This document shows, piece after piece, positions 1-55,030 of a stretch of DNA of 55,030 bases. Position 1 is the first letter of the stretch. Each line of letters begins with the position of its first letter. The translations under genes and the position numbers were made by a program. This DNA is from Clostridia bacterium (GTDB lineage: Bacteria; Bacillota; Clostridia; RGIG6154), in contig JAGAJK010000076.1 in assembly GCA_017626145.1 (NCBI GenBank), positions 1 to 55,030 on the forward strand, written 5' to 3'. Under the pieces are notes generated by a model. It did not search any database. It was not told the DNA's origin and saw only the letters and a list, made by a program, of their open reading frames with translations.

Positions 1-414
1 AGCGTCTTCATCTCTTACAGTTTCAATCGAATATGTATCAGTGAAATTAAAAACCTCTTTATTAACGGTCGCCACCACCTGCCCTGCTGCATTTACTATA
101 TTGTAATCCCACTCAAGAAAGTTTCCTGTTATACTCCATCCATTAAAATCTATATCATAATGTGGCTTAAAAAAGCTGATTTTCTTCTGCAGAGAGCCAA
201 TACATCTTTCGCCTTGATACAATTCAAATCTTGGCATAAAAGTTAATACTGCCTGTTTTACAGTCGCTATATGTTCACCTTGATTATTAAGAATATGAAG
301 CTTATGTCCCCAACTCAATTTTCCTTCGACAGTATATACGGTTTCTCCGTTTTCGTTATAAATATCATAGCTGTCAAACCAAGAGAAAAATCTTTGTTTA
401 AATAAAAGTTTCAC
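1..414 (-). CDS. LURP-one-related (LOR/YxjI-like) protein, 3' end outside window
   Basis: A minus-strand frame is open for 138 codons from a GTG at 412-414 to the window edge, so the C-terminus is missing. The translation alternates short beta-strand segments (for example VYTVEGKLSWGHKLHIL, then a LTFMPRFELY segment and a FKPHYDIDFNGW segment). This is the pattern of the LURP-one-related family, which folds into a Tubby-like beta barrel; the molecular role of bacterial members is unknown. The GTG follows the stop codon of the LOG gene with no spacer, so the two are probably translationally coupled. Family assignment is by eye, from the strand pattern and the conserved F-P-x-F-E and G-x-W blocks. 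Confidence 0.7.
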   Translation of the reverse strand, partial: MKLLFKQRFFSWFDSYDIYNENGETVYTVEGKLSWGHKLHILNNQGEHIATVKQAVLTFMPRFELYQGERCIGSLQKKISFFKPHYDIDFNGWSITGNFLEWDYNIVNAAGQVVATVNKEVFNFTDTYSIETVRDEDA

Positions 415-987
415 TTAATCACCGATTTCATTTTCTGCAACCATTTTGAGTATTGGCACTATCGATTCTTCGCTAATATCCGTAATAACATCATATAACT
501 TATGTACATCCTCTATTACTGCTCCTTGTTTCACTAAATCTTCAATCAAGCAGATAAGTGAGTTATAGAATCCATCAAGATTCAATACAACAATTGGCAC
601 ATTAATACGTTTTAAATATTTTAACGTCAGCACCTGGAAAAACTCATCCATAGTTCCTATTCCGCCGGGAGCGATAAAAAACACATCTGCATGTTTTTCC
701 ATAAGTGTCTTTCTCTCTGCCATAGTGTCAACCATGACCTTATTATCACAATCAAATATATCTTCAAAATCGCTGATAAAATCCGGTGATATGCCCATAA
801 CAAAACCACCGTTTTCTTTAACACCTCTTGCAACAGCACCCATACAACCTGTTGCTCCGGCACCGTAAACAAGCGAAAAGCCATTTTTAGCTATAATCTT
901 TCCTAATTCTTCTATTTTCTCTTTGTGGTGGCTGTCTATTCTTTCATTAGCACCGCCATACACACATGCAAAATATTTTTTTGACAT
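415..987 (-). CDS. LOG family protein (TIGR00730-type phosphoribohydrolase)
   Basis: This 190-residue Rossmann-fold protein is full length for the LOG (lysine decarboxylase-like) family. It shows the family signature PGGIGTMDE at about residues 107-115 and the M-A-E-R-K segment at 89-93, which together form the nucleotide-binding and catalytic site. Characterised members hydrolyse nucleoside 5'-monophosphates to base and ribose 5-phosphate, as in cytokinin activation. The bacterial substrate is often unknown, and despite older annotations the family is not a lysine decarboxylase. It lies 24 bases downstream of the beta-CASP hydrolase gene on the same strand and directly abuts the LURP-one-like gene, suggesting a small operon. 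The exact substrate is not visible from sequence. Confidence 0.9.
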   Translation of the reverse strand: MSKKYFACVYGGANERIDSHHKEKIEELGKIIAKNGFSLVYGAGATGCMGAVARGVKENGGFVMGISPDFISDFEDIFDCDNKVMVDTMAERKTLMEKHADVFFIAPGGIGTMDEFFQVLTLKYLKRINVPIVVLNLDGFYNSLICLIEDLVKQGAVIEDVHKLYDVITDISEESIVPILKMVAENEIGD

Positions 988-1011
988 ATCTATTACCTCC
1001 TGCCTATGTCT

Positions 1012-2622
1012 TTATTTTGATTTTCGTGCATATTTATCGCACAAGTCATTAATCTGATCCGTGAACTTTGCAAGTTCCTTGTTTGTCAGATTGCGACTGA
1101 GTTCTGCAACTGTTTTAAGCCTCTGGCATGCTGCCATAAGTCTGTCAAATACAAGATTTGCTCTTCTTCTGCCTTCAGATACTTTAGTCAGTTTTACTAT
1201 TCTGCCTCTTGCTGTGCATTCGCCTGTTGCAAGATCATATTCATCACCACTGAACGGTGCAGTTGCGGTAAATTTAAGCTTGTTATATATTGTCTGTGAA
1301 AACGCATCGCATACTAAATCATCACCATGATTTACAAATACTTTCTTTGGAGGCTTTTCCATGCTTCCAAGCCATCCGAGAAGCATGTCTCTGTCTGCAT
1401 GACCGCTGATGCCTACTATTGACTCTATTCTCGCATTAACCTGAATATCTTCTCCAAACAGCGAGACATGTTTTGCCCCGTTTATAAGTTTTCTGCCAAA
1501 GGTCCCCTCTGCCTGATAACCAACAAAAAGAATGGTGCTGTTCTCTCTCCACAGATTATGCTTTAGGTGATGTCTTATACGACCTGCTTCACACATACCT
1601 GACGCAGATATGATTACCTTTGGAATTAAGTCAAAGTTTATTGCTCTTGACTCTTCAGTTGTAACACTCAGTCTTAATCCGGGGAAAGATATGGGATTGA
1701 TTCCTTGTTTGACAAGTGCAATGGTTTCTTCATCATAATATCCCATCAGGTTATCCTGATAAATTTTTGTTGCTTCTACAGCAAGCGGAGAGTCAACATA
1801 TACAAGAAAGTTTTCGTGCCCTTTTATCAGTCCCTGCTCTTTAATTATTCTGAACAGGTATAAAAGCTCCTGTGTTCTTCCTATTGCAAAAGAAGGGATA
1901 ACAAGGTTTCCGCCTTTTGAGAATGTTTCCTGCATTATTTTTGTAAGCTGCGCAATGTAGTCAGGCCTTTCTCCATGAATTCGGTCACCATAGGTTGATT
2001 CTATAACCACATAATCAGCATACGGCGGATTTTGAGGATTTCTTATAAGCGGTCTGTCGATATTGCCTAAATCTCCTGAGAACAAGATTGTTCTTTCCTC
2101 GTCATTTTCCTTTACGGTAATATGGATACTTGAGGAGCCAAGCAGATGTCCCGCATCACAGAAGTTAATTGTTATTCCGTCAACAATCTCAATCGGCTTA
2201 TTATAACCATATCCCACAAATAGTTTAAGAGATTCTACTGCATCTGCCACAGTGTATACGGGTACATACTGTTCATATCCTGAACGCTCTGCTTTTCTGT
2301 TCTGCCATTCCGCTTCCTGTTCCTGAATGTGAGCAGAATCCTGCAACATTATATTACAAAGTCTGTGTGTTGCTTCTGTGCAATACACGGGACCTGAGTA
2401 ACCTTTTGAAACCATTGCCGGAATCATTCCTGAATGGTCTATATGTGCATGAGTAAGACAAATCGCATCAATTTCAGACGGAGCAACAGGCAATTCGCAG
2501 TTTTCGTATGTATCGCCGCCTTGTTCCATACCGCAGTCAATAAGAATGTGCTTTCCACAAGCCTCAAGTAATGTACAAGAACCTGTAACTTCGTGTGCTG
2601 CTCCTATAAATGTTAATTTCAT
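1012..2622 (-). CDS. MBL-fold beta-CASP metallohydrolase (RNA-processing nuclease type)
   Basis: The protein has about 536 residues. The N-terminal metallo-beta-lactamase domain carries the metal-binding motif T-H-A-H-I-D-H-S-G near residue 60, followed by S-G-D-L-G. The beta-CASP domain contains ISASGMCEAGR, and a C-terminal RMMBL-like part contains G-I-S-G-H-A-D and V-N-H-G-D. This is the CPSF73/YSH1-like architecture, known for RNA endo- or exonucleases, so a cytosolic RNA-processing role is likely. A GTG at 2628 is also in frame, but it lies only 3 bases from the GGAG ribosome site. The ATG at 2622 has the better 9-base spacing and was chosen. The LOG and LURP-one-like genes follow on the same strand. 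Confidence 0.9.
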   Translation of the reverse strand: MKLTFIGAAHEVTGSCTLLEACGKHILIDCGMEQGGDTYENCELPVAPSEIDAICLTHAHIDHSGMIPAMVSKGYSGPVYCTEATHRLCNIMLQDSAHIQEQEAEWQNRKAERSGYEQYVPVYTVADAVESLKLFVGYGYNKPIEIVDGITINFCDAGHLLGSSSIHITVKENDEERTILFSGDLGNIDRPLIRNPQNPPYADYVVIESTYGDRIHGERPDYIAQLTKIMQETFSKGGNLVIPSFAIGRTQELLYLFRIIKEQGLIKGHENFLVYVDSPLAVEATKIYQDNLMGYYDEETIALVKQGINPISFPGLRLSVTTEESRAINFDLIPKVIISASGMCEAGRIRHHLKHNLWRENSTILFVGYQAEGTFGRKLINGAKHVSLFGEDIQVNARIESIVGISGHADRDMLLGWLGSMEKPPKKVFVNHGDDLVCDAFSQTIYNKLKFTATAPFSGDEYDLATGECTARGRIVKLTKVSEGRRRANLVFDRLMAACQRLKTVAELSRNLTNKELAKFTDQINDLCDKYARKSK

Positions 2623-2648
2623 ATTCACATACTCCTCTCTGTTATATT

Positions 2649-2858
2649 CTATAACATATCAACATTGTTTATCTTAACAACATCCTCAATCTGACAATTA
2701 AGAGCCTTACATATCTTGACGATGACAGTTAATGCTACTATCTCGTTTTTGTTGAGTTTTGTTAATGTAGTTGATGAGATATCTGCCATTTCCATCAAAT
2801 TATGTTTGCGAATATTCTTTTGTTTCAGAGTTTCCCACAGTTTTTCATATGATACCAT
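2649..2858 (-). CDS. small Xre/Cro-type helix-turn-helix regulator
   Basis: This 69-residue protein is almost entirely one Cro/CI-type HTH domain. LMEMADISSTTLTKLNK forms the turn region, and IVKICKALNCQIEDVVKI is the typical last helices. A TTG 15 bases upstream is in frame, but the GGAGG ribosome site lies within those bases, so the ATG at 2858 is the start. The promoter upstream has its -35 box inside an inverted repeat, which points to autoregulation. It reads toward the MBL hydrolase gene 26 bases away and may be cotranscribed with it. Its target genes cannot be deduced further. Confidence 0.85.
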   Translation of the reverse strand: MVSYEKLWETLKQKNIRKHNLMEMADISSTTLTKLNKNEIVALTVIVKICKALNCQIEDVVKINNVDML

Positions 2859-2887
2859 AGCAAAAACCTCCAATATTTTATATTTCT

Positions 2888-2916
2888 ATTATACACTTAT
2901 TCGTCGCAAAAATCAA
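2888..2916 (-). promoter_or_regulatory. sigma-A promoter of the HTH regulator
   Basis: TTGATT (2911-2916) and a perfect TATAAT (2888-2893) are separated by 17 bases on the minus strand. They lie just upstream of the GGAGG site of the HTH gene. Confidence 0.7.
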
Positions 2917-2933
2917 GACTTCACTTGATTTTT
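2908..2933. promoter_or_regulatory. inverted repeat over the -35 box (candidate operator)
   Basis: The two 10-base arms AAAAATCAAG and CTTGATTTTT are perfectly complementary around a 6-base centre, and the left arm covers the -35 box of the HTH gene. An Xre-type dimer bound here would block its own promoter. The A and T tracts also let it act as a short bidirectional terminator, so the operator reading is inference. Confidence 0.45.
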
Positions 2934-2957
2934 ATTGTTATTGATTTTTCAGAAAAA

Positions 2958-2987
2958 GGAAAAAAGGAAGCACCCGAAGGCACTTCC
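2958..2987 (-). terminator. rho-independent terminator of the Tad-like operon
   Basis: On the minus strand GGAAGTGCC, a TTCG loop and GGTGCTTCC form a 9-pair stem with two G-T pairs, followed by a T-rich tract. It ends the long minus-strand operon just after the last small reading frame. Confidence 0.75.
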
Positions 2988-2997
2988 CAAAAATCAA

Positions 2998-3207
2998 TTA
3001 TACATTTTCCCACAAGTCTTTCAAAAGCGAATTTCTTTTACTCTCATTAGCTTCAAGTGACTCTATGATGGTGTCTACGCCAATACCGTGAAAACTACAC
3101 TCACTTGATATGTGTCTGCTGATAATATCACCAACAGCTCTTTCATCAAGCATAAGCTGAACATTCCATCCGGAATATTTATAGCCCTCCCAATCGGTAA
3201 TATGCAC
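2998..3207 (-). CDS. hypothetical short ORF, possibly a frameshifted tail
   Basis: This frame gives 69 residues from a GTG. There is no Shine-Dalgarno sequence before that GTG and no other start. The same frame stays open about 50 bases further upstream, into the last codons of the neighbouring secreted-protein gene (up to a TGA near 3260). The peptide (EGYKYSGWNVQLMLDERAVG, then a charged helix ending KDLWENV) is protein-like but not recognised. It could be a real small gene, the remnant of a longer gene, or the displaced C-terminus of the 562-residue protein after an indel near 3245. It sits last in the Tad-like operon, directly before its terminator. Confidence 0.45.
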   Translation of the reverse strand: MHITDWEGYKYSGWNVQLMLDERAVGDIISRHISSECSFHGIGVDTIIESLEANESKRNSLLKDLWENV

Positions 3208-3241
3208 CGATGTGTCAACAGTCTGAGCATCATCAAGTATT

Positions 3242-4930
3242 TTAATACTCTTTTAAGAAGGAGTTGCCAATGTCACCTAAGCAGACAAGAAACTTACTAT
3301 TGTTAACCGCATAGGTAATCAAATCATATGTGTTAAAAATGGAACCAAAATATCCGGAATAGCCAGAAGCACCTGTCGCTCTTAATGTACCGTCGGGATT
3401 ATAGATATTATACCATAGTTCATAAATTCCGTCTCCCACGCCCATCCAACTTGCCGTAACGTATCTACCGTCCGGGAATTTGTTGGTCAAAGTTCTTCCA
3501 AACCATGCTTTGACATTTCCGCTGGAAATGGTTGTAAAGCTAGAAGTATTCCATGTACTATAACTAGAGAAATATCCGTTCTGTCCGCTATGCGCAGAAG
3601 ACTGAATTCTTAACTCTTTGTCAGTTCCTATTGTTTTATTGCCGGATGAATCAAAAGTGATTTCATTAATTACCTGCCAATAATAATAACTGCTGTTTGA
3701 TGGATCCTGCTTGTAGATATAGCTTGTGCCATTGCATGAGCGAATAATCGCATAATGACCATTGTATGTACACGGATAAACATAGCTATTATACTTTGAT
3801 GTATCTAACTGTAATCCGCAAATAGTTCCGTCACGAGCAATTACCGCATAATGTCCAAATGTTACCGATGGGACAGGCAATCCTTTACTTGTATAGTAGC
3901 TTGCATCAATCCCAACAATTTTTTGAGGAGTAAAAGTTGACGACGTGTTCTTCGTAGGAATCGTCTGCGACTTCACCTTCGTCATATTTCCTTTATCTGA
4001 TTTGTAAATTGTTAGGTTCAGGTAGTAATAATACCTGTTATCTGTACTGTCAAGAGTTCTTGTTGTTCCCATTGTGAAAAACAAGTTATCACTGTCAGGG
4101 ATCTGATAATATGAAGGCATACTCATGTTTGATGCAAATCCCTCTGTATACATAGAATATCCATTTGCCGTTGTCATTTCTGCAATACTATGTCTTACAG
4201 CAGTTCCTTGTGACAAAGTTCCGCTTTTAAATATCATCGGTGTAGAGTTACTTGCCTTAGTTGAACCGTCTGACATATAGTAATACCTCGTACTTGAGCT
4301 ACTTCTATATGCATTTTGTCCTCTGTATAGAATTTTATCCTTTATAAAAGGATAGCCCTCACATCCGTACTCCGCATTACTACTCATTTTGTAAATATAA
4401 CCTTTATCAGTTATAAAGAAGTACTCATCATACTCATCATAGTTAGAGTTTGTATACTTACCTTGTGGATTTAAAATGTAGCAAGGTTTTTCAGAGCCTA
4501 TATTTTTATAATATGATGCGTCAATTTTTGAAGAAATATCCGCAAAGCTAAAACCTCTGTCCCAATAGTATTCTTCACCTGCTGAACTTTTACTGATAAT
4601 TATAAAACTATCTTCAGTAGTATACAGTATGAAAAAATCATGATAAGAAGTTTTAGTTTTACCACTATAACCGCCATCGGTGATTTTTTCTGTACATATA
4701 GCCAGATAGTAGTTGCTGCCCACTTGCGGTAACGGATAGAGCTGCAATATATTTTGGTCTAACGCTTTATATATTGTCATATCATCCGCTGTAATACCGC
4801 AGGTAATACTAGGAGATTGAGTCCACACCTCATATTCTGCGTTTGTTACACCAGGGTTTGGTGCAACAGCATAAGCAACTGTGCCTGTTAACATACATAT
4901 GCACAGTAAAAGTGCAAATAGTTTTTTCAC
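3242..4930 (-). CDS. secreted Tyr/Ser-rich protein of unknown function
   Basis: The protein has about 562 residues with a clear signal peptide (MKKLFALLLCICMLTG, then a V-A-Y-A cleavage region) and no later membrane segment. The mature part is rich in Tyr, Ser, Thr and Asn and repeats short strands ending in aromatic pairs (Y-Y-Y, Y-Y-W). This resembles a beta-propeller or other all-beta extracellular fold, but no family was recognised. A GTG 9 bases upstream (4939) is an alternative start. The GTG at 4930 was preferred because it gives a normal signal peptide and follows a GGTGAT ribosome site. It is the most distal long gene of the Tad-like operon, so it may be an exported substrate or surface component. 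Confidence 0.75.
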   Translation of the reverse strand: MKKLFALLLCICMLTGTVAYAVAPNPGVTNAEYEVWTQSPSITCGITADDMTIYKALDQNILQLYPLPQVGSNYYLAICTEKITDGGYSGKTKTSYHDFFILYTTEDSFIIISKSSAGEEYYWDRGFSFADISSKIDASYYKNIGSEKPCYILNPQGKYTNSNYDEYDEYFFITDKGYIYKMSSNAEYGCEGYPFIKDKILYRGQNAYRSSSSTRYYYMSDGSTKASNSTPMIFKSGTLSQGTAVRHSIAEMTTANGYSMYTEGFASNMSMPSYYQIPDSDNLFFTMGTTRTLDSTDNRYYYYLNLTIYKSDKGNMTKVKSQTIPTKNTSSTFTPQKIVGIDASYYTSKGLPVPSVTFGHYAVIARDGTICGLQLDTSKYNSYVYPCTYNGHYAIIRSCNGTSYIYKQDPSNSSYYYWQVINEITFDSSGNKTIGTDKELRIQSSAHSGQNGYFSSYSTWNTSSFTTISSGNVKAWFGRTLTNKFPDGRYVTASWMGVGDGIYELWYNIYNPDGTLRATGASGYSGYFGSIFNTYDLITYAVNNSKFLVCLGDIGNSFLKEY

Positions 4931-4931
4931 A

Positions 4932-5471
4932 TTAATCACCAGCCTTCTTCAATTCCTGATATCGTTCATTCTGGATAAGCTCTTTAAGGGCCTCATCATC
5001 ATTTACAGGAGATTCAATACCGATTCGTTTTAAATAACAATACATATTGCTGTAAACTACCGGTTCCTTTGAATATTCTCCGTCTGCTAATGAATCAAAA
5101 GCTTCCTCTATCGAGTGTTTACCCACAATGTTATAATAACCATTTTCCATCATTGGAATAATTCCTATGCCTGCGGCAGTAGGATTCTGATCTGCACCGT
5201 GAGTCTCAATAAACGAACGGCAGCTTGCCTCATCTTCAAAAAGAATAAGATAGGCTTTTTTGATATCCATATCCCTGCCTATTCTTTCTCTGTACTGACG
5301 CATATCTTCTGCCGTTATTTCAATATCCTTGATACTCTCTAATTTAATCTCTCCCTCTGAGGGACGATTGCATACCAAACAGATTGTAACTATAAGTGCT
5401 ACAACCAATAAAAGTGCACCGGCAATCATAAGCCACTGCTTTTTACTTAAAGATTTGATTTTATTTAACAT
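4932..5471 (-). CDS. membrane-anchored protein with a parvulin-like domain
   Basis: This 179-residue protein has one N-terminal membrane helix at about residues 14-34 (LMIAGALLLVVALIVTICLV) and an extracytoplasmic domain. The segments KKAYLILFEDEASCRSF, EAFDSLADGEYSKEPVVYSN and YCYLKRI follow the order of parvulin peptidyl-prolyl isomerases (PrsA/SurA type): first strand, then the hydrophobic-A-F-x-L-x-x-G-E-x-S block, then the closing strand. The usual catalytic residues are not obvious, so it may be a degenerate chaperone fold. It overlaps the Big2 protein gene by 11 bases and lies just before the secreted protein gene. That placement suggests a helper for exported proteins. The domain call is by pattern only. 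Confidence 0.65.
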   Translation of the reverse strand: MLNKIKSLSKKQWLMIAGALLLVVALIVTICLVCNRPSEGEIKLESIKDIEITAEDMRQYRERIGRDMDIKKAYLILFEDEASCRSFIETHGADQNPTAAGIGIIPMMENGYYNIVGKHSIEEAFDSLADGEYSKEPVVYSNMYCYLKRIGIESPVNDDEALKELIQNERYQELKKAGD

Positions 5472-6981
5472 TTACATTACCTCGTATATTCAATTTATAT
5501 TTCAGGTTTTTACCAAGAGCATTGCCGTGTATATCACAAAGAGTTCCTTTAATGCAGATATATACATCACCTTCAGGCCAGAACTCTGCAGGTGCAACAA
5601 TAATCTTTTTACCCTCTGTTTTAACTGAAAGCTTTATCCGTTCTCCATTCCCTGCAGCATCAGCAGTTGCGAAGATACTATTCATAGCCGAATAAGCACT
5701 CAAATCTGTATCAAAATACATTTCTATATTTCTTGTATTCATAAGATTATAAGCTCCGCCGACCTGAATAAAATGACCTTCGCTATAGACTGCATTGAAC
5801 TTATATTCACCTACCGTCTTCTGATTAGATGAATACGCCTTTACAGTTATTTCACCACCGTCAGTTATGGTAAGAAGTCCGTTTTGATTGATTGTTGCAC
5901 CGCCGGACACTTTCCAGATAATATCTGTCTCCGTTGTATCTTCAGGATAAAGCGATGCAGTGAATAAAACATTATTTCCTGTTTCATAAACCGCATTTTC
6001 CTGAGGGGTAACATTAATTCGGTCCGGATACTTCACATAATCAGTTACAACAATGGTTACACTGTCCCTTTTTGAAGAATTGGTTGTTGATGTTGCGTAA
6101 ATGGTACAGGAACCTTTCCTAACACCCGTTACCTTACCGTTACTGTCAACTGTTGCAATACGCTTGTTTGAGCTTCTCCATGTTACTTTTTTATTTGCTG
6201 AACTGGGTGAAACTTTGATACCAAGCTGAACAGTGGTGGTTTCCATTACCTCGAATTTATTTGCTAGGATTTCATCATCGTAGGTAATATAAATACTTCT
6301 GAGTGTGGAATCATAGTCATCGTCATCCTCATACTCATCTGAAACATATACCCTGACGGATGCAGTTGCACCGCCATCTTCCGACTCAAGGGTAATGGTT
6401 GTATTACCGCTTCTTTTAGCATAAACATAACCTCTGTCATCAACGGTCGCAACAGATGTATTTGAACTTTTGAAATTCACATTATGATTTGTTGCGTTAT
6501 CCGGTGAAACAGAATATACAATGCGCTCGCTTTCGTATCTTTCAAGGTAAAGTGTTCTGTTTTCTACAGTAATTTTATTTACCTTAACAGTCTCTCCGTC
6601 CGGCTTATCTTCTTCGCCTCCCGGCGTATCAACACCGGGTTTTTCTTCTTCAGGAGTCTTATTAGATACTGTCACCTGCACACTATCCTGAATTTCTGTT
6701 CCGCTTACTCTAACGGTGATATTTGCAACACCTTCGCTATTGGCAATCAGTGTACCGATTGCTGCGGTCACAACATCGGGATTATCGGACTCATACTCAA
6801 GCACAGGATTTGCATTTGTGGGAGTAACAGAGATAATCATTTTCTGCGTTTCTCCCGGTTTCATCGTAGCTGATGTAATACCTATCTTAATGCTCTGTAC
6901 CTCTGCATCTTCAGCAAACACAGTTAAAGCCGTTAAAAGAAGTGCTGCAGTCAGAACAATAGAAATAATACGTTTCATCAT
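5461..6981 (-). CDS. secreted protein with multiple Big2 (bacterial Ig-like) domains
   Basis: This 506-residue exported protein starts with a signal peptide (MMKRIISIVLTAALLLTALT, cleavage after V-F-A). Three or four Big2-type domains follow at about residues 30-106, 133-212, 225-312 and 315-390. Each carries the typical P-x-x-A-x-x-x-V-x-x-x-S-S/D-N and S-V-A-T-V-D or I-A-T-V-D, G, V-x-x-x-x-x-G elements. The C-terminal 100 residues resemble a Big5/SbsA-type Ig-like domain (N-x-x-M-Y-F-D-T-D-L, then G-D-V-Y-I-C-I-K-G). A Pro/Glu/Gly-rich linker separates domains 1 and 2. No sortase motif or membrane anchor is visible. Such proteins usually form extracellular stalks or adhesins, and here it probably depends on the surrounding Tad-like operon. 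Confidence 0.88.
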   Translation of the reverse strand: MMKRIISIVLTAALLLTALTVFAEDAEVQSIKIGITSATMKPGETQKMIISVTPTNANPVLEYESDNPDVVTAAIGTLIANSEGVANITVRVSGTEIQDSVQVTVSNKTPEEEKPGVDTPGGEEDKPDGETVKVNKITVENRTLYLERYESERIVYSVSPDNATNHNVNFKSSNTSVATVDDRGYVYAKRSGNTTITLESEDGGATASVRVYVSDEYEDDDDYDSTLRSIYITYDDEILANKFEVMETTTVQLGIKVSPSSANKKVTWRSSNKRIATVDSNGKVTGVRKGSCTIYATSTTNSSKRDSVTIVVTDYVKYPDRINVTPQENAVYETGNNVLFTASLYPEDTTETDIIWKVSGGATINQNGLLTITDGGEITVKAYSSNQKTVGEYKFNAVYSEGHFIQVGGAYNLMNTRNIEMYFDTDLSAYSAMNSIFATADAAGNGERIKLSVKTEGKKIIVAPAEFWPEGDVYICIKGTLCDIHGNALGKNLKYKLNIRGNVNVK

Positions 6982-7473
6982 TTAAGCACCTCTTTCCCAG
7001 ATTGAATTGATTTCGCCGTCTACTAAAAGAAAGACTTTGAAACGGTTATCGGCATTCATGTTATTATACATCTGCCTTGTTTTTTCAAGATAAGCAAGGC
7101 GGGTATGATACGGAACGATTTCTTTTGTCATATCCTCTACCTTACATATATACCGCCAATAGGCTGCGTCTGCATCCTGATATGTTCTTTCGTACTTCGT
7201 ATATCCACCTACAAGAGCTATATTTCGATAGATACGAAAATAACATACAGGCTCAAAAGTCGCCTTGCATCCTGAAAGGCCACCGATAATTTTAAATAAG
7301 TTTAGTTCTCTTTTTAAGGTATCGTCAAATACCTTATCGGTATTAAAAGCAAGCTTGCCGGTATCAATTTCAGATAATGTCAGTGGATTTGATAGGGATG
7401 CATAGAATTTATCAATCGCGGAAATATCAATGTAATCCTCCTGTGTGACCACAAATCTATCCTTATATGACAT
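6982..7473 (-). CDS. hypothetical protein of the Tad-like operon
   Basis: This 163-residue soluble protein has no signal peptide or membrane helix, and I do not recognise a family. It is rich in Tyr, Asp and Lys with a central hydrophobic part (YFRIYRNIALVGGY) and a helical C-terminal half. It sits directly between the truncated TadC-like gene and the Big2 protein gene, ending one base before the latter starts. The ribosome site is weak, so translation may be coupled to the upstream gene. It occupies the place where the missing C-terminal half of TadC would be expected, but its sequence does not resemble that domain. Confidence 0.65.
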   Translation of the reverse strand: MSYKDRFVVTQEDYIDISAIDKFYASLSNPLTLSEIDTGKLAFNTDKVFDDTLKRELNLFKIIGGLSGCKATFEPVCYFRIYRNIALVGGYTKYERTYQDADAAYWRYICKVEDMTKEIVPYHTRLAYLEKTRQMYNNMNADNRFKVFLLVDGEINSIWERGA

Positions 7474-7475
7474 TG

Positions 7476-8003
7476 CTACATTTGATAGGTCTCTAAAAGT
7501 TTAATAATATCTTTTTCTGTCCTGAGGCCCTGAACTATAGCTCTTATGAACTTTGGAAGTTCTGCCTCGATCAATTTGTCCTTTGCTTTCAGCTTGTCTT
7601 TAATTTCACCATGGAAATGGAAATACACAACCACACCGAGTACAACTGCTACAAGGCTCATACTCTTAACAGTAAGCACCAGCATAATATATGTTATTGC
7701 TGTTGCTAACACTGCCATAACAATCGACCTTGCATAGTACTCTTTAGGAGTAAGCGGAATGCCCGCTCTTCTCAGTTGTTTCTCCATGCGTTTTTCCTTG
7801 TATTCCGCTATCATCATAAACGGTGAAACAATCTTTACAATCGGCATTACAACCACAGTCAAAAGTGAGTCTAGGAGGGACTGTTGACTTTTGACCGCGG
7901 TTTTAACACCTTTAGCAGTAGCAATCGGAGGCAATCCCAATGCCTCCGAGGAAACTATAAACAAACCGCCTGCAAGGGCTATAAAAATAAGAAAATAAAT
8001 CAT
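7476..8003 (-). CDS. TadC-like type II/IV secretion system F protein, C-terminally truncated
   Basis: The 175 residues correspond to the N-terminal half of a TadC-type inner-membrane platform protein. There is one N-terminal helix and a pair of helices at about residues 90-130. A cytoplasmic stretch LPKFIRAIVQGLRTEKDI follows, where the T2SSF domain should begin, and a TAG stop comes 12 residues later. Normal TadB/TadC proteins have about 300 residues. Reading beyond the TAG in the same frame gives nothing T2SSF-like, so this is not simple readthrough. It has a good GGAGG site and lies 11 bases after tadB. The gene is probably a broken partner of the neighbouring TadB-like protein. Confidence 0.7.
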   Translation of the reverse strand: MIYFLIFIALAGGLFIVSSEALGLPPIATAKGVKTAVKSQQSLLDSLLTVVVMPIVKIVSPFMMIAEYKEKRMEKQLRRAGIPLTPKEYYARSIVMAVLATAITYIMLVLTVKSMSLVAVVLGVVVYFHFHGEIKDKLKAKDKLIEAELPKFIRAIVQGLRTEKDIIKLLETYQM

Positions 8004-8014
8004 TTACATCCTCC

Positions 8015-8920
8015 TTAAAGCGGTTTATTTACCTTGAGTGTGATAAAAGCTGAGATTACCGTCATAATCAGCATCAGAATGATAAGTATCTTTCCAACTG
8101 CTGAACCGACTAAAATATCAAACCACGTTGCATTAGACCACTTTAGTAGCGGAATGATAGAAAACGAAAGAATTACGGAGGTGAAGTAATCTCTCCACAC
8201 AGCCATCATAACTGTGTCCGCTTCTATTTGCAGTCTTTTTGCATCGTTCATGGATTGAACAACTGCCGGTAATATAAAACGGTAATCTCCTGATTTTTCC
8301 TGAGCGAGAACCAAAATATCAATCCATTCGGAAAAATATTTGTTTTTGATTTTTACTTCAAGCTTCATCAGTGCTCTTTTAATGTTTGAGTCGATGAGGG
8401 TTACATCCGTCACAAACTCAGCAAATGGTTTTGGGGAATCTAGCTTGTCAAGGTTTTCATTAACAGCCTTAATAATGTCATTACAACCTAAATAACTGTT
8501 TGTTATAAGGTTCATAGAACTTTCAAGCTGTTCATCTCTGTTTCTTATGTACCATCTGGCTCTTACCTTGAACACGATATACGGCATCGGGAGAACCGCA
8601 AACCCTGTGGCAATGGCCAGAAGATTATCAGAGAACAAGAACTTACCAAGTCCGATTCCTGCAAACATTGAGAGAGCAACCGCAAACCAAAAGGTATTCA
8701 TTTTGAATCCGCTCATCTCAACAGTGTCTTTTATTCCTATGTATATCTTTTCGGTCAGGCTAAGCTTTGAGAATTTTTCATCTACATGTTTACGCTTATC
8801 CTTCGCGGTTGCTTTAGAAATTGATACGATGTTCTTCTTTTTCGGCAGCTTTACACCGAAAATAAAAAAGCCCCCTAAAGCAAGGAGCACGAACACGATA
8901 AAACATATAATATTTTGCAA
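8015..8920 (-). CDS. TadB-like type II secretion system F family protein
   Basis: This 301-residue integral membrane protein has an N-terminal helix, two adjacent helices at about residues 75-115 and two more in the last 70 residues. Between them lies a cytoplasmic T2SSF domain with NIKRALMKLEVKIKN, then F-S-E-W-I-D-I-L-V-L-A-Q-E-K-S-G-D. That block corresponds to the conserved surface of platform proteins that couples to the CpaF/TadA ATPase. The start is a TTG behind a GGAGGTGG ribosome site. It lies between the CpaF and truncated TadC genes, the usual tad order. It would form the membrane platform of a Flp-type pilus or related export machine. Confidence 0.82.
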   Translation of the reverse strand: MQNIICFIVFVLLALGGFFIFGVKLPKKKNIVSISKATAKDKRKHVDEKFSKLSLTEKIYIGIKDTVEMSGFKMNTFWFAVALSMFAGIGLGKFLFSDNLLAIATGFAVLPMPYIVFKVRARWYIRNRDEQLESSMNLITNSYLGCNDIIKAVNENLDKLDSPKPFAEFVTDVTLIDSNIKRALMKLEVKIKNKYFSEWIDILVLAQEKSGDYRFILPAVVQSMNDAKRLQIEADTVMMAVWRDYFTSVILSFSIIPLLKWSNATWFDILVGSAVGKILIILMLIMTVISAFITLKVNKPL

Positions 8921-8937
8921 TTGGTACCACCTCCATA

Positions 8938-9696
8938 TTACATGAACGCCTCAAGCATTTCGTTCGAGGCACCGCCATATTTAAGTCTTTCAAGAAGTGA
9001 CTCCGACATACGGTTCTTTCTGCAGTGTTTACCTACAACCTTAACTATGTTTCCGTCTTCATCGTAGATATTTTCCTGAATCTCATATTTATACAAGGTC
9101 TTACCTACGATTCTTCCGTTTTCAACCTTTAATCCTTCAAAGATTTCATCATAGACACGTCGTCCGTCAGGGAGCTGTCTTTTAAACAACACCAGAGGCA
9201 TCGCTTCTAATATGAATTCAAGCAGTTTGCTTTCTGAAAGTCTTACACCGGTTGAAACACACATGGAAAGAATTCGGTTATATGCATCAAGTGCGGAGTT
9301 TGCATGCAGGGTACTTATGATGGTGTGTCCCGTTCTACCTGCTTCAACGGCAGTTAAAGCTTCACCGCCACGCATTTCTGCAGGTATAATTACATCAGGA
9401 TGGAAACGAAGTGACTTCTTCAACAGGTCATCCATGGTAACAGGATTTACACCGTCTTTTGTAACTGTCTGAACAACGCGATTTTCCATAATGCCTTTTT
9501 CGTTTATCTTTGCAATGTTAAGCTCTCTGGTATCTTCAATCGTGTAGACACGCTTCTTAACATCAAGACACTCAATCAAATAACTAAGGTCTGTTGTTTT
9601 ACCGGATCGTAGAACCTGCAATAGCAAGCGAAACACCGTTATTAACACACAGAGAAAGGAAATCAAGTTGCTCCGGGATGGCACTTCCGTATTCAA
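8938..9696 (-). pseudogene. CpaF/TadA secretion ATPase, C-terminal fragment after frameshift
   Basis: This frame carries the C-terminal part of a CpaF-type ATPase. It starts within Walker A (S-G-K-T-T-D), then shows the Asp-box segment YTIEDTRELNI, the R-F-H-P-D-V-I-I-P-A-E-M-R-G block (Walker B) and GHTIISTLHANSALDAYNR with the catalytic His. The roughly 33 residues before S-G-K-T do not match the family; they are an out-of-frame overlap with the upstream fragment. True homology begins near 9600. Inserting two bases at 9603-9605 would join both fragments into one 458-residue protein of normal length. Confidence 0.75.
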
Positions 9697-10312
9697 TCAT
9701 AAGTTCTCTTGTAATAACATTTTTCTTCTGCCTTCTGATTGATGCAACACCGCCTGTTTTCTTATCTACACAAGGCGGAATGATTGCAGAAATACGAATA
9801 CCTTCACCGATGAAACTATCAACTGTAGGAGCAGAACCGTCAACGATACTACCACCAAGCCATACCATTTTCTTTATCTTGTCCATACAGTCGTCAGGAT
9901 TGATAAATGTCTGGTCTAAAGTCTCTATCCTGTCAGGATAAATAACCTCAATGCTGTTCCAAGCATTAACGTTGATTTCTTCAACGGTCGGCTCGGTAAT
10001 ATACTTTGACAAAATACCGAAGCCCGCCATATCCTCATAAATCTTATCTGCCAGATCTGAAATGCTGTCGCATTCAGGAACAGACATTTTGTTCTGGTTA
10101 AGATATCTTACAATGAGGTTTTTAAGTTTTTCCTTCGCCTCTTCAGAATACATAACATTGATAAGTTCTGCCGAGTGATTCGTAGAGATTACATGACGGA
10201 TAGTATCAAGGACTTCCTTATATGTACGCTCCTTACGGTTATCAGTGTTTTCACTTTTCTGCCCTGCATTCAGTTTATATATGAGGTCATTAATATTAAA
10301 TACTTCTACCAT
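9599..10312 (-). pseudogene. CpaF/TadA secretion ATPase, N-terminal fragment ending at Walker A
   Basis: These 237 residues match the N-terminal and linker domains of CpaF. They include YEDMAGFGILSKYITEP and V-E-E-I-N-V-N, which precede the arginine-rich core (G-I-R-I-S-A-I-I-P-P, then S-I-R-R-Q), and they end with VSLAIAGSTIR and a TAA. Family members continue G-S-T-G-S-G-K-T-T. Here the DNA reads acg atc cgg taa instead of acg gga tcc ggt aaa, a net loss of two bases. The P-loop is therefore destroyed and the motor of the operon is inactive unless this is a sequencing error. The start has a good GGAGG site, 6 bases after the ParA-like gene. Confidence 0.78.
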
Positions 10313-10318
10313 TTTTCA

Positions 10319-11041
10319 TCAACCTCCTAACATTACCTGACTTGCAAGTTTTTGAATTGTTTTTTTATAATGTCCGTTTGCTAATTTACTGTTATAAATA
10401 AGCTTGCCGGAATTGGTCAAAGTCGAACAATTTGAAACAAATGGCAGTTCAAAATCAGGCTTTGTGTCAAGCGCATTTAAGAACGCCATCTTATCACAGC
10501 TTTTATCATAAGCATTTATGACTGTGATTGTTTTACTTCTTATATGAATCAGATCTGTCAGATTTTCCATAGCTTTATGCCACACACAATCCTTAGCGCA
10601 AACCTTATATACTCTTACAATCTTGTTCGACATTGTAAGACCGATGCTTGAAACAGGGTTATTCAGTTCCTCGCTGCCATCTATAATTATGTAATCAAAG
10701 CGGATTGTACTGTCTTCTATCAGTTCCTTAACCGTCTCTGCTGATATTGCTGTAAGGAGCATTCCGTCAAAGACATTTGGAGGTGATAGAATAAATAAAT
10801 TCGGATTATCCGTCGCCTCAAACATATTTTTTGTATTACATCCATTTGAGATGGCCTTATATATCCCCTTTTCAGGTTCAACTCTCTTTCCGAAAATACC
10901 CTGAAGTTCGCCATAAGAAAGTTTAGAAGAGATTATTCCAACCATAAGGTCTCTGTCAGCTAATGCCGCGGCAAGATTTGCGGCAACTGTTGTTTTACCA
11001 CTTCCGTTGGCACCCCAGACTGTTACGATTTTTGCGTTCAT
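10319..11041 (-). CDS. ParA/MinD-like P-loop ATPase of the Tad-like operon
   Basis: This 240-residue protein has a Walker A at the very N-terminus (WGANGSGKTTVAANLAAAL, about residues 9-27), a deviant form of the KGGxGKT motif of ParA/MinD. A Walker B-like strand F-D-Y-I-I-I-D-G-S-E lies near residue 131. In tad operons such ATPases (TadZ/CpaE or its partner) localise the assembly apparatus; on plasmids related proteins segregate DNA. Its start overlaps the end of the CpaB-like gene by 4 bases (ATGA), a sign of coupled translation. Given the RepA-type initiator and the direct-repeat array nearby, a partition role is a possible alternative, but the operon position favours pilus localisation. 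Confidence 0.78.
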   Translation of the reverse strand: MNAKIVTVWGANGSGKTTVAANLAAALADRDLMVGIISSKLSYGELQGIFGKRVEPEKGIYKAISNGCNTKNMFEATDNPNLFILSPPNVFDGMLLTAISAETVKELIEDSTIRFDYIIIDGSEELNNPVSSIGLTMSNKIVRVYKVCAKDCVWHKAMENLTDLIHIRSKTITVINAYDKSCDKMAFLNALDTKPDFELPFVSNCSTLTNSGKLIYNSKLANGHYKKTIQKLASQVMLGG

Positions 11042-11697
11042 TTCACAGCACCTCTCTTAACAAATACTGCATGGACTTTACCAGAATACTCTGCCTGAAT
11101 AAGCTTTTCTGCCTGAACCTGATTTGCGATAAGGGTTACTGTTGAAGCAAGATGTTCTGCCTCTTCATTATTTTCAACATCTTCAAGTTTTTCAGCATTT
11201 TCATTTTCAATGCTATAGACCTCAAGTGCTTTTAATTCCTCATACACAACAACGGCATCATTTGCATATCCAACGATAGAAATAATATCTCCGGATTTTA
11301 AATGATTACCAACAGCTGATGCAACAGAATCTAATGATACAGTAACAAGCATATTGCCCTGGCTCATAACCTTATCAAGTTTTTGGTTTGCAGCATAGTC
11401 AGAAAGCTTTGACGAAAGGATTAAATCATCAGGAGTAATGTCGCAGGATGCGTATTTACCAACGATTTTATCCTTGTCTTTTATAATACTCTGAGGTAAT
11501 CCGTAGCTTCCAACCTCTTTTTCTACAAGCATTGATTCCTCAATCTTCGTTCCTTCAGCAACAGCATTTTTCACCGCATAAATCTTTTCGGTATTACTTT
11601 TACTCTTACTTATTGAAGGAAGAAAAAAGAATGCCAGGATTGCTGCTATAACAATACAAATAACTCCAACTACAATTTTGTTTTGAAATATCTTCAT
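11038..11697 (-). CDS. CpaB/RcpC-like protein with SAF domain
   Basis: This 219-residue protein has one N-terminal membrane helix (VVGVICIVIAAILAFFFL). A SAF-type domain at about residues 40-100 contains AEGTKIEESMLVEKEVG and I-V-G-K-Y-A-S-C-D-I-T-P-D-D-L-I-L. The C-terminal part has V-T-V-S-L-D-S-V-A-S-A-V-G and a G-D-I-I-S-I-V-G strand, as in the RcpC/CpaB family. These proteins sit at the cell envelope and are thought to stabilise or gate the Flp pilus channel. It overlaps both neighbours by 4 bases, so the four genes around it form one translational unit. Confidence 0.8.
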   Translation of the reverse strand: MKIFQNKIVVGVICIVIAAILAFFFLPSISKSKSNTEKIYAVKNAVAEGTKIEESMLVEKEVGSYGLPQSIIKDKDKIVGKYASCDITPDDLILSSKLSDYAANQKLDKVMSQGNMLVTVSLDSVASAVGNHLKSGDIISIVGYANDAVVVYEELKALEVYSIENENAEKLEDVENNEEAEHLASTVTLIANQVQAEKLIQAEYSGKVHAVFVKRGAVK

Positions 11698-12812
11698 TTA
11701 TCCTCGTCCTTTCTGAGAGCTTCTAATATATGCTCCCTGTAATCATCTTCCCGGCTATAGAAGTTACCCTCCGGAAAGAGCTTTTTAACTCTCTCCGGAT
11801 TTCCGGCAATAATGAATAAGTATGAATTATCAAACAGGCTTTTCCATGTGTCATTAATGAAGAAAAAATTTATCTTCTGAATGTTCCAAGGATCCGAAAA
11901 GCCCATTATCAACTTAATATCACATCCGTTAAAACTCTGTATCGTTTCCGGCTTATACTGACTCATCAGTTTGAAGTTCGCTCCATCCGGCGAAACTTCA
12001 ATCGGCGTACCAAAATCAATAACCGTAACATTATACTTTGACTTTAAATCTTCTATATTAAAGTCTTCAACATAAATGTCTATGTTTTTCAATTTCATCA
12101 TCCGGACAGCACCGGTAGATGACATATCTGCAATACATGTCTTGTAATTATGCATTGCTAAATATCTGGCAAGATTTCCTGCGGTCCAGGTTGCACCCGC
12201 CCCTCGCGCCGCATTAAACACACCGATGGTAAAATGTCCTTGCGGTTCTGAAAAAGATTTAGCGTCAGTAAATTCTTCCTTTGGAGAAGGTTTTTCCTTC
12301 TTCTCCGAGAATTTAAAAAGCCTCCTTTCTTCCTTAGGAGGCTCCATATATTCTTCGGGAATCGGAATGTCGTCAATGTCTCCGACAAATCCGCTGCCCC
12401 TTCTTTTTTCCTTAAAGTCCTTATTGGAAAGTTTGCCTTTTCTAAGGATTTCAACAAGTTCATCAGAATCAAATCCATCATCATCAAATATCAGGTCAAG
12501 CTTCATATCCCAATATTCATTAATTTGACTTCTCAAAAATGATGTCCTTGCACCGTTAAGTATCAGAACCACACGAAGATGTTCTGTATACACACGAAGT
12601 TCCTCAACATACTCTCTGATGATGTCCATATTCATTGCATGAGAATAAATAACAACTGCGTCAACCTCTTTGCTTCTTGCTTCAACCTGTGTTGTAAGCT
12701 GAACTGAAGTTGTACAGTTGTCTTCAATAAAGAATATATCATTGGCCTGAAGTTTCTTCTTTAATATATTTTGAAGATCCATTTCTCCAAATAAAGTTAA
12801 TACACAAATCAA
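11694..12812 (-). CDS. CpaE/TadZ-like protein with degenerate P-loop
   Basis: This 372-residue protein has an N-terminal receiver-like domain (about 1-120, with A-V-V-I-Y-S-H), an acidic and Lys-rich linker (about 130-190) and a MinD/ParA-like domain. At the Walker A position it reads FNAARGAGATWTAGNLARYL, with no lysine before the final T. A-G-A-T replaces G-K-T, so ATP hydrolysis is doubtful. The layout is that of CpaE/TadZ, which marks the pole or site of pilus assembly. The start is a TTG that overlaps the toxin gene stop by 4 bases and has a GGAGG site 10 bases upstream. Confidence 0.75.
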   Translation of the reverse strand: MICVLTLFGEMDLQNILKKKLQANDIFFIEDNCTTSVQLTTQVEARSKEVDAVVIYSHAMNMDIIREYVEELRVYTEHLRVVLILNGARTSFLRSQINEYWDMKLDLIFDDDGFDSDELVEILRKGKLSNKDFKEKRRGSGFVGDIDDIPIPEEYMEPPKEERRLFKFSEKKEKPSPKEEFTDAKSFSEPQGHFTIGVFNAARGAGATWTAGNLARYLAMHNYKTCIADMSSTGAVRMMKLKNIDIYVEDFNIEDLKSKYNVTVIDFGTPIEVSPDGANFKLMSQYKPETIQSFNGCDIKLIMGFSDPWNIQKINFFFINDTWKSLFDNSYLFIIAGNPERVKKLFPEGNFYSREDDYREHILEALRKDEDK

Positions 12813-13198
12813 TTTACTTCCACCTCCGTTAAGTAATCAACAGGAGTTTCTGCAACCCTGTCAAGATGTTCTATAAGTTTCAGTGCGTGTTCCAAAGCCT
12901 GTTCTGTATCACGCTTGTCTCTTTTAATAAAAGCATTTAAAAGGATAACATTTTCATCTATATTATAGAATATAATACGAACCATCGTTCCGGCTGCTTT
13001 TAATCTAAGTTCGTACAGCCGTTTATATTTCTCAATTGAAAAATGCTTTACATAAGGTTCTTTGAACTGATTTCTTTCATCTGCTATATACCGCAGAATA
13101 AAATCAAACTTCTTTCTTATTTTTATATTAGAAGCTTTAATGAATGTATCAACTTGTCCTTTGGCGCCTTCATTTTTATACATAAATATCTTTCTCAC
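12809..13198 (-). CDS. RelE/ParE-type (HigB/Gp49-like) toxin-like protein
   Basis: This 129-residue basic protein has the beta-strand/helix pattern of the phage Gp49-like/HigB branch of RelE toxins. The core is YKRLYELRLKAAGTMVRIIF, then E-N-V-I-L-L-N-A-F-I-K-R-D, then a C-terminal helix. Such proteins are normally ribosome-dependent mRNases or gyrase inhibitors paired with an HTH antitoxin. No antitoxin gene is adjacent. It is the first gene of the Tad-like operon and overlaps the CpaE-like gene by 4 bases. The GTG at 13198 is chosen because AAAGGAAAGGTGAAG lies at the right distance; the next ATG is too far. Whether it is still a toxin is unknown. Confidence 0.75.
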   Translation of the reverse strand: MRKIFMYKNEGAKGQVDTFIKASNIKIRKKFDFILRYIADERNQFKEPYVKHFSIEKYKRLYELRLKAAGTMVRIIFYNIDENVILLNAFIKRDKRDTEQALEHALKLIEHLDRVAETPVDYLTEVEVN

Positions 13199-13229
13199 AA
13201 AAAATCTTCACCTTTCCTTTCATAGGTAT

Positions 13230-13266
13230 AAAAAAAGAAGCAAAATCAATAAATTGATCTGCTTCT
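13230..13266 (-). terminator. terminator or attenuator ahead of the toxin-Tad operon
   Basis: On the minus strand GAAGCA-G-ATCAA, loop TTTA and TTGAT-TT-TGCTTC form a stem followed by seven or more T. It ends transcripts from the repA side. It also lies about 23 bases after the start point predicted for the operon promoter at 13297-13325, so it may act as an attenuator. Confidence 0.75.
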
Positions 13267-13296
13267 CTTGCGTCAATATACATTTTTCATGATACT

Positions 13297-13325
13297 ATTA
13301 TAACACATTAATAATTTCACTTCAA
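13297..13325 (-). promoter_or_regulatory. promoter of the toxin-Tad operon
   Basis: On the minus strand TTGAAG (13320-13325) and a perfect TATAAT (13297-13302) are 17 bases apart. The -35 box lies in the first unit of the 11-bp repeat array. Confidence 0.6.
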
Positions 13326-13450
13326 TAGCAAATCAGTACCAATTTAATACCAATTTAATTTCAAATCAATTCCAACTTAGTTCCAAATTAATTTCAACAT
13401 AATTCCAAATTAATTTCAACTTAATTCCAAATCAGTTTCAGATCAATTTC
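13319..13450. repeat. array of twelve 11-bp direct repeats
   Basis: Twelve back-to-back 11-base units run without gaps. Examples are AAATCAGTACC, AATTTAATTTC, AAATCAATTCC, AACTTAGTTCC and AAATTAATTTC; the consensus is close to AAATTAATTYC. The unit length is one helical turn, so every copy faces the same side of DNA. The array begins at the stop codon of the gene at 13449 and reaches the -35 box of the Tad operon promoter. Both strands contain stops, so it is not coding. It resembles plasmid iterons or centromere repeats such as the 11-bp ParR sites of plasmid R1. Confidence 0.85.
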
Positions 13451-13985
13451 ACTTAGTTAAAAATTCATTAAGAATTGGCAAACACTCCTTAGATGTAAAG
13501 CCCCACAGAATATCACTTAAACTCTCGATAGCTTTTTTTCTCTGTCTGAAGTATGAGGTCCATGACATATACTCCTCAACCATGCCATTTATACTATCAA
13601 TAATCAATTCTGTGCTTTTACACGGTTTTTCAGACAAGTATGTATAGTATAAAATCCAATAATATGTCTCTCCATTAGTATGTCTGGTCCTCAAAACATT
13701 TAATGCAGTTTCTATTATCTTGAGCATCTTTTTGTTCCGCTCTAACGTTCTCGTCTGCTCCTGAATTTGTGTTCCGGATACATCCATACCGGCAGCATAA
13801 GACATTTCCAAAAATTCTTCAAGTTTACAATCCATTTCCAGCTCAAAACTTATCTGAGCTTGAATTGCTGATACTTCAATGCTCCATACAACATCACGAT
13901 ACTTTTTCAAAAGCATCTCTGTATTATGATACAAATACTCCTCTCTTGACATTTTAACATCTGCTTTTTTCTTATTATCTTTCAT
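13449..13985 (-). CDS. hypothetical protein downstream of repA (ArpU/sigma-like?)
   Basis: This 178-residue, highly charged helical protein has no signal peptide. The C-terminal third (YYWILYYTYLSEKPCKSTEL, then S-W-T-S-Y-F-R-Q-R-K-K-A-I-E-S-L-S-D-I-L-W-G) resembles the sigma-70 region-4-like end of phage ArpU/DUF1492-type regulators. The N-terminal two thirds look like a coiled bundle. The family link is weak and made by eye. An AAAGGAG site precedes the ATG. It lies 14 bases after repA and ends where the 11-bp repeats begin. It may therefore be a replication accessory, partition or regulatory protein that binds those repeats. That role is inference only. Confidence 0.65.
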   Translation of the reverse strand: MKDNKKKADVKMSREEYLYHNTEMLLKKYRDVVWSIEVSAIQAQISFELEMDCKLEEFLEMSYAAGMDVSGTQIQEQTRTLERNKKMLKIIETALNVLRTRHTNGETYYWILYYTYLSEKPCKSTELIIDSINGMVEEYMSWTSYFRQRKKAIESLSDILWGFTSKECLPILNEFLTK

Positions 13986-13999
13986 GACTTATGCTCCTT

Positions 14000-15052
14000 T
14001 CAAATATTTCCATACATGTCGTGGTTTACTTCTGCTCTGTAATAGTGATCTATTGTTGAAATTGAATTATATAAAGATGTTAGCAAGTAGCTGTCTATAT
14101 TGTGAACCTTGGTTAGATTTTTCTTCATACAGTCTAAAACATATTCAACATGGCTGTAATCAAGTTTAAGCAGTACACTCTTAACAACCATCTGAGGTAT
14201 TTGTTCTGACTTGATGACTAAATAATCCTTTTTGCTGCAAATTGCATCCAACATTATATTAACTACACCCGTAGCTTCGCTTTCACCGTAATTCTTTGCA
14301 AGAAATTCGTATTCAATGTTTTCACAAATAAGTTCTCTATATTTTTCGCGTTCTCTTATCTCATCCATCACATCTTTTTTTCTTGGTGTTACTCCGTGTT
14401 GATAAGATAAGATAGGATGGATCTCACTAAAATCAGTATTATTATTTTTATTATTATTAAAATCATTATTATTTACTTCGGTTTTTGCGAAGTTTGGACT
14501 TCGGTTTTCCAGAAGTGCTGACTTCTGTATTTCCGGAAGTCCTGACTTCGGTTTTTCAGAAGTCTTGACTTCGGCATTTGTAGAAGTCTTGACTTCGGCA
14601 TTTATAGAAGTCTTGACTTCGGCGGATTCTTGAGCTTTGTTTTCATCAAGATTGGAAGGATCATAATCACCATTTTCAGGACACTCTATGTTAGAAACAA
14701 AATTCATTACATAAATCAGCGTAGGTTTCCCAAGTCCCTGTTTCTTTTTCTTTATAAGTCCGCAGCCTTTCTCATCATCAAGCTCAGCAAAAAGCTTGAC
14801 TCCTTTATCCTTTCCTATACGCATATACTCCATTACTTCCTCTAAAGTGAAATAAATATATACATGATTCTTTTCATCTATCCAACCATTCTTAACTGAC
14901 AATCCCATCCTGTCGAGCATAAGGCCATACAAAATTTTTGCATCAGAAGATAACCCAATAAATCTTTCATCTGAAAAAAGTAATTTGGGTATTCTAAAAA
15001 AAGTAAATTGATTTGCTTCGTGTCCGTAAAAATAATCCATTTGGTAATTCAT
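14000..15052 (-). CDS. repA: RepA_N-family replication initiator
   Basis: This 350-residue protein begins with the RepA_N signature (FFRIPKLLFSDERFIGLSSD, then A-K-I-L-Y-G-L-M-L-D-R-M-G-L-S, about residues 18-52). That winged-helix DNA-binding domain is shared by initiators of theta-replicating Firmicutes plasmids and many integrative elements. A low-complexity linker at about 140-200 (N-A-E-V-K-T-S repeated, ending in an Asn run) is followed by a C-terminal domain. The linker DNA holds an iteron-like array, as expected because RepA_N origins usually lie inside the gene. It has an AGGAGG site and a terminator only 30 bases upstream. This shows a plasmid or integrated-element origin for the region. 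Confidence 0.88.
   Translation of the reverse strand: MNYQMDYFYGHEANQFTFFRIPKLLFSDERFIGLSSDAKILYGLMLDRMGLSVKNGWIDEKNHVYIYFTLEEVMEYMRIGKDKGVKLFAELDDEKGCGLIKKKKQGLGKPTLIYVMNFVSNIECPENGDYDPSNLDENKAQESAEVKTSINAEVKTSTNAEVKTSEKPKSGLPEIQKSALLENRSPNFAKTEVNNNDFNNNKNNNTDFSEIHPILSYQHGVTPRKKDVMDEIREREKYRELICENIEYEFLAKNYGESEATGVVNIMLDAICSKKDYLVIKSEQIPQMVVKSVLLKLDYSHVEYVLDCMKKNLTKVHNIDSYLLTSLYNSISTIDHYYRAEVNHDMYGNI
14489..14622. repeat. iteron-like array inside repA
   Basis: Six copies of a 16-base motif with consensus GAAGTCTTGACTTCGG start at 14489, 14512, 14536, 14559, 14583 and 14607, spaced 23 or 24 bases. Each core is an inverted repeat (GAAGTC, 2 bases, GACTTC). The copies fall in different reading frames of the gene, so the DNA motif, not the peptide, is what is conserved. 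In RepA_N replicons this is the expected place of the origin. Confidence 0.8.
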
Positions 15053-15083
15053 GAAAATAATCCCTCCTCATCTGTTATTAGGT

Positions 15084-15117
15084 AAAAAAAAGCAGACTAT
15101 AGAAATCTATAGTCTGC
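15084..15117 (-). terminator. strong terminator just upstream of repA
   Basis: The 11-base arms GCAGACTATAG and CTATAGTCTGC are perfect around AAAT. On the minus strand they are followed by eight T. Only about 30 bases separate it from the repA start, which leaves no room for a promoter. RepA synthesis must therefore depend on readthrough or antitermination here. Confidence 0.8.
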
Positions 15118-15177
15118 CAAAAAAACATACTTGTTTTTTATTTTATTGCAAGCGTATAATCTTCATATCACTCACAA

Positions 15178-15285
15178 TTAGTATTTACGATAAATACCTA
15201 CCACCTTTCGAAATCGAGTTGTTTCGTGCTTTTTTCAAAGCATTGAAGAGCGAACTACAACTCCGCAAACCCGCATAAATACTAA
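15178..15285 (-). ncRNA. candidate structured leader RNA upstream of repA
   Basis: On the minus strand TTAGTATTTA (15276-15285) pairs perfectly with TAAATACTAA (15178-15187). Nested inside are GAGTTGT pairing with ACAACTC and a TGCTTT-GAAA-AAAGCA hairpin. The 3' strand can instead form a local GTATTTA-TCG-TAAATAC hairpin, so two states exclude each other. The terminator at 15084-15117 follows. No known RNA family was recognised. The remaining bases to 15330 show no open gene. Confidence 0.4.
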
Positions 15286-15330
15286 GGTTTCGTCTTTGGT
15301 CCCTAATGTCCAGTGTTCAGGGTTTAAAGT

Positions 15331-15549
15331 TTATTTGAAGACATCTTTTATCAGGTAACAGGCTTGTTCGTAATCTTTTTTACAGACATAAATTTTATAT
15401 TCCGGTTGAGCAGTACATAACCCTTTAACGAAATTTATGCTGTAGTCAATGTTGTTTGCCGACAGAATATCTCTTATTTTTGCTTGAGCAGTCATATCGT
15501 ATGTAATTACCAACTGTTTTCTGTTAAATATAGTTATCACTTTTCTCAT
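15331..15549 (-). CDS. small DUF2007-like putative signal-transducing protein
   Basis: This 72-residue protein has the short alpha/beta pattern of DUF2007: a first strand (VITIFNRKQLVITYD), a helix (A-Q-A-K-I-R-D-I-L-S-A-N-N-I-D-Y) and a last strand plus helix (YKIYVCKKDYEQACYLI). These proteins look like small ligand-binding domains related to PII, but their function is unknown. The frame is open further upstream, but the best promoter (15626-15654) overlaps that part, so the ATG at 15549 with AAGGAG close by is the start. It reads toward the structured leader and repA and may be the first gene of that transcript. Confidence 0.6.
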   Translation of the reverse strand: MRKVITIFNRKQLVITYDMTAQAKIRDILSANNIDYSINFVKGLCTAQPEYKIYVCKKDYEQACYLIKDVFK

Positions 15550-15625
15550 TTTCTCCTTCAGCATAACAAGTATGAAATACCCGGTAGTTCTGTGCCGCCT
15601 TTTTAAACTAAACATCTTTGTGCTC

Positions 15626-15654
15626 ATTTTATCATAAACATAAATTTTTTGCAA
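15626..15654 (-). promoter_or_regulatory. promoter of the DUF2007-like gene
   Basis: TTGCAA (15649-15654) and TAAAAT (15626-15631) lie 17 bases apart on the minus strand, about 70 bases before the chosen ATG. Confidence 0.5.
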
Positions 15655-15799
15655 ATATTGTTAATAAGCTAAAAAACGAAGATAAATTAAAAGTGATCTG
15701 AAAAAACACATATATTATATGTAAGTTTTGTTATTTTAAGAATATCTTGAGAATTTTTGGAAAAATAAAATGTTAAGAAAATTTTAAGCGTCTGATTCT

Positions 15800-15831
15800 G
15801 CGAAAAGTTTCCATATTATGGGAATTTTCGC
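15800..15831. other. imperfect inverted repeat in the 15550-16051 intergenic stretch
   Basis: GCGAAAAGTTTCCATA and TATGGGAATTTTCGC pair with one mismatch and one extra base. It lies between the divergent DUF2007-like and G5/3D genes, about 105 bases upstream of the latter's -35 box, and may be a regulator site. Apart from this and the two promoters, I see nothing else in the roughly 500 gene-free bases. Confidence 0.4.
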
Positions 15832-15936
15832 CATTTAATGCGGTTTTAAGGGTAATTATTTTATTAAAACTAACGTATATTTCTTTATTTTCCACCGTAT
15901 AATAATAGCGTAAAACCTGAAAAAATTAAAAAATAT

Positions 15937-15965
15937 TTGACAAATTGTTAAAAAAGTGTTACAAT
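15937..15965 (+). promoter_or_regulatory. sigma-A promoter of the G5/3D-domain gene
   Basis: A perfect TTGACA (15937-15942) and TACAAT (15960-15965) have a 17-base spacer. The leader of about 80 bases contains a TCAGGA/TCCTGA hairpin enclosed by GCGGCG pairing with CGCTGC, ending near the GGAGG site. Confidence 0.8.
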
Positions 15966-16051
15966 GTTCAGGACTTGTGAAAAAAAGCGGCGTGTAAAAT
16001 TATGTATATTCAGGATTTTTATCCTGACGCTGCAAATAATCGGAGGTTAAA

Positions 16052-17128
16052 ATGAATACAAATAAAACAGGCATACGTAGATTAATTGCCCTTGCTTTGT
16101 CTGTTGCAATAATCGCAACAACAATACTGGCTATTACTGCTTTTGCTGCAGAAGCCAAAAAAACAGTTAATCTGATTGACGGCGAGAAAACAGCTTTTAT
16201 TACTACTGATGCCGAAACAGTTGGTGCTTTTCTCGAAGAACAGAAAATTGTTCTTGGTGAAAACGACACAGTATCCCCTTCTTCAGACACATCTGTGTCA
16301 GACGGAATGGATATTACTTTAAACCGTAACAGAGAAGTTATTGTTATCTGTGACGGCAAGGAAACAAAGCTTGCTATAAACGAAGCTGTTACAAAAGAAT
16401 TATTGACATCAAAAGGCTTTACTCTTTCTTCTGAGGATTACATCAAGAAGTACACTCTGGAAGGAATTTTGTACGCTGAGATTATTCGTGTAAGCTATGA
16501 AACAGTTACCGAAAATGTCGAAGTAGAAAGTACAACGATTACAATTTATAACGACGAAATGTACCAGGACCAGATTAATGTTAAAAAGGAAGGTCAGGAT
16601 GGCATTACCGAGTTAACTTACAAGGTTCGTTACGAAAACGGTACTGAGGTTTCAAAGGTTCAGCTTTCTGAAAAAGTAGTAAAAATCGCAGTTGACAGTG
16701 TTAAGGAAGTCGGCACAAAGGCGCGTGACCCTCATAACAAAAAGGTTCAGTCTGCTGTTATAGATGAAACAAGCGGTGTAATTTATACATCAGGTGGAGA
16801 AGAATTACATTATTCAAAGATTATTAATGTAACTGCTACTGCATATTCACCTGCAAGCTGCGGTAAGTCGCCATCGCATCCGGCTTATGGTATTACAGCA
16901 ACCGGTATGAGAGCAACCTACGGTGTTATAGCTGTTGACCCAAGAATTATTCCGTTAGGTTCTAAGGTTTATATTACCGCTCCCGACGGTTCCTGGACAT
17001 ACGGTGCTGCAGTTGCAGCCGACACCGGTGGTGCAATAAAAGGAAATATAATTGACCTTTGTTATGATACAAATGCAGAATGCTTCCAGTTTGGAAGAAG
17101 ATATGCTAAGGTTTATATTCTTTCATAA
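16052..17128 (+). CDS. secreted YabE-like protein with DUF348, G5 and 3D domains
   Basis: The protein has 358 residues. A signal peptide or membrane anchor covers residues 10-32. One or two DUF348 ubiquitin-like modules lie at about 38-130 and a G5 domain at about 148-225 (VSYETVTENVEVE, then V-S-K-V-Q-L-S). The C-terminal 3D domain (about 262-356) contains TATAYSPASCGK, GVIAVDPRIIPLGSKVYI and A-A-D-T-G-G-A-I-K-G-N-I-I-D, with the conserved Asp residues near 301, 324 and 335. This is the YabE/RpfB-like architecture; 3D domains resemble the lytic transglycosylase MltA core. It probably cleaves or remodels peptidoglycan outside the membrane. The promoter and ribosome site are strong. It is read alone and ends before a terminator. 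Confidence 0.9.
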   Translation: MNTNKTGIRRLIALALSVAIIATTILAITAFAAEAKKTVNLIDGEKTAFITTDAETVGAFLEEQKIVLGENDTVSPSSDTSVSDGMDITLNRNREVIVICDGKETKLAINEAVTKELLTSKGFTLSSEDYIKKYTLEGILYAEIIRVSYETVTENVEVESTTITIYNDEMYQDQINVKKEGQDGITELTYKVRYENGTEVSKVQLSEKVVKIAVDSVKEVGTKARDPHNKKVQSAVIDETSGVIYTSGGEELHYSKIINVTATAYSPASCGKSPSHPAYGITATGMRATYGVIAVDPRIIPLGSKVYITAPDGSWTYGAAVAADTGGAIKGNIIDLCYDTNAECFQFGRRYAKVYILS

Positions 17129-17134
17129 AATTAT

Positions 17135-17444
17135 AAAAGCTTTTGGAGTAAATGCCACAGCCAGGTAAGACAGTTTTGGTTTTGAAGCCATATTTTTAAT
17201 TTATACTACATCAAAAAAGCCCGTAATACGTCAGTATTACGAGCTTTTTGTTCTTTGTCTGAATATAAAAATCTGATATTCAAAACTGCTTTGCATACTG
17301 AAATCGAATTTTTTTATGAAGTTCAAGGCAAAAAATGGACATAATCCTGACGGATATGGATATCTTTTAACGCAGAAATTCAACAAAAGGTGATTTTCAG
17401 GACAATACTTCCTTATCTGGCTGTGGCGAAATTCGAAAGCTTTT
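17135..17444. repeat. fold-back repeat element, long copy
   Basis: The ends are imperfect inverted repeats of about 33 bases: AAAAGCTTTTGG at the left, GCCACAGCCAG (17154-17164), and its exact complement CTGGCTGTGGC (17417-17427). The inner right part (17331-17416) shares a conserved core with the element at 20828-20938. Shared blocks are ATAATCCTGACGGATATG, AACGCAGAAATTC and AGGACAATACTTCC. It fills most of the 384 bases between two genes and also contains a terminator. It could be a MITE-like element or a structured RNA. Confidence 0.6.
17214..17250 (+). terminator. terminator of the G5/3D-domain gene
   Basis: AAAGCCCGTAATAC, loop GTCA and GTATTACGAGCTTT form a long stem with one mismatch, followed by T residues. 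The A-rich left flank makes it potentially bidirectional. Confidence 0.75.
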
Positions 17445-17453
17445 CATTTTTAT

Positions 17454-17482
17454 TTGCACTTTTTGCATTAATATGATAAAAT
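17454..17482 (+). promoter_or_regulatory. promoter of the pseudouridine synthase gene
   Basis: TTGCAC (17454-17459) and TAAAAT (17477-17482) lie 17 bases apart, about 30 bases before the ATG. Confidence 0.5.
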
Positions 17483-17512
17483 TATAATACCAACTGCTTA
17501 CAGGGGATTAAA

Positions 17513-18448
17513 ATGATAGAAATAACGATTAATAAAAACGATGCAGGACAACGGGCGGATAAATTTATTCTTAAGACCTTTAAGAATATGCCCAAAAGCT
17601 ATCTGTACAAATGCCTGCGAAAAAAGGATATAAAACTGAATAAGAAAAAGCTTGACGGTGACACCTTTTTAAGTGAGGGTGATGTACTTACTTTATATAT
17701 TAAAGATGAATTTGTTTGCAGTGAACGAACAAACGATATTCAATCTGATATTGTTTTTTCAGAATTCGTTATATACGAAGACGAAAACATAATTTTAGCT
17801 GACAAGCCGGTTGGAATAAGTATCCACGGAGACGATTCCGAAAAAGGCGGATTTGTTTCTGCACTTAAATATTATTTAATGAAAAATAAAGAATTTGACT
17901 CTGAAAAAGAAAACTCCTTCTCCCCTGCTTTTTGTAACAGAATAGATAAAAACACAGGTGGAATTGTAATCGCCGCTAAAAACGCTTCCGCACTTCGTGA
18001 AATGAACGAAATTATACGAAATCGCGAAATTGACAAGCGGTATTTACTTATGGTGCAAGGCTGTCCCGATTTCAAGAATTCATTATTCAAAGCTTACCTT
18101 AAAAAAGATGAAAAAAACAAAAAAGCTATTATTTCGAAAACCGCAAAAGATGGGTTTAAAGAAATAGAAACTGAATTTACTGTTATTAAAAAAAGTTCAG
18201 ATTCGGCATTAATCGAAGCAACACTTCTTACGGGAAGATTTCATCAGATAAGGGCACATATGTCATACCTTGGTTTCCCTTTGATGGGAGATACAAAATA
18301 CGGCGGAAAGAAAAACGCCAGCTTTAAGTATCAGGCTTTATACTCATATAAGCTTAAATTTAATATTAAAAGAAATTCCATTCTTTCTTATCTTGACGGT
18401 AAAGAATTTAAATTGAAAAATATATGGTTTGAAAAATATTTCAACTAA
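17513..18448 (+). CDS. RluA-family RNA pseudouridine synthase
   Basis: This 311-residue protein has an N-terminal S4-type RNA-binding domain (about 1-65, G-Q-R-A-D-K-F-I, then the K-K-D-I-K-L-N turn). A pseudouridine synthase core follows with the catalytic motif RIDKNTGGIVIAAK near residue 143 (Asp145 in R-I-D) and the later L-L-T-G-R-F-H-Q-I-R-A-H-M block. It isomerises specific uridines in rRNA or tRNA to pseudouridine. The exact target (RluC, RluD or another type) cannot be told from sequence. It is a single-gene unit with its own promoter and ends at a shared terminator that faces the TPR protein gene. Confidence 0.9.
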   Translation: MIEITINKNDAGQRADKFILKTFKNMPKSYLYKCLRKKDIKLNKKKLDGDTFLSEGDVLTLYIKDEFVCSERTNDIQSDIVFSEFVIYEDENIILADKPVGISIHGDDSEKGGFVSALKYYLMKNKEFDSEKENSFSPAFCNRIDKNTGGIVIAAKNASALREMNEIIRNREIDKRYLLMVQGCPDFKNSLFKAYLKKDEKNKKAIISKTAKDGFKEIETEFTVIKKSSDSALIEATLLTGRFHQIRAHMSYLGFPLMGDTKYGGKKNASFKYQALYSYKLKFNIKRNSILSYLDGKEFKLKNIWFEKYFN

Positions 18449-18455
18449 AAATATC

Positions 18456-18498
18456 AAAGCTGCATCAAAACGAAATTCGTTTTGATGCAGCTTTTTTT
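18456..18498. terminator. bidirectional terminator between convergent genes
   Basis: AAAGCTGCATCAAAACGAA and its exact complement form a 19-pair stem with T tracts on both sides. It serves the plus-strand pseudouridine synthase and the minus-strand TPR gene. It is similar in sequence to the hairpin at 51907-51947. Confidence 0.85.
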
Positions 18499-18501
18499 GG
18501 A

Positions 18502-19227
18502 TCATAATGAATTATACAGCTTTTCAACATCATCTTTTTTTGTCATAGTAAGTGCAGTAAAATTGCATCTCAGACATTTTCCCAGCATTTCTTTTGCTTC
18601 TGCTGTTTTGCCGAGAGCAATCAATACCACAGAGTAGTTACTGTATGCATCAGGAAAGGTTGGTTTCTTTTCCATAAGCACTTTATAGATTTTTTCACTT
18701 TCTTCATAATTTCCGTTCATATAGTATGCATAACCTAAATTATCAAGAACGGTAGCGTCATCCGGAGCAAACTCATACCCCTGCAATGAAAGCTCAAGTG
18801 CTTTTTCTTTATTCTGCACTAATATATAAAAGAACGCAAGATTGCCGTATATCAGGGTTGTTTTATATCTTGAAAAAAGCTCTTCGGTAACAGCTATCGC
18901 TTTTTCTAAATCATTATTCTGCCACAACGCTACTGCATAGTTGGTATAAATATTAATTTCAGAGGCATTTATTTTTCTTTGCAGAGAACCTTTGTTCTTG
19001 ACATTCATTTTACCTTCAAGCTTCTTCTTATTCTCTTCAAAAAAAGGAAGAATTTCTTCATCAAAGAGCTTAAGTGCTTTCTCGGGTCTGTAGCTTCTTA
19101 TTAAATGATAAGCATACAGTACAAGTCCTTCTTCATTGGGATTTTTCAGCATTTTTTCAAAATGCTTTTCTGCTTTTTCGTTTTTCCCCTTTGAAAGAGC
19201 CTTTTTTGCTTTTACTAATTCAAACAT
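18502..19227 (-). CDS. tetratricopeptide repeat protein
   Basis: This 241-residue, all-helical cytoplasmic protein has at least three TPR units in the C-terminal half. They follow the W/L-G-Y-A-x-x-P pattern, for example NLAFFYILVQNKEKALELSL, then D-N-L-G-Y-A-Y-Y-M-N-G-N-Y-E-E-S-E, then N-Y-S-V-V-L-I-A-L-G-K-T-A-E-A. The N-terminal part is a Lys-rich helical pair. TPR proteins act as scaffolds, and no enzymatic motif is present. It starts 2 bases after the glycosyltransferase stop on the same strand, so the two are cotranscribed. A role linked to lipid or envelope synthesis is possible but unproven. Confidence 0.85.
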   Translation of the reverse strand: MFELVKAKKALSKGKNEKAEKHFEKMLKNPNEEGLVLYAYHLIRSYRPEKALKLFDEEILPFFEENKKKLEGKMNVKNKGSLQRKINASEINIYTNYAVALWQNNDLEKAIAVTEELFSRYKTTLIYGNLAFFYILVQNKEKALELSLQGYEFAPDDATVLDNLGYAYYMNGNYEESEKIYKVLMEKKPTFPDAYSNYSVVLIALGKTAEAKEMLGKCLRCNFTALTMTKKDDVEKLYNSL

Positions 19228-19229
19228 TT

Positions 19230-20345
19230 TTATTTCTCCGTCAGTTCGTTTATTATGAATTCACATAAATCCTTTGTTGCATTGGGTTTACTGAAATATT
19301 TTACGGTATTTACTGCATTTTCAAGACGCCATTCATTACTGAAAAGCTCGTAAACAGCTTCGTCAAGCGGATATGTAGAACTTATCGCCTGAGCCGCTCC
19401 GTTATTAAGCAAAAATTCCATATTTCTGTCCTCCTGCCCCGGAATAGGGTTCATCAGAATAATAGGCAGTTCCTTGGCGAGTGCTTCGGACACGGTAAGT
19501 CCTCCCGGTTTAGTTACGATACATTCGGAAGCAGACATCATAATATCTACCTTATCCGTAAAACCATAGACATATTTTTTCTTTTGTGTTACAAGGTTTT
19601 CAACACGCTTTTTAAGTCTTTTATTATTTCCGCAGACTACAATAAGCTGAAAATCCGCATCAAGGGAATCAAGCTGACGGATATTCTTAATCACATTTCC
19701 GTATCCCATAGAGCCACTCATAACGAGTAGTGTTTTTTTATCGTCAATGCCGAGCATACGACGTGCTTCCTTCTTATCAAGCTTCTGGGAAAATTTAAAA
19801 TCCACAGGAATTCCGAAGGGCTTTATCTGCTCTGCAAAAATGCCTTTCTTTTCAAGACGCAGATTTAAAAGCTCTGAGGCTGTTATATAATAGTCAAAGC
19901 TTGTGTCCTCCCAATACGGGTGAAGAGTAAAATCAGTAACTATTCCTACCGTTAAAACATCGTCTCCCACACACATAGGTCTGACCGAATCTACAAGCTG
20001 TGCCGCCATTACGTGTGAACAGACAATGGCATCAGGCTTATAATCTTTTATAAGCTTGACAAATTTACGCCTTATTATTGTGTTCATTGTTTTTATTGCA
20101 TATATTCTTTTGTTTGTAGCATCCTTATTCTCACATTTGGTATAAACCTTTCCGTATACACCCGGAGCATACTTTGTAGACATAAGATATCCTTTGGAAA
20201 GTCCGGTATTTAAAATAGGAGCTATATATTCATAAGTATCAACAACCATCGCTTCATGACCGATTTGGTTTATATAATTTGCTATTGCTTTACTTGTGGT
20301 TAAATGACCGCCACCAGTTGCTACCGATAAAACAAGTACTTTCAT
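19230..20345 (-). CDS. MGDG-synthase/UgtP-like glycosyltransferase
   Basis: This 371-residue GT-B enzyme starts with the MGDG-synthase N-terminal motif VLVLSVATGGGHLTTSKAIA. It has a C-terminal GT28-type donor site (V-Y-G-F-T-D-K-V-D-I-M-M-S-A-S, then TKPGGLTVSEALAKELPII and P-G-Q-E). This family adds glucose or galactose from UDP-sugar to diacylglycerol at the inner membrane face, making glycolipids or lipoteichoic acid anchors. The ATG at 20345 has AAAGGA about 10 bases upstream and starts exactly at the conserved motif. An upstream in-frame ATG at 20417 would add 24 unconserved residues and was rejected. It is followed by the TPR protein gene. Confidence 0.88.
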   Translation of the reverse strand: MKVLVLSVATGGGHLTTSKAIANYINQIGHEAMVVDTYEYIAPILNTGLSKGYLMSTKYAPGVYGKVYTKCENKDATNKRIYAIKTMNTIIRRKFVKLIKDYKPDAIVCSHVMAAQLVDSVRPMCVGDDVLTVGIVTDFTLHPYWEDTSFDYYITASELLNLRLEKKGIFAEQIKPFGIPVDFKFSQKLDKKEARRMLGIDDKKTLLVMSGSMGYGNVIKNIRQLDSLDADFQLIVVCGNNKRLKKRVENLVTQKKKYVYGFTDKVDIMMSASECIVTKPGGLTVSEALAKELPIILMNPIPGQEDRNMEFLLNNGAAQAISSTYPLDEAVYELFSNEWRLENAVNTVKYFSKPNATKDLCEFIINELTEK

Positions 20346-20466
20346 TTGTATAATTTCCTTTCGCAGATTATTAGCCTCACTACTTAATATGATAACTCTA
20401 ATTTTCAAAAATGTCAATCAAAGCTTTGTAACATTTATCCAAATTAAACATATTATATCAGTGTAA

Positions 20467-20533
20467 GAAGGATTCAAACTCCTTCGTCCTGCGCCTATAT
20501 GCCCACGATAAGCGTAAAAATAACAAAGTGGGC
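20467..20533 (+). other. two hairpins in the leader of the small membrane protein genes
   Basis: GAAGGA pairs with TCCTTC (20467-20485), and GCCCAC pairs with GTGGGC (20501-20506 with 20528-20533). They precede the ribosome site of the 34-residue gene. Otherwise the 200 bases back to the divergent glycosyltransferase show no clear promoter. Confidence 0.35.
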
Positions 20534-20547
20534 AGAAAGGCTATATT

Positions 20548-20652
20548 ATGAGTTTCTTTGATTGCTTTGACCAGGACACAATCTTATGGTTCATTATTTT
20601 ATTCCTTCTTTTATTCTGGTGCAACAATGACAAGAAAAATGAGTGCTGCTGA
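20548..20652 (+). CDS. 34-residue membrane microprotein ending in Cys-Cys
   Basis: An ATG frame encodes 34 residues: a short acidic N-terminus, one membrane helix (TILWFIILFLLLFWCNN) and a charged tail that ends in E-C-C. An AGAAAGG ribosome site lies at normal distance. It has no recognisable family. A second gene with a similar plan follows 16 bases later, so the two are probably an operon and related in function. Small Cys-rich membrane peptides of this kind in spore formers are often made during sporulation. That is inference from the organism type, not from a promoter seen here. Confidence 0.6.
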   Translation: MSFFDCFDQDTILWFIILFLLLFWCNNDKKNECC

Positions 20653-20668
20653 CAGGAGGTAATTCAAA

Positions 20669-20809
20669 ATGGGAAACAATTGCTACAACAATAACGACTG
20701 CGGCTGTGACAACAACTTCTGGGTATGGATTATCGTTATTATCATCGTAATCTGGATTTTCGGAAGTAACAATAACGGTAACAGCATCTTCGGAAACGGG
20801 TGCTGCTGA
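20669..20809 (+). CDS. 46-residue Asn/Cys-rich membrane microprotein ending in Cys-Cys
   Basis: An ATG frame behind an AGGAGG site encodes 46 residues. The N-terminus is Asn- and Cys-rich (N-N-C-Y-N-N-N-D-C-G-C-D). One membrane helix follows (FWVWIIVIIIVIWIF). The tail is Asn/Gly-rich and ends G-C-C. The plan resembles small YjcZ-like sporulation proteins of Firmicutes but is not a clear match. The shared Cys-Cys end with the preceding 34-residue protein suggests disulphide or metal linkage, or a lipidation-like anchor. It is followed 18 bases later by the fold-back repeat. Confidence 0.65.
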   Translation: MGNNCYNNNDCGCDNNFWVWIIVIIIVIWIFGSNNNGNSIFGNGCC

Positions 20810-20827
20810 CAATCTCCTCTCCTGATT

Positions 20828-20938
20828 AGGTCGATGGCGAAAATGGCTCATAATCCTGACGGATATGAGCCATTTTTAACGCAGAAATTCGTAAAAAAGA
20901 TGATTTTTAGGACAATACTTCCTTATCACCATCGACCT
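20828..20938. repeat. fold-back repeat element, short copy
   Basis: The outer arms AGGTCGATGG (20828-20837) and CCATCGACCT (20929-20938) are exact complements. Inside is a 12-pair hairpin (AAATGGCTCATA with TATGAGCCATTT, 20841-20875) with loop ATCCTGACGGA. The loop, the AACGCAGAAATTC block and the GGACAATACTTCCTTATC block are shared with the copy ending at 17444. The arm sequences differ between copies but stay complementary, which favours a conserved folded RNA or DNA. Confidence 0.65.
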
Positions 20939-20957
20939 TTTTCAGGAGGGATTTTTA

Positions 20958-20986
20958 TTGACATTAAGAGGTAAATATTATATACT
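20958..20986 (+). promoter_or_regulatory. promoter of the stalk-domain protein gene
   Basis: TTGACA (20958-20963) and TATACT (20981-20986) have a 17-base spacer. They lie just downstream of the fold-back repeat and 24 bases before the ATG. Confidence 0.75.
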
Positions 20987-21009
20987 TAAGTTACGAAAGG
21001 ATGGTTACT

Positions 21010-22071
21010 ATGAAAAAATTTATTTCTCTTTTAATTTTATTATCCGTTTTAGTCAGCGTGTTTTCTGCTTCGGCTCAGAATGTAACCGTTACAGAAAACT
21101 CCGGAATTTATTTTTCTTTTGACGGAAATGATACAATCTGCTTTGACGAAGTTACAAATCAGTACCTTTATCCCATTTCTTACCGTGACAGAACCTACGT
21201 TCCTTTAAGATTTTTGTGTGATTTTACGGGAATAGCGGTTGAGTGGATTGAAGAAACCAAAACTGTTGCTTTATCAGATGGTGGCAAGAAGGCTTCAAAC
21301 TACACCAAACCCGAAGGAAATGGCAAAGTAACCGAAATTGAAGTTAACATTGACCAAGAGGTTAACTTCACCTGGAATGGCGAACGTTTTGACATTATTG
21401 ACCCTGCAAATAATTTACCGGTTTACGCAATTATGTACAATGACAGAACCTTTATTCCTGCAAGATTTATCGCTCAGAAAGCAGGCTTTGAAGTAGGCTG
21501 GGAAGAGGAATCACAGAAAATTACAATCACTTCACCAAAAATGCCACAGCAGGAAACAAATGTCCCTGCTATTAATGAGCCCTGCGAAACACAACCATAT
21601 AACGTAATGGTTGAATTCAGCGTTGATACTCTTGAATGGATTGAAAACACTTTAGGTCTTGACCCTGATGAAATTTTTAACAAAAACTTCTTTACATATT
21701 ATGAAAAGATGCAAAACGGCGAAAAAGTTCCCGACAGCTTTTATAAGCTTATTATAAGTCTTAACATTTCAATGGACTATTCGGAACATTTTCTGCGTGC
21801 GGCGGTTGAAAACAGTAATGGCTACACAAATGCTTTCGGTAAAATCATCGTACTTCATTCAAACCCCGGCGAAGAGGTATCGGACAGTATGGCAAATGTC
21901 ACAAGCCACTACTCCGAAATTGATAAAATGGCAGGCTACGAGGATGTATTCAAGGTTACTGCTATGAGTGAAGGTTCATTCGCAGAGCCTTATTTTACAG
22001 ACGGACGAGGCGGAATTATGCTTTATGAATCGTCAGTTATTAATTACTGTAATGAAAATATTATAAAATAA
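21010..22071 (+). CDS. secreted stalk-domain (copper amine oxidase N-like) protein
   Basis: This 353-residue exported protein has a signal peptide (residues 1-22, cleavage near S-A-S-A). A copper-amine-oxidase-N-type stalk domain is present as two half repeats. The first reads Y-R-D-R-T-Y-V-P-L-R-F-L, then A-V-E-W-I-E-E-T-K-T-V. The second reads Y-N-D-R-T-F-I-P-A-R-F-I, then V-G-W-E-E-E-S-Q-K-I-T. The C-terminal 180 residues are of unknown function. Such domains bind the cell wall or protein partners and do not carry oxidase activity. The ATG at 21010 is used because AAAGGA lies 8 bases upstream; an ATG 9 bases earlier overlaps that site. Confidence 0.85.
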   Translation: MKKFISLLILLSVLVSVFSASAQNVTVTENSGIYFSFDGNDTICFDEVTNQYLYPISYRDRTYVPLRFLCDFTGIAVEWIEETKTVALSDGGKKASNYTKPEGNGKVTEIEVNIDQEVNFTWNGERFDIIDPANNLPVYAIMYNDRTFIPARFIAQKAGFEVGWEEESQKITITSPKMPQQETNVPAINEPCETQPYNVMVEFSVDTLEWIENTLGLDPDEIFNKNFFTYYEKMQNGEKVPDSFYKLIISLNISMDYSEHFLRAAVENSNGYTNAFGKIIVLHSNPGEEVSDSMANVTSHYSEIDKMAGYEDVFKVTAMSEGSFAEPYFTDGRGGIMLYESSVINYCNENIIK

Positions 22072-22075
22072 TTAA

Positions 22076-22118
22076 ATACCGCGGGAAACGTCAAAAATGT
22101 TTTCTGCGGTATCTTTTT
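22076..22118 (+). terminator. terminator of the stalk-domain gene
   Basis: ATACCGC pairs with GCGGTAT around an inner GGAAAC/GTTTTC stem, followed by a T-rich tract. Confidence 0.75.
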
Positions 22119-22136
22119 AATACCAATTTCTTTCTC

Positions 22137-22166
22137 TTGACAAGGAATAGTATTCTTTGATATAAT
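22137..22166 (+). promoter_or_regulatory. promoter of the holB-ricT unit
   Basis: TTGACA (22137-22142) and TATAAT (22161-22166), both perfect hexamers, are separated by 18 bases. Confidence 0.8.
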
Positions 22167-22192
22167 AATTTAGTTAGAAAGGTTGGAGCGAT

Positions 22193-23200
22193 TTGAATTT
22201 CAGTTCGGTAAGGTGGCAGGAGGAAACTGTCGCAAATTTAAAAAAGAATATTTCCGAAAACACGTTTTCCCACGCAGTTTTATTCTGCGGTGAAACGGCA
22301 AGCTGTATTAATCTCGCTCACGCCTGCGCAGACGGACTTTTATGCGAGGCAAGCAGCGGCGAAGCCTGTGGTCTTTGCCCTTCCTGTGCAAAAACAAAAA
22401 TCGGAAGTCATCCGGATAAAATTGTAATACGTACGGACAAGGCTTCTTTAGGTATTGATTCTGTTCGTGACTGCATTAACGAAATGTATATTCGTCCTTA
22501 CAGCGATACCAAAAAGATTTTTATTTTCGAAGAAGGCTCAAAGCTTACAAAGGCGGCACAGAATGCACTTCTGAAAATTCTTGAAAATCCACCTGATTAC
22601 GGCGTTATTATTATAGCCGTTCAGAAGGAAGAGGATTTACTGCCGACGGTTATTTCAAGACTTAAACGGTATAATCTGAGAATTCCGACTGCAGTTGAGG
22701 TAGGACGGTTTTTAGCTGAAAAGTATCCCGAAAAAAGAGAAATAGCTATGTTCTGCGGCAAATTCTGTGAAGGCAGACCATTTGACGCTGAGGAGCTTTT
22801 AAACCGTGACGGTGATTTTGATTTCAGAAAAAGGCTTGTCATTTTCTTTAACAAGCTTGCAGGAAAAGAAAAATCCGCAGTTTTTGATTTTGCCAACTAT
22901 ATAGTTGAGCGTAAAAATGAATTCGATACTTTTGTTATGTATATGCAGACAATTCTGCATGACCTTATTCTTATTAAACAGGGAATTAAAAATGATTCGA
23001 TAATCAACAGTGATATGATTCCTGCACTTTCAAAGCTGTCGGAATATCTTACTTCACAAATGATAAGTAAAACAACAGAAAATTTAACCGAAGCTAAACG
23101 ACGTATTCAGCAGAATGCTTCCTTTATGCTTACCATAAACAATTTTCTTTTAAATACCCGGGAGGTTCTTCATGATAGAAATAGTAGGAGTACGATTTAA
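22193..23200 (+). CDS. holB: DNA polymerase III delta-prime subunit
   Basis: This 335-residue clamp-loader protein shows the AAA+ delta-prime pattern. It has the Cys cluster (G-L-C-P-S-C-A-K-T) of the zinc module near residues 59-65, then HPDKIVIRTDKASLGIDSVR, FIFEEGSKLTKAAQNALLK and I-L-E-N-P-P. Walker A is degenerate (C-G-E-T-A-S), as usual for delta-prime. It helps load the sliding clamp onto DNA. The start is a TTG with GGAG upstream. Its 3' end overlaps ricT by 29 bases, an arrangement common in Firmicutes, where holB precedes the PSP1 gene. Confidence 0.9.
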   Translation: MNFSSVRWQEETVANLKKNISENTFSHAVLFCGETASCINLAHACADGLLCEASSGEACGLCPSCAKTKIGSHPDKIVIRTDKASLGIDSVRDCINEMYIRPYSDTKKIFIFEEGSKLTKAAQNALLKILENPPDYGVIIIAVQKEEDLLPTVISRLKRYNLRIPTAVEVGRFLAEKYPEKREIAMFCGKFCEGRPFDAEELLNRDGDFDFRKRLVIFFNKLAGKEKSAVFDFANYIVERKNEFDTFVMYMQTILHDLILIKQGIKNDSIINSDMIPALSKLSEYLTSQMISKTTENLTEAKRRIQQNASFMLTINNFLLNTREVLHDRNSRSTI

Positions 23201-24047
23201 AAAATCGGGCAAGGTTTACTACTTTGACCCTATCGGTCTTAAATTCCAGAAAAATGACCACGTAATAGTTGAAACAGCAAGAGGTGTTGAAATCGGTGAG
23301 GTTTCAATTGCAAACAAAATGTTACCTGAGGAAAATGTTGTTTCACCTCTTAAGCCTGTTTTAAGAAAAGCAAGTGATGCTGATGTCAAGCAGGCAGAAG
23401 AAAACAAAATCAAGGAAAAAGAGGCTTTCGCTCTCTGTAATGAAAAAATACAAAAGCACAATCTTGATATGAAGCTTGTTGATGTTGAATATACCTTCGA
23501 CAGAAATAAAATTCTTTTTTACTTCACATCAGACGGAAGAGTTGATTTCCGTGATCTGGTAAAGGATCTTGCGGCTGTTTTCAGAACAAGAATCGAACTG
23601 CGTCAGATTGGTGTGCGTGATGAAGCTAAAATGGTGGGCGGTCTTGGCATTTGCGGAAGAAAGCTGTGCTGTACCTCTCATTTAGGCGGTTTCGAGCCTG
23701 TGTCAATCAAGATGGCAAAGGAGCAGAATCTTTCACTTAATCCTACAAAAATCTCAGGTACCTGTTCAAGACTTATGTGTTGTTTGAAATATGAACAGGA
23801 TGCGTATGAGGATTTGCACAAAAACACGCCAAACGTAGGTTCACTTGTAAAAACACCATCAGGTGAGGGTGTTGTAAAGGATGTTAACCTTCTTAAGGGT
23901 TTCCTTAAAATCCAGCTTAAAGGTGACAGCGATACTAACCTTACACTTTTCCACGTAGATGACATTCAGGTTATAAAATCTGCTCACGTTAAGTACAATG
24001 CAGAAGAAATGAAAGAGCTTAAAAATCTTAAAAGTCTGGAAGAATAA
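23172..24047 (+). CDS. ricT: RicT/YaaT-type PSP1 domain protein
   Basis: This 291-residue protein has the PSP1 C-terminal domain (YTFDRNKILFYFTSDGRVDF). The Cys-rich block GGLGICGRKLCC, then CSRLMCCLKYEQ near residues 155-205, binds iron-sulphur clusters in the Ric complex. In Bacillus subtilis RicT with RicA and RicF promotes mRNA maturation by RNase Y and affects sporulation, competence and biofilm formation. The ricA and ricF partners are not in this window. It overlaps holB and shares its promoter. Length and motifs are normal. Confidence 0.9.
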   Translation: MIEIVGVRFKKSGKVYYFDPIGLKFQKNDHVIVETARGVEIGEVSIANKMLPEENVVSPLKPVLRKASDADVKQAEENKIKEKEAFALCNEKIQKHNLDMKLVDVEYTFDRNKILFYFTSDGRVDFRDLVKDLAAVFRTRIELRQIGVRDEAKMVGGLGICGRKLCCTSHLGGFEPVSIKMAKEQNLSLNPTKISGTCSRLMCCLKYEQDAYEDLHKNTPNVGSLVKTPSGEGVVKDVNLLKGFLKIQLKGDSDTNLTLFHVDDIQVIKSAHVKYNAEEMKELKNLKSLEE

Positions 24048-24066
24048 AAAAAATTTCAAAAAACTA

Positions 24067-24095
24067 TTGTAAATTATCGTTTTTTGTTATACAAT
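24067..24095 (+). promoter_or_regulatory. promoter of the ferredoxin gene
   Basis: TTGTAA (24067-24072) and TACAAT (24090-24095) lie 17 bases apart and are followed by an AAGGAGGTG ribosome site. Confidence 0.7.
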
Positions 24096-24125
24096 GTATA
24101 TAATTGATTAAGGAGGTGTATAGTA

Positions 24126-24296
24126 ATGGCATATATTATCAGCGATGATTGCATCGGTTGTGGCGCATGCGAAGGCGAATGCCCTGTAAGCGCTATCAGC
24201 GAAGGAGACGGCAAGTACGTTATTAACGCCGACGAATGCCTCGATTGCGGTGCATGTGCAGGTGTTTGCCCTGTAGGAGCTCCTCAGGCTGAATAA
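24126..24296 (+). CDS. 2[4Fe-4S] ferredoxin
   Basis: This 56-residue clostridial-type ferredoxin has two cluster motifs, CIGCGACEGECPV and CLDCGACAGVCPVGAP, each C-x2-C-x2-C-x3-C-P. It carries electrons between low-potential redox enzymes in the cytosol, such as pyruvate:ferredoxin oxidoreductase and hydrogenase. It has its own strong promoter, a near-perfect AAGGAGGTG ribosome site and its own terminator. Its codons end in C more often than those of its neighbours (GCC, ATC, TGC). These are signs of high expression. The gene fits a fermentative anaerobe. Confidence 0.95.
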   Translation: MAYIISDDCIGCGACEGECPVSAISEGDGKYVINADECLDCGACAGVCPVGAPQAE

Positions 24297-24318
24297 TTAA
24301 TATTCAAAACGAGCAAAT

Positions 24319-24356
24319 AAGGGCGTGTCTTTTTCTGACACGCCCTTAAAACTTTT
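24319..24356 (+). terminator. terminator of the ferredoxin gene
   Basis: AAGGGCGTGTC and GACACGCCCTT form an 11-pair GC-rich stem with a T-rich loop. The tail TAAAACTTTT is a weaker T tract. Confidence 0.7.
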
Positions 24357-24383
24357 AATTACGTATATTTAAAGAGGTCAGTT

Positions 24384-25106
24384 ATGCCCGATTACCGTAT
24401 TGATGATTTACAAATTAATAATCTTTACCTGAAGCAGGATAAGGAGCTGTTTTGTTTCGGAACAGATGCAGTTCTTCTTGCTAATTTTGCGTTGCCTAAA
24501 AAGAACGCAGAGGTTCTTGACATAGGTACGGGAAACGGCATTATTCCAATTTTGTTATCGGCTAAATGCCACGCAAAAAAAATTACAGCTGTTGAAATTC
24601 AGTCTCCTTGTGCCAGACTTGCAGAGGAAAATGTTCAGATGAACAAATTAAATGACCTGATTGAAATTGTCCACGGTGATATTAATAACACAGATCTGTT
24701 TGATAAGGAATTTGATTATATAACCTGCAATCCACCGTATAAAAAGAACGGAAGCGGAATAAAGAATCCAACCTCGGCGGTTGCGATTGCCCGACATGAA
24801 ATAACCTGTACATTGGACGGATTAATCAAAAGAAGCTCGGATTTACTAAAGGATAAGGGAAAAATAGCAATGGTTCATAAGCCCGAAAGACTTTCCGAGA
24901 TTATTTATCTCATGAAATTAAACAGAATTGAGCCTAAGAGACTACAGCTGATTTACGCACGAGAGGGCACTGCTCCGTGCCTCATATTAATTGAAGGTGC
25001 TAAAAACGGAGGCGAAGAGCTTAAAATACTCCCTCCACTCTACATTTACGATAAAGACGGAAATTACACGGCAAACATTGCCGATTTATATAAAAAGGAA
25101 AAGTAA
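24384..25106 (+). CDS. tRNA1(Val) (adenine-N6)-methyltransferase family (TrmN6/YfiC-like)
   Basis: This 240-residue class I methyltransferase has the SAM motif LDIGTGNGIIPILLS near residue 47 and the catalytic motif ITCNPPYKKNG near residue 116, typical of N6-adenine methylation. The C-terminal I-Y-A-R-E-G-T-A-P-C-L-I-L-I-E block is found in the TrmN6 family. The known enzyme methylates A37 of tRNA-Val. In Firmicutes this gene nearly always precedes rsmI, as here (1 base apart), so the two RNA-modification genes are one operon. The target is inferred by homology only. Confidence 0.88.
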   Translation: MPDYRIDDLQINNLYLKQDKELFCFGTDAVLLANFALPKKNAEVLDIGTGNGIIPILLSAKCHAKKITAVEIQSPCARLAEENVQMNKLNDLIEIVHGDINNTDLFDKEFDYITCNPPYKKNGSGIKNPTSAVAIARHEITCTLDGLIKRSSDLLKDKGKIAMVHKPERLSEIIYLMKLNRIEPKRLQLIYAREGTAPCLILIEGAKNGGEELKILPPLYIYDKDGNYTANIADLYKKEK

Positions 25107-25107
25107 A

Positions 25108-25950
25108 ATGAACAAGCTTACACTTTATCTGGTTGCAACACCAATAGGAAATTTAAACGACATTACGCCCCGTGCTCTTCAGATGCTTCGTGAGGCGGAT
25201 TTTATTGCCGCAGAGGATACACGGCACACATTAAAGCTACTTAACCATTTTGATATCAAAAAACCAATGGTAAGCTATTTTGAACACAACAAACGCGAAA
25301 GAGGTGAATACATCGTTTCGCGTATTGAAAAAGGCGAAACCTGTGCTCTTGTTACAGATGCAGGAACTCCTGCCATTTCCGACCCAGGTGAGGATATAGT
25401 TAAGCTTTGTGCCGAAAAAGGAATTGATGTTGTTCCAATTCCCGGTGCCTGTGCATTTGTTCAGGCTTTGATTGTTTCAGGTCTCCCTACAGGAAGATTC
25501 TCATTTGAAGGATTTTTATCAGTAAACAAGCCTGCAAGAAAGGCTCATCTTGAAGAAATCAAAGAGCTTCGTCAGACTCTTATTTTTTACGAAGCTCCTC
25601 ACAAGCTTAAAGCTACGTTAAAGGATTTACTTAATGCTTTAGGAAACAGAAAAATAGCTGTTGTAAAAGAGCTTACCAAAATTCACGAATCGGTTCTGCG
25701 CACAAACCTGGAAGAGGCAAACAAATATTTCGAAGAGAATCAGCCAAAAGGCGAATATGTTCTTGTTGTTGAAGGCTTTGTTCCTGTTTTTGAAGAAGCT
25801 GAGCTTACCGACGAGGATATAGTAAGCAAGGTGAACTCCCTGATAAGTGAAGGGATGGACAAGAAAAGTGCCATAAAAGAAACCGCATCGGTGCTTAATT
25901 TGCCTAAAAGACAGGTTTATGAGCTGATGATAAGTAACAAAGAGGATTAA
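25108..25950 (+). CDS. rsmI: 16S rRNA (cytidine-1402-2'-O)-methyltransferase
   Basis: This 280-residue protein is full length for RsmI. Conserved parts are LVATPIGNLNDITPRALQ at the N-terminus, A-A-E-D-T-R-H-T, VTDAGTPAISDPGEDIV and PIPGACAFVQALIVSGLP, followed by an E-A-P-H-K-L segment and a C-terminal helical extension. It adds a 2'-O-methyl group at C1402 in the decoding centre of the ribosome. The ATG at 25108 follows AAAAGGAAAAG and matches the family start; the frame is open upstream but not conserved. It follows the TrmN6-like gene directly. Confidence 0.95.
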   Translation: MNKLTLYLVATPIGNLNDITPRALQMLREADFIAAEDTRHTLKLLNHFDIKKPMVSYFEHNKRERGEYIVSRIEKGETCALVTDAGTPAISDPGEDIVKLCAEKGIDVVPIPGACAFVQALIVSGLPTGRFSFEGFLSVNKPARKAHLEEIKELRQTLIFYEAPHKLKATLKDLLNALGNRKIAVVKELTKIHESVLRTNLEEANKYFEENQPKGEYVLVVEGFVPVFEEAELTDEDIVSKVNSLISEGMDKKSAIKETASVLNLPKRQVYELMISNKED

Positions 25951-25980
25951 AGCATAATATCATATTACTGAGGTGGTAAT

Positions 25981-26274
25981 ATGATTAAAGAGCTTATTTT
26001 ATATTTTTTTCTGATATTCGGTTTTTTCAGTCTGACAGAAGTGATTTTTAAAGCATTTACAAACAAAAATTATTTAAAAAACACGTACCTTGTTACATTT
26101 TACGACGGCAAAGAGGACAGAGAAAAAATTGTTTATCTGGCTAAAAATCATAACTATAAAATTTACGTTATCTCCCCTGCTTTTACCGGCACAAGGGAGG
26201 CCGAGTATATAACAGACAGATATTTTAATGTTGAATTTATCAAAAACACGGAAGAAATTTTAACGGAGGAATAA
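25981..26274 (+). CDS. small membrane-anchored hypothetical protein
   Basis: The 97 residues start with one membrane helix (ELILYFFLIFGFFSLTEVIF). A cytoplasmic alpha/beta-like domain follows (Y-L-V-T-F-Y-D-G, then YKIYVISPAFTGTREAEYI). I do not recognise a family. It has an AGGTGG ribosome site and its stop codon shares one base with the recD2 start (TAATGG), so translation is coupled. It may simply be a conserved hypothetical of this lineage that travels with recD2. Confidence 0.75.
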   Translation: MIKELILYFFLIFGFFSLTEVIFKAFTNKNYLKNTYLVTFYDGKEDREKIVYLAKNHNYKIYVISPAFTGTREAEYITDRYFNVEFIKNTEEILTEE

Positions 26275-28475
26275 TGGAGGAACAGTTAATCTCGATTACG
26301 GGAACGGTGGAAAACATAGTTTTTTACAACGAAGAAAACGGTTACTGCGTTTGTGACATTGATTACAGCGGAGAAATGCTTACAGCTGTGGGCTGTATGC
26401 CTTGTCTCTCCCCCGGTGAAACCATAACTCTTGAAGGCAATTTTACGGTTCACCCATCTTATGGCAAGCAGTTTTCCGTAAGTGCCTTCCAGAAGGCTCC
26501 GCCTAATTCAATTGACGGTATATATAAATATCTTGCTTCGGGATTTATCAAGGGTGTCCGCTCAGGTACAGCAAAGAAAATCGTAGATGCATTTGGTGAA
26601 AACTCTCTTGATATTATTGAAAACGCTCCCGAAAAACTGGCTGAAATAAAAGGCATAAGCGTTACAAAGGCTTTTGAAATTAACGAGGAATATTTAAAGC
26701 AATTCGGTATACGAAACATTGTTATGTTCCTTCAGAAATATTCAATAAGCCCTTTGTTTGCTCAGAGAATTTTCAAAAAATTCGGCTCAAACGCTGTAAC
26801 AAAAATAAAGGATAATCCATATCTTTTAGCTGAACATATTCACGGAATCGGTTTTCGTACCTGTGATAAAATTGCTCTTCAGATGGGTATTACTTACGAC
26901 TCTCCTTACAGACTTAAGGAAGGGGTTAAATTTGTGTTATCTGAATGTTCTCTTTCCGGCCACACCTACTACCCTTATGAGGCTCTCATAGGAAAATCCT
27001 GCCGTCTTCTTGGTGCAAGTGATGACAGTATTGCCGTAGCTATCAGCGAGCTTGCTCTCGAAAAGCAAATTGTTCTTGAAAAAGGTGAAAAACACACAGC
27101 GGTTTATCTTTCGTACTATTATTACACAGAAGTATCTGCTGCAGAAAAATTAAAAAAGCTTAATGAACCATACCCTAAAAAAATCACAGAGGATTTAAAA
27201 AAGGTAGTGGAAAAAGCAGAAAAAAATGCAGGTATTACTTTACAGGATAAGCAAAGAGAAGCAGTTTTTTCGTCACTCACCTTCCCTGTGTCTGTTATTA
27301 CAGGTGGTCCCGGAACAGGAAAAACCACAGTTATAAAAACTATTATCAATGCTATGGAGCTTCAGGGAAAGAAGGTTGTACTTGCTGCTCCCACAGGCAG
27401 AGCGGCAAAAAGAATGTCCTCTGTTACAAACAAAGAAGCAAAAACACTTCACCGCCTTCTTGAAACCGATTTTTCCAAAGACGGTAATGCGCCTGTATTT
27501 ATAAAAAATGAAAAAAATCCAATTGAAGCAAATGTTATTATCGTAGATGAAATGTCAATGGTTGATATTGTTCTTTTCAACAGTCTGCTTAAAGCTGTTG
27601 CCGTTGGAACTGTTTTAATTCTTGTTGGTGACTCTGACCAGCTGCCGTCGGTAGGACCGGGCAACGTCTTACGTGATATCATAGACAGCGAGGGTATTAT
27701 TGTAAGCGAGCTTACACAGATTTACCGTCAATCAAATCAAAGTATGATTGTAATAAATGCACATATGATTAATCAGGGAGAATTCCCTTTTCTCAACGAA
27801 AAAGGCGGAGATTTCTTTTATATTAACAGGAACAACCCCGATCATATAATCAATACTATTGTTGATTTATGTCTTTCCAGGCTACCAAAAGCATACGGGG
27901 TAAATCCTATGACAGATATACAGATTCTTACACCTATGCGAAAAAATGCAGTAGGTGTAAATGCGTTGAATGCAGCTCTTCAGGAGGCACTTAATCCCTA
28001 TTCACCCAACAAGCCCGAAAAGTCTTTCGGTGATACGGTTTACCGTAAATTCGACAAGGTTATGCAGACAAAAAACAACTACGATATTGAATGGGAACAG
28101 GAAAATGATGCAGGCTTTGGCTTATATAACGGTGATATCGGTATAATTAACGACGTTAATGAAGAATTTGAAACTCTTGATATAACCTTTGACGATAACA
28201 AACAGGTTATCTACGATTTCGGTTGCGTTAACGAGCTTGAGCTTGCGTATGCCACAACAATACACAAAAGTCAGGGCAGTGAGTTCCCTATCGTTATTAT
28301 TCCTATATATCAAAGCTCTGAAAAGCTTATGACAAGAAATCTTTTATATACAGCGATAACGAGGGCAACAAAGCTTGTTATACTTGTAGGAAGTGAAAAT
28401 ATACTCAGAAATATGATAAACAACAACAGCGAAATTCAAAGATTTTCAGGCTTTAAGGACAGGTTACTGTATTGA
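26274..28475 (+). CDS. recD2: RecD2-type ATP-dependent 5'-3' DNA helicase
   Basis: This 733-residue SF1B helicase has the long N-terminal RecD2 extension with a helix-hairpin-helix region (about 85-200, including HGIGFRTCDKIALQMGI). The helicase motifs follow: Walker A ITGGPGTGKTT near 343-351, LAAPTGRAAKRMS, Walker B I-I-V-D-E-M-S-M-V-D near 423, GDSDQLPSVGPGNVL and the C-terminal YATTIHKSQGSEFP and Y-T-A-I-T-R-A. RecD2 works without RecBC and is linked to repair and replication fork control. No RecB or RecC gene is nearby. It overlaps comF by 4 bases. Confidence 0.95.
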   Translation: MEEQLISITGTVENIVFYNEENGYCVCDIDYSGEMLTAVGCMPCLSPGETITLEGNFTVHPSYGKQFSVSAFQKAPPNSIDGIYKYLASGFIKGVRSGTAKKIVDAFGENSLDIIENAPEKLAEIKGISVTKAFEINEEYLKQFGIRNIVMFLQKYSISPLFAQRIFKKFGSNAVTKIKDNPYLLAEHIHGIGFRTCDKIALQMGITYDSPYRLKEGVKFVLSECSLSGHTYYPYEALIGKSCRLLGASDDSIAVAISELALEKQIVLEKGEKHTAVYLSYYYYTEVSAAEKLKKLNEPYPKKITEDLKKVVEKAEKNAGITLQDKQREAVFSSLTFPVSVITGGPGTGKTTVIKTIINAMELQGKKVVLAAPTGRAAKRMSSVTNKEAKTLHRLLETDFSKDGNAPVFIKNEKNPIEANVIIVDEMSMVDIVLFNSLLKAVAVGTVLILVGDSDQLPSVGPGNVLRDIIDSEGIIVSELTQIYRQSNQSMIVINAHMINQGEFPFLNEKGGDFFYINRNNPDHIINTIVDLCLSRLPKAYGVNPMTDIQILTPMRKNAVGVNALNAALQEALNPYSPNKPEKSFGDTVYRKFDKVMQTKNNYDIEWEQENDAGFGLYNGDIGIINDVNEEFETLDITFDDNKQVIYDFGCVNELELAYATTIHKSQGSEFPIVIIPIYQSSEKLMTRNLLYTAITRATKLVILVGSENILRNMINNNSEIQRFSGFKDRLLY

Positions 28476-29200
28476 ATTTAACGAAATTGGCAAACAAATT
28501 TATTTTTACTCCTACCTGCTTCGTTTGCGCAGCCCCGCTGCCGTTTTCATATAAAATGCCGTATATATGTGACAAATGCAGTATCAAATCTCATTTAATC
28601 AATATAAAAATCTGTGAATGCTGTAAAAAACCAAGAGATATTGACCCGTTAAAGCCGGCTTGCCCATACTGTAACGGTGATAAATTTCCGTTTGACAATT
28701 ACATATCTCCATTTTACTATGAAGGAGCAATTCAGTTTTCTATCCGTGACTACAAATTTACACGAAGATTCGGAAATGCAAAAAGCTTTGCACATTTTAT
28801 GGCAATCAAGCTTAAGTATCTTGATAATTTCAAGCCGGAAGTAATTATTCCTGCACCTTCCAGTAAGAGAAGAATTATATCAAGAGGCTTTAATCACACT
28901 CTTCTGCTTGCAAAGCACCTTTCGGAAATGACTGATATTCCATATGATAATGTGCTCGTTAAAATAAGGCACACAAAGCCACAAAGTCTTTTAACACGAA
29001 AAGAACGTGAAACTAATCTTAAAGGTGCTTTTGATATCAAACCTCATAATTACAAAAATGTTTTACTTATTGACGACATTTACACCACAGGTTCAACAGT
29101 AAAAGAGCTTTGCAAGGTTTTAAGAAAAAGCGGAGTTAAGGAAATATCCGTTGCTACTGTTGCTCACACCTACTACTCTGAAAATGAAAGGCTTGATTAA
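28472..29200 (+). CDS. ComF family phosphoribosyltransferase-like protein
   Basis: This 242-residue protein has an N-terminal four-Cys zinc module (C-V-C-A-A, then CDKCSIKSHLINIKICECC and C-P-Y-C). A phosphoribosyltransferase fold follows, with the signature VLLIDDIYTTGSTVKEL near residue 195 and the PAPSSKRRIISRGFNH segment. ComF proteins act in natural competence, where they help bring transformed single strands to the recombination machinery. Conservation in non-competent species suggests a wider DNA role. The start is a TTG that overlaps the recD2 stop, placing it in the same operon. Confidence 0.9.
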   Translation: MNLTKLANKFIFTPTCFVCAAPLPFSYKMPYICDKCSIKSHLINIKICECCKKPRDIDPLKPACPYCNGDKFPFDNYISPFYYEGAIQFSIRDYKFTRRFGNAKSFAHFMAIKLKYLDNFKPEVIIPAPSSKRRIISRGFNHTLLLAKHLSEMTDIPYDNVLVKIRHTKPQSLLTRKERETNLKGAFDIKPHNYKNVLLIDDIYTTGSTVKELCKVLRKSGVKEISVATVAHTYYSENERLD

Positions 29201-29981
29201 AATAAAAGAAAAGATACGCCAATTTGCCAAAGGACTTAACATTGAATATACCGGCTTCACCGAAAATAACGGTGACAGCTTAATAATTTTTCTTTTTCCC
29301 TACTATACAGACTCTGAGGAAGAAAATTCCAATATATCGGTTTATTGCAGAAGCCTTGACTATCATATCGTAATTAAAGAATATTTACACAGAATATCGG
29401 AATATATTTATGATAATTTCGGAATAAAAACAGAGGCTTTCGTTGATGTTGACCCGATTTCGGAGGTAGATGCTGCTGTAAAATGCGGTCTTGGTATTAA
29501 GGGTAAAAACCATCTTCTGATAAATGAGAAATACGGCAGTTTTATTTTTATAGGAATTTTAAAAGCTGACAGTTTTATCCAACCCGATGAAATTTCAAGC
29601 TCTGAAGGTTGTCTTGGCTGTAACAAATGTATACATTTATGCCCTGCACTAAAAAACAATGATTTCAGCATTTGTATTTCTGAAATAACTCAAAAAAAGG
29701 GAAAGCTTTCAGATGCAGAAGAAAAGCTGATTGTCGAAAGCGGTTATGCTTTTGGCTGCGATAAGTGTCAGACTGTTTGTCCTATGAACAAATATGTAAA
29801 AACTCCTGTTCCTGAATTTTATAACAACAGAATTCACAAACTGAATAAAAATATGTTTGAAAAGCTTTCAAATAAGGAATTCAAAAAGCTTTACGGTGAC
29901 CGCGCATTCGCCTGGCGCGGAAAAAACGTTCTTATCAGGAATCTTACACTTTTGGAGGAAGAGAATAATCCACAAGAATAA
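29184..29981 (+). CDS. QueG-like double [4Fe-4S] cluster protein
   Basis: This 265-residue protein resembles epoxyqueuosine reductase. The segment FVDVDPISEVDAAVKCGLGI, then G-K-N-H-L-L-I-N-E-K-Y-G-S, carries the Asp region used in catalysis by QueG. Two ferredoxin-type clusters follow: G-C-L-G-C-N-K-C-I-H-L-C-P-A and G-C-D-K-C-Q-T-V-C-P. It is shorter than typical QueG (300-380 residues) and lacks the C-terminal HEAT-like region. It may be a QueG variant or a related reductase. The ATG at 29184 lies within the comF end. Its 3' end overlaps the convergent ylmC-like gene by 38 bases. Confidence 0.8.
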   Translation: MKGLIKIKEKIRQFAKGLNIEYTGFTENNGDSLIIFLFPYYTDSEEENSNISVYCRSLDYHIVIKEYLHRISEYIYDNFGIKTEAFVDVDPISEVDAAVKCGLGIKGKNHLLINEKYGSFIFIGILKADSFIQPDEISSSEGCLGCNKCIHLCPALKNNDFSICISEITQKKGKLSDAEEKLIVESGYAFGCDKCQTVCPMNKYVKTPVPEFYNNRIHKLNKNMFEKLSNKEFKKLYGDRAFAWRGKNVLIRNLTLLEEENNPQE

Positions 29982-30192
29982 TATCGTCACCAATGGTTTT
30001 TATTTTGTTCCAGGGAATTACATAATCATCATCTTTTCCAAACAGACCGAGAACTTTTCCGTTTCCCGGAACTATTATGGCATTAAGTACTCCCTTTTCC
30101 ATATCGATATCTACATCACACACATAACCAAGTCTTTTTCCGTCGTAGATATTAATAACTTCTTTTTGTCTGAAATCTGATGCTTTTAACAT
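29944..30192 (-). CDS. YlmC/YmxH-family PRC-barrel sporulation protein
   Basis: This 82-residue PRC-barrel protein has the family pattern: start LKASDFRQKEVINIYDGKRL, then G-Y-V-C-D-V-D-I-D, then WNKIKTIGDDIILVD. YlmC/YmxH proteins are conserved in spore-forming Firmicutes, and the gene is used as a marker of that group. The exact role is unclear. It is convergent with and overlaps the QueG-like gene end. A hairpin terminator separates it from the upstream putP gene. Confidence 0.88.
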   Translation of the reverse strand: MLKASDFRQKEVINIYDGKRLGYVCDVDIDMEKGVLNAIIVPGNGKVLGLFGKDDDYVIPWNKIKTIGDDIILVDYSLPPKV

Positions 30193-30217
30193 ATTTTTCT
30201 CCTTTAATAAAAAAATT

Positions 30218-30250
30218 AACCTCTACGCAAATATATGCGTAGAGGTTTTA
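30218..30250. terminator. bidirectional terminator between putP and the ylmC-like gene
   Basis: AACCTCTACGCA and TGCGTAGAGGTT form a perfect 12-pair stem with A- and T-rich flanks on both sides. In the minus direction it ends putP. Confidence 0.85.
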
Positions 30251-30266
30251 TTTTATTACTCTGAAA

Positions 30267-31739
30267 TTAATCGTCTAAAGAGTTATCTGTAGCTTTGTCG
30301 TAAATATCACATATTTCTTTTGAAGGTGCTTTTGAGATGAGCGTTACAATTACAGAAACAAGCAAACCTGCGATAAAGCCCGGAAGAATTTCATAAATAC
30401 CGGTTGAGCCTTTAATCCATACAAGCCATACTATATCAACAATTGCACCTGCTAAAATGCCGGCAACTGCACCTGAGTATGTAAATCTCTTCCAGAAAAG
30501 TGAAAGAATTACAACAGGACCAAAAGCGGCACCGAAAAGTCCCCATGCGTTTTCAACCATATTCATAATTGTTCCGCATTTTCCGCTTGCTACCATAATA
30601 TAAGCAATTATAGAAATAATAACAACTACAAGTCTGCCCATCCATAAAAGCTCTTTTTCTGTTGCATTTTTCTTGATTACAGATTTATAAATATCACTTG
30701 TAAACGAAGATGATGCAACCAAAAGCTGTGAGTCTGCAGTTGACATCGAAGCTGCGATAATAGCTGAAAGAAGAAGTCCTGCAATAAATGCCGGGAAGAA
30801 TTTATTCACTATAGAAATGAAAATAAGCTCCTGACTTGCTACTTCCAGAGTACCCATACCAACCATCATTCTGCCGAAATAAGCAATAATGCAGGCAGCT
30901 CCGAGAGTAAGAATAACCCAGACAATTGAAACTGTTGCTGATTTTTTTATCATACTTGGCTTTTCAATACTCATAAATCTTACCAAGATGTGTGGCATAC
31001 CAAAGTATCCAAGCCCCCATACAAGACCTGAAATAATTTCAGATGGTGGTGCTTTGAAAGGATTTGTTGTGAAAGCTGATTCATTGTAAAGGATTTCAAG
31101 TGCTTTGGGATCAAGATTCTGTGTAAGCTTAATTATAATAGGTACTGCAAGAAGTGCTACAAGCATTAAAATTCCCTGGAAAAAGTCCGTCCAGCAAACT
31201 GCTTTAAAACCGCCTAAAAATGTATAGACAAGTACAATCACAGCGAAAATAATAAGAGCTGTTTCAGGCTGAATATCCGCAACGCTGGTAAATACGTCCA
31301 TACCTGCTTTAAAAGCTGATGCAACATAAATTGTAAAGCTTATTAAAAATACTACGGCACAAACAATTCTTAAAGTAGGATTTGTTGTTGCAAATCTGTT
31401 TGAAAGATACTGAGGTAATGTAATAGAATCGTTTGCAGCTTTTGAGAATTTTCTGAGTCTTTTTGCAAGAATAATCCAGTTAAGAGCTGTGCCTATTGCA
31501 AGACCTACAGCAATCCATATTTTACCTAAACCTGCTGCCAGGATACTTCCGGGAAGTCCCATAAGGAGCCATCCACTCATATCCGATGCCTGGGCACTCA
31601 TAGCTGTAACCCACGGTCCCATGCTTCTTCCACCTAAAAAGTACTCTTTTTCTCCGTTTGCATTTTTTGCTTTAAAGAAGAAAACTACGCCTATTGTCAA
31701 CATTGCGACGAAGTAAAGAGCCAATGCGAAAATTTTCAT
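30267..31739 (-). CDS. putP: sodium/proline symporter (SSS family)
   Basis: This 490-residue protein has about 13 membrane helices and the PutP-specific motifs GGRSMGPWVTAMSAQASDMS (Na+ site region), WLLMGLPGSILAAGL, and ASMSTADSQLLVASSSF in helix 9. It imports proline, or a related solute, with sodium through the cytoplasmic membrane for nutrition or osmoprotection. It has a strong promoter at 31771-31799 with a 32-bp perfect palindrome next to the -35 box. The tetR-like gene lies directly upstream on the same strand, so it is probably the regulated gene. Substrate is by family only. Confidence 0.92.
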   Translation of the reverse strand: MKIFALALYFVAMLTIGVVFFFKAKNANGEKEYFLGGRSMGPWVTAMSAQASDMSGWLLMGLPGSILAAGLGKIWIAVGLAIGTALNWIILAKRLRKFSKAANDSITLPQYLSNRFATTNPTLRIVCAVVFLISFTIYVASAFKAGMDVFTSVADIQPETALIIFAVIVLVYTFLGGFKAVCWTDFFQGILMLVALLAVPIIIKLTQNLDPKALEILYNESAFTTNPFKAPPSEIISGLVWGLGYFGMPHILVRFMSIEKPSMIKKSATVSIVWVILTLGAACIIAYFGRMMVGMGTLEVASQELIFISIVNKFFPAFIAGLLLSAIIAASMSTADSQLLVASSSFTSDIYKSVIKKNATEKELLWMGRLVVVIISIIAYIMVASGKCGTIMNMVENAWGLFGAAFGPVVILSLFWKRFTYSGAVAGILAGAIVDIVWLVWIKGSTGIYEILPGFIAGLLVSVIVTLISKAPSKEICDIYDKATDNSLDD

Positions 31740-31770
31740 TTAATCTCCTCCATTAATAAAATATGAAATG

Positions 31771-31799
31771 ATTATATCACACTTTTAACAAGAATGCAA
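31771..31799 (-). promoter_or_regulatory. promoter of putP
   Basis: TTGCAT (31794-31799) and a perfect TATAAT (31771-31776) are 17 bases apart on the minus strand, with GGAGGAG before the ATG. Confidence 0.75.
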
Positions 31800-31804
31800 T
31801 ACAG

Positions 31805-31836
31805 AACAAAGTACAGACTATAGTCTGTACTTTGTT
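31805..31836. promoter_or_regulatory. 32-bp perfect palindrome beside the putP promoter
   Basis: Half-site AACAAAGTACAGACTA is followed at once by its exact complement. It ends 5 bases upstream of the putP -35 box and about 90 bases after the tetR-like gene. No T tract follows it on the minus strand, so an operator or activator site fits better than a terminator. The TetR-like protein is the obvious candidate ligand. Confidence 0.6.
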
Positions 31837-31923
31837 TAAGAATTATTATATTTTATTCTTGTTTTATCGTGTTTTTAAACCGTACGATAATATAAACTTT
31901 TATAAAACCAAAATAAAAACTTT

Positions 31924-32514
31924 TTATTTTAATGATTTGATACCGCTAAGAAACACAGGCATAACCTTTTTGGCATAGCTTTTAAGGGAATATTCGCCTT
32001 TAGCAAGGCACCAGTCGTACATAAGACCGTGTTCGCAAAGCGCGTAAAGCTTTACTATTTCGTTTGCACTCATTTCATCGGTAAGCTCGCCCTTTTCCTG
32101 CCCTGTTACAACAATTTTACGTAAAAGCTTATAATAAACACGTCCGTGGTCAAGAAGATGACGTTCACCTTTGGTTACAAGCTGAGTAGAAAAAAGGCGG
32201 GTAAGCAAATCAATATCCACACGGTTTTCTATCATATCAAACATTTCGTTATTAAGGTAAAGTAATTTCTCAAAGCTGTTTTCGGGCAGCTTCTCACTTT
32301 GCATCAGCTCCTCGTACTTTTCATCAAAAAGATATGAAAGCGAACTAAGCAGAGCATCTTTTCCTTCGAAATAATGGTAAAAAGACCCTTTTGAGGTTTT
32401 TGATTCATCTATTATTTCCTCAACTGTTGTATCGTCATACCCCTGCTCATAAAAGAGCTTCCATGCAGCTGAAACTATTTTACCTTTTGTATTTTTAGAT
32501 GTGTTTTTCTTCAT
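31924..32514 (-). CDS. TetR/AcrR family transcriptional regulator
   Basis: This 196-residue protein has the TetR N-terminal DNA-binding domain (KIVSAAWKLFYEQGYDDTTV, then T-S-K-G-S-F-Y-H-Y-F-E-G-K-D-A-L) and a variable all-helical C-terminal ligand domain. Its ATG follows the rho stop codon directly, so it is translated from the rho transcript. The nearest palindromic site is at 31805-31836 in front of putP, which makes putP control likely. The ligand cannot be predicted. Confidence 0.9.
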   Translation of the reverse strand: MKKNTSKNTKGKIVSAAWKLFYEQGYDDTTVEEIIDESKTSKGSFYHYFEGKDALLSSLSYLFDEKYEELMQSEKLPENSFEKLLYLNNEMFDMIENRVDIDLLTRLFSTQLVTKGERHLLDHGRVYYKLLRKIVVTGQEKGELTDEMSANEIVKLYALCEHGLMYDWCLAKGEYSLKSYAKKVMPVFLSGIKSLK

Positions 32515-33837
32515 TTACTCACGTCCTTTGGCAAGTGCATCGGTAAGCTCTTTATTACAGGTAGTTTTATCTATCAGATTAACCAGCTTTTCGCAAACCT
32601 CTACAGTTGACTTCTTTGCCAGTGAACGTCTTATTTTCCACATAGCACTAAGCTCGTTTTCATCTAAAAGAAGCTCTTCTTTTCTCGTGCCTGATTTATT
32701 TATATCAATCGCAGGGAAAATACGCTTTTCCTGCAGTTCACGGTCAAGATGTATTTCCATATTGCCGGTACCCTTGAATTCTTCAAAGATTACCTCATCC
32801 ATTCTGCTTCCTGTTTCAGTAAGTGCTGTTGCAAGAATCGTTATGCTTCCGCCATTTTCAATATTTCTTGCCGCACCGAAAAATTTCTTTGGTCCGTAAA
32901 ACGCCGCCGGGTCAATACCGCCCGATAAAGTTCTTCCGCTTGAAGGGATTACCAAATTATATGCTCTTGTAAGTCTTGTAAGTGAATCAAGTAAAATTAT
33001 AACATCCTGTCTTTGTTCAGCTAAACGGTGTGCTCTTTCGAACACCATTTCAGCAACTCTTATATGGTGCTCCGGCTGTTCATCAAAGGTTGAATAAATA
33101 ACATCACCCTTTACGCTTCTTTTCATATCGGAAACCTCTTCAGGTCTTTCATCAATCAAAAGAACAATAAGCTCCATATCAGGTGCATTTTTATTGACAG
33201 CATTGGCAATTTTCTTAAGCAAGGTTGTTTTACCTGCTTTAGGCGGAGCTACAATCAAGCCTCTCTGACCTTTGCCTAAAGGTGCTACAAGGTCAATAAG
33301 CCGCATTGCTTTATCATTTTCACTTTCGAGACGTATTCTCTCATTTGGATAAACAGGCACAAGGTATTCAAAAGGACGTCTTCTTACGGCTTTAAAAGGC
33401 AATTCATTATTAACCGTTTTCACGAAAATTAAAGGTTTATTTTTTTCCTCTCCCCTTGTTTCACGGGTCAGTCCTACAACCTTATCACCTGTTTTAAGAT
33501 TAAAACGTTTTATTTGTGTAGGTGAAACATAAACATCCTTTGAGGTGGAAAGGTAGTTTTCGCCTCTTAAAAATCCGTATCCGTCGGCTAAAACATCCAT
33601 TATACCGCAAACCTCCTGAGTGGTATCCTGTCTGTCAGGCTCACTCTGGCTGTTTACTTCTTCATCTATTATCATATCCTCGGCATCAGCCTGAGGAGGT
33701 GTGTTTTCTTCTTTGGGCATCAAATCGGAAATCATTTGGGCAAGCTCAGCCTTTTTATATTTAGAAAACCCTTTTATCTGCATTTCCTTTGCCATTTCCT
33801 GAAGCTCAAGAAGTGTTTTTTCATTCAAATTTTCCAT
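32515..33837 (-). CDS. rho: transcription termination factor Rho
   Basis: This 440-residue protein has an N-terminal Rho_N helix bundle (residues 1-45, ELQEMAKEMQIKGFSKYKKA) and a short acidic insert. A cold-shock-type RNA-binding domain follows (GIMDVLADGYGFLRGENYL), then a RecA-like ATPase with Walker A GLIVAPPKAGKTTLLKKIA near residue 195, IVLLIDERPEEVSDM and LDSLTRLTRAYN. It is a hexameric RNA helicase that ends transcription. All key motifs are present and the length is normal. It lies between a cvpA-like gene and tetR. Confidence 0.97.
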   Translation of the reverse strand: MENLNEKTLLELQEMAKEMQIKGFSKYKKAELAQMISDLMPKEENTPPQADAEDMIIDEEVNSQSEPDRQDTTQEVCGIMDVLADGYGFLRGENYLSTSKDVYVSPTQIKRFNLKTGDKVVGLTRETRGEEKNKPLIFVKTVNNELPFKAVRRRPFEYLVPVYPNERIRLESENDKAMRLIDLVAPLGKGQRGLIVAPPKAGKTTLLKKIANAVNKNAPDMELIVLLIDERPEEVSDMKRSVKGDVIYSTFDEQPEHHIRVAEMVFERAHRLAEQRQDVIILLDSLTRLTRAYNLVIPSSGRTLSGGIDPAAFYGPKKFFGAARNIENGGSITILATALTETGSRMDEVIFEEFKGTGNMEIHLDRELQEKRIFPAIDINKSGTRKEELLLDENELSAMWKIRRSLAKKSTVEVCEKLVNLIDKTTCNKELTDALAKGRE

Positions 33838-33858
33838 AATTATATAACATTACTCCAA

Positions 33859-34479
33859 TTAAAAAAATAAATTCAAGATTAAATTATTGTGGTAGAACAG
33901 CCTTGCTATATATGTAGAATCCATTGCCGTGTTTATTGCTCCTCCATCTGAGGTTGAAAATAAAAACAACACCAGCATAGCTACATAAATGAGTATCAAT
34001 GCATTTATAAACCCAAAGCAAGCTCCCCCGAATGCATTCAATTCTCCTATTTTAAATATTTTCACCTTGTCAAAAAGGAAATTGAAAATCATAAATAAAA
34101 TTCTTACCGTAACATAAATAATGACTATTGATGCAACGTTTGAAACCAACTCGGTGAGCTTGTCTGCAACGAGCACACCTGCGTTCATACTGCCTTCCGT
34201 TATAAAGCTTTCTGCCCATTTTGGGAATATATCTGCCTCCTGAACAGATACGGCAACGTTTTCAGTTATCCCGTTTCTGAAATTTTCAAGGATATTTTTA
34301 GCAAAATCAAATTCGAAAATATATTCTGAAACCGGCTTATAAAACATAAATGCCGCAACAAAAGACGCTATTCCTTTAAAAAGCTCCAGTACACTTTTTA
34401 CCAGACCCTTTTTTATGCCTCTCATTACAAACAACCAAAAAATCACAAGCACTGCAATATCTAAAACAATACTAAGCAT
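33859..34479 (-). CDS. CvpA family membrane protein
   Basis: This 206-residue protein has four or five membrane helices. The CvpA pattern is visible: N-terminal helix VLDIAVLVIFWLFVMRGIKK followed by G-L-V-K-S-V-L-E-L, then central helices, then F-G-G-A-C-F-G-F-I-N-A-L-I-L-I-Y-V. CvpA proteins were first linked to colicin V production. They are common in Firmicutes and influence envelope stress and biofilm formation, but the mechanism is unknown. It starts 2 bases after the DUF5711-like gene on the same strand. Confidence 0.85.
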   Translation of the reverse strand: MLSIVLDIAVLVIFWLFVMRGIKKGLVKSVLELFKGIASFVAAFMFYKPVSEYIFEFDFAKNILENFRNGITENVAVSVQEADIFPKWAESFITEGSMNAGVLVADKLTELVSNVASIVIIYVTVRILFMIFNFLFDKVKIFKIGELNAFGGACFGFINALILIYVAMLVLFLFSTSDGGAINTAMDSTYIARLFYHNNLILNLFF

Positions 34480-34481
34480 AC

Positions 34482-35615
34482 TTATCTCCCTAATTTTACA
34501 GAATAAATTTTAATTTTATCATCCGAAAAGCTGTAAATTTTATCCCCTTTTTCGGAAAGAAGAATATCACTTACATTTCCTACCATACTTCCCTTTGCAT
34601 AAACTCTTCCGCCTGAGGTGAGAATTGCCATATTATCCTGTCCCGATACAGCAATCTTTTTATCGTTACAGCTTATACATTCTGCCTCAAAATCCAGTTC
34701 TTTTCTGAACTTTTCCTTCAATTTACTGTTATACTTTATTATAACACTACCTGAATTTGATGTTTTCTGGGATGTTACAATATTTCCGTCATAATCCGTA
34801 TCAAATGCAAGCAATGTTCTTCCCTCAAAGTCAACACTTTTAACAACCTGGGATATATCAGCTTTATACAGACCGTTATTTGAAATTACATATGCATTAT
34901 TGCCTTTATATATTAACTGATATGCAAAACAGTCTTCAATTATAACCTGTCCTGCAGGCTGTTCTTTATCTGTTTCAAACCATGTAACTGCGGAGTTGAG
35001 CTTTCCGGCTTCACTAACAAGCGAAAGCACAACAAACTTATTACCTTTATCTGAAACTGCACAATCAATCACGTATCCGCTACCTGAATGCCAGATATAT
35101 TTCTCATTGCCGTTTTTATCGTATATGTAAACAGAAGATTTATACCCTTTTTCAGAGGTTACCGCTGCTACATCACCTTTTTTATTTACTTTTGCAAAGA
35201 CAACAGGCTGCTTTAATTCAAATTCCTTCAAATCCTTACGTTCGTGCAGAAGAGAAAGCTTTGAAGAATTCATATCACAAAGGACTGCATAATCCCCCAT
35301 CGTTTCAACATACGGATTATGAGCGCTGAAAAGAACATCTGACAGATACTCTCCATTGTCGTCATAAAACTTTACGCTTTGCGAATTGGCATACAGTATA
35401 CCATCTCCATATCTGCAATAGTCATAATCACTTGCTGCATCGGTTCCTGTGATTTTTGCCTCAGAGCTTATACTATGCCCCATTATAAGACTTATAAGAG
35501 AGCTTAAAAGCTTAAAGATTACAATTACAGCAATTATAAGAATAATTGCTGCTAAAGCAATTTTTTTGTAATTATATTTACTTTTCTTTTTCTTAGTTTC
35601 CTGATCCTTTTCCAT
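34482..35615 (-). CDS. DUF5711-like membrane-anchored beta-propeller protein
   Basis: The protein has about 377 residues. A Lys-rich cytoplasmic tail precedes one membrane helix (KIALAAIILIIAVIVIFKLL). A large extracellular beta domain follows with repeated strands such as YRYGDGILYANSQSVKFYDD and Y-D-G-N-I-V-T-S. That pattern matches the DUF5711 family of clostridial proteins of unknown function, with a predicted propeller fold. The ATG at 35615 is 7 bases from GGAG; an adjacent ATG at 35618 is also possible. It overlaps the end of truA by 23 bases, so it belongs to the same operon. Confidence 0.75.
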   Translation of the reverse strand: MEKDQETKKKKSKYNYKKIALAAIILIIAVIVIFKLLSSLISLIMGHSISSEAKITGTDAASDYDYCRYGDGILYANSQSVKFYDDNGEYLSDVLFSAHNPYVETMGDYAVLCDMNSSKLSLLHERKDLKEFELKQPVVFAKVNKKGDVAAVTSEKGYKSSVYIYDKNGNEKYIWHSGSGYVIDCAVSDKGNKFVVLSLVSEAGKLNSAVTWFETDKEQPAGQVIIEDCFAYQLIYKGNNAYVISNNGLYKADISQVVKSVDFEGRTLLAFDTDYDGNIVTSQKTSNSGSVIIKYNSKLKEKFRKELDFEAECISCNDKKIAVSGQDNMAILTSGGRVYAKGSMVGNVSDILLSEKGDKIYSFSDDKIKIYSVKLGR

Positions 35616-36348
35616 CATCAAACTCCACACTCTTCATAAACAAGCCCTGAGGCGGTGCTGTTATCCCTGCCTTAGTTCTGTCCTTTGAATCTATTATTTT
35701 CTTAATATCACCAACATCTGCTTTGCCGCCTCCGACATAAACAAGGGTGCCGGTTATTATTCTTACCATATTGTACAAAAAGCCGTCTGCTGTAAGTGAC
35801 ACCTCAACAATATCACCGTTTCTTGTTACATCGGCATTAAACATCGTTCTTACGGTACTTTCAACCTGACCACCGGATGCCATAAAGCAATTAAAATCGT
35901 GAGTTCCCACAAGTGCTTTTGCCGCCTGCTGCATTTTTTCCGCATCAAGCGGATACTTGTAATGCCACGTGTAATTTCTCAAAAATGGGTTGAATTCACC
36001 GTTATTGATTCTGTAAACATAGGTTTTTCTTGTTACAGAAAATCTTCCGTGAAATTCATCATCGGCTTCCCAGGCTTTTTTTACATACACACCGTCAGAA
36101 ATAACGCTGTTAACAGCCATTGGAAAACGCTCCGCAGGAATTGTTGAATTCGTTTTAAAGCTTAACAGGTAGTTAAGTGCATGAACTCCTGCATCAGTTC
36201 TTCCGCATCCGTGAACATTTATTTCTTCGCCTGTAATTTTAAAAAGTGCGTCTTCAATTGCCTGCTGAACAGTAAAATCTTCCCTTTGACGCTGAAAGCC
36301 GTGAAAATCTGTTCCGTCATATGAAATTATAAATGCAATATTTCTCAT
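35593..36348 (-). CDS. truA: tRNA pseudouridine(38-40) synthase
   Basis: This 251-residue protein has the TruA core: N-terminal ISYDGTDFHGFQRQ, catalytic GCGRTDAGVHAL with Asp near residue 52, and C-terminal FLYNMVRIITGTLVYVG. It converts uridines 38 to 40 in the anticodon stem of many tRNAs. In Firmicutes truA commonly follows the ecfA1-ecfA2-ecfT genes, exactly as here. Length and motifs are complete. Confidence 0.96.
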   Translation of the reverse strand: MRNIAFIISYDGTDFHGFQRQREDFTVQQAIEDALFKITGEEINVHGCGRTDAGVHALNYLLSFKTNSTIPAERFPMAVNSVISDGVYVKKAWEADDEFHGRFSVTRKTYVYRINNGEFNPFLRNYTWHYKYPLDAEKMQQAAKALVGTHDFNCFMASGGQVESTVRTMFNADVTRNGDIVEVSLTADGFLYNMVRIITGTLVYVGGGKADVGDIKKIIDSKDRTKAGITAPPQGLFMKSVEFDDGKGSGN

Positions 36349-36359
36349 AATTTCCTCTG

Positions 36360-37160
36360 TTAGAATAAGGTATTTGTTACTAAAACCGCAACTCCGAACA
36401 CTACCGAAATTAAAAGTGCAACAATATCACGGGCTTGTATTTTAAGCCGGCGCATACGTGTTCTGTTTTCTCCACCGCTGTAACAACGGCATTCCATTGC
36501 AAGAGCAAGCTCATCTGCTCTGCGAAAAGCACTTATAAAAAGAGGTATAAGTATAGGTATCATTGCTTTTGCTCTGGCAAATATATTTCCCGAAGTAAAT
36601 GACGCACCTCTTGCACTCTGTGCTTTTATTATTTTATCTGTCTCCTCTAAAAGAGTAGGGATAAATCTGAGTGCAATTGTCATCATCATCGCAATTTCGT
36701 GTGAAGGAACTTTGATTTTCTTTAAAGGCGACATAAGTCTTTCCAGACCATCGGTAAGTAAAATAGGTGACGTGGTAAGAGTCAGCAGATTTGTTACGGT
36801 AATAAGCAAAAACAGTCTTATAACCATAAAAACAGCAAGGTAAACACCTTCGTAGGTAATCTTTAAAAAACTATACTGCCACAAAATTCTGCCATCTGTA
36901 AGAAAGACATTTAACATACAGGTAATAAAAATTATAAACAACAGCGGTTTGAAGCTTCTTAATATATATCCGACAGGAATTGTTGAAACGATTACCGCCA
37001 GAACACACAAAGCTGCCATAAGTATAAAGCCATAAAGATTGTCTGCCACAAACAAAAACACAACAAGCAAAACCGTAAGAACTATTTTCATTCTCGGGTC
37101 GAGTCGGTGAATTATTGAATTTGTAGGATAAAACTGACCAAGTGTTATGTCGTTAAGCAT
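36360..37160 (-). CDS. ecfT: ECF transporter transmembrane protein EcfT
   Basis: This 266-residue protein has five or six membrane helices and the two coupling motifs of EcfT: AQSARGASFTSG and A-M-E-C-R-C-Y-S-G-G in the cytoplasmic loops, which sit in the grooves of the EcfA ATPases. It joins substrate-binding S proteins to the ATPases to import vitamins and metals. Because the S components are encoded elsewhere, this is a group II ECF module serving several vitamins. It overlaps ecfA2 by 8 bases. Confidence 0.95.
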   Translation of the reverse strand: MLNDITLGQFYPTNSIIHRLDPRMKIVLTVLLVVFLFVADNLYGFILMAALCVLAVIVSTIPVGYILRSFKPLLFIIFITCMLNVFLTDGRILWQYSFLKITYEGVYLAVFMVIRLFLLITVTNLLTLTTSPILLTDGLERLMSPLKKIKVPSHEIAMMMTIALRFIPTLLEETDKIIKAQSARGASFTSGNIFARAKAMIPILIPLFISAFRRADELALAMECRCYSGGENRTRMRRLKIQARDIVALLISVVFGVAVLVTNTLF

Positions 37161-38010
37161 TCTTTTCTCCTGTTAATTTTATTAGCTCCCTTGCTGCTTC
37201 CTCTACTGTGAAAATATCATCTCTTATATCGTATCCCATTTTTCTTATACTGTTGAGTATCCTTGTTACCTGAGGTATATCAAGACCGGCATTATTAAGC
37301 TCTTCGTCCTTTGCAAAAACCTCAGCCGGCACACCGTCCATCAGTACCTTTCCTTCGTGCATCACAACAATTCTGTCGGCAAAACGTGCGATATCCTCCA
37401 TACTGTGAGAAACAAGTATAACCGTTAATTTCTTTTCTCTGTGCAAATTCTGAATTTCCCTGAATATAAGCTCTCTGCCAAACGGGTCAAGACCTGCCGC
37501 AGGCTCATCAAGAATAAGTATTTCAGGCTCCATTGCAACAACACCCGCAAGAGCAGCTCTTCGTTTCTGTCCTCCCGATAAATCAAAGGGTGAGCTTTGC
37601 AGTAGCTCTTCATCAAGCCCTACAAGTCTTGCCGCTGTTTTAATTTTTTCTTCAATTTCGTTTTCCGGCACCTTATAGTTTTTAAGTCCGAATGCTATAT
37701 CCTTATAAACTGTTTCTTCAAAAAGCTGGTATTCGGGATACTGAAAAACCAATCCCACTTTATGACGTACTTCTTTTAAATCAACGCCCTTTGAAAAAAT
37801 ATTCTCCTCTCCGATAAAAACCTCGCCGGAGCTTGGCTTCAAAAGACCGTTAAGATGCTGTATAAGTGTAGATTTGCCTGAACCCGTATGTCCTATCAGA
37901 CCTACAAATTCACCATCATTAACTGTAAGATTAATATCATCGAGAGCCTTTTTTTCAAAAGGAGTTCCTTGTTTATAAATATGTGTAAGATTTTTTATTT
38001 CTATTTTCAT
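37153..38010 (-). CDS. ecfA2: ECF transporter ATPase EcfA2
   Basis: This 285-residue ABC ATPase has Walker A GLIGHTGSGKSTLIQHL near residue 39, Q-loop V-F-Q-Y-P-E-Y-Q-L-F-E, signature D-L-S-G-G-Q-K-R-R and Walker B ILILDEPAAGLDP, followed by the switch His in V-S-H-S-M-E. The Y-P-E-Y-Q-L-F-E Q-loop is typical of EcfA2. It pairs with EcfA1 to power the ECF vitamin transporter. It lies 32 bases after ecfA1 and overlaps ecfT. Regulation beyond the shared operon is not visible. Confidence 0.95.
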   Translation of the reverse strand: MKIEIKNLTHIYKQGTPFEKKALDDINLTVNDGEFVGLIGHTGSGKSTLIQHLNGLLKPSSGEVFIGEENIFSKGVDLKEVRHKVGLVFQYPEYQLFEETVYKDIAFGLKNYKVPENEIEEKIKTAARLVGLDEELLQSSPFDLSGGQKRRAALAGVVAMEPEILILDEPAAGLDPFGRELIFREIQNLHREKKLTVILVSHSMEDIARFADRIVVMHEGKVLMDGVPAEVFAKDEELNNAGLDIPQVTRILNSIRKMGYDIRDDIFTVEEAARELIKLTGEKNA

Positions 38011-38042
38011 TGTTTACGCCTTGTTAAATCCTTCAAACAAAT

Positions 38043-38876
38043 TTATCGTATTTTTCCGGTAAATTCCTTTATAAATTCTTCTGCCGTCAGAGGTGTTTTT
38101 TCAAATTTTACACCCTGTTTTCCCAGTTCATACGCAAGAAGTGACGGCTGTGGAACTCCAAGTCCGAGCTTTTGCATTGTTTCGGCATCAGCAAAAATTT
38201 CCGTCGGTGTACCGTCCTTTTCAACTCTGCCTTTATTCATCACAATTATACGGTCACATAATGCGGCTTCTTCCATATAGTGGGTTATTAAAATAATTGT
38301 AATACCCTTACTGTTTAACTTTTTTATTGTTTCTATTACTTCTTTTCTGCCCTTGGGATCAAGCATTGCCGTTGATTCGTCAAAAACTATATACGATGGC
38401 TCCATCGCAATGACTCCTGCTATGGCAACTCTCTGTTTCTGTCCTCCCGAAAGCATATGAGGTGCATGAGAGGCGTACGCAGTCATTCCTACGGTTCTCA
38501 GTGCGTCATCCACCCTTTTTCTTATCTGTTCAGACTCAATGCCTAAATTTTCAGGACCAAAAGCAACATCCTCTTCAACAATTGTTGCTACTATCTGATT
38601 ATCGGGATTCTGAAAAACCATTCCTACTTTCCGACGTATCTGACCGCAGTTTTCTTCATTACCTGTATCAAGTCCGTCTACAGTAACGCATCCTTCATCA
38701 GGAATGCAAATACCGTTAAAGGTTTTTACCAGAGTTGATTTACCCGAGCCGTTATGACCAAGCACAGCAACAAGTTCACCCTGATTAATATCAAGGCTTA
38801 CGTTATCAAGAACCTTTTTTCTATCTTCCTTTTCTTCACTGTCGTAAGAAAAGGACACGTTCTTTACTGAAATCAT
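38043..38876 (-). CDS. ecfA1: ECF transporter ATPase EcfA1
   Basis: This 277-residue ABC ATPase has Walker A VLGHNGSGKSTLVKTF, Q-loop V-F-Q-N-P-D-N-Q-I-V-A, signature L-S-G-G-Q-K-Q-R-V-A and Walker B YIVFDESTAMLDP. The N-P-D-N-Q-I-V-A Q-loop and the D-E-S-T-A-M-L-D form mark EcfA1. The ATG at 38876 follows GGAGG and begins at the conserved MISVKNVSFSY. A TTG 24 bases upstream lies inside the preceding gene and was rejected. With ecfA2 and ecfT it forms the energy-coupling module. Confidence 0.95.
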   Translation of the reverse strand: MISVKNVSFSYDSEEKEDRKKVLDNVSLDINQGELVAVLGHNGSGKSTLVKTFNGICIPDEGCVTVDGLDTGNEENCGQIRRKVGMVFQNPDNQIVATIVEEDVAFGPENLGIESEQIRKRVDDALRTVGMTAYASHAPHMLSGGQKQRVAIAGVIAMEPSYIVFDESTAMLDPKGRKEVIETIKKLNSKGITIILITHYMEEAALCDRIIVMNKGRVEKDGTPTEIFADAETMQKLGLGVPQPSLLAYELGKQGVKFEKTPLTAEEFIKEFTGKIR

Positions 38877-38892
38877 ACTGCCTCCAATGTTG

Positions 38893-39753
38893 TTATTCAA
38901 AAATGCATCTTGCTGTTGAGCCGCAGGGAAGAACTATTTTATCTCCCGTTACAGGAATACCAAGCTCATCTGCTGCAACCGATTTGATTTTGCAGGTTTT
39001 ACCTGCTGTAAGCTTTAAAATATTAGTAAGAACAGAAGCTGCAAGACCTGTTGTATATGAATTAATTATGAAAAACAGAGGTTTGTCAGAAAGTACTTTT
39101 ACGCACTCCTGAACCAGTCCGAAAAGCTCATTTTCAAGCTTCCATACCTCGCCTCCGGGACCTCGACCGTACGAGGGTGGGTCCATTATAATTGCATCAT
39201 ATTTATTCCCTCTTCTTTGTTCGCGCTGAACAAATTTCAACACATCGTCAACTATATATCTTACAGGCTTATCCCCAAGTCCGGAAAGAACGGCATTTTC
39301 TTTTGCCCAGTTAACCATACCTTTTGATGCATCAACGTGACAAACAGACGCACCTGCCGCAGCTGCCGCAACGGTTGCACCACCTGTATAAGCAAACAAG
39401 TTCAATACCTTTATTTCTCTTCCTGCTTTTTTAATCATTTCATCGATAAAATCCCAATTTGCCGCCTGTTCAGGGAAAAGTCCCGTATGCTTGAAGCCGG
39501 TAGGCTTTACTCTGAATTTTAAATTCCTGTATGAAACCGTCCAGCTTTCAGGCAGCTGAGTTTTATAATTCCAGCTTCCTCCGCCTGAGCTGCTTCGTTT
39601 GTAAATTGCATCAGCTCTTGAAGTATCAATTTTAGTTTTCCATATAACCTGAGGGTCGGGACGAAGAAGGGTAAAGCTTCCCCATCTTTCAAGCTTGTCG
39701 CCATTACCTGTTCTCAGTATTTCGTAATCTTTCCATTTATCTGCAAGTATCAT
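38893..39753 (-). CDS. RlmI-like SAM-dependent RNA methyltransferase
   Basis: This 286-residue class I methyltransferase has the SAM motif VLNLFAYTGGATVAAAAAG near residue 135. The substrate-binding motif IIMDPPSYGRGPGGEVWKL near residue 193 has D-P-P in place of the usual N-P-P, as in RlmI/RlmK-type rRNA cytosine methyltransferases. The N-terminal PUA domain of RlmI is missing; instead there are about 100 residues with strands. The likely target is 23S rRNA, but this is inference. It overlaps birA by 4 bases at its start and ends before ecfA1. Confidence 0.85.
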   Translation of the reverse strand: MILADKWKDYEILRTGNGDKLERWGSFTLLRPDPQVIWKTKIDTSRADAIYKRSSSGGGSWNYKTQLPESWTVSYRNLKFRVKPTGFKHTGLFPEQAANWDFIDEMIKKAGREIKVLNLFAYTGGATVAAAAAGASVCHVDASKGMVNWAKENAVLSGLGDKPVRYIVDDVLKFVQREQRRGNKYDAIIMDPPSYGRGPGGEVWKLENELFGLVQECVKVLSDKPLFFIINSYTTGLAASVLTNILKLTAGKTCKIKSVAADELGIPVTGDKIVLPCGSTARCIFE

Positions 39754-40511
39754 AAATTAATTATTACCTCTCCTGTCATTAAGGATGCTGTTGTTTTATC
39801 TTCAAATTCTATAACCAGATGAAATTCATCATCCACATCAATTACCTTTGCTTTTCCTTTTGAAGGAACCTCTACAATTTTGCCACTTAGCATATTTTTA
39901 TCTCTGTATATGCTTAAAAATTCTTTTGCTTCAATGTTTTCGTAAATACCTATAAAGGTTTCGAGTGTTTCTGCTATAATTCTGTTTTTCAGATTTCCAC
40001 GGAAGCTTTGTGTTAAATATCCTGCTTTATTTCTGATGTCATCAGGAAATCCGTTTTCAGGCGGATACACATTTATCCCTATACCAAGGACACAAAAGCT
40101 GTCATCCCCTGCAAAAACAGATTCAGCAAGTATTCCACACACCTTTTTATTATTATAATAAATATCGTTAACCCATTTTATTTTCGTGTCAATACCGAAA
40201 ATCTTATCAAGAGACAAAGAAACAGAAACCGCCGCAGCTGTAGTTATCAAAAGGCTTTTTTCCCCGCCTGTTTCAGGTCTGAGCACCAATGACATATAAA
40301 CTCCGCTGTCATCGGGTGAAAAAAACTTTCTGTTCATTCGCCCTCTCCCTGCGGTCTGAGCTTTTGAAATGACTACCGTTCCCTCTCTCGCTCCTCCAAG
40401 TGCCAGATTCTTTGCATCGGTATTGGTAGAGCCTGTTATATCCTTTAAAATAACATCAAAACTGCTTTTCAGATGTTTTTTAATTTCGCTTACGGTTATT
40501 TCATCCTTCAT
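39750..40511 (-). CDS. birA: biotin-[acetyl-CoA-carboxylase] ligase, no HTH domain
   Basis: This 253-residue protein has the biotin-binding and adenylation motif GRGRMNRKFFSPDDSGVYMS near residue 72 and the KWVNDIYYNNKKVCGILAE block near 118. A C-terminal SH3-like domain follows (GKIVEVPSKGKAKVIDVDDE). It attaches biotin to carrier proteins of carboxylases. The N-terminal helix-turn-helix of bifunctional BirA is absent, so it is a pure ligase (group I) without repressor activity. It starts 3 bases after the transglutaminase gene stop. Confidence 0.95.
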   Translation of the reverse strand: MKDEITVSEIKKHLKSSFDVILKDITGSTNTDAKNLALGGAREGTVVISKAQTAGRGRMNRKFFSPDDSGVYMSLVLRPETGGEKSLLITTAAAVSVSLSLDKIFGIDTKIKWVNDIYYNNKKVCGILAESVFAGDDSFCVLGIGINVYPPENGFPDDIRNKAGYLTQSFRGNLKNRIIAETLETFIGIYENIEAKEFLSIYRDKNMLSGKIVEVPSKGKAKVIDVDDEFHLVIEFEDKTTASLMTGEVIINL

Positions 40512-40514
40512 TAA

Positions 40515-41978
40515 TTAAAACTCTGCTCCTAATGTATTCTGTGCTACTCTTATCGCATCTATCATACTAACCCGTGCATTTCCGTCAACATCACCGAGTT
40601 TATATCCCTTATCACTAATAACCTGATCATCTACCGTTGAATTTGCAATGATTACAGCGTCAGTAATGTCTACTGTTGAATTATCGTCAGCATCTCCAAA
40701 AAGGCCGTCATACTCTGTTGAGTACATCATAGGCTGAGAATAAACCATTCGTCCTTCGGTATACAGAGTTGCCGTATGGAATTTAAGTCTGCCGTTTGTG
40801 ATAATCAAATCTACAGGATATTGATTATTTTTAGAAGTATAAACACGTATCGGAACAGCATTTTCATCTGAATAATCAAGCTTATAAACACCGTCAGCTT
40901 CGCTGAAATAGAAGCATCCGTTGTATTCTACAATATATGACATCTTTTTGTAGAAATAACCTGCTTTATCGGCAATATAATATTTACTTCCGCTTTTATA
41001 TTTCTTTTGGCAATCACCTTTGCAGATGTCACTTGAACAACATAAATTGCCCAAATCATCAATATGATAATATTTTCCGTTTTTGTAATACACCGCTGAA
41101 TCAATATTTCTCATGGGACTGTTTTTATAGGTGGCATTATCCGCAATATGTTGTGAAACCCAGTCATAATGACCTTCTTCCTTAAAGGTTTCGTCGTCAA
41201 CCATAAAATACTGATGTCTTGCCCTGCCGTTTACATTAGGTACAGGGTCATCCCAGGTAACATCAACATGGAACCAGTTGTTATCTATTTCCACCATATT
41301 CCATATATGATTCATTGCATCACTTGCTGCATAATCACAATTTATACCAATGCGTGAAACCACATACTTGTACGCAAGTGAATAAGCCTCACAAACACCT
41401 TTTTTATCAACAAGTATGTCGTATGCAGAATGCTTTTGCAAGGTTGTATCATATTCGTAATTAAGGCAGAAATAATCGTGAATTTCCAGAAGCTTGGTAT
41501 AATCTGTCATTGAATCATCAATACATGTATTTATAATTTTAGAGGCTTCCTGTCTCATTCTGCCAATTTTCGCCTTAGCTTCAGCTGTACTCATTATGTA
41601 CGTAGGCTTAATTGCCAATACCACCGGATTTTCCTTGTCTTCCTCATCTTTACTGTAATAATAACTATAAAGCGTGCCAACATAGAAAAACTCCGGATTA
41701 CTGTTAATAACCTCTCGCATAATACCGGCATATTCACTTGCTCTTACAGTCGGATCAGGAATATAAATGATATCGCTCATCCGGGCTATACCTGAAGCCA
41801 GCGCGCTCATTTCTTTTGAATAGTCTGCTGCAAGGGCAATACCGTCACTTTCTCCAAAGTATGTACCTTCCTGGTAAGCTGTAGTTGTTGCCGTGCCTTT
41901 GTCGTAATGTTCTTCCGCCATTACCGAAAAGGGCATCAGCGTTATCAACGCAAGAACCAAACAAATAATTTTTTTCAT
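40515..41978 (-). CDS. secreted transglutaminase-like protein with C-terminal dockerin
   Basis: This 487-residue exported protein has a signal peptide (MKKIICLVLALITLMPFSVM, A-E-E) and a transglutaminase-like domain. Its triad is visible: Cys196 in K-K-G-V-C-E-A-Y, His224 in D-A-M-N-H-I-W and Asp239 in W-F-H-V-D-V-T-W. After a strand-rich middle, the last 65 residues form a type I dockerin. The duplicated calcium loops are GDADDNSTVDITDAVIIANS and GDVDGNARVSMIDAIRVAQN. A dockerin binds a cohesin on a scaffoldin, so the enzyme may sit in a cellulosome-like surface complex. The catalytic domain could be a peptidase or crosslinker. No cohesin gene is in the window. Confidence 0.88.
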   Translation of the reverse strand: MKKIICLVLALITLMPFSVMAEEHYDKGTATTTAYQEGTYFGESDGIALAADYSKEMSALASGIARMSDIIYIPDPTVRASEYAGIMREVINSNPEFFYVGTLYSYYYSKDEEDKENPVVLAIKPTYIMSTAEAKAKIGRMRQEASKIINTCIDDSMTDYTKLLEIHDYFCLNYEYDTTLQKHSAYDILVDKKGVCEAYSLAYKYVVSRIGINCDYAASDAMNHIWNMVEIDNNWFHVDVTWDDPVPNVNGRARHQYFMVDDETFKEEGHYDWVSQHIADNATYKNSPMRNIDSAVYYKNGKYYHIDDLGNLCCSSDICKGDCQKKYKSGSKYYIADKAGYFYKKMSYIVEYNGCFYFSEADGVYKLDYSDENAVPIRVYTSKNNQYPVDLIITNGRLKFHTATLYTEGRMVYSQPMMYSTEYDGLFGDADDNSTVDITDAVIIANSTVDDQVISDKGYKLGDVDGNARVSMIDAIRVAQNTLGAEF

Positions 41979-41993
41979 AAATATTACCCCTCT

Positions 41994-42944
41994 TTAAATA
42001 ATTCTGTTTTTGCTCGGTTTGTTACATAAGAATGCCTGCATATTTTCTGCAACCGCTTTAACACATCTTTCTCTTGCTTCGAAAGCACCCCATGCCATAT
42101 GAGGTGTAAGGCACACATTTTTCATATCCTTTAATTTATTATACACACTGTCTTCATCAAAAGGTTCCGACGGATAAACATCACTTCCGAAGCCGCCGAT
42201 TTTCCCGCTTTTTAAAGCCTTAAGCACAGCTTCTTCATCAATTACCTTTCCTCTTGCGGTATTGACAATTACAACTCCATCTTTCATTTTTTCTATCATT
42301 TCGGAACCTATTATACGGTCCGTTGTATTGCTATGTGGAAGATGTACGGTTATAATATCAGATTCTTCGCAAAGGGTTTGAAGAGAAACTGTTTCCAGTT
42401 CATCATCAGGTGTTCTTTTAAATGCGATTACTCTGCACCCGAAAGCTTCTGCAACCTTTGCCACCTGTTTACCTATATTACCTGCTCCTGCTATTCCCCA
42501 GGTTTTTCCTGCAAGCTCACAGTAAACAGGACTAAGACAGTTGGCTTTACCGCTTTTTGTATATTCACCGCTTTTTACATATTCGGTATAGTCGGCAAGT
42601 CTGTTCACAAGATTCAGTACCATTCCCACCGTCACCTGTGCAACGCTGTTGGTTGAATATCCTATTATGTTATATACTGCAATAGAATTCTTTCTACAGT
42701 ATTCAATATCTATATTATCGTATCCTGTGGCGGTAACACAAATAAGCTTTAAATTAACAGCGCTCTTTAAATTGCTCTCACTAAGCTTTATTTTATTTGT
42801 TATTACAGTCTCGCAATCCTTTATTCTTTCTGCTACATCACAAGGCTCTGTAGTCTGATAAACTGTCGTTTCGTGGGCTTTTGTTATAGGTGATAAATCA
42901 ATATCATTCCCCAATGTTGCCGCATCAAGTATTACTGTTTTCAT
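41994..42944 (-). CDS. D-2-hydroxyacid dehydrogenase
   Basis: This 316-residue NAD-dependent enzyme has the nucleotide-binding motif WGIAGAGNIGKQVAKVA near residue 148, NTARGKVIDEEAVLKALKSG and L-T-P-H-M-A-W-G with the catalytic His near 285. It reduces 2-keto acids to D-2-hydroxy acids or the reverse. The substrate (hydroxypyruvate, glycerate, lactate or phenyl-pyruvate type) is not clear. It overlaps the basic protein gene by 20 bases at its start and precedes the transglutaminase gene by 15 bases. Confidence 0.92.
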   Translation of the reverse strand: MKTVILDAATLGNDIDLSPITKAHETTVYQTTEPCDVAERIKDCETVITNKIKLSESNLKSAVNLKLICVTATGYDNIDIEYCRKNSIAVYNIIGYSTNSVAQVTVGMVLNLVNRLADYTEYVKSGEYTKSGKANCLSPVYCELAGKTWGIAGAGNIGKQVAKVAEAFGCRVIAFKRTPDDELETVSLQTLCEESDIITVHLPHSNTTDRIIGSEMIEKMKDGVVIVNTARGKVIDEEAVLKALKSGKIGGFGSDVYPSEPFDEDSVYNKLKDMKNVCLTPHMAWGAFEARERCVKAVAENMQAFLCNKPSKNRII

Positions 42945-43344
42945 TTTTCGCCTTTCTTGTCAACGGTCTGAATTTTTTTCTCTTCTGCGCAGGAGCACTT
43001 TTCTGCGGAGGATTATTCTTTTTAGGCGCCGACGGCACACTTTTCCTGCGCTCATTCCTCTTTGCAGACGCTTCCTGCTTTACATTTTTCTTATCAGACT
43101 CTTTTTTAGCGGCAGGCTTTGACTGCACAGCATTTCCTTTAGGCTTTGTTTCCTTTTTAGGCATATGATTTTTTTCTGTATCCTGAGTAAGTGCCATCAT
43201 AAGAGCCGCTGAAATATCGTTAAGAAGATATCCCTTTTCAAGCAAGCTTACCACCGCACGGTAGTATTTGATATCAACACGATTTTTTAGTATTTTTTCT
43301 GTTAAATTGACAAGGTCGTTTTCTGAAAGACCTTTTTTCTGCAT
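42925..43344 (-). CDS. hypothetical protein with Lys-rich tail
   Basis: The protein has 139 residues. The N-terminal 65 residues form a compact helical segment (NDLVNLTEKILKNRVDIKYY, then S-L-L-E-K-G-Y-L-L-N-D-I-S-A-A-L-M-M-A-L). The rest is a disordered tail rich in Lys, Pro, Ala and Ser that probably binds nucleic acid. The helical part slightly resembles a segment found near the end of clostridial DEAD-box helicases and other RNA-binding proteins, but the likeness is too weak to name a family. It precedes the hydroxyacid dehydrogenase in the operon. Confidence 0.7.
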   Translation of the reverse strand: MQKKGLSENDLVNLTEKILKNRVDIKYYRAVVSLLEKGYLLNDISAALMMALTQDTEKNHMPKKETKPKGNAVQSKPAAKKESDKKNVKQEASAKRNERRKSVPSAPKKNNPPQKSAPAQKRKKFRPLTRKAKNENSNT

Positions 43345-43368
43345 AGCTATAACAAATCTCCCCTTAGT

Positions 43369-44298
43369 TTATATATTAAGTTTCTTTATTTCTTCATCAC
43401 TTAAAACCAGATCACAGCAGAACGCCGTATCCTTAAGCTGATTTATATTCTTACATCCCACAATCGGAAGTGAATCGGGATTTTTTTGTGAAATTATATA
43501 AGATACAACAATTGCGGCAACGGGTACATTATGCTCAAGAGCTATTTTCTTTGCCGACTCAAACCGTGCAACATTTTTCTCCCATAAATATCTTTCTTTT
43601 GCTTTGCCATCAAGATTCCCATTTTCATATTTTGAGAAAAAGCCTTTTGCCTGAGATGCAAACGCCACAACCTTCATTCCTGAAGCTTTGTAAAATTCAA
43701 GCTCCCTTTCATCCATCTCAACCAAAGTGGGGTCATCCGAAAAGCAAGGCGCGGTTACAGCAAGGCTCCACTTTATCTGGCTTGCAATAAAACACTCAAG
43801 ATTATGTTCTTTTGCATAATCGTTAGCTTCTTTAATTCTTTCCGCCCTCCAGTTGGAACAGCCGATTGCCTTTGTTTTTCCCTCTTTTATGAATTTATTG
43901 AGTGTTTCAATAATTTCACCTGCAGGACGGTTTATATCGTCACGATGGAGATAATAGAGGTCTACATATTCCTCATTAAGCCGTTTTAAGCTTTCTTCGA
44001 TATCGCATCTGAGATCCTTTTCATCAAGACGGGATACTGTCATATCCGAAAGAGGAGGATGCCCTCCCTTTGTTGAAACAAATATATCGTCACGATTCTT
44101 CGTTTTAAGCCACTTTCCTACCAGACGTTCACTTTCGCCCCGGCAGTAAAGATGCGCTGTATCGAAATGATTTCCACCAAGATTGTAATAGCAGTCAAAT
44201 AAATTCATTACATCGTTCTCAGGAACAAGTGTTCCCATATAATCGGTGCCCATTACAAGCTTTGAGGTTTTCTTTTGTGAAATATGAGTATAAAGCAT
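43369..44298 (-). CDS. aldo/keto reductase
   Basis: This 309-residue TIM-barrel oxidoreductase has a typical AKR start (KLVMGTDYMGTLVPENDVM). The family motif D-T-A-H-L-Y-C-R-G-E-S-E contains the catalytic Asp and Tyr, and the barrel continues STKGGHPPLSDMTVSRL, then D-L-Y-Y-L-H-R-D-D. It reduces aldehydes or ketones with NADPH. The ATG at 44298 has AGGTGA 6 bases upstream and a promoter behind it; an in-frame ATG at 44409 would start before the promoter. It may drive the whole following minus-strand gene run. Confidence 0.9.
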   Translation of the reverse strand: MLYTHISQKKTSKLVMGTDYMGTLVPENDVMNLFDCYYNLGGNHFDTAHLYCRGESERLVGKWLKTKNRDDIFVSTKGGHPPLSDMTVSRLDEKDLRCDIEESLKRLNEEYVDLYYLHRDDINRPAGEIIETLNKFIKEGKTKAIGCSNWRAERIKEANDYAKEHNLECFIASQIKWSLAVTAPCFSDDPTLVEMDERELEFYKASGMKVVAFASQAKGFFSKYENGNLDGKAKERYLWEKNVARFESAKKIALEHNVPVAAIVVSYIISQKNPDSLPIVGCKNINQLKDTAFCCDLVLSDEEIKKLNI

Positions 44299-44314
44299 AC
44301 AATCACCTATGTTA

Positions 44315-44343
44315 ATTGTACCATAAATTAAGGAAAGTTTCAA
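44315..44343 (-). promoter_or_regulatory. promoter of the aldo/keto reductase gene
   Basis: TTGAAA (44338-44343) and TACAAT (44315-44320) are 17 bases apart on the minus strand. Confidence 0.7.
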
Positions 44344-44421
44344 CATTTTCTTAAATAGATATTTATTTTTTTTGAAAAATGTGTTATTATGTACATATGA
44401 GCTTATCAAAAAGGAGTAATT

Positions 44422-44829
44422 ATGGTTATAAAATGCAAAAATGCCGAAGAAACCGTCGAAGCGGGCTTTAAATTCGGACAGTCTTTAAAACAGGGAGATA
44501 TAGTTTGTCTTACGGGTGATTTAGGTGCAGGTAAAACCACTTTTACCAAAGGTATTGCCAAGGCACTTAACTCAATATATGAGCCGGTCAGCCCTACCTT
44601 CAATATAGTCAACGAATATCCCGGAGATATCCCGGTTTATCACTTTGACTTATACAGGCTTGAAACTGAAAATGATTTATATTCAATCGACATCGACAGT
44701 TATTTGTACGGAAACGGAATTTGTGTTATAGAATGGCCCGAAATTGCTCTTGATTTACTTGAAGATTATTATGCTGTCAGGATTTCTTACGACGGTGAGG
44801 GCAGAATAATCGAAACGGAAAGGATATGA
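44422..44829 (+). CDS. tsaE: tRNA threonylcarbamoyladenosine biosynthesis ATPase TsaE
   Basis: This 135-residue protein has Walker A CLTGDLGAGKTTFTKGIA at residues 29-46, then P-V-S-P-T-F-N-I-V-N-E-Y, Y-H-F-D-L-Y-R-L-E and the I-E-W-P-E motif. TsaE is the ATPase that resets the TsaB-TsaD complex during t6A37 formation on tRNAs reading ANN codons. It leads a plus-strand run with tsaB, tsaC and tsaD, so the whole late pathway is encoded together here. Length is normal. Confidence 0.95.
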   Translation: MVIKCKNAEETVEAGFKFGQSLKQGDIVCLTGDLGAGKTTFTKGIAKALNSIYEPVSPTFNIVNEYPGDIPVYHFDLYRLETENDLYSIDIDSYLYGNGICVIEWPEIALDLLEDYYAVRISYDGEGRIIETERI

Positions 44830-44833
44830 GAAT

Positions 44834-45514
44834 ATGAAAGTTCTTGCAATCGATACATCCACATCATCTGCTTCTGCGGCAGTTGTCAGTGACGGAAGAC
44901 TGCTTGGGGAAATTACTTTAAATCCCACTAAAGCTCATTCGCAGATTATAATGCCTGTCATAGAAAAGCTTCTTGCTCAGCTTGAATTAACTGCACGTGA
45001 TATTGACATATTTGCAGCTACACAAGGGCCGGGCTCTTTCACAGGTCTGCGTGTGGGTATAAGCACGGTAAAGGGACTTGCGGATGCTCAGGACAAGCCT
45101 GTTATAGGTGTATCAACAATGGAGGCAATGAGCCATATGTTCGGCTTTTGCAACGGTTACATCTGCACTTTAATTGATGCGCGCAGAAACCAGGTTTACT
45201 TTGCGCTTTATCAGTATGTTGACGGTAATATTACAACGGTTATGGAGCCTGATGTTGAAGACATTTCAATTCTTCTCAGTAAGCTGAGCTGTCTTAACAA
45301 GCAAATCATTTTCACCGGAGACTGTGTGGAAAAATTTGTTGACTTAATTAAGAGCAATATGGGCTCAAATGCAGTAATGCCTATGCGTGCTTATTGCGTG
45401 AGCACAGCCACAAGTGCGGCAATACTTGCAGAAAAGATGTATCTGAAAAAAGAATATAAAAGAATTGAACCTGACTATATGATAAAAGCGTATGTTGATC
45501 AGGAAAATAAATAA
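44834..45514 (+). CDS. tsaB: tRNA threonylcarbamoyladenosine biosynthesis protein TsaB
   Basis: This 226-residue ASKHA-fold protein has the start VLAIDTSTSSASAAVV, KAHSQIIMPVIEKLL and FAATQGPGSFTGLRVGISTV, all typical of TsaB. It lacks the metal-binding His pair of its paralogue TsaD and acts as a scaffold that dimerises with TsaD for t6A synthesis. It starts 4 bases after tsaE and is followed by rpiB. Confidence 0.95.
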   Translation: MKVLAIDTSTSSASAAVVSDGRLLGEITLNPTKAHSQIIMPVIEKLLAQLELTARDIDIFAATQGPGSFTGLRVGISTVKGLADAQDKPVIGVSTMEAMSHMFGFCNGYICTLIDARRNQVYFALYQYVDGNITTVMEPDVEDISILLSKLSCLNKQIIFTGDCVEKFVDLIKSNMGSNAVMPMRAYCVSTATSAAILAEKMYLKKEYKRIEPDYMIKAYVDQENK

Positions 45515-45527
45515 AGGAGAACAGAAT

Positions 45528-45968
45528 ATGATAGCAATAGGTTGTGACCACGGCGGTCTTGAATTAAAGGAAAGTGTTATAAAGCATTTAAAAGACAGAG
45601 GCTTTGAAGTTAAGGATTTTGGTACATACACCTCCGATTCTGTTGATTACCCGGATATTGCCGCAAAGGTTTGCCCTGAGGTTTTAAACGGAAGTTGCGA
45701 GTTTGGTATTTTAATTTGCGGAACGGGAATAGGCATTTCCATTGCAGCAAACAAGCATAAGGGAATTCGTGCCGCACTTTGTTCTGACCCATACAGCGCT
45801 GCAAAAACAAAAGAGCATAACAATGCAAATGTTATCTGCATGGGTGGAAGAGTAACAGGTCCTGACCTTGCAAACACAATTGTCGATGCGTACATTGATG
45901 CAAAATTTGAAGGCGGAAGACACCAGAACAGAATCCGGAAGATTACCGATATTGAAAATAACCAGTAA
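45528..45968 (+). CDS. rpiB: ribose-5-phosphate isomerase B
   Basis: This 146-residue protein has the start IAIGCDHGGLELKESV, CGTGIGISIAANKHKGIRAA with the catalytic Cys just before G-T-G, and the C-terminal EHNNANVICMGGRVTG. It interconverts ribose 5-phosphate and ribulose 5-phosphate in the pentose phosphate pathway. The ATG at 45528 follows AAAGGAG; an in-frame upstream ATG lies in the end of tsaB and was rejected. RpiB in a tRNA-modification operon is common in Clostridia. Confidence 0.95.
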   Translation: MIAIGCDHGGLELKESVIKHLKDRGFEVKDFGTYTSDSVDYPDIAAKVCPEVLNGSCEFGILICGTGIGISIAANKHKGIRAALCSDPYSAAKTKEHNNANVICMGGRVTGPDLANTIVDAYIDAKFEGGRHQNRIRKITDIENNQ

Positions 45969-45979
45969 GGAGAAATTCT

Positions 45980-46474
45980 ATGGAAAGAATCGATAAAACC
46001 AATTATTATCTTGATATAGCAGAAACAGTACTTGAAAGAGGCACTTGTCTGAGAAGAAATTACGGTGCAATCATTGTTAAAAACGACGAAATTATTTCTA
46101 CCGGATATGTGGGCGCTCCGAGAATGAGAAAAAACTGTATTGATTTGGGCTACTGCCTTCGTCAGCAGATGAATATACCAAGAGGAACCCGGTATGAATT
46201 ATGCCGTTCTGTTCATGCTGAAGCTAATGCTATAATAAGTGCGTCACGCCGTGATATGATAGGTGCAACCCTCTATCTTGTAGGAAGAGAGGTTGACACG
46301 GGAGAATTAATTGAAAATGCATCCTCCTGTGCTATGTGTAAAAGACTTATTATCAATTCGGGTATTGAAAAGGTGTGTGTAAGAAACACCAAGGATAAAT
46401 ATACCGTTATTGACGTTAATGACTGGATTGAAAACGACGATTCTCTTGAAGTTCCGGCTAAGGAAGGGTATTAA
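45980..46474 (+). CDS. dCMP/cytidine deaminase family protein
   Basis: This 164-residue zinc enzyme has the active-site motif S-V-H-A-E-A-N-A-I near residue 75 and a second zinc-binding pair S-C-A-M-C-K-R-L-I near residue 115. The R-N-Y-G-A-I-I-V-K strand is typical of ComEB-type deoxycytidylate deaminases. It converts dCMP to dUMP for thymidylate synthesis. Its stop overlaps the tsaC start (TAATG), so translation is coupled. Confidence 0.92.
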   Translation: MERIDKTNYYLDIAETVLERGTCLRRNYGAIIVKNDEIISTGYVGAPRMRKNCIDLGYCLRQQMNIPRGTRYELCRSVHAEANAIISASRRDMIGATLYLVGREVDTGELIENASSCAMCKRLIINSGIEKVCVRNTKDKYTVIDVNDWIENDDSLEVPAKEGY

Positions 46475-47496
46475 TGAAAACAATTCTTGCAAAAGCAACT
46501 GAAAACGATACAGAAGTTTTGGTCAAAGCCTCCGAATTTATAAAAAACGGAGGTCTTGTTGCGTTTCCTACTGAAACAGTCTACGGTCTTGGCGGAAACG
46601 GACTTAATGCTGATGCAGTAAAAAATATCTTCAAAGCTAAAGGGAGACCTATGGATAACCCTCTTATACTGCATATATCCTCCCTGTCACAGCTTGAAGA
46701 ATTAGTAAAGGAAGTTACGCCCTGTGCCAAAACCCTTATAGATAATTTCTGGCCCGGTCCTATGACACTTATTTTCAGGAAAACTGATATAGTTCCAACT
46801 GAAACATCAGGCGGACTTAATACAGTTGCCGTGCGTTTTCCGGAAAATATAATTGCACGCAAATTCATTGAAATGTGCAATCTTCCTATTGCAGCTCCCA
46901 GTGCCAATACTTCCGGAAGACCAAGTCCAACTAAAGCTGAGCACGTTTTTGAAGATATGAACGGTAAAATAGAAATGATTCTTGATGGCGGAGAATGTGA
47001 AATAGGTCTTGAATCAACGGTTATTGATGTAACGGGTGAAAACCCTGTTATATGCCGCCCCGGCGGAATAACTCTTGAACAGGTTCAAAAGCTTTTTCCT
47101 CTTGCCTGCTATGACAGACACCTGATTGAAGAAAACTCTCAGGATTTCAAACCGATAAGTCCGGGTATGAAATACAAGCATTATGCTCCAAAAGGTGATT
47201 TAACTGTACTTGACGGTGATTTTTCAAAAATAAAAGAATTTATGCTGAAAAATCCTGATGCAGGTTTTATTACCTTTGATCAGTACAGAATTACGAATTC
47301 TGAAAAAGAGTTTTCTCTCGGCAATATAAACTCGCCTCTTGACTGCAGTCACAGACTGTTTGATATTTTAAGAGAATGTGATTCAATGAAATTAACAAAA
47401 ATTTACTCTATGCGACCTCCTGCCGACGGTGTAGGCTTTGCTCTTTGTAACAGACTTTTCAAAGCGGCAGGTGGAAAAATAATTACTTTGGATTGA
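46474..47496 (+). CDS. tsaC: threonylcarbamoyl-AMP synthase (Sua5/TsaC type)
   Basis: This 340-residue long-form Sua5 protein has the YrdC domain (about 1-210) with GGLVAFPTETVYGLGG near residue 29, KAKGRPMDNPLILHI, VAVRFPENIIARKF and PIAAPSANTSGRPSPT. A C-terminal Sua5 domain follows (about 240-340), joined by PISPGMKYKHYAP. It makes threonylcarbamoyl-AMP from threonine, bicarbonate and ATP, the first step of t6A synthesis. It supplies TsaB-TsaD-TsaE encoded next to it. Confidence 0.95.
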   Translation: MKTILAKATENDTEVLVKASEFIKNGGLVAFPTETVYGLGGNGLNADAVKNIFKAKGRPMDNPLILHISSLSQLEELVKEVTPCAKTLIDNFWPGPMTLIFRKTDIVPTETSGGLNTVAVRFPENIIARKFIEMCNLPIAAPSANTSGRPSPTKAEHVFEDMNGKIEMILDGGECEIGLESTVIDVTGENPVICRPGGITLEQVQKLFPLACYDRHLIEENSQDFKPISPGMKYKHYAPKGDLTVLDGDFSKIKEFMLKNPDAGFITFDQYRITNSEKEFSLGNINSPLDCSHRLFDILRECDSMKLTKIYSMRPPADGVGFALCNRLFKAAGGKIITLD

Positions 47497-47500
47497 TAAA

Positions 47501-47950
47501 ATGGATATAAAAATAGTTAAACTTGAGAAAAAACATCTTCAGGACTGTAATGAAATAGACAAACTTTCTTTCTCGTCACCCTGGTCACCGAAAGAGTTTG
47601 AAAAAGAGCTTGATAATGCCATTGCTCATTATTTTGTTGCCGAAACCGCAGGCAGAGCTATTGGGTACGGCGGTTACTGGTGGACCTTTGACGAGGCTCA
47701 GATAACTAATATTGCCGTGCATCCCGATTTCAGAAAAATGGGTGTGGGTCAGGCAATATTAAAGCAAATGATTGAGGATGTTAACGACGGATTTGTTAAA
47801 AGTCTTACCCTTGAAGTAAGAAAAAGCAATATAGCCGCACAAAATCTGTATAAGAAAATGGGGTTTGTGCAGGTGGGACTAAGACCAAAATACTATGAAC
47901 GTACAGAAGATGCTGTTTTAATGACAAAGGAGATAGAATACATTGATTAA
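47501..47950 (+). CDS. rimI: ribosomal protein S18 alanine N-acetyltransferase
   Basis: This 149-residue GNAT protein has the acetyl-CoA-binding motif [17 protein letters not shown] near residues 87-103, the W-S-P-K-E-F start region and [18 protein letters not shown]. RimI acetylates the N-terminus of ribosomal protein S18. It usually lies between tsaB or tsaC and tsaD, as here, and overlaps tsaD by 8 bases. Function is by family and context. Confidence 0.92.
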
Positions 47951-48944
47951 GATTCTTGCAATTGAAAGCTCGTGTGATGAAACTGCCGCCGCTGTAGTGG
48001 TTGACGGCGTTAAGGTTTTGTCAAACATTATAAATTCACAGGCAGAGCTTCATAAAAAATACGGCGGCGTTGTTCCGGAAGTGGCTTCACGTCTTCACGT
48101 TGAGGTTATAGATTCGGTTGTTAAAGAGGCTCTTCTTGAGGCAAAAACAACTCTTGACGAAATCGATGCAATTGCAGTAACTCACGCCCCGGGTCTTGTA
48201 GGTTCTCTTCTTGTTGGATTATCCTACGCTAAAGGACTTGCCTTTTCGGCAGGCAAGCCATTAATAGGTGTACACCATATTGAAGGACATTTATCTGCAA
48301 ACTATCTGTCGGGACTTACACCACCTTTTGTTTCCCTTGTAGCATCAGGCGGACACAGCCATATAATCCATTCTGAGGATTACAGAAAATTCAACATAAT
48401 GGGTAAAACCCGTGATGATGCGGCAGGTGAAGCTTTTGACAAGGTTGCAAGAGTTTTAGGCTTACCGTACCCCGGCGGCCCTAATATAGACAAAGCTGCA
48501 AAAGAAGGTCAGGCTAATATAAAAATCACGAAACCAAAGTTTCACGAAGAAACTCTTGACTTTTCGTTCAGCGGTATCAAAACATTTATTATAAACTATG
48601 CTCACGGTCTTGAACAGAAAAATATGCCTTTGCCTAAAAACGATATTGCCGCAAGCTTTCAGAAAACGGTTGTTGAAATTTTAACGGATAACACCTTTGA
48701 GGCGGCAAAACGTGCAAAGGTTAAAAAAGTAGCACTTGCGGGCGGTGTTGCCGCAAATACTGCACTTCGCAAAAGCTTTGAGGAACGTGCAGAAAAAGAA
48801 GGTATGGAATTTTACTGTCCGCCTTTTATTTACTGCACAGACAATGCGGCAATGATAGGTGCGGCTGCTTATCACTACTATCTTGAAGGTAATTTTGCGG
48901 ATATGAGCCTTAATGCAATACCGTATAAGCCAATAGGAGAATAG
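47943..48944 (+). CDS. tsaD: tRNA N6-adenosine threonylcarbamoyltransferase TsaD
   Basis: This 333-residue ASKHA protein has the start [32 protein letters not shown], the metal-binding pair G-V-H-H-I-E-G-H (His112 and His116), [10 protein letters not shown] and the C-terminal C-T-D-N-A-A-M-I. It transfers the threonylcarbamoyl group to A37 of tRNA with TsaB and TsaE. The start is a TTG inside rimI. All catalytic parts are present. Confidence 0.97.
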
Positions 48945-48946
48945 GT

Positions 48947-49204
48947 ATGCTTTATCTCAGATATGTAATAGCAGCATGGAATTTAATTGTGTTTCTGCTG
49001 TACGGAATCGACAAGCTGAAGGCAACGAAAAAATTCAGTAGAATTTCTGAATTTTCTCTGATTGTCTGTGCTATTTTAACAGGTGGACTGGGTGCAACTG
49101 TCGGAATGATTGTTTTTAACCACAAAACAAAGAAACCAAAGTTTCGCTTTTTTGTCCCGCTAAGTCTTGGTATATGGCTGTACGTTTATTATTATATATT
49201 ATAA
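48947..49204 (+). CDS. DUF1294 family small membrane protein
   Basis: This 85-residue protein has two or three membrane helices: VIAAWNLIVFLLYGIDK-L-K-A, then LIVCAILTGGLGATVGMIVF, then LGIWLYVYYYI. Between them is the N-H-K-T-K-K-P-K-F family motif. DUF1294 proteins are widespread, sometimes fused to cold-shock domains, and of unknown function. It has a GGAG site and starts 2 bases after tsaD, so it belongs to that operon. Confidence 0.85.
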   Translation: MLYLRYVIAAWNLIVFLLYGIDKLKATKKFSRISEFSLIVCAILTGGLGATVGMIVFNHKTKKPKFRFFVPLSLGIWLYVYYYIL

Positions 49205-49234
49205 TTTAACACTAATTGAACGGAAGATAAAATT

Positions 49235-50542
49235 ATGAATCAGACTTATATGGTGGCAGTTATTTTTGCAATCACCTGCGTTATTATGATTGCAATGATA
49301 TTGAAAAAGCCTACTTTACATATAGTAAAAAAAGATTTCTCATCATACTGGGTTGTTGCTCTGCTGGGAGCTTTTACAATGTTGTTATTTAGTAACATTA
49401 CACCAACATATGCAATAAATTCTATGCTTTCAAGCGGTTCGGTAAACCCGATTAAAATACTTGTTTTATTTATATCAATGACATCCATTTCTGTTTTTCT
49501 CGATGAAACGGGATTTTTCAAGTATCTTGCAGTAAAAACCTTAAAGCTTGCAGGTAACAGTCAGTATAAGCTTTTTTTAATGCTTTATATAACTGTTTCG
49601 GTTTTAACTGTTTTTACTTCAAACGATATAATTATACTTACGTTTACACCATTTATTTGCCATTTCGCAAAAAATGCAAATATAAGCCCTGTTCCCTATC
49701 TTACATTGGAGTTTACGGCAGCAAACACGTGGAGTATGTTTTTGATTATTGGAAACCCTACAAACATATACCTTGCCTCATACTTTAATACGGATTTTGC
49801 CAGCTATACTAAAATAATGGCTCTTCCTACTGTACTTGCAGGAGTTACTGCGTTTGGAATTATTCTGCTTTTATTTAAGAAGGATTTAAAGAAAAAAGCA
49901 GAAATTTCAGATGTTAAAGCAATTGAAATAAATAAACCTCTTATGATTATGGGCTTATTTATTCTCTCCGCGTGTACCGTTCTTCTTGCAATAGCTTCAT
50001 ATATTGAGCTTGAAATGTGGATTATCAGCTTTTTGTGTGCTGTTTTGCTCTTTACTGTTGTCGCTGTTTTCTGTCGTATTCATCACGATAAAAGCCATAT
50101 AATTTCAAATACTATGCACAGAATGCCCTGGCAGCTTATTCCATTCGTGTTATCGATGTTTGTTATGGTTATTGCACTTGATTTTAACCACGTTACGGAA
50201 TTTATTGCCGGTTTTCTTGCAAATCTGCCTATGCCGGCACTCACTTATACACTTTCCTCGGCGTTATTTGCAAATTTTGTAAATAATATACCTATGAGCG
50301 TATTATTCTGCTCTGTTTCTCAAAGCTCCGGTCTGGGACAGTTGGCAGAATATGCAAGTATAATAGGCTCCAACGTCGGTGCATTAATTACCCCGGTGGG
50401 AGCATTGGCAGGAATTATGTGGGCAGATATTTTAAACGGATTAGGTATTAAATATACATTTAAAAGCTTTGTAAAAAACGGAACGCTTATAGCAATCCCT
50501 ACTCTTGTTGCCGCGGCGTTCGGACTGAATTTTGTTTTTTGA
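49235..50542 (+). CDS. ArsB/NhaD-type (SLC13-like) anion permease
   Basis: This 435-residue protein has about 11 membrane helices and the ion transporter pattern: VFTSNDIIILTFTPFICHF, then T-W-S-M-F-L-I-I-G-N-P-T-N-I, and a second inverted half with NFVNNIPMSVLFCSV and N-V-G-A-L-I-T-P-V-G-A-L-A. The paired S-N-D and G-N-P-T-N motifs are found in ArsB, NhaD and related citrate or dicarboxylate carriers. The substrate is unknown, and no arsenic genes are nearby. It follows the DUF1294 gene by 30 bases. Confidence 0.85.
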   Translation: MNQTYMVAVIFAITCVIMIAMILKKPTLHIVKKDFSSYWVVALLGAFTMLLFSNITPTYAINSMLSSGSVNPIKILVLFISMTSISVFLDETGFFKYLAVKTLKLAGNSQYKLFLMLYITVSVLTVFTSNDIIILTFTPFICHFAKNANISPVPYLTLEFTAANTWSMFLIIGNPTNIYLASYFNTDFASYTKIMALPTVLAGVTAFGIILLLFKKDLKKKAEISDVKAIEINKPLMIMGLFILSACTVLLAIASYIELEMWIISFLCAVLLFTVVAVFCRIHHDKSHIISNTMHRMPWQLIPFVLSMFVMVIALDFNHVTEFIAGFLANLPMPALTYTLSSALFANFVNNIPMSVLFCSVSQSSGLGQLAEYASIIGSNVGALITPVGALAGIMWADILNGLGIKYTFKSFVKNGTLIAIPTLVAAAFGLNFVF

Positions 50543-50552
50543 GGTTGGTTAA

Positions 50553-50966
50553 ATGAAAAAAATTATAACTAAAAAATTTATTCTTACCACTTTCATATGT
50601 ATCGTAACAATTGCCGAAGGCTTGCTTTTTTATAACAAGCTCCCGGATGAAATGGCAACTCATTTCACATTCAGTGGAGTTCCCAACGGATACTCTGATA
50701 AGAATTTTGCGGTATTCTTTATTCCGCTTTTACTTGCTGCACTTAATATTCTTATCACTTTTTCACTTGAATACTCGGAAAAATCCCAAAACAGGACTAA
50801 GCTTTACAGAATTGTTTACACCTGGCTATGTCCCGTTCTGGCGGTTGTAATACAGACATCTGTTATACTTTTTGCGTTGGGAATTAATTTAACGCAGATT
50901 TCTCTTATAATTATAACCCTTTATATACTTTTACTTATTTTCGCATCAATACGCAAGGAGGACTAA
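50553..50966 (+). CDS. DUF1648 domain membrane protein
   Basis: This 137-residue protein has four predicted membrane helices. The DUF1648 signature lies near residues 27-50: N-K-L-P-D-E-M-A-T-H-F, then F-S-G-V-P-N-G-Y-S-D-K. This is the N-terminal half of SdpI-like immunity or signalling proteins; the SdpI C-terminal half is missing. Function is unknown. It lies between the permease gene and tyrA with short gaps. Confidence 0.85.
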   Translation: MKKIITKKFILTTFICIVTIAEGLLFYNKLPDEMATHFTFSGVPNGYSDKNFAVFFIPLLLAALNILITFSLEYSEKSQNRTKLYRIVYTWLCPVLAVVIQTSVILFALGINLTQISLIIITLYILLLIFASIRKED

Positions 50967-50970
50967 TGCA

Positions 50971-51804
50971 ATGAAAGTAGGAATAATAGGTTTAGGATTA
51001 ATTGGTGGTTCTTTCGCTAAAGCTTACAAAAAAGATAACCATACGGTTTATGCTTATGATTTAAATGAAACAGTAACAGATTACGCTATTTCTTCAGGAG
51101 TAGTTGATGTCAAGCTTAACAAAAAGAATGTTAAAGAATGCGAGCTTGTTATAGTAAGTATTTATCCTAAAGCAGCAGTTAAATTTTTAGAAGATTATTC
51201 ACCGCACTTTTCAAAAAAATCCGTTGTAATAGATATCTGCGGTACAAAGAGATATATTTGCCGTGAAGGTTTTCGTCTTGCAAAAGAGTACGGATATACA
51301 TTTATGGGAACTCACCCTATGGCAGGTACTCATAACTCAGGGTTTAAATATTCAAAAGAAAATATGTTCTCAGGTGCACCAATGGTTTTAGTGCCCGAAA
51401 CAGACACAAATCCTGATTTATATGAGAAGGTTACAGAAATGCTCTCCCCCTGCAGATTCGGAAGGTATTCTGTTACAACTGCAGATAAGCACGACGAAAT
51501 GATTGCTTTTACTTCGCAGATGGCTCACGTTGTTTCAAATGCTTTTATTAAGAGTCCTACAGCCTGCATTCATAAAGGCTTCTCGGCAGGCAGCTACAAG
51601 GATTTAACGAGAGTTGCCTGGCTTAACCCTTCAATGTGGACTGAACTGTTTCTGGAAAACAAGGATAATTTAATAAACGAAATTGATATTTTAATATCCT
51701 CACTTGAAAAATACAAAACAGCCCTTGAAAACGATGACGAAAAAACACTTTACGCACTTCTTGACGAAGGTAAAAAACGTAAGGAAATGGTTGACGGAAG
51801 ATAA
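50971..51804 (+). CDS. tyrA: prephenate dehydrogenase
   Basis: This 277-residue TyrA-type enzyme has an N-terminal Rossmann motif VGIIGLGLIGGSFAKA, then SIYPKAAVKFLEDY and the catalytic region FMGTHPMAGTHNSGFKYS with the active-site His in T-H-P-M-A. The C-terminal dimerisation helices include SQMAHVVSNAF. It oxidatively decarboxylates prephenate to 4-hydroxyphenylpyruvate for tyrosine synthesis. There is no ACT domain, so feedback by tyrosine through that module is not expected. GGAGG lies 9 bases before the ATG. Confidence 0.93.
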   Translation: MKVGIIGLGLIGGSFAKAYKKDNHTVYAYDLNETVTDYAISSGVVDVKLNKKNVKECELVIVSIYPKAAVKFLEDYSPHFSKKSVVIDICGTKRYICREGFRLAKEYGYTFMGTHPMAGTHNSGFKYSKENMFSGAPMVLVPETDTNPDLYEKVTEMLSPCRFGRYSVTTADKHDEMIAFTSQMAHVVSNAFIKSPTACIHKGFSAGSYKDLTRVAWLNPSMWTELFLENKDNLINEIDILISSLEKYKTALENDDEKTLYALLDEGKKRKEMVDGR

Positions 51805-51906
51805 AATAAGAGAGTGTAGCAAACTGCGCAGACCACACAAGTCAAAAGAAACACTTAACAAAGCCTTTCGGCTGCAACTAAAAAGTTAAAATAAAGCAAA
51901 ACTGAA

Positions 51907-51957
51907 GGAAGCTGTAGCAAAACGAGTTTCGTTTTGCTACAGCTTCCTGTTTTTTAT
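51907..51957 (+). terminator. terminator after tyrA
   Basis: GGAAGCTGTAGCAAAACGA and its exact complement form a 19-pair stem around GTT, followed by a T-rich tract. The sequence is related to the terminator at 18456-18498. The preceding 100 bases hold nothing else recognisable. Confidence 0.85.
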
Positions 51958-54071
51958 TCTATTGTTATTTCATCAGGAACATTGATAACTGTTTCGTCTT
52001 TTGTAATATGTGCTTCAATTACACCGTAAGGTGTAGGAATTTTTATATCTGCATATTCAAGATCGAAAAGATTGGGATTTATTCTGATTTTCTTAAATGA
52101 CGGCTCTAAAATTTCAAGACCTAAAACTTTTGAGGGAAGCTGATATGTTGGAGTACATCCCCATGCGTGGCTGAAATCGTAGCCGTAGCCGGGCATATTT
52201 ATCCACCCTTCACGCATTGCCTTCGGGCATATTTCAATAAGTCTTCTCCAACGGTCAATTGTTTTCATTCCGTATTTTTCAAAAAGTCCGGACTTGTAAA
52301 CAGCGTCTAAAACAAAGTGCATAAAATATGGCTGAACGGTTATCAAGGTTTCATCCTCCATAACCTTTGTCATTACATCCTTTTCAAGTGCTTCAGGGCA
52401 CAGATTATATAAAACAGCTAATGCATTTGTATGCATTCCGAAATACTTCTTGTTTACGTTTTCCGGCATAAGATTGTCAAATTCACCATCGGGCGGTAAA
52501 ATCTGCTCTGTTCCCAAGCCTGCAATATACAAGCCTCTTTCTTCGTCGAAAAGCAATTCGTTAAATGCTTTATAAAGCTTTTCAGCTCGGCTTAAGTATA
52601 ATTTTTCCGTATCTGTATTTCCGATTATTCTACAGATTTCTGCCCCGTCTGTTAAGGCTTTGTAGTAGAACGCATTAAGAGGGCCCTGCCCCAAAGCTTT
52701 CGGAGGATGATGGAGACTGTAACCGTCATAGGCAATCCAGTCTATAAACATATAATCGTAAGGTGATTCAATCAGATTGTTATCTCCCGTATAGCTGTGG
52801 AATCTTTCCATAAGACGGTAAACAACGTCAATTACATCATCAAAAATTGTTTTATCACCTGTTACCTTATAATAGTAAAGTATCATCTGAATCCATATTA
52901 ACGAATACGTTGTATGATACATTCTTGCATCGGTAACACGCATCAAATCAGCGGTTCTTGTTATATCGAAACGTGTAACATCGAAATTACCAAATGTATA
53001 TGTGTTAAAAATTGTTTCCAGAAAATAATCGCCTGTACAGCCTAAATTCTCCTGATGACGTGGACTGTCAAGCTCAAGTGACTGAATACAGATTTTAAGT
53101 GTATGTGCGCCCACCTGATAAATCTTGTTTAATTCTTCATCGTTACATTTAAAATCGCCCTGCATTGTTACGGGATAATGCGAAAAATAAATATGTACAT
53201 CTTCAAGAATTAACTCTTCATCACTTTTGTTTTCAATCTCAAATCTGATACCGCCAAGACTTTGAAGCTTCATACTTCTGAACGTCAAATCCTTATTGCC
53301 TTTGACAAATTCACACCAGTTTTCAGGTTCGTTATTCTCAAAAATGTGCATTTTAATCTCATATTCACCTTTTGCTTTTACGGAAAAACAAGGATAGCAG
53401 GAATATATTTTATCAAAATACACTGTTATATTCTTTGTTTCATTTGGTTTTACAGGTGTTGCCATATAAAAAATCGGCTCAATTTTTTCTTCTGCCATAG
53501 GTAAAATCGGCGACTTTTTCAAATTCCATATGTTTTCTGTCAAAACAGCATTTGAAAATTCATCTTCTGCTAACGTATAATCATATGTTGTAGCACTTAC
53601 AGCATTTGTTTCCCTTCTTGAAAGCCAGGTTTCATCGGTGTTTACAACAGTTTTGCTTCCGTCTGCAAAAGTAATTTCCGCTTCAAGACAAAAGCCGCCG
53701 TGACCGGAAGAAACCTCTACCTCAACAACAGGCAGAAGCTGAACTCTTGCAGTAAATGAAACACTGTTTCCTGAAATGTTTCTGTTATATGTACTGTAAT
53801 ACACATAAGGCATTACACCTTTGAAAGCATAATCGCCACCACGGCAAACAATTCCCGTTGAAATATATTCATCGTTCAGATAAAGAATATATTTACAATC
53901 GGCACTTGCCTTAATTTCAACACTTTTTACCTCTTTTTCGAATTCGTAAGTTTTTTTGAATTCCGCTACACAGTAATTATAATCTGTTTTATTTGGGCTA
54001 AAACGAGTATAAAAGCTTTTCTGATACTCAGGATAAATCACCTCGTCAAGCCATATCCAATTCTCTTTCAT
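51954..54071 (-). CDS. alpha-L-rhamnosidase-like glycoside hydrolase (GH78 type)
   Basis: This 705-residue protein has no signal peptide. N-terminal beta domains (about 1-300, with C-R-G-G-D-Y and ADGSKTVVNTDETWLSR) are followed by an (alpha/alpha)6 barrel with LELDSPRHQENLGCTGDYFLE, typed by the acidic D and E residues of GH78. A C-terminal beta-sandwich follows (SHAWGCTPTYQLPSKVLGLE). Such enzymes remove terminal rhamnose from plant polysaccharides or flavonoid glycosides. The missing signal suggests cytoplasmic action on imported oligosaccharides. It follows the aminotransferase gene with a good GGAGG site. Confidence 0.85.
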   Translation of the reverse strand: MKENWIWLDEVIYPEYQKSFYTRFSPNKTDYNYCVAEFKKTYEFEKEVKSVEIKASADCKYILYLNDEYISTGIVCRGGDYAFKGVMPYVYYSTYNRNISGNSVSFTARVQLLPVVEVEVSSGHGGFCLEAEITFADGSKTVVNTDETWLSRRETNAVSATTYDYTLAEDEFSNAVLTENIWNLKKSPILPMAEEKIEPIFYMATPVKPNETKNITVYFDKIYSCYPCFSVKAKGEYEIKMHIFENNEPENWCEFVKGNKDLTFRSMKLQSLGGIRFEIENKSDEELILEDVHIYFSHYPVTMQGDFKCNDEELNKIYQVGAHTLKICIQSLELDSPRHQENLGCTGDYFLETIFNTYTFGNFDVTRFDITRTADLMRVTDARMYHTTYSLIWIQMILYYYKVTGDKTIFDDVIDVVYRLMERFHSYTGDNNLIESPYDYMFIDWIAYDGYSLHHPPKALGQGPLNAFYYKALTDGAEICRIIGNTDTEKLYLSRAEKLYKAFNELLFDEERGLYIAGLGTEQILPPDGEFDNLMPENVNKKYFGMHTNALAVLYNLCPEALEKDVMTKVMEDETLITVQPYFMHFVLDAVYKSGLFEKYGMKTIDRWRRLIEICPKAMREGWINMPGYGYDFSHAWGCTPTYQLPSKVLGLEILEPSFKKIRINPNLFDLEYADIKIPTPYGVIEAHITKDETVINVPDEITIE

Positions 54072-54096
54072 AATGTATCCTCCTTTTTATATCTTC

Positions 54097-54981
54097 TTAT
54101 AAATTTGTTTCAATTATATAATCTTCCACTAAAGCGTCCTGAATTTTCTTTAAAAGTTCAGGTGCTTTTCCGCCTACAGCAACATTATCAATATGAGTTG
54201 CAACAATACAGAAATTCGAGCTTGATGAAAGCATTACCTCATCTGCATTCATTAAAAACTCAAGTGAAAACGGTTCCTCTTTAACAGTAACTCCCAACTT
54301 ATTACATACCTTAATTAAATTTTTTCTTGCTATGCCGGGAAGAATTAAATTGTCAAGAGGTGCAGTATATAAAATGCCGTCCTTTATACAATGAACATTA
54401 GTGTGTGCACCTTCAGTAACTCTGTTTTTTATGCCGTCCGCTTCTTTTCTGTACATAACACACTCTTCCGCTCCTGCTCTTTTAGCGGCTTCCGATGCAA
54501 GAACATTAGGAAGAAGACAGAGTGTTTTTATATTACACATATAAAAACGTATATCCTCATACGATATAAGCTTATCCCTGCGGTATACATCTGCCAGCTT
54601 TCTCGGTGTAACAGTTACCCAAAGATTTGGTTTTGTATTTTCAGGAAAAATGTGATTACGCGGTACATTTGCTCCCCTTGTAATTTGCCAGTACAAAAAG
54701 GTTTCGCCATTTGTGTCGGTAGTATCAACCTTTGAAACTAACTCTGTAAGCAGTTTTTTTAATTCGTCTTTAGTATAAGGTATTTCTATTTCAACCAAGG
54801 ATGCTGAATTAAAAAATCTGTCAATATGGTCGTCAAGACAGTAGATAATGCCGTTACGGGTTGCTGTTGCATCATAAACACCATCTCCGAACCAGCATAC
54901 TCTGTCACTCATCGGAATTGTGATATTTTCTATCAAATCATACCTTCCGTTATAATACCCCAGATTTTTCAACTTTTCCAT
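54097..54981 (-). CDS. class IV aminotransferase (D-amino-acid transaminase-like)
   Basis: This 294-residue PLP enzyme has the fold-type IV pattern. Start elements are MSDRVCWFGDGVYDATATRN. The catalytic Lys152 lies in C-N-I-K-T-L-C-L-L-P-N-V, and V-T-E-G-A-H-T-N-V-H-C-I-K-D-G, then P-L-D-N-L-I-L-P-G-I-A-R, form the cofactor phosphate site. The N-I-K-T-L form matches D-alanine aminotransferase (Dat), which makes D-glutamate for the cell wall; branched-chain or aminodeoxychorismate lyase activity is less likely. The ATG at 54981 follows AAAGGA; an upstream in-frame ATG at 55008 adds only a basic tail and was rejected. Confidence 0.88.
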   Translation of the reverse strand: MEKLKNLGYYNGRYDLIENITIPMSDRVCWFGDGVYDATATRNGIIYCLDDHIDRFFNSASLVEIEIPYTKDELKKLLTELVSKVDTTDTNGETFLYWQITRGANVPRNHIFPENTKPNLWVTVTPRKLADVYRRDKLISYEDIRFYMCNIKTLCLLPNVLASEAAKRAGAEECVMYRKEADGIKNRVTEGAHTNVHCIKDGILYTAPLDNLILPGIARKNLIKVCNKLGVTVKEEPFSLEFLMNADEVMLSSSSNFCIVATHIDNVAVGGKAPELLKKIQDALVEDYIIETNL

Positions 54982-55030
54982 TCTAAAATTTCCTTTCTTT
55001 TGTTTCAACTTTTTTCAGCATTCCTTATAT

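Follow-up and report, generated by a model that had tools for sequence, protein, structure and literature searches.

The non-coding DNA ahead of the replication gene repA is, in the reading that we consider somewhat probable, a terminator-gated leader, off by default, at the attachment end of an integrative element of the RepA_N type. The window, i.e., the whole 55,030-nt stretch analysed, would then contain the end of an element that integrated immediately after a host ORF. In this outer non-coding end, an attachment-core-like DNA motif would be joined to a leader that is transcribed and closed by a terminator before repA. Transcription would arrive from the flanking chromosome or, in the circular form, from the opposite end of the element, and most of it would be halted at the terminator, so that repA would be off or low by default and made from read-through only. 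The purpose of this arrangement would be to keep RepA low.

The gene repA (14000..15052, minus strand) encodes a replication initiator with a RepA_N domain at the N-terminus, for which the Pfam match is above the cut-off (PF06970, E=1e-28), and a DUF6017 domain at the C-terminus (PF19481, E=2e-32). It also holds six 24-nt repeats (14483-14624) resembling iterons, and iterons located within the rep gene are a trait of the RepA_N family. The leader ends in an intrinsic terminator (15084..15118, minus strand; ~-17 kcal/mol), consisting of a 12-bp stem (15118-15091) followed by eight T residues, with the T-run extending to 15084. The repA ATG (15052) is located 31 nt past the end of this run, and the first-pass annotation was right in describing a strong terminator so close before repA that no promoter could fit between the two. 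A scan of the minus strand from 15330 to 15052 revealed no sigma70-like promoter, and no hexamers of a promoter overlapping the terminator were found by eye or by scan. Terminator-like patterns appear twice in 1.2 kb versus 0.4 times expected, the terminator forms with a probability of ~1 in ensembles of the full-length leader, and the pairing of its stem is preserved in homologues by means of G-U changes. This terminator, which would be active in vivo, probably keeps repA quiet. Upstream of the leader, an ORF of 107 aa without a Pfam match (15331..15654, minus strand) could be the source of the transcript, which would enter the leader directly. A weak promoter-like site is found at 15654-15626, and no terminator-like site was detected between the ORF and position 15321.

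The position of the terminator is not peculiar to this locus. With one scanning rule for both gene sets and start codons assigned heuristically, an intrinsic terminator was found within 150 nt before the start of 27 out of 45 clostridial RepA_N genes versus 4 out of 98 other ORFs from the same loci (Fisher p=3e-13), a comparison in which many of the 45 loci are mutually related and the ordinary genes often have no long upstream intergenic region. In most of the 27 cases, 16-34 nt separate the end of the T-run from the predicted start, and the terminators involved fall into several groups without sequence relationship to one another. A terminator also precedes the RepA_N gene in circular plasmids of Anaerococcus, Aerococcus, and Monoglobus, which speaks against shielding from chromosomal transcription as its sole role. 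In several RepA_N plasmids of staphylococci, a hairpin over the ribosome-binding site is found instead, in agreement with the translational control known for them (PMC5703833). A broader proposition would be that clostridial RepA_N elements in general control replication by termination directly before rep, a layout on which unrelated leaders have converged, and that, in the leader family of the window, termination is relieved only in a particular state, such as circularisation or the binding of a factor; both parts taken together, we consider it unlikely.

The leader itself, of ~240 nt, has been found at ten further loci, all of them in Clostridia metagenome-assembled genomes (MAGs) of several GTDB families, with an identity to the window of ~80%. 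When 391 genomes were searched at the DNA level, six further loci from different families were obtained at ~80% identity, while a gapped-pattern scan of GTDB contigs yielded ten Clostridia MAG loci, six of which are contigs already found; the remaining pattern matches, from unrelated phyla, were attributed to chance and left out of the homologue set. A covariance-model search of the 391 Clostridia-class genomes returned seven strong matches, and the weak remainder, where inspected, corresponded to the core-like motif described below or to a terminator. All homologues are MAG contigs, several of which break off within the leader or in the first part of the element, and their effective diversity is of about four sequence clusters. 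The leader is rarer than RepA, relatives of which appear in 38 of 148 related genomes, and searches of viral contigs, plasmids, and phages did not detect it. The absence of a matching RNA family, already noted from the sequence alone, agrees with an Rfam search at the gathering and E-value thresholds, which detected no family in the window or in the leader homologues (best sub-threshold score, 23.8 vs 100 bits).

The 202-nt stretch that includes the terminator folds strongly (z = -5.4, with none of 200 shuffles as good), owing largely to the terminator and its adjoining hairpins; the fold of the 108-nt region alone is barely above shuffles (z = -2.0, equalled by 3 of 200). On the minus strand, a hairpin AAAAACA-AGTA-TGTTTTT (15121..15138), directly before the terminator, is identical in each of the nine sequences extending that far. 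Further upstream, a GAGTTG/CAACTC stem carries an apical hairpin (15216..15263), the apical part of which is rebuilt from other bases in homologues, with two-sided changes at 4 of the 11 pairs of the apical helix (A-U to U-A or U-G, G-C to U-A). The conservation of ~240 nt, the presence of several hairpins, and the covariation of the apical one would suit a conditional attenuator, in which the leader responds to an antisense RNA, to a protein such as RepA, or to the movement of ribosomes, and the terminator is released or enforced to control copy number, as in pT181 or pIP501. This possibility is also favoured by the fact that circular replicons, which need no chromosomal insulation, have a terminator before rep as well. 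We nevertheless regard it as rather doubtful, given that antiterminator pairing is no better than chance. The best upstream duplex with the 5' arm of the terminator reaches -9.8 kcal/mol, versus ~-17 kcal/mol for the terminator itself, and no antiterminator is evident because 31% of shuffles equal it. The plus-strand TATAAT at ~15157, where an antisense RNA might start, has a weak consensus and, on inspection of the alignment, is not kept in homologues. A candidate leader peptide, MVGIYRK... (GTG GTA GGT ATT TAT CGT AAA ...), shows only invariant codons and stops that differ among homologues. The stems proposed by the first-pass annotation are without support.

The outer limit of the leader is abrupt. 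Conservation at the element end begins with CCTGAACACTG (15311..15321, minus strand), which is preceded in the homologues by a T-tract plus ~3 variable bases and, before these, by unrelated DNA. Mean pairwise identity among the 11 loci is 25-26% (chance) beyond -20, 71% at -10..-3 (the T-tract), 32% at -3..0, and 100% at 0..11 from CCTGAACACTG. The upstream genes, where readable, vary by locus, with the exception of L072 and L082, which have one in common. Since the leader starts abruptly at CCTGAACACTG with unrelated upstream DNA everywhere, the conserved leader, as read from these alignments, is the outer end of a mobile element inserted in the chromosomes of gut bacteria. A Tn916-like T-rich target was also considered because of the T-tract. 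The first gene behind this leader and terminator is a different one in L071 and L072. L071 and L063 are one contig from two data sets, and in the latter the alternative first gene, with internal repeats different from those of repA, is followed by a remnant of the 3' part of repA; the region L063:6866-8100 comprises a collapsed copy with the leader, an alternative rep-like gene, the repA 3' remnant, and then a second core-like motif, AAACCC-AGTAACGATGC-GGGGTT.

The core-like motif of the window, AAACCTT-AGTATTTATGC-GGGTTTG (15265..15290, minus strand), is composed of inverted arms and a conserved spacer. The sequence AAACC(C)-AGTATTTATGC-GGGTTT recurs after guaA in L042, L056, and L162, and we read it, from the places where it occurs, as putative attachment-core-like DNA. 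The copy at lysS (L061) has both arms altered (AAAGCC/GGCTTT), another one follows tRNA-Ser in L059, and the motif is also found upstream of or beside Pfam-confirmed tyrosine integrases in L164, L059/L090, and L099. Some copies are accompanied by direct repeats resembling arm sites. The 3' ends of guaA and lysS are documented targets of tyrosine-integrase ICEs in streptococci, and RepA_N genes are frequent in ICEs (PMC4701971). In L068, lysS is followed by a related element with RepA_N and Tad genes, in which repA comes after a core-like site, three TTTACACCAATT repeats, and a terminator. As the motif lies ~30 nt inside the conserved boundary, it is not the junction used at these loci. Only one copy is present in the window when up to 3 mismatches are allowed, with no second core as a direct repeat, and the far end may lie off the contig. 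The element integrated behind guaA in L162 also encodes a pemK RNA (RF02913; L162:2303-2360).

These data could also be explained at the DNA level only, if the conservation were due to a recombinase or a replication protein, the hairpins were inverted-repeat binding sites, and the terminator belonged to the previous gene. The core-like motif beside integrases and at known integration sites, the abrupt boundary of the element, and invariant blocks such as TTTCGAAAGGTGGTAGGTATTTATCGTAAATA would all fit, but the pairing of the apical hairpin is maintained with different bases and a terminator occupies a fixed place ahead of rep in several unrelated loci, which makes this explanation quite unlikely.

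The first-pass annotation had proposed that a 108-nt region forms a closed multi-stem structure, the 3' strand of which could form a local hairpin instead, in an architecture expected for copy-number control by attenuation. The elements named do exist on the minus strand: TTAGTATTTA (15285-15276), TAAATACTAA (15187-15178), GAGTTGT/ACAACTC, a GAAA-capped hairpin TGCTTT-GAAA-AAAGCA, and the local hairpin GTATTTA-TCG-TAAATAC (15181..15197), where TATTTATCGTAAATA is invariant across the homologue alignment. The sequence TTAGTATTTA, taken as the 5' arm, is indeed present, but it had been overlooked that it is part of the attachment-core-like motif at the end of the integrated element. When the leader is folded over its full 238 nt, the probability of the outer stem is ~0.07 for the window sequence and ~0 for three homologues; that of the local hairpin is ~0.8 for the window sequence and <=0.15 for the three homologues. 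In a ten-sequence alignment, two of the ten positions of the outer stem are broken in most homologues (pair 38-144 in 7 of 9, pair 40-142 in 6 of 10). Six to seven of its pairs are invariant, the two-sided changes of this stem are single cells, and the GAGTTG/CAACTC stem shows zero compensatory changes. Hence, the covariation check supports the apical hairpin, and neither the outer nor the inner stem. A switch in which attenuation is set by the outer stem versus the local hairpin is highly improbable, even though the complementarity is present in the window and the whole helix set exceeds shuffles and slid controls in cells paired (a control that leaves relatedness in, with most two-sided cells coming from the apical hairpin), since the outer stem is little populated, two of its pairs are broken and its inner six show no variation, and none of the stems contacts the arms of the terminator. 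What stands of the proposed layout is the terminator directly before repA, as in rep genes controlled by termination.

With regard to the gene content of the element, conjugative elements of gut Firmicutes commonly carry RepA_N genes. Behind repA, the element (2650-15321) has Tad/Flp-pilus-like genes (CpaB, CpaF, TadB/C-like, and ParA-like), and L068 and L062 have a similar set behind repA. Among the element genes visible in the window (2650-15321), neither conjugation genes nor a recombinase gene were seen. The cpaF/tadA gene (8938-10312) is broken into two reading frames, and this split is attributed to a frameshift or an assembly error because its counterparts in L068 share a single frame. 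The genes for LOG and beta-CASP proteins at 415-2628 were rejected as the far end of the element as they look chromosomal, and the other end was located neither in the window nor by an empty-site approach with a congeneric genome.

In layout, the leader resembles those of pT181 and pIP501, plasmids controlled by antisense RNA attenuation, in which an intrinsic terminator at the end of a long leader closely precedes the rep ribosome-binding site (PMC5703833). Contrary to them, no conserved antisense promoter and no pre-emptor or antiterminator pairing were found in the leader of the window, and the Rep family is different (RepA_N). The RNAI control of pSK41-type RepA_N plasmids from Staphylococcus shares with the window the initiator domain and a structured leader before rep. 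However, the pSK41 hairpin acts on translation, which it blocks by covering the ribosome-binding site (PMC5703833), whereas the terminator of the window leaves 31 nt to the ATG and stops well short of the ribosome-binding site, and no hairpin sequestering this site was found in the leader. The core-like motif resembles the ends of tyrosine-integrase ICEs at the 3' ends of guaA, lysS, and tRNA genes, and in L068 the terminator and repA are close behind such an end; in contrast to those ends, the conserved boundary here follows a T-tract at varied host loci and is situated ~30 nt outward of the motif.

According to a review of these plasmids, RNA systems similar to that of pSK41 do not appear in RepA_N plasmids of genera other than Staphylococcus, and the control of RepA_N expression is undescribed outside staphylococcal plasmids (PMC5703833). 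The terminator fixed before rep in many unrelated loci suggests a simple and testable rule, namely that replication of the element depends on read-through. This dependence would tie replication to the integration state of the element or to the level of transcription.
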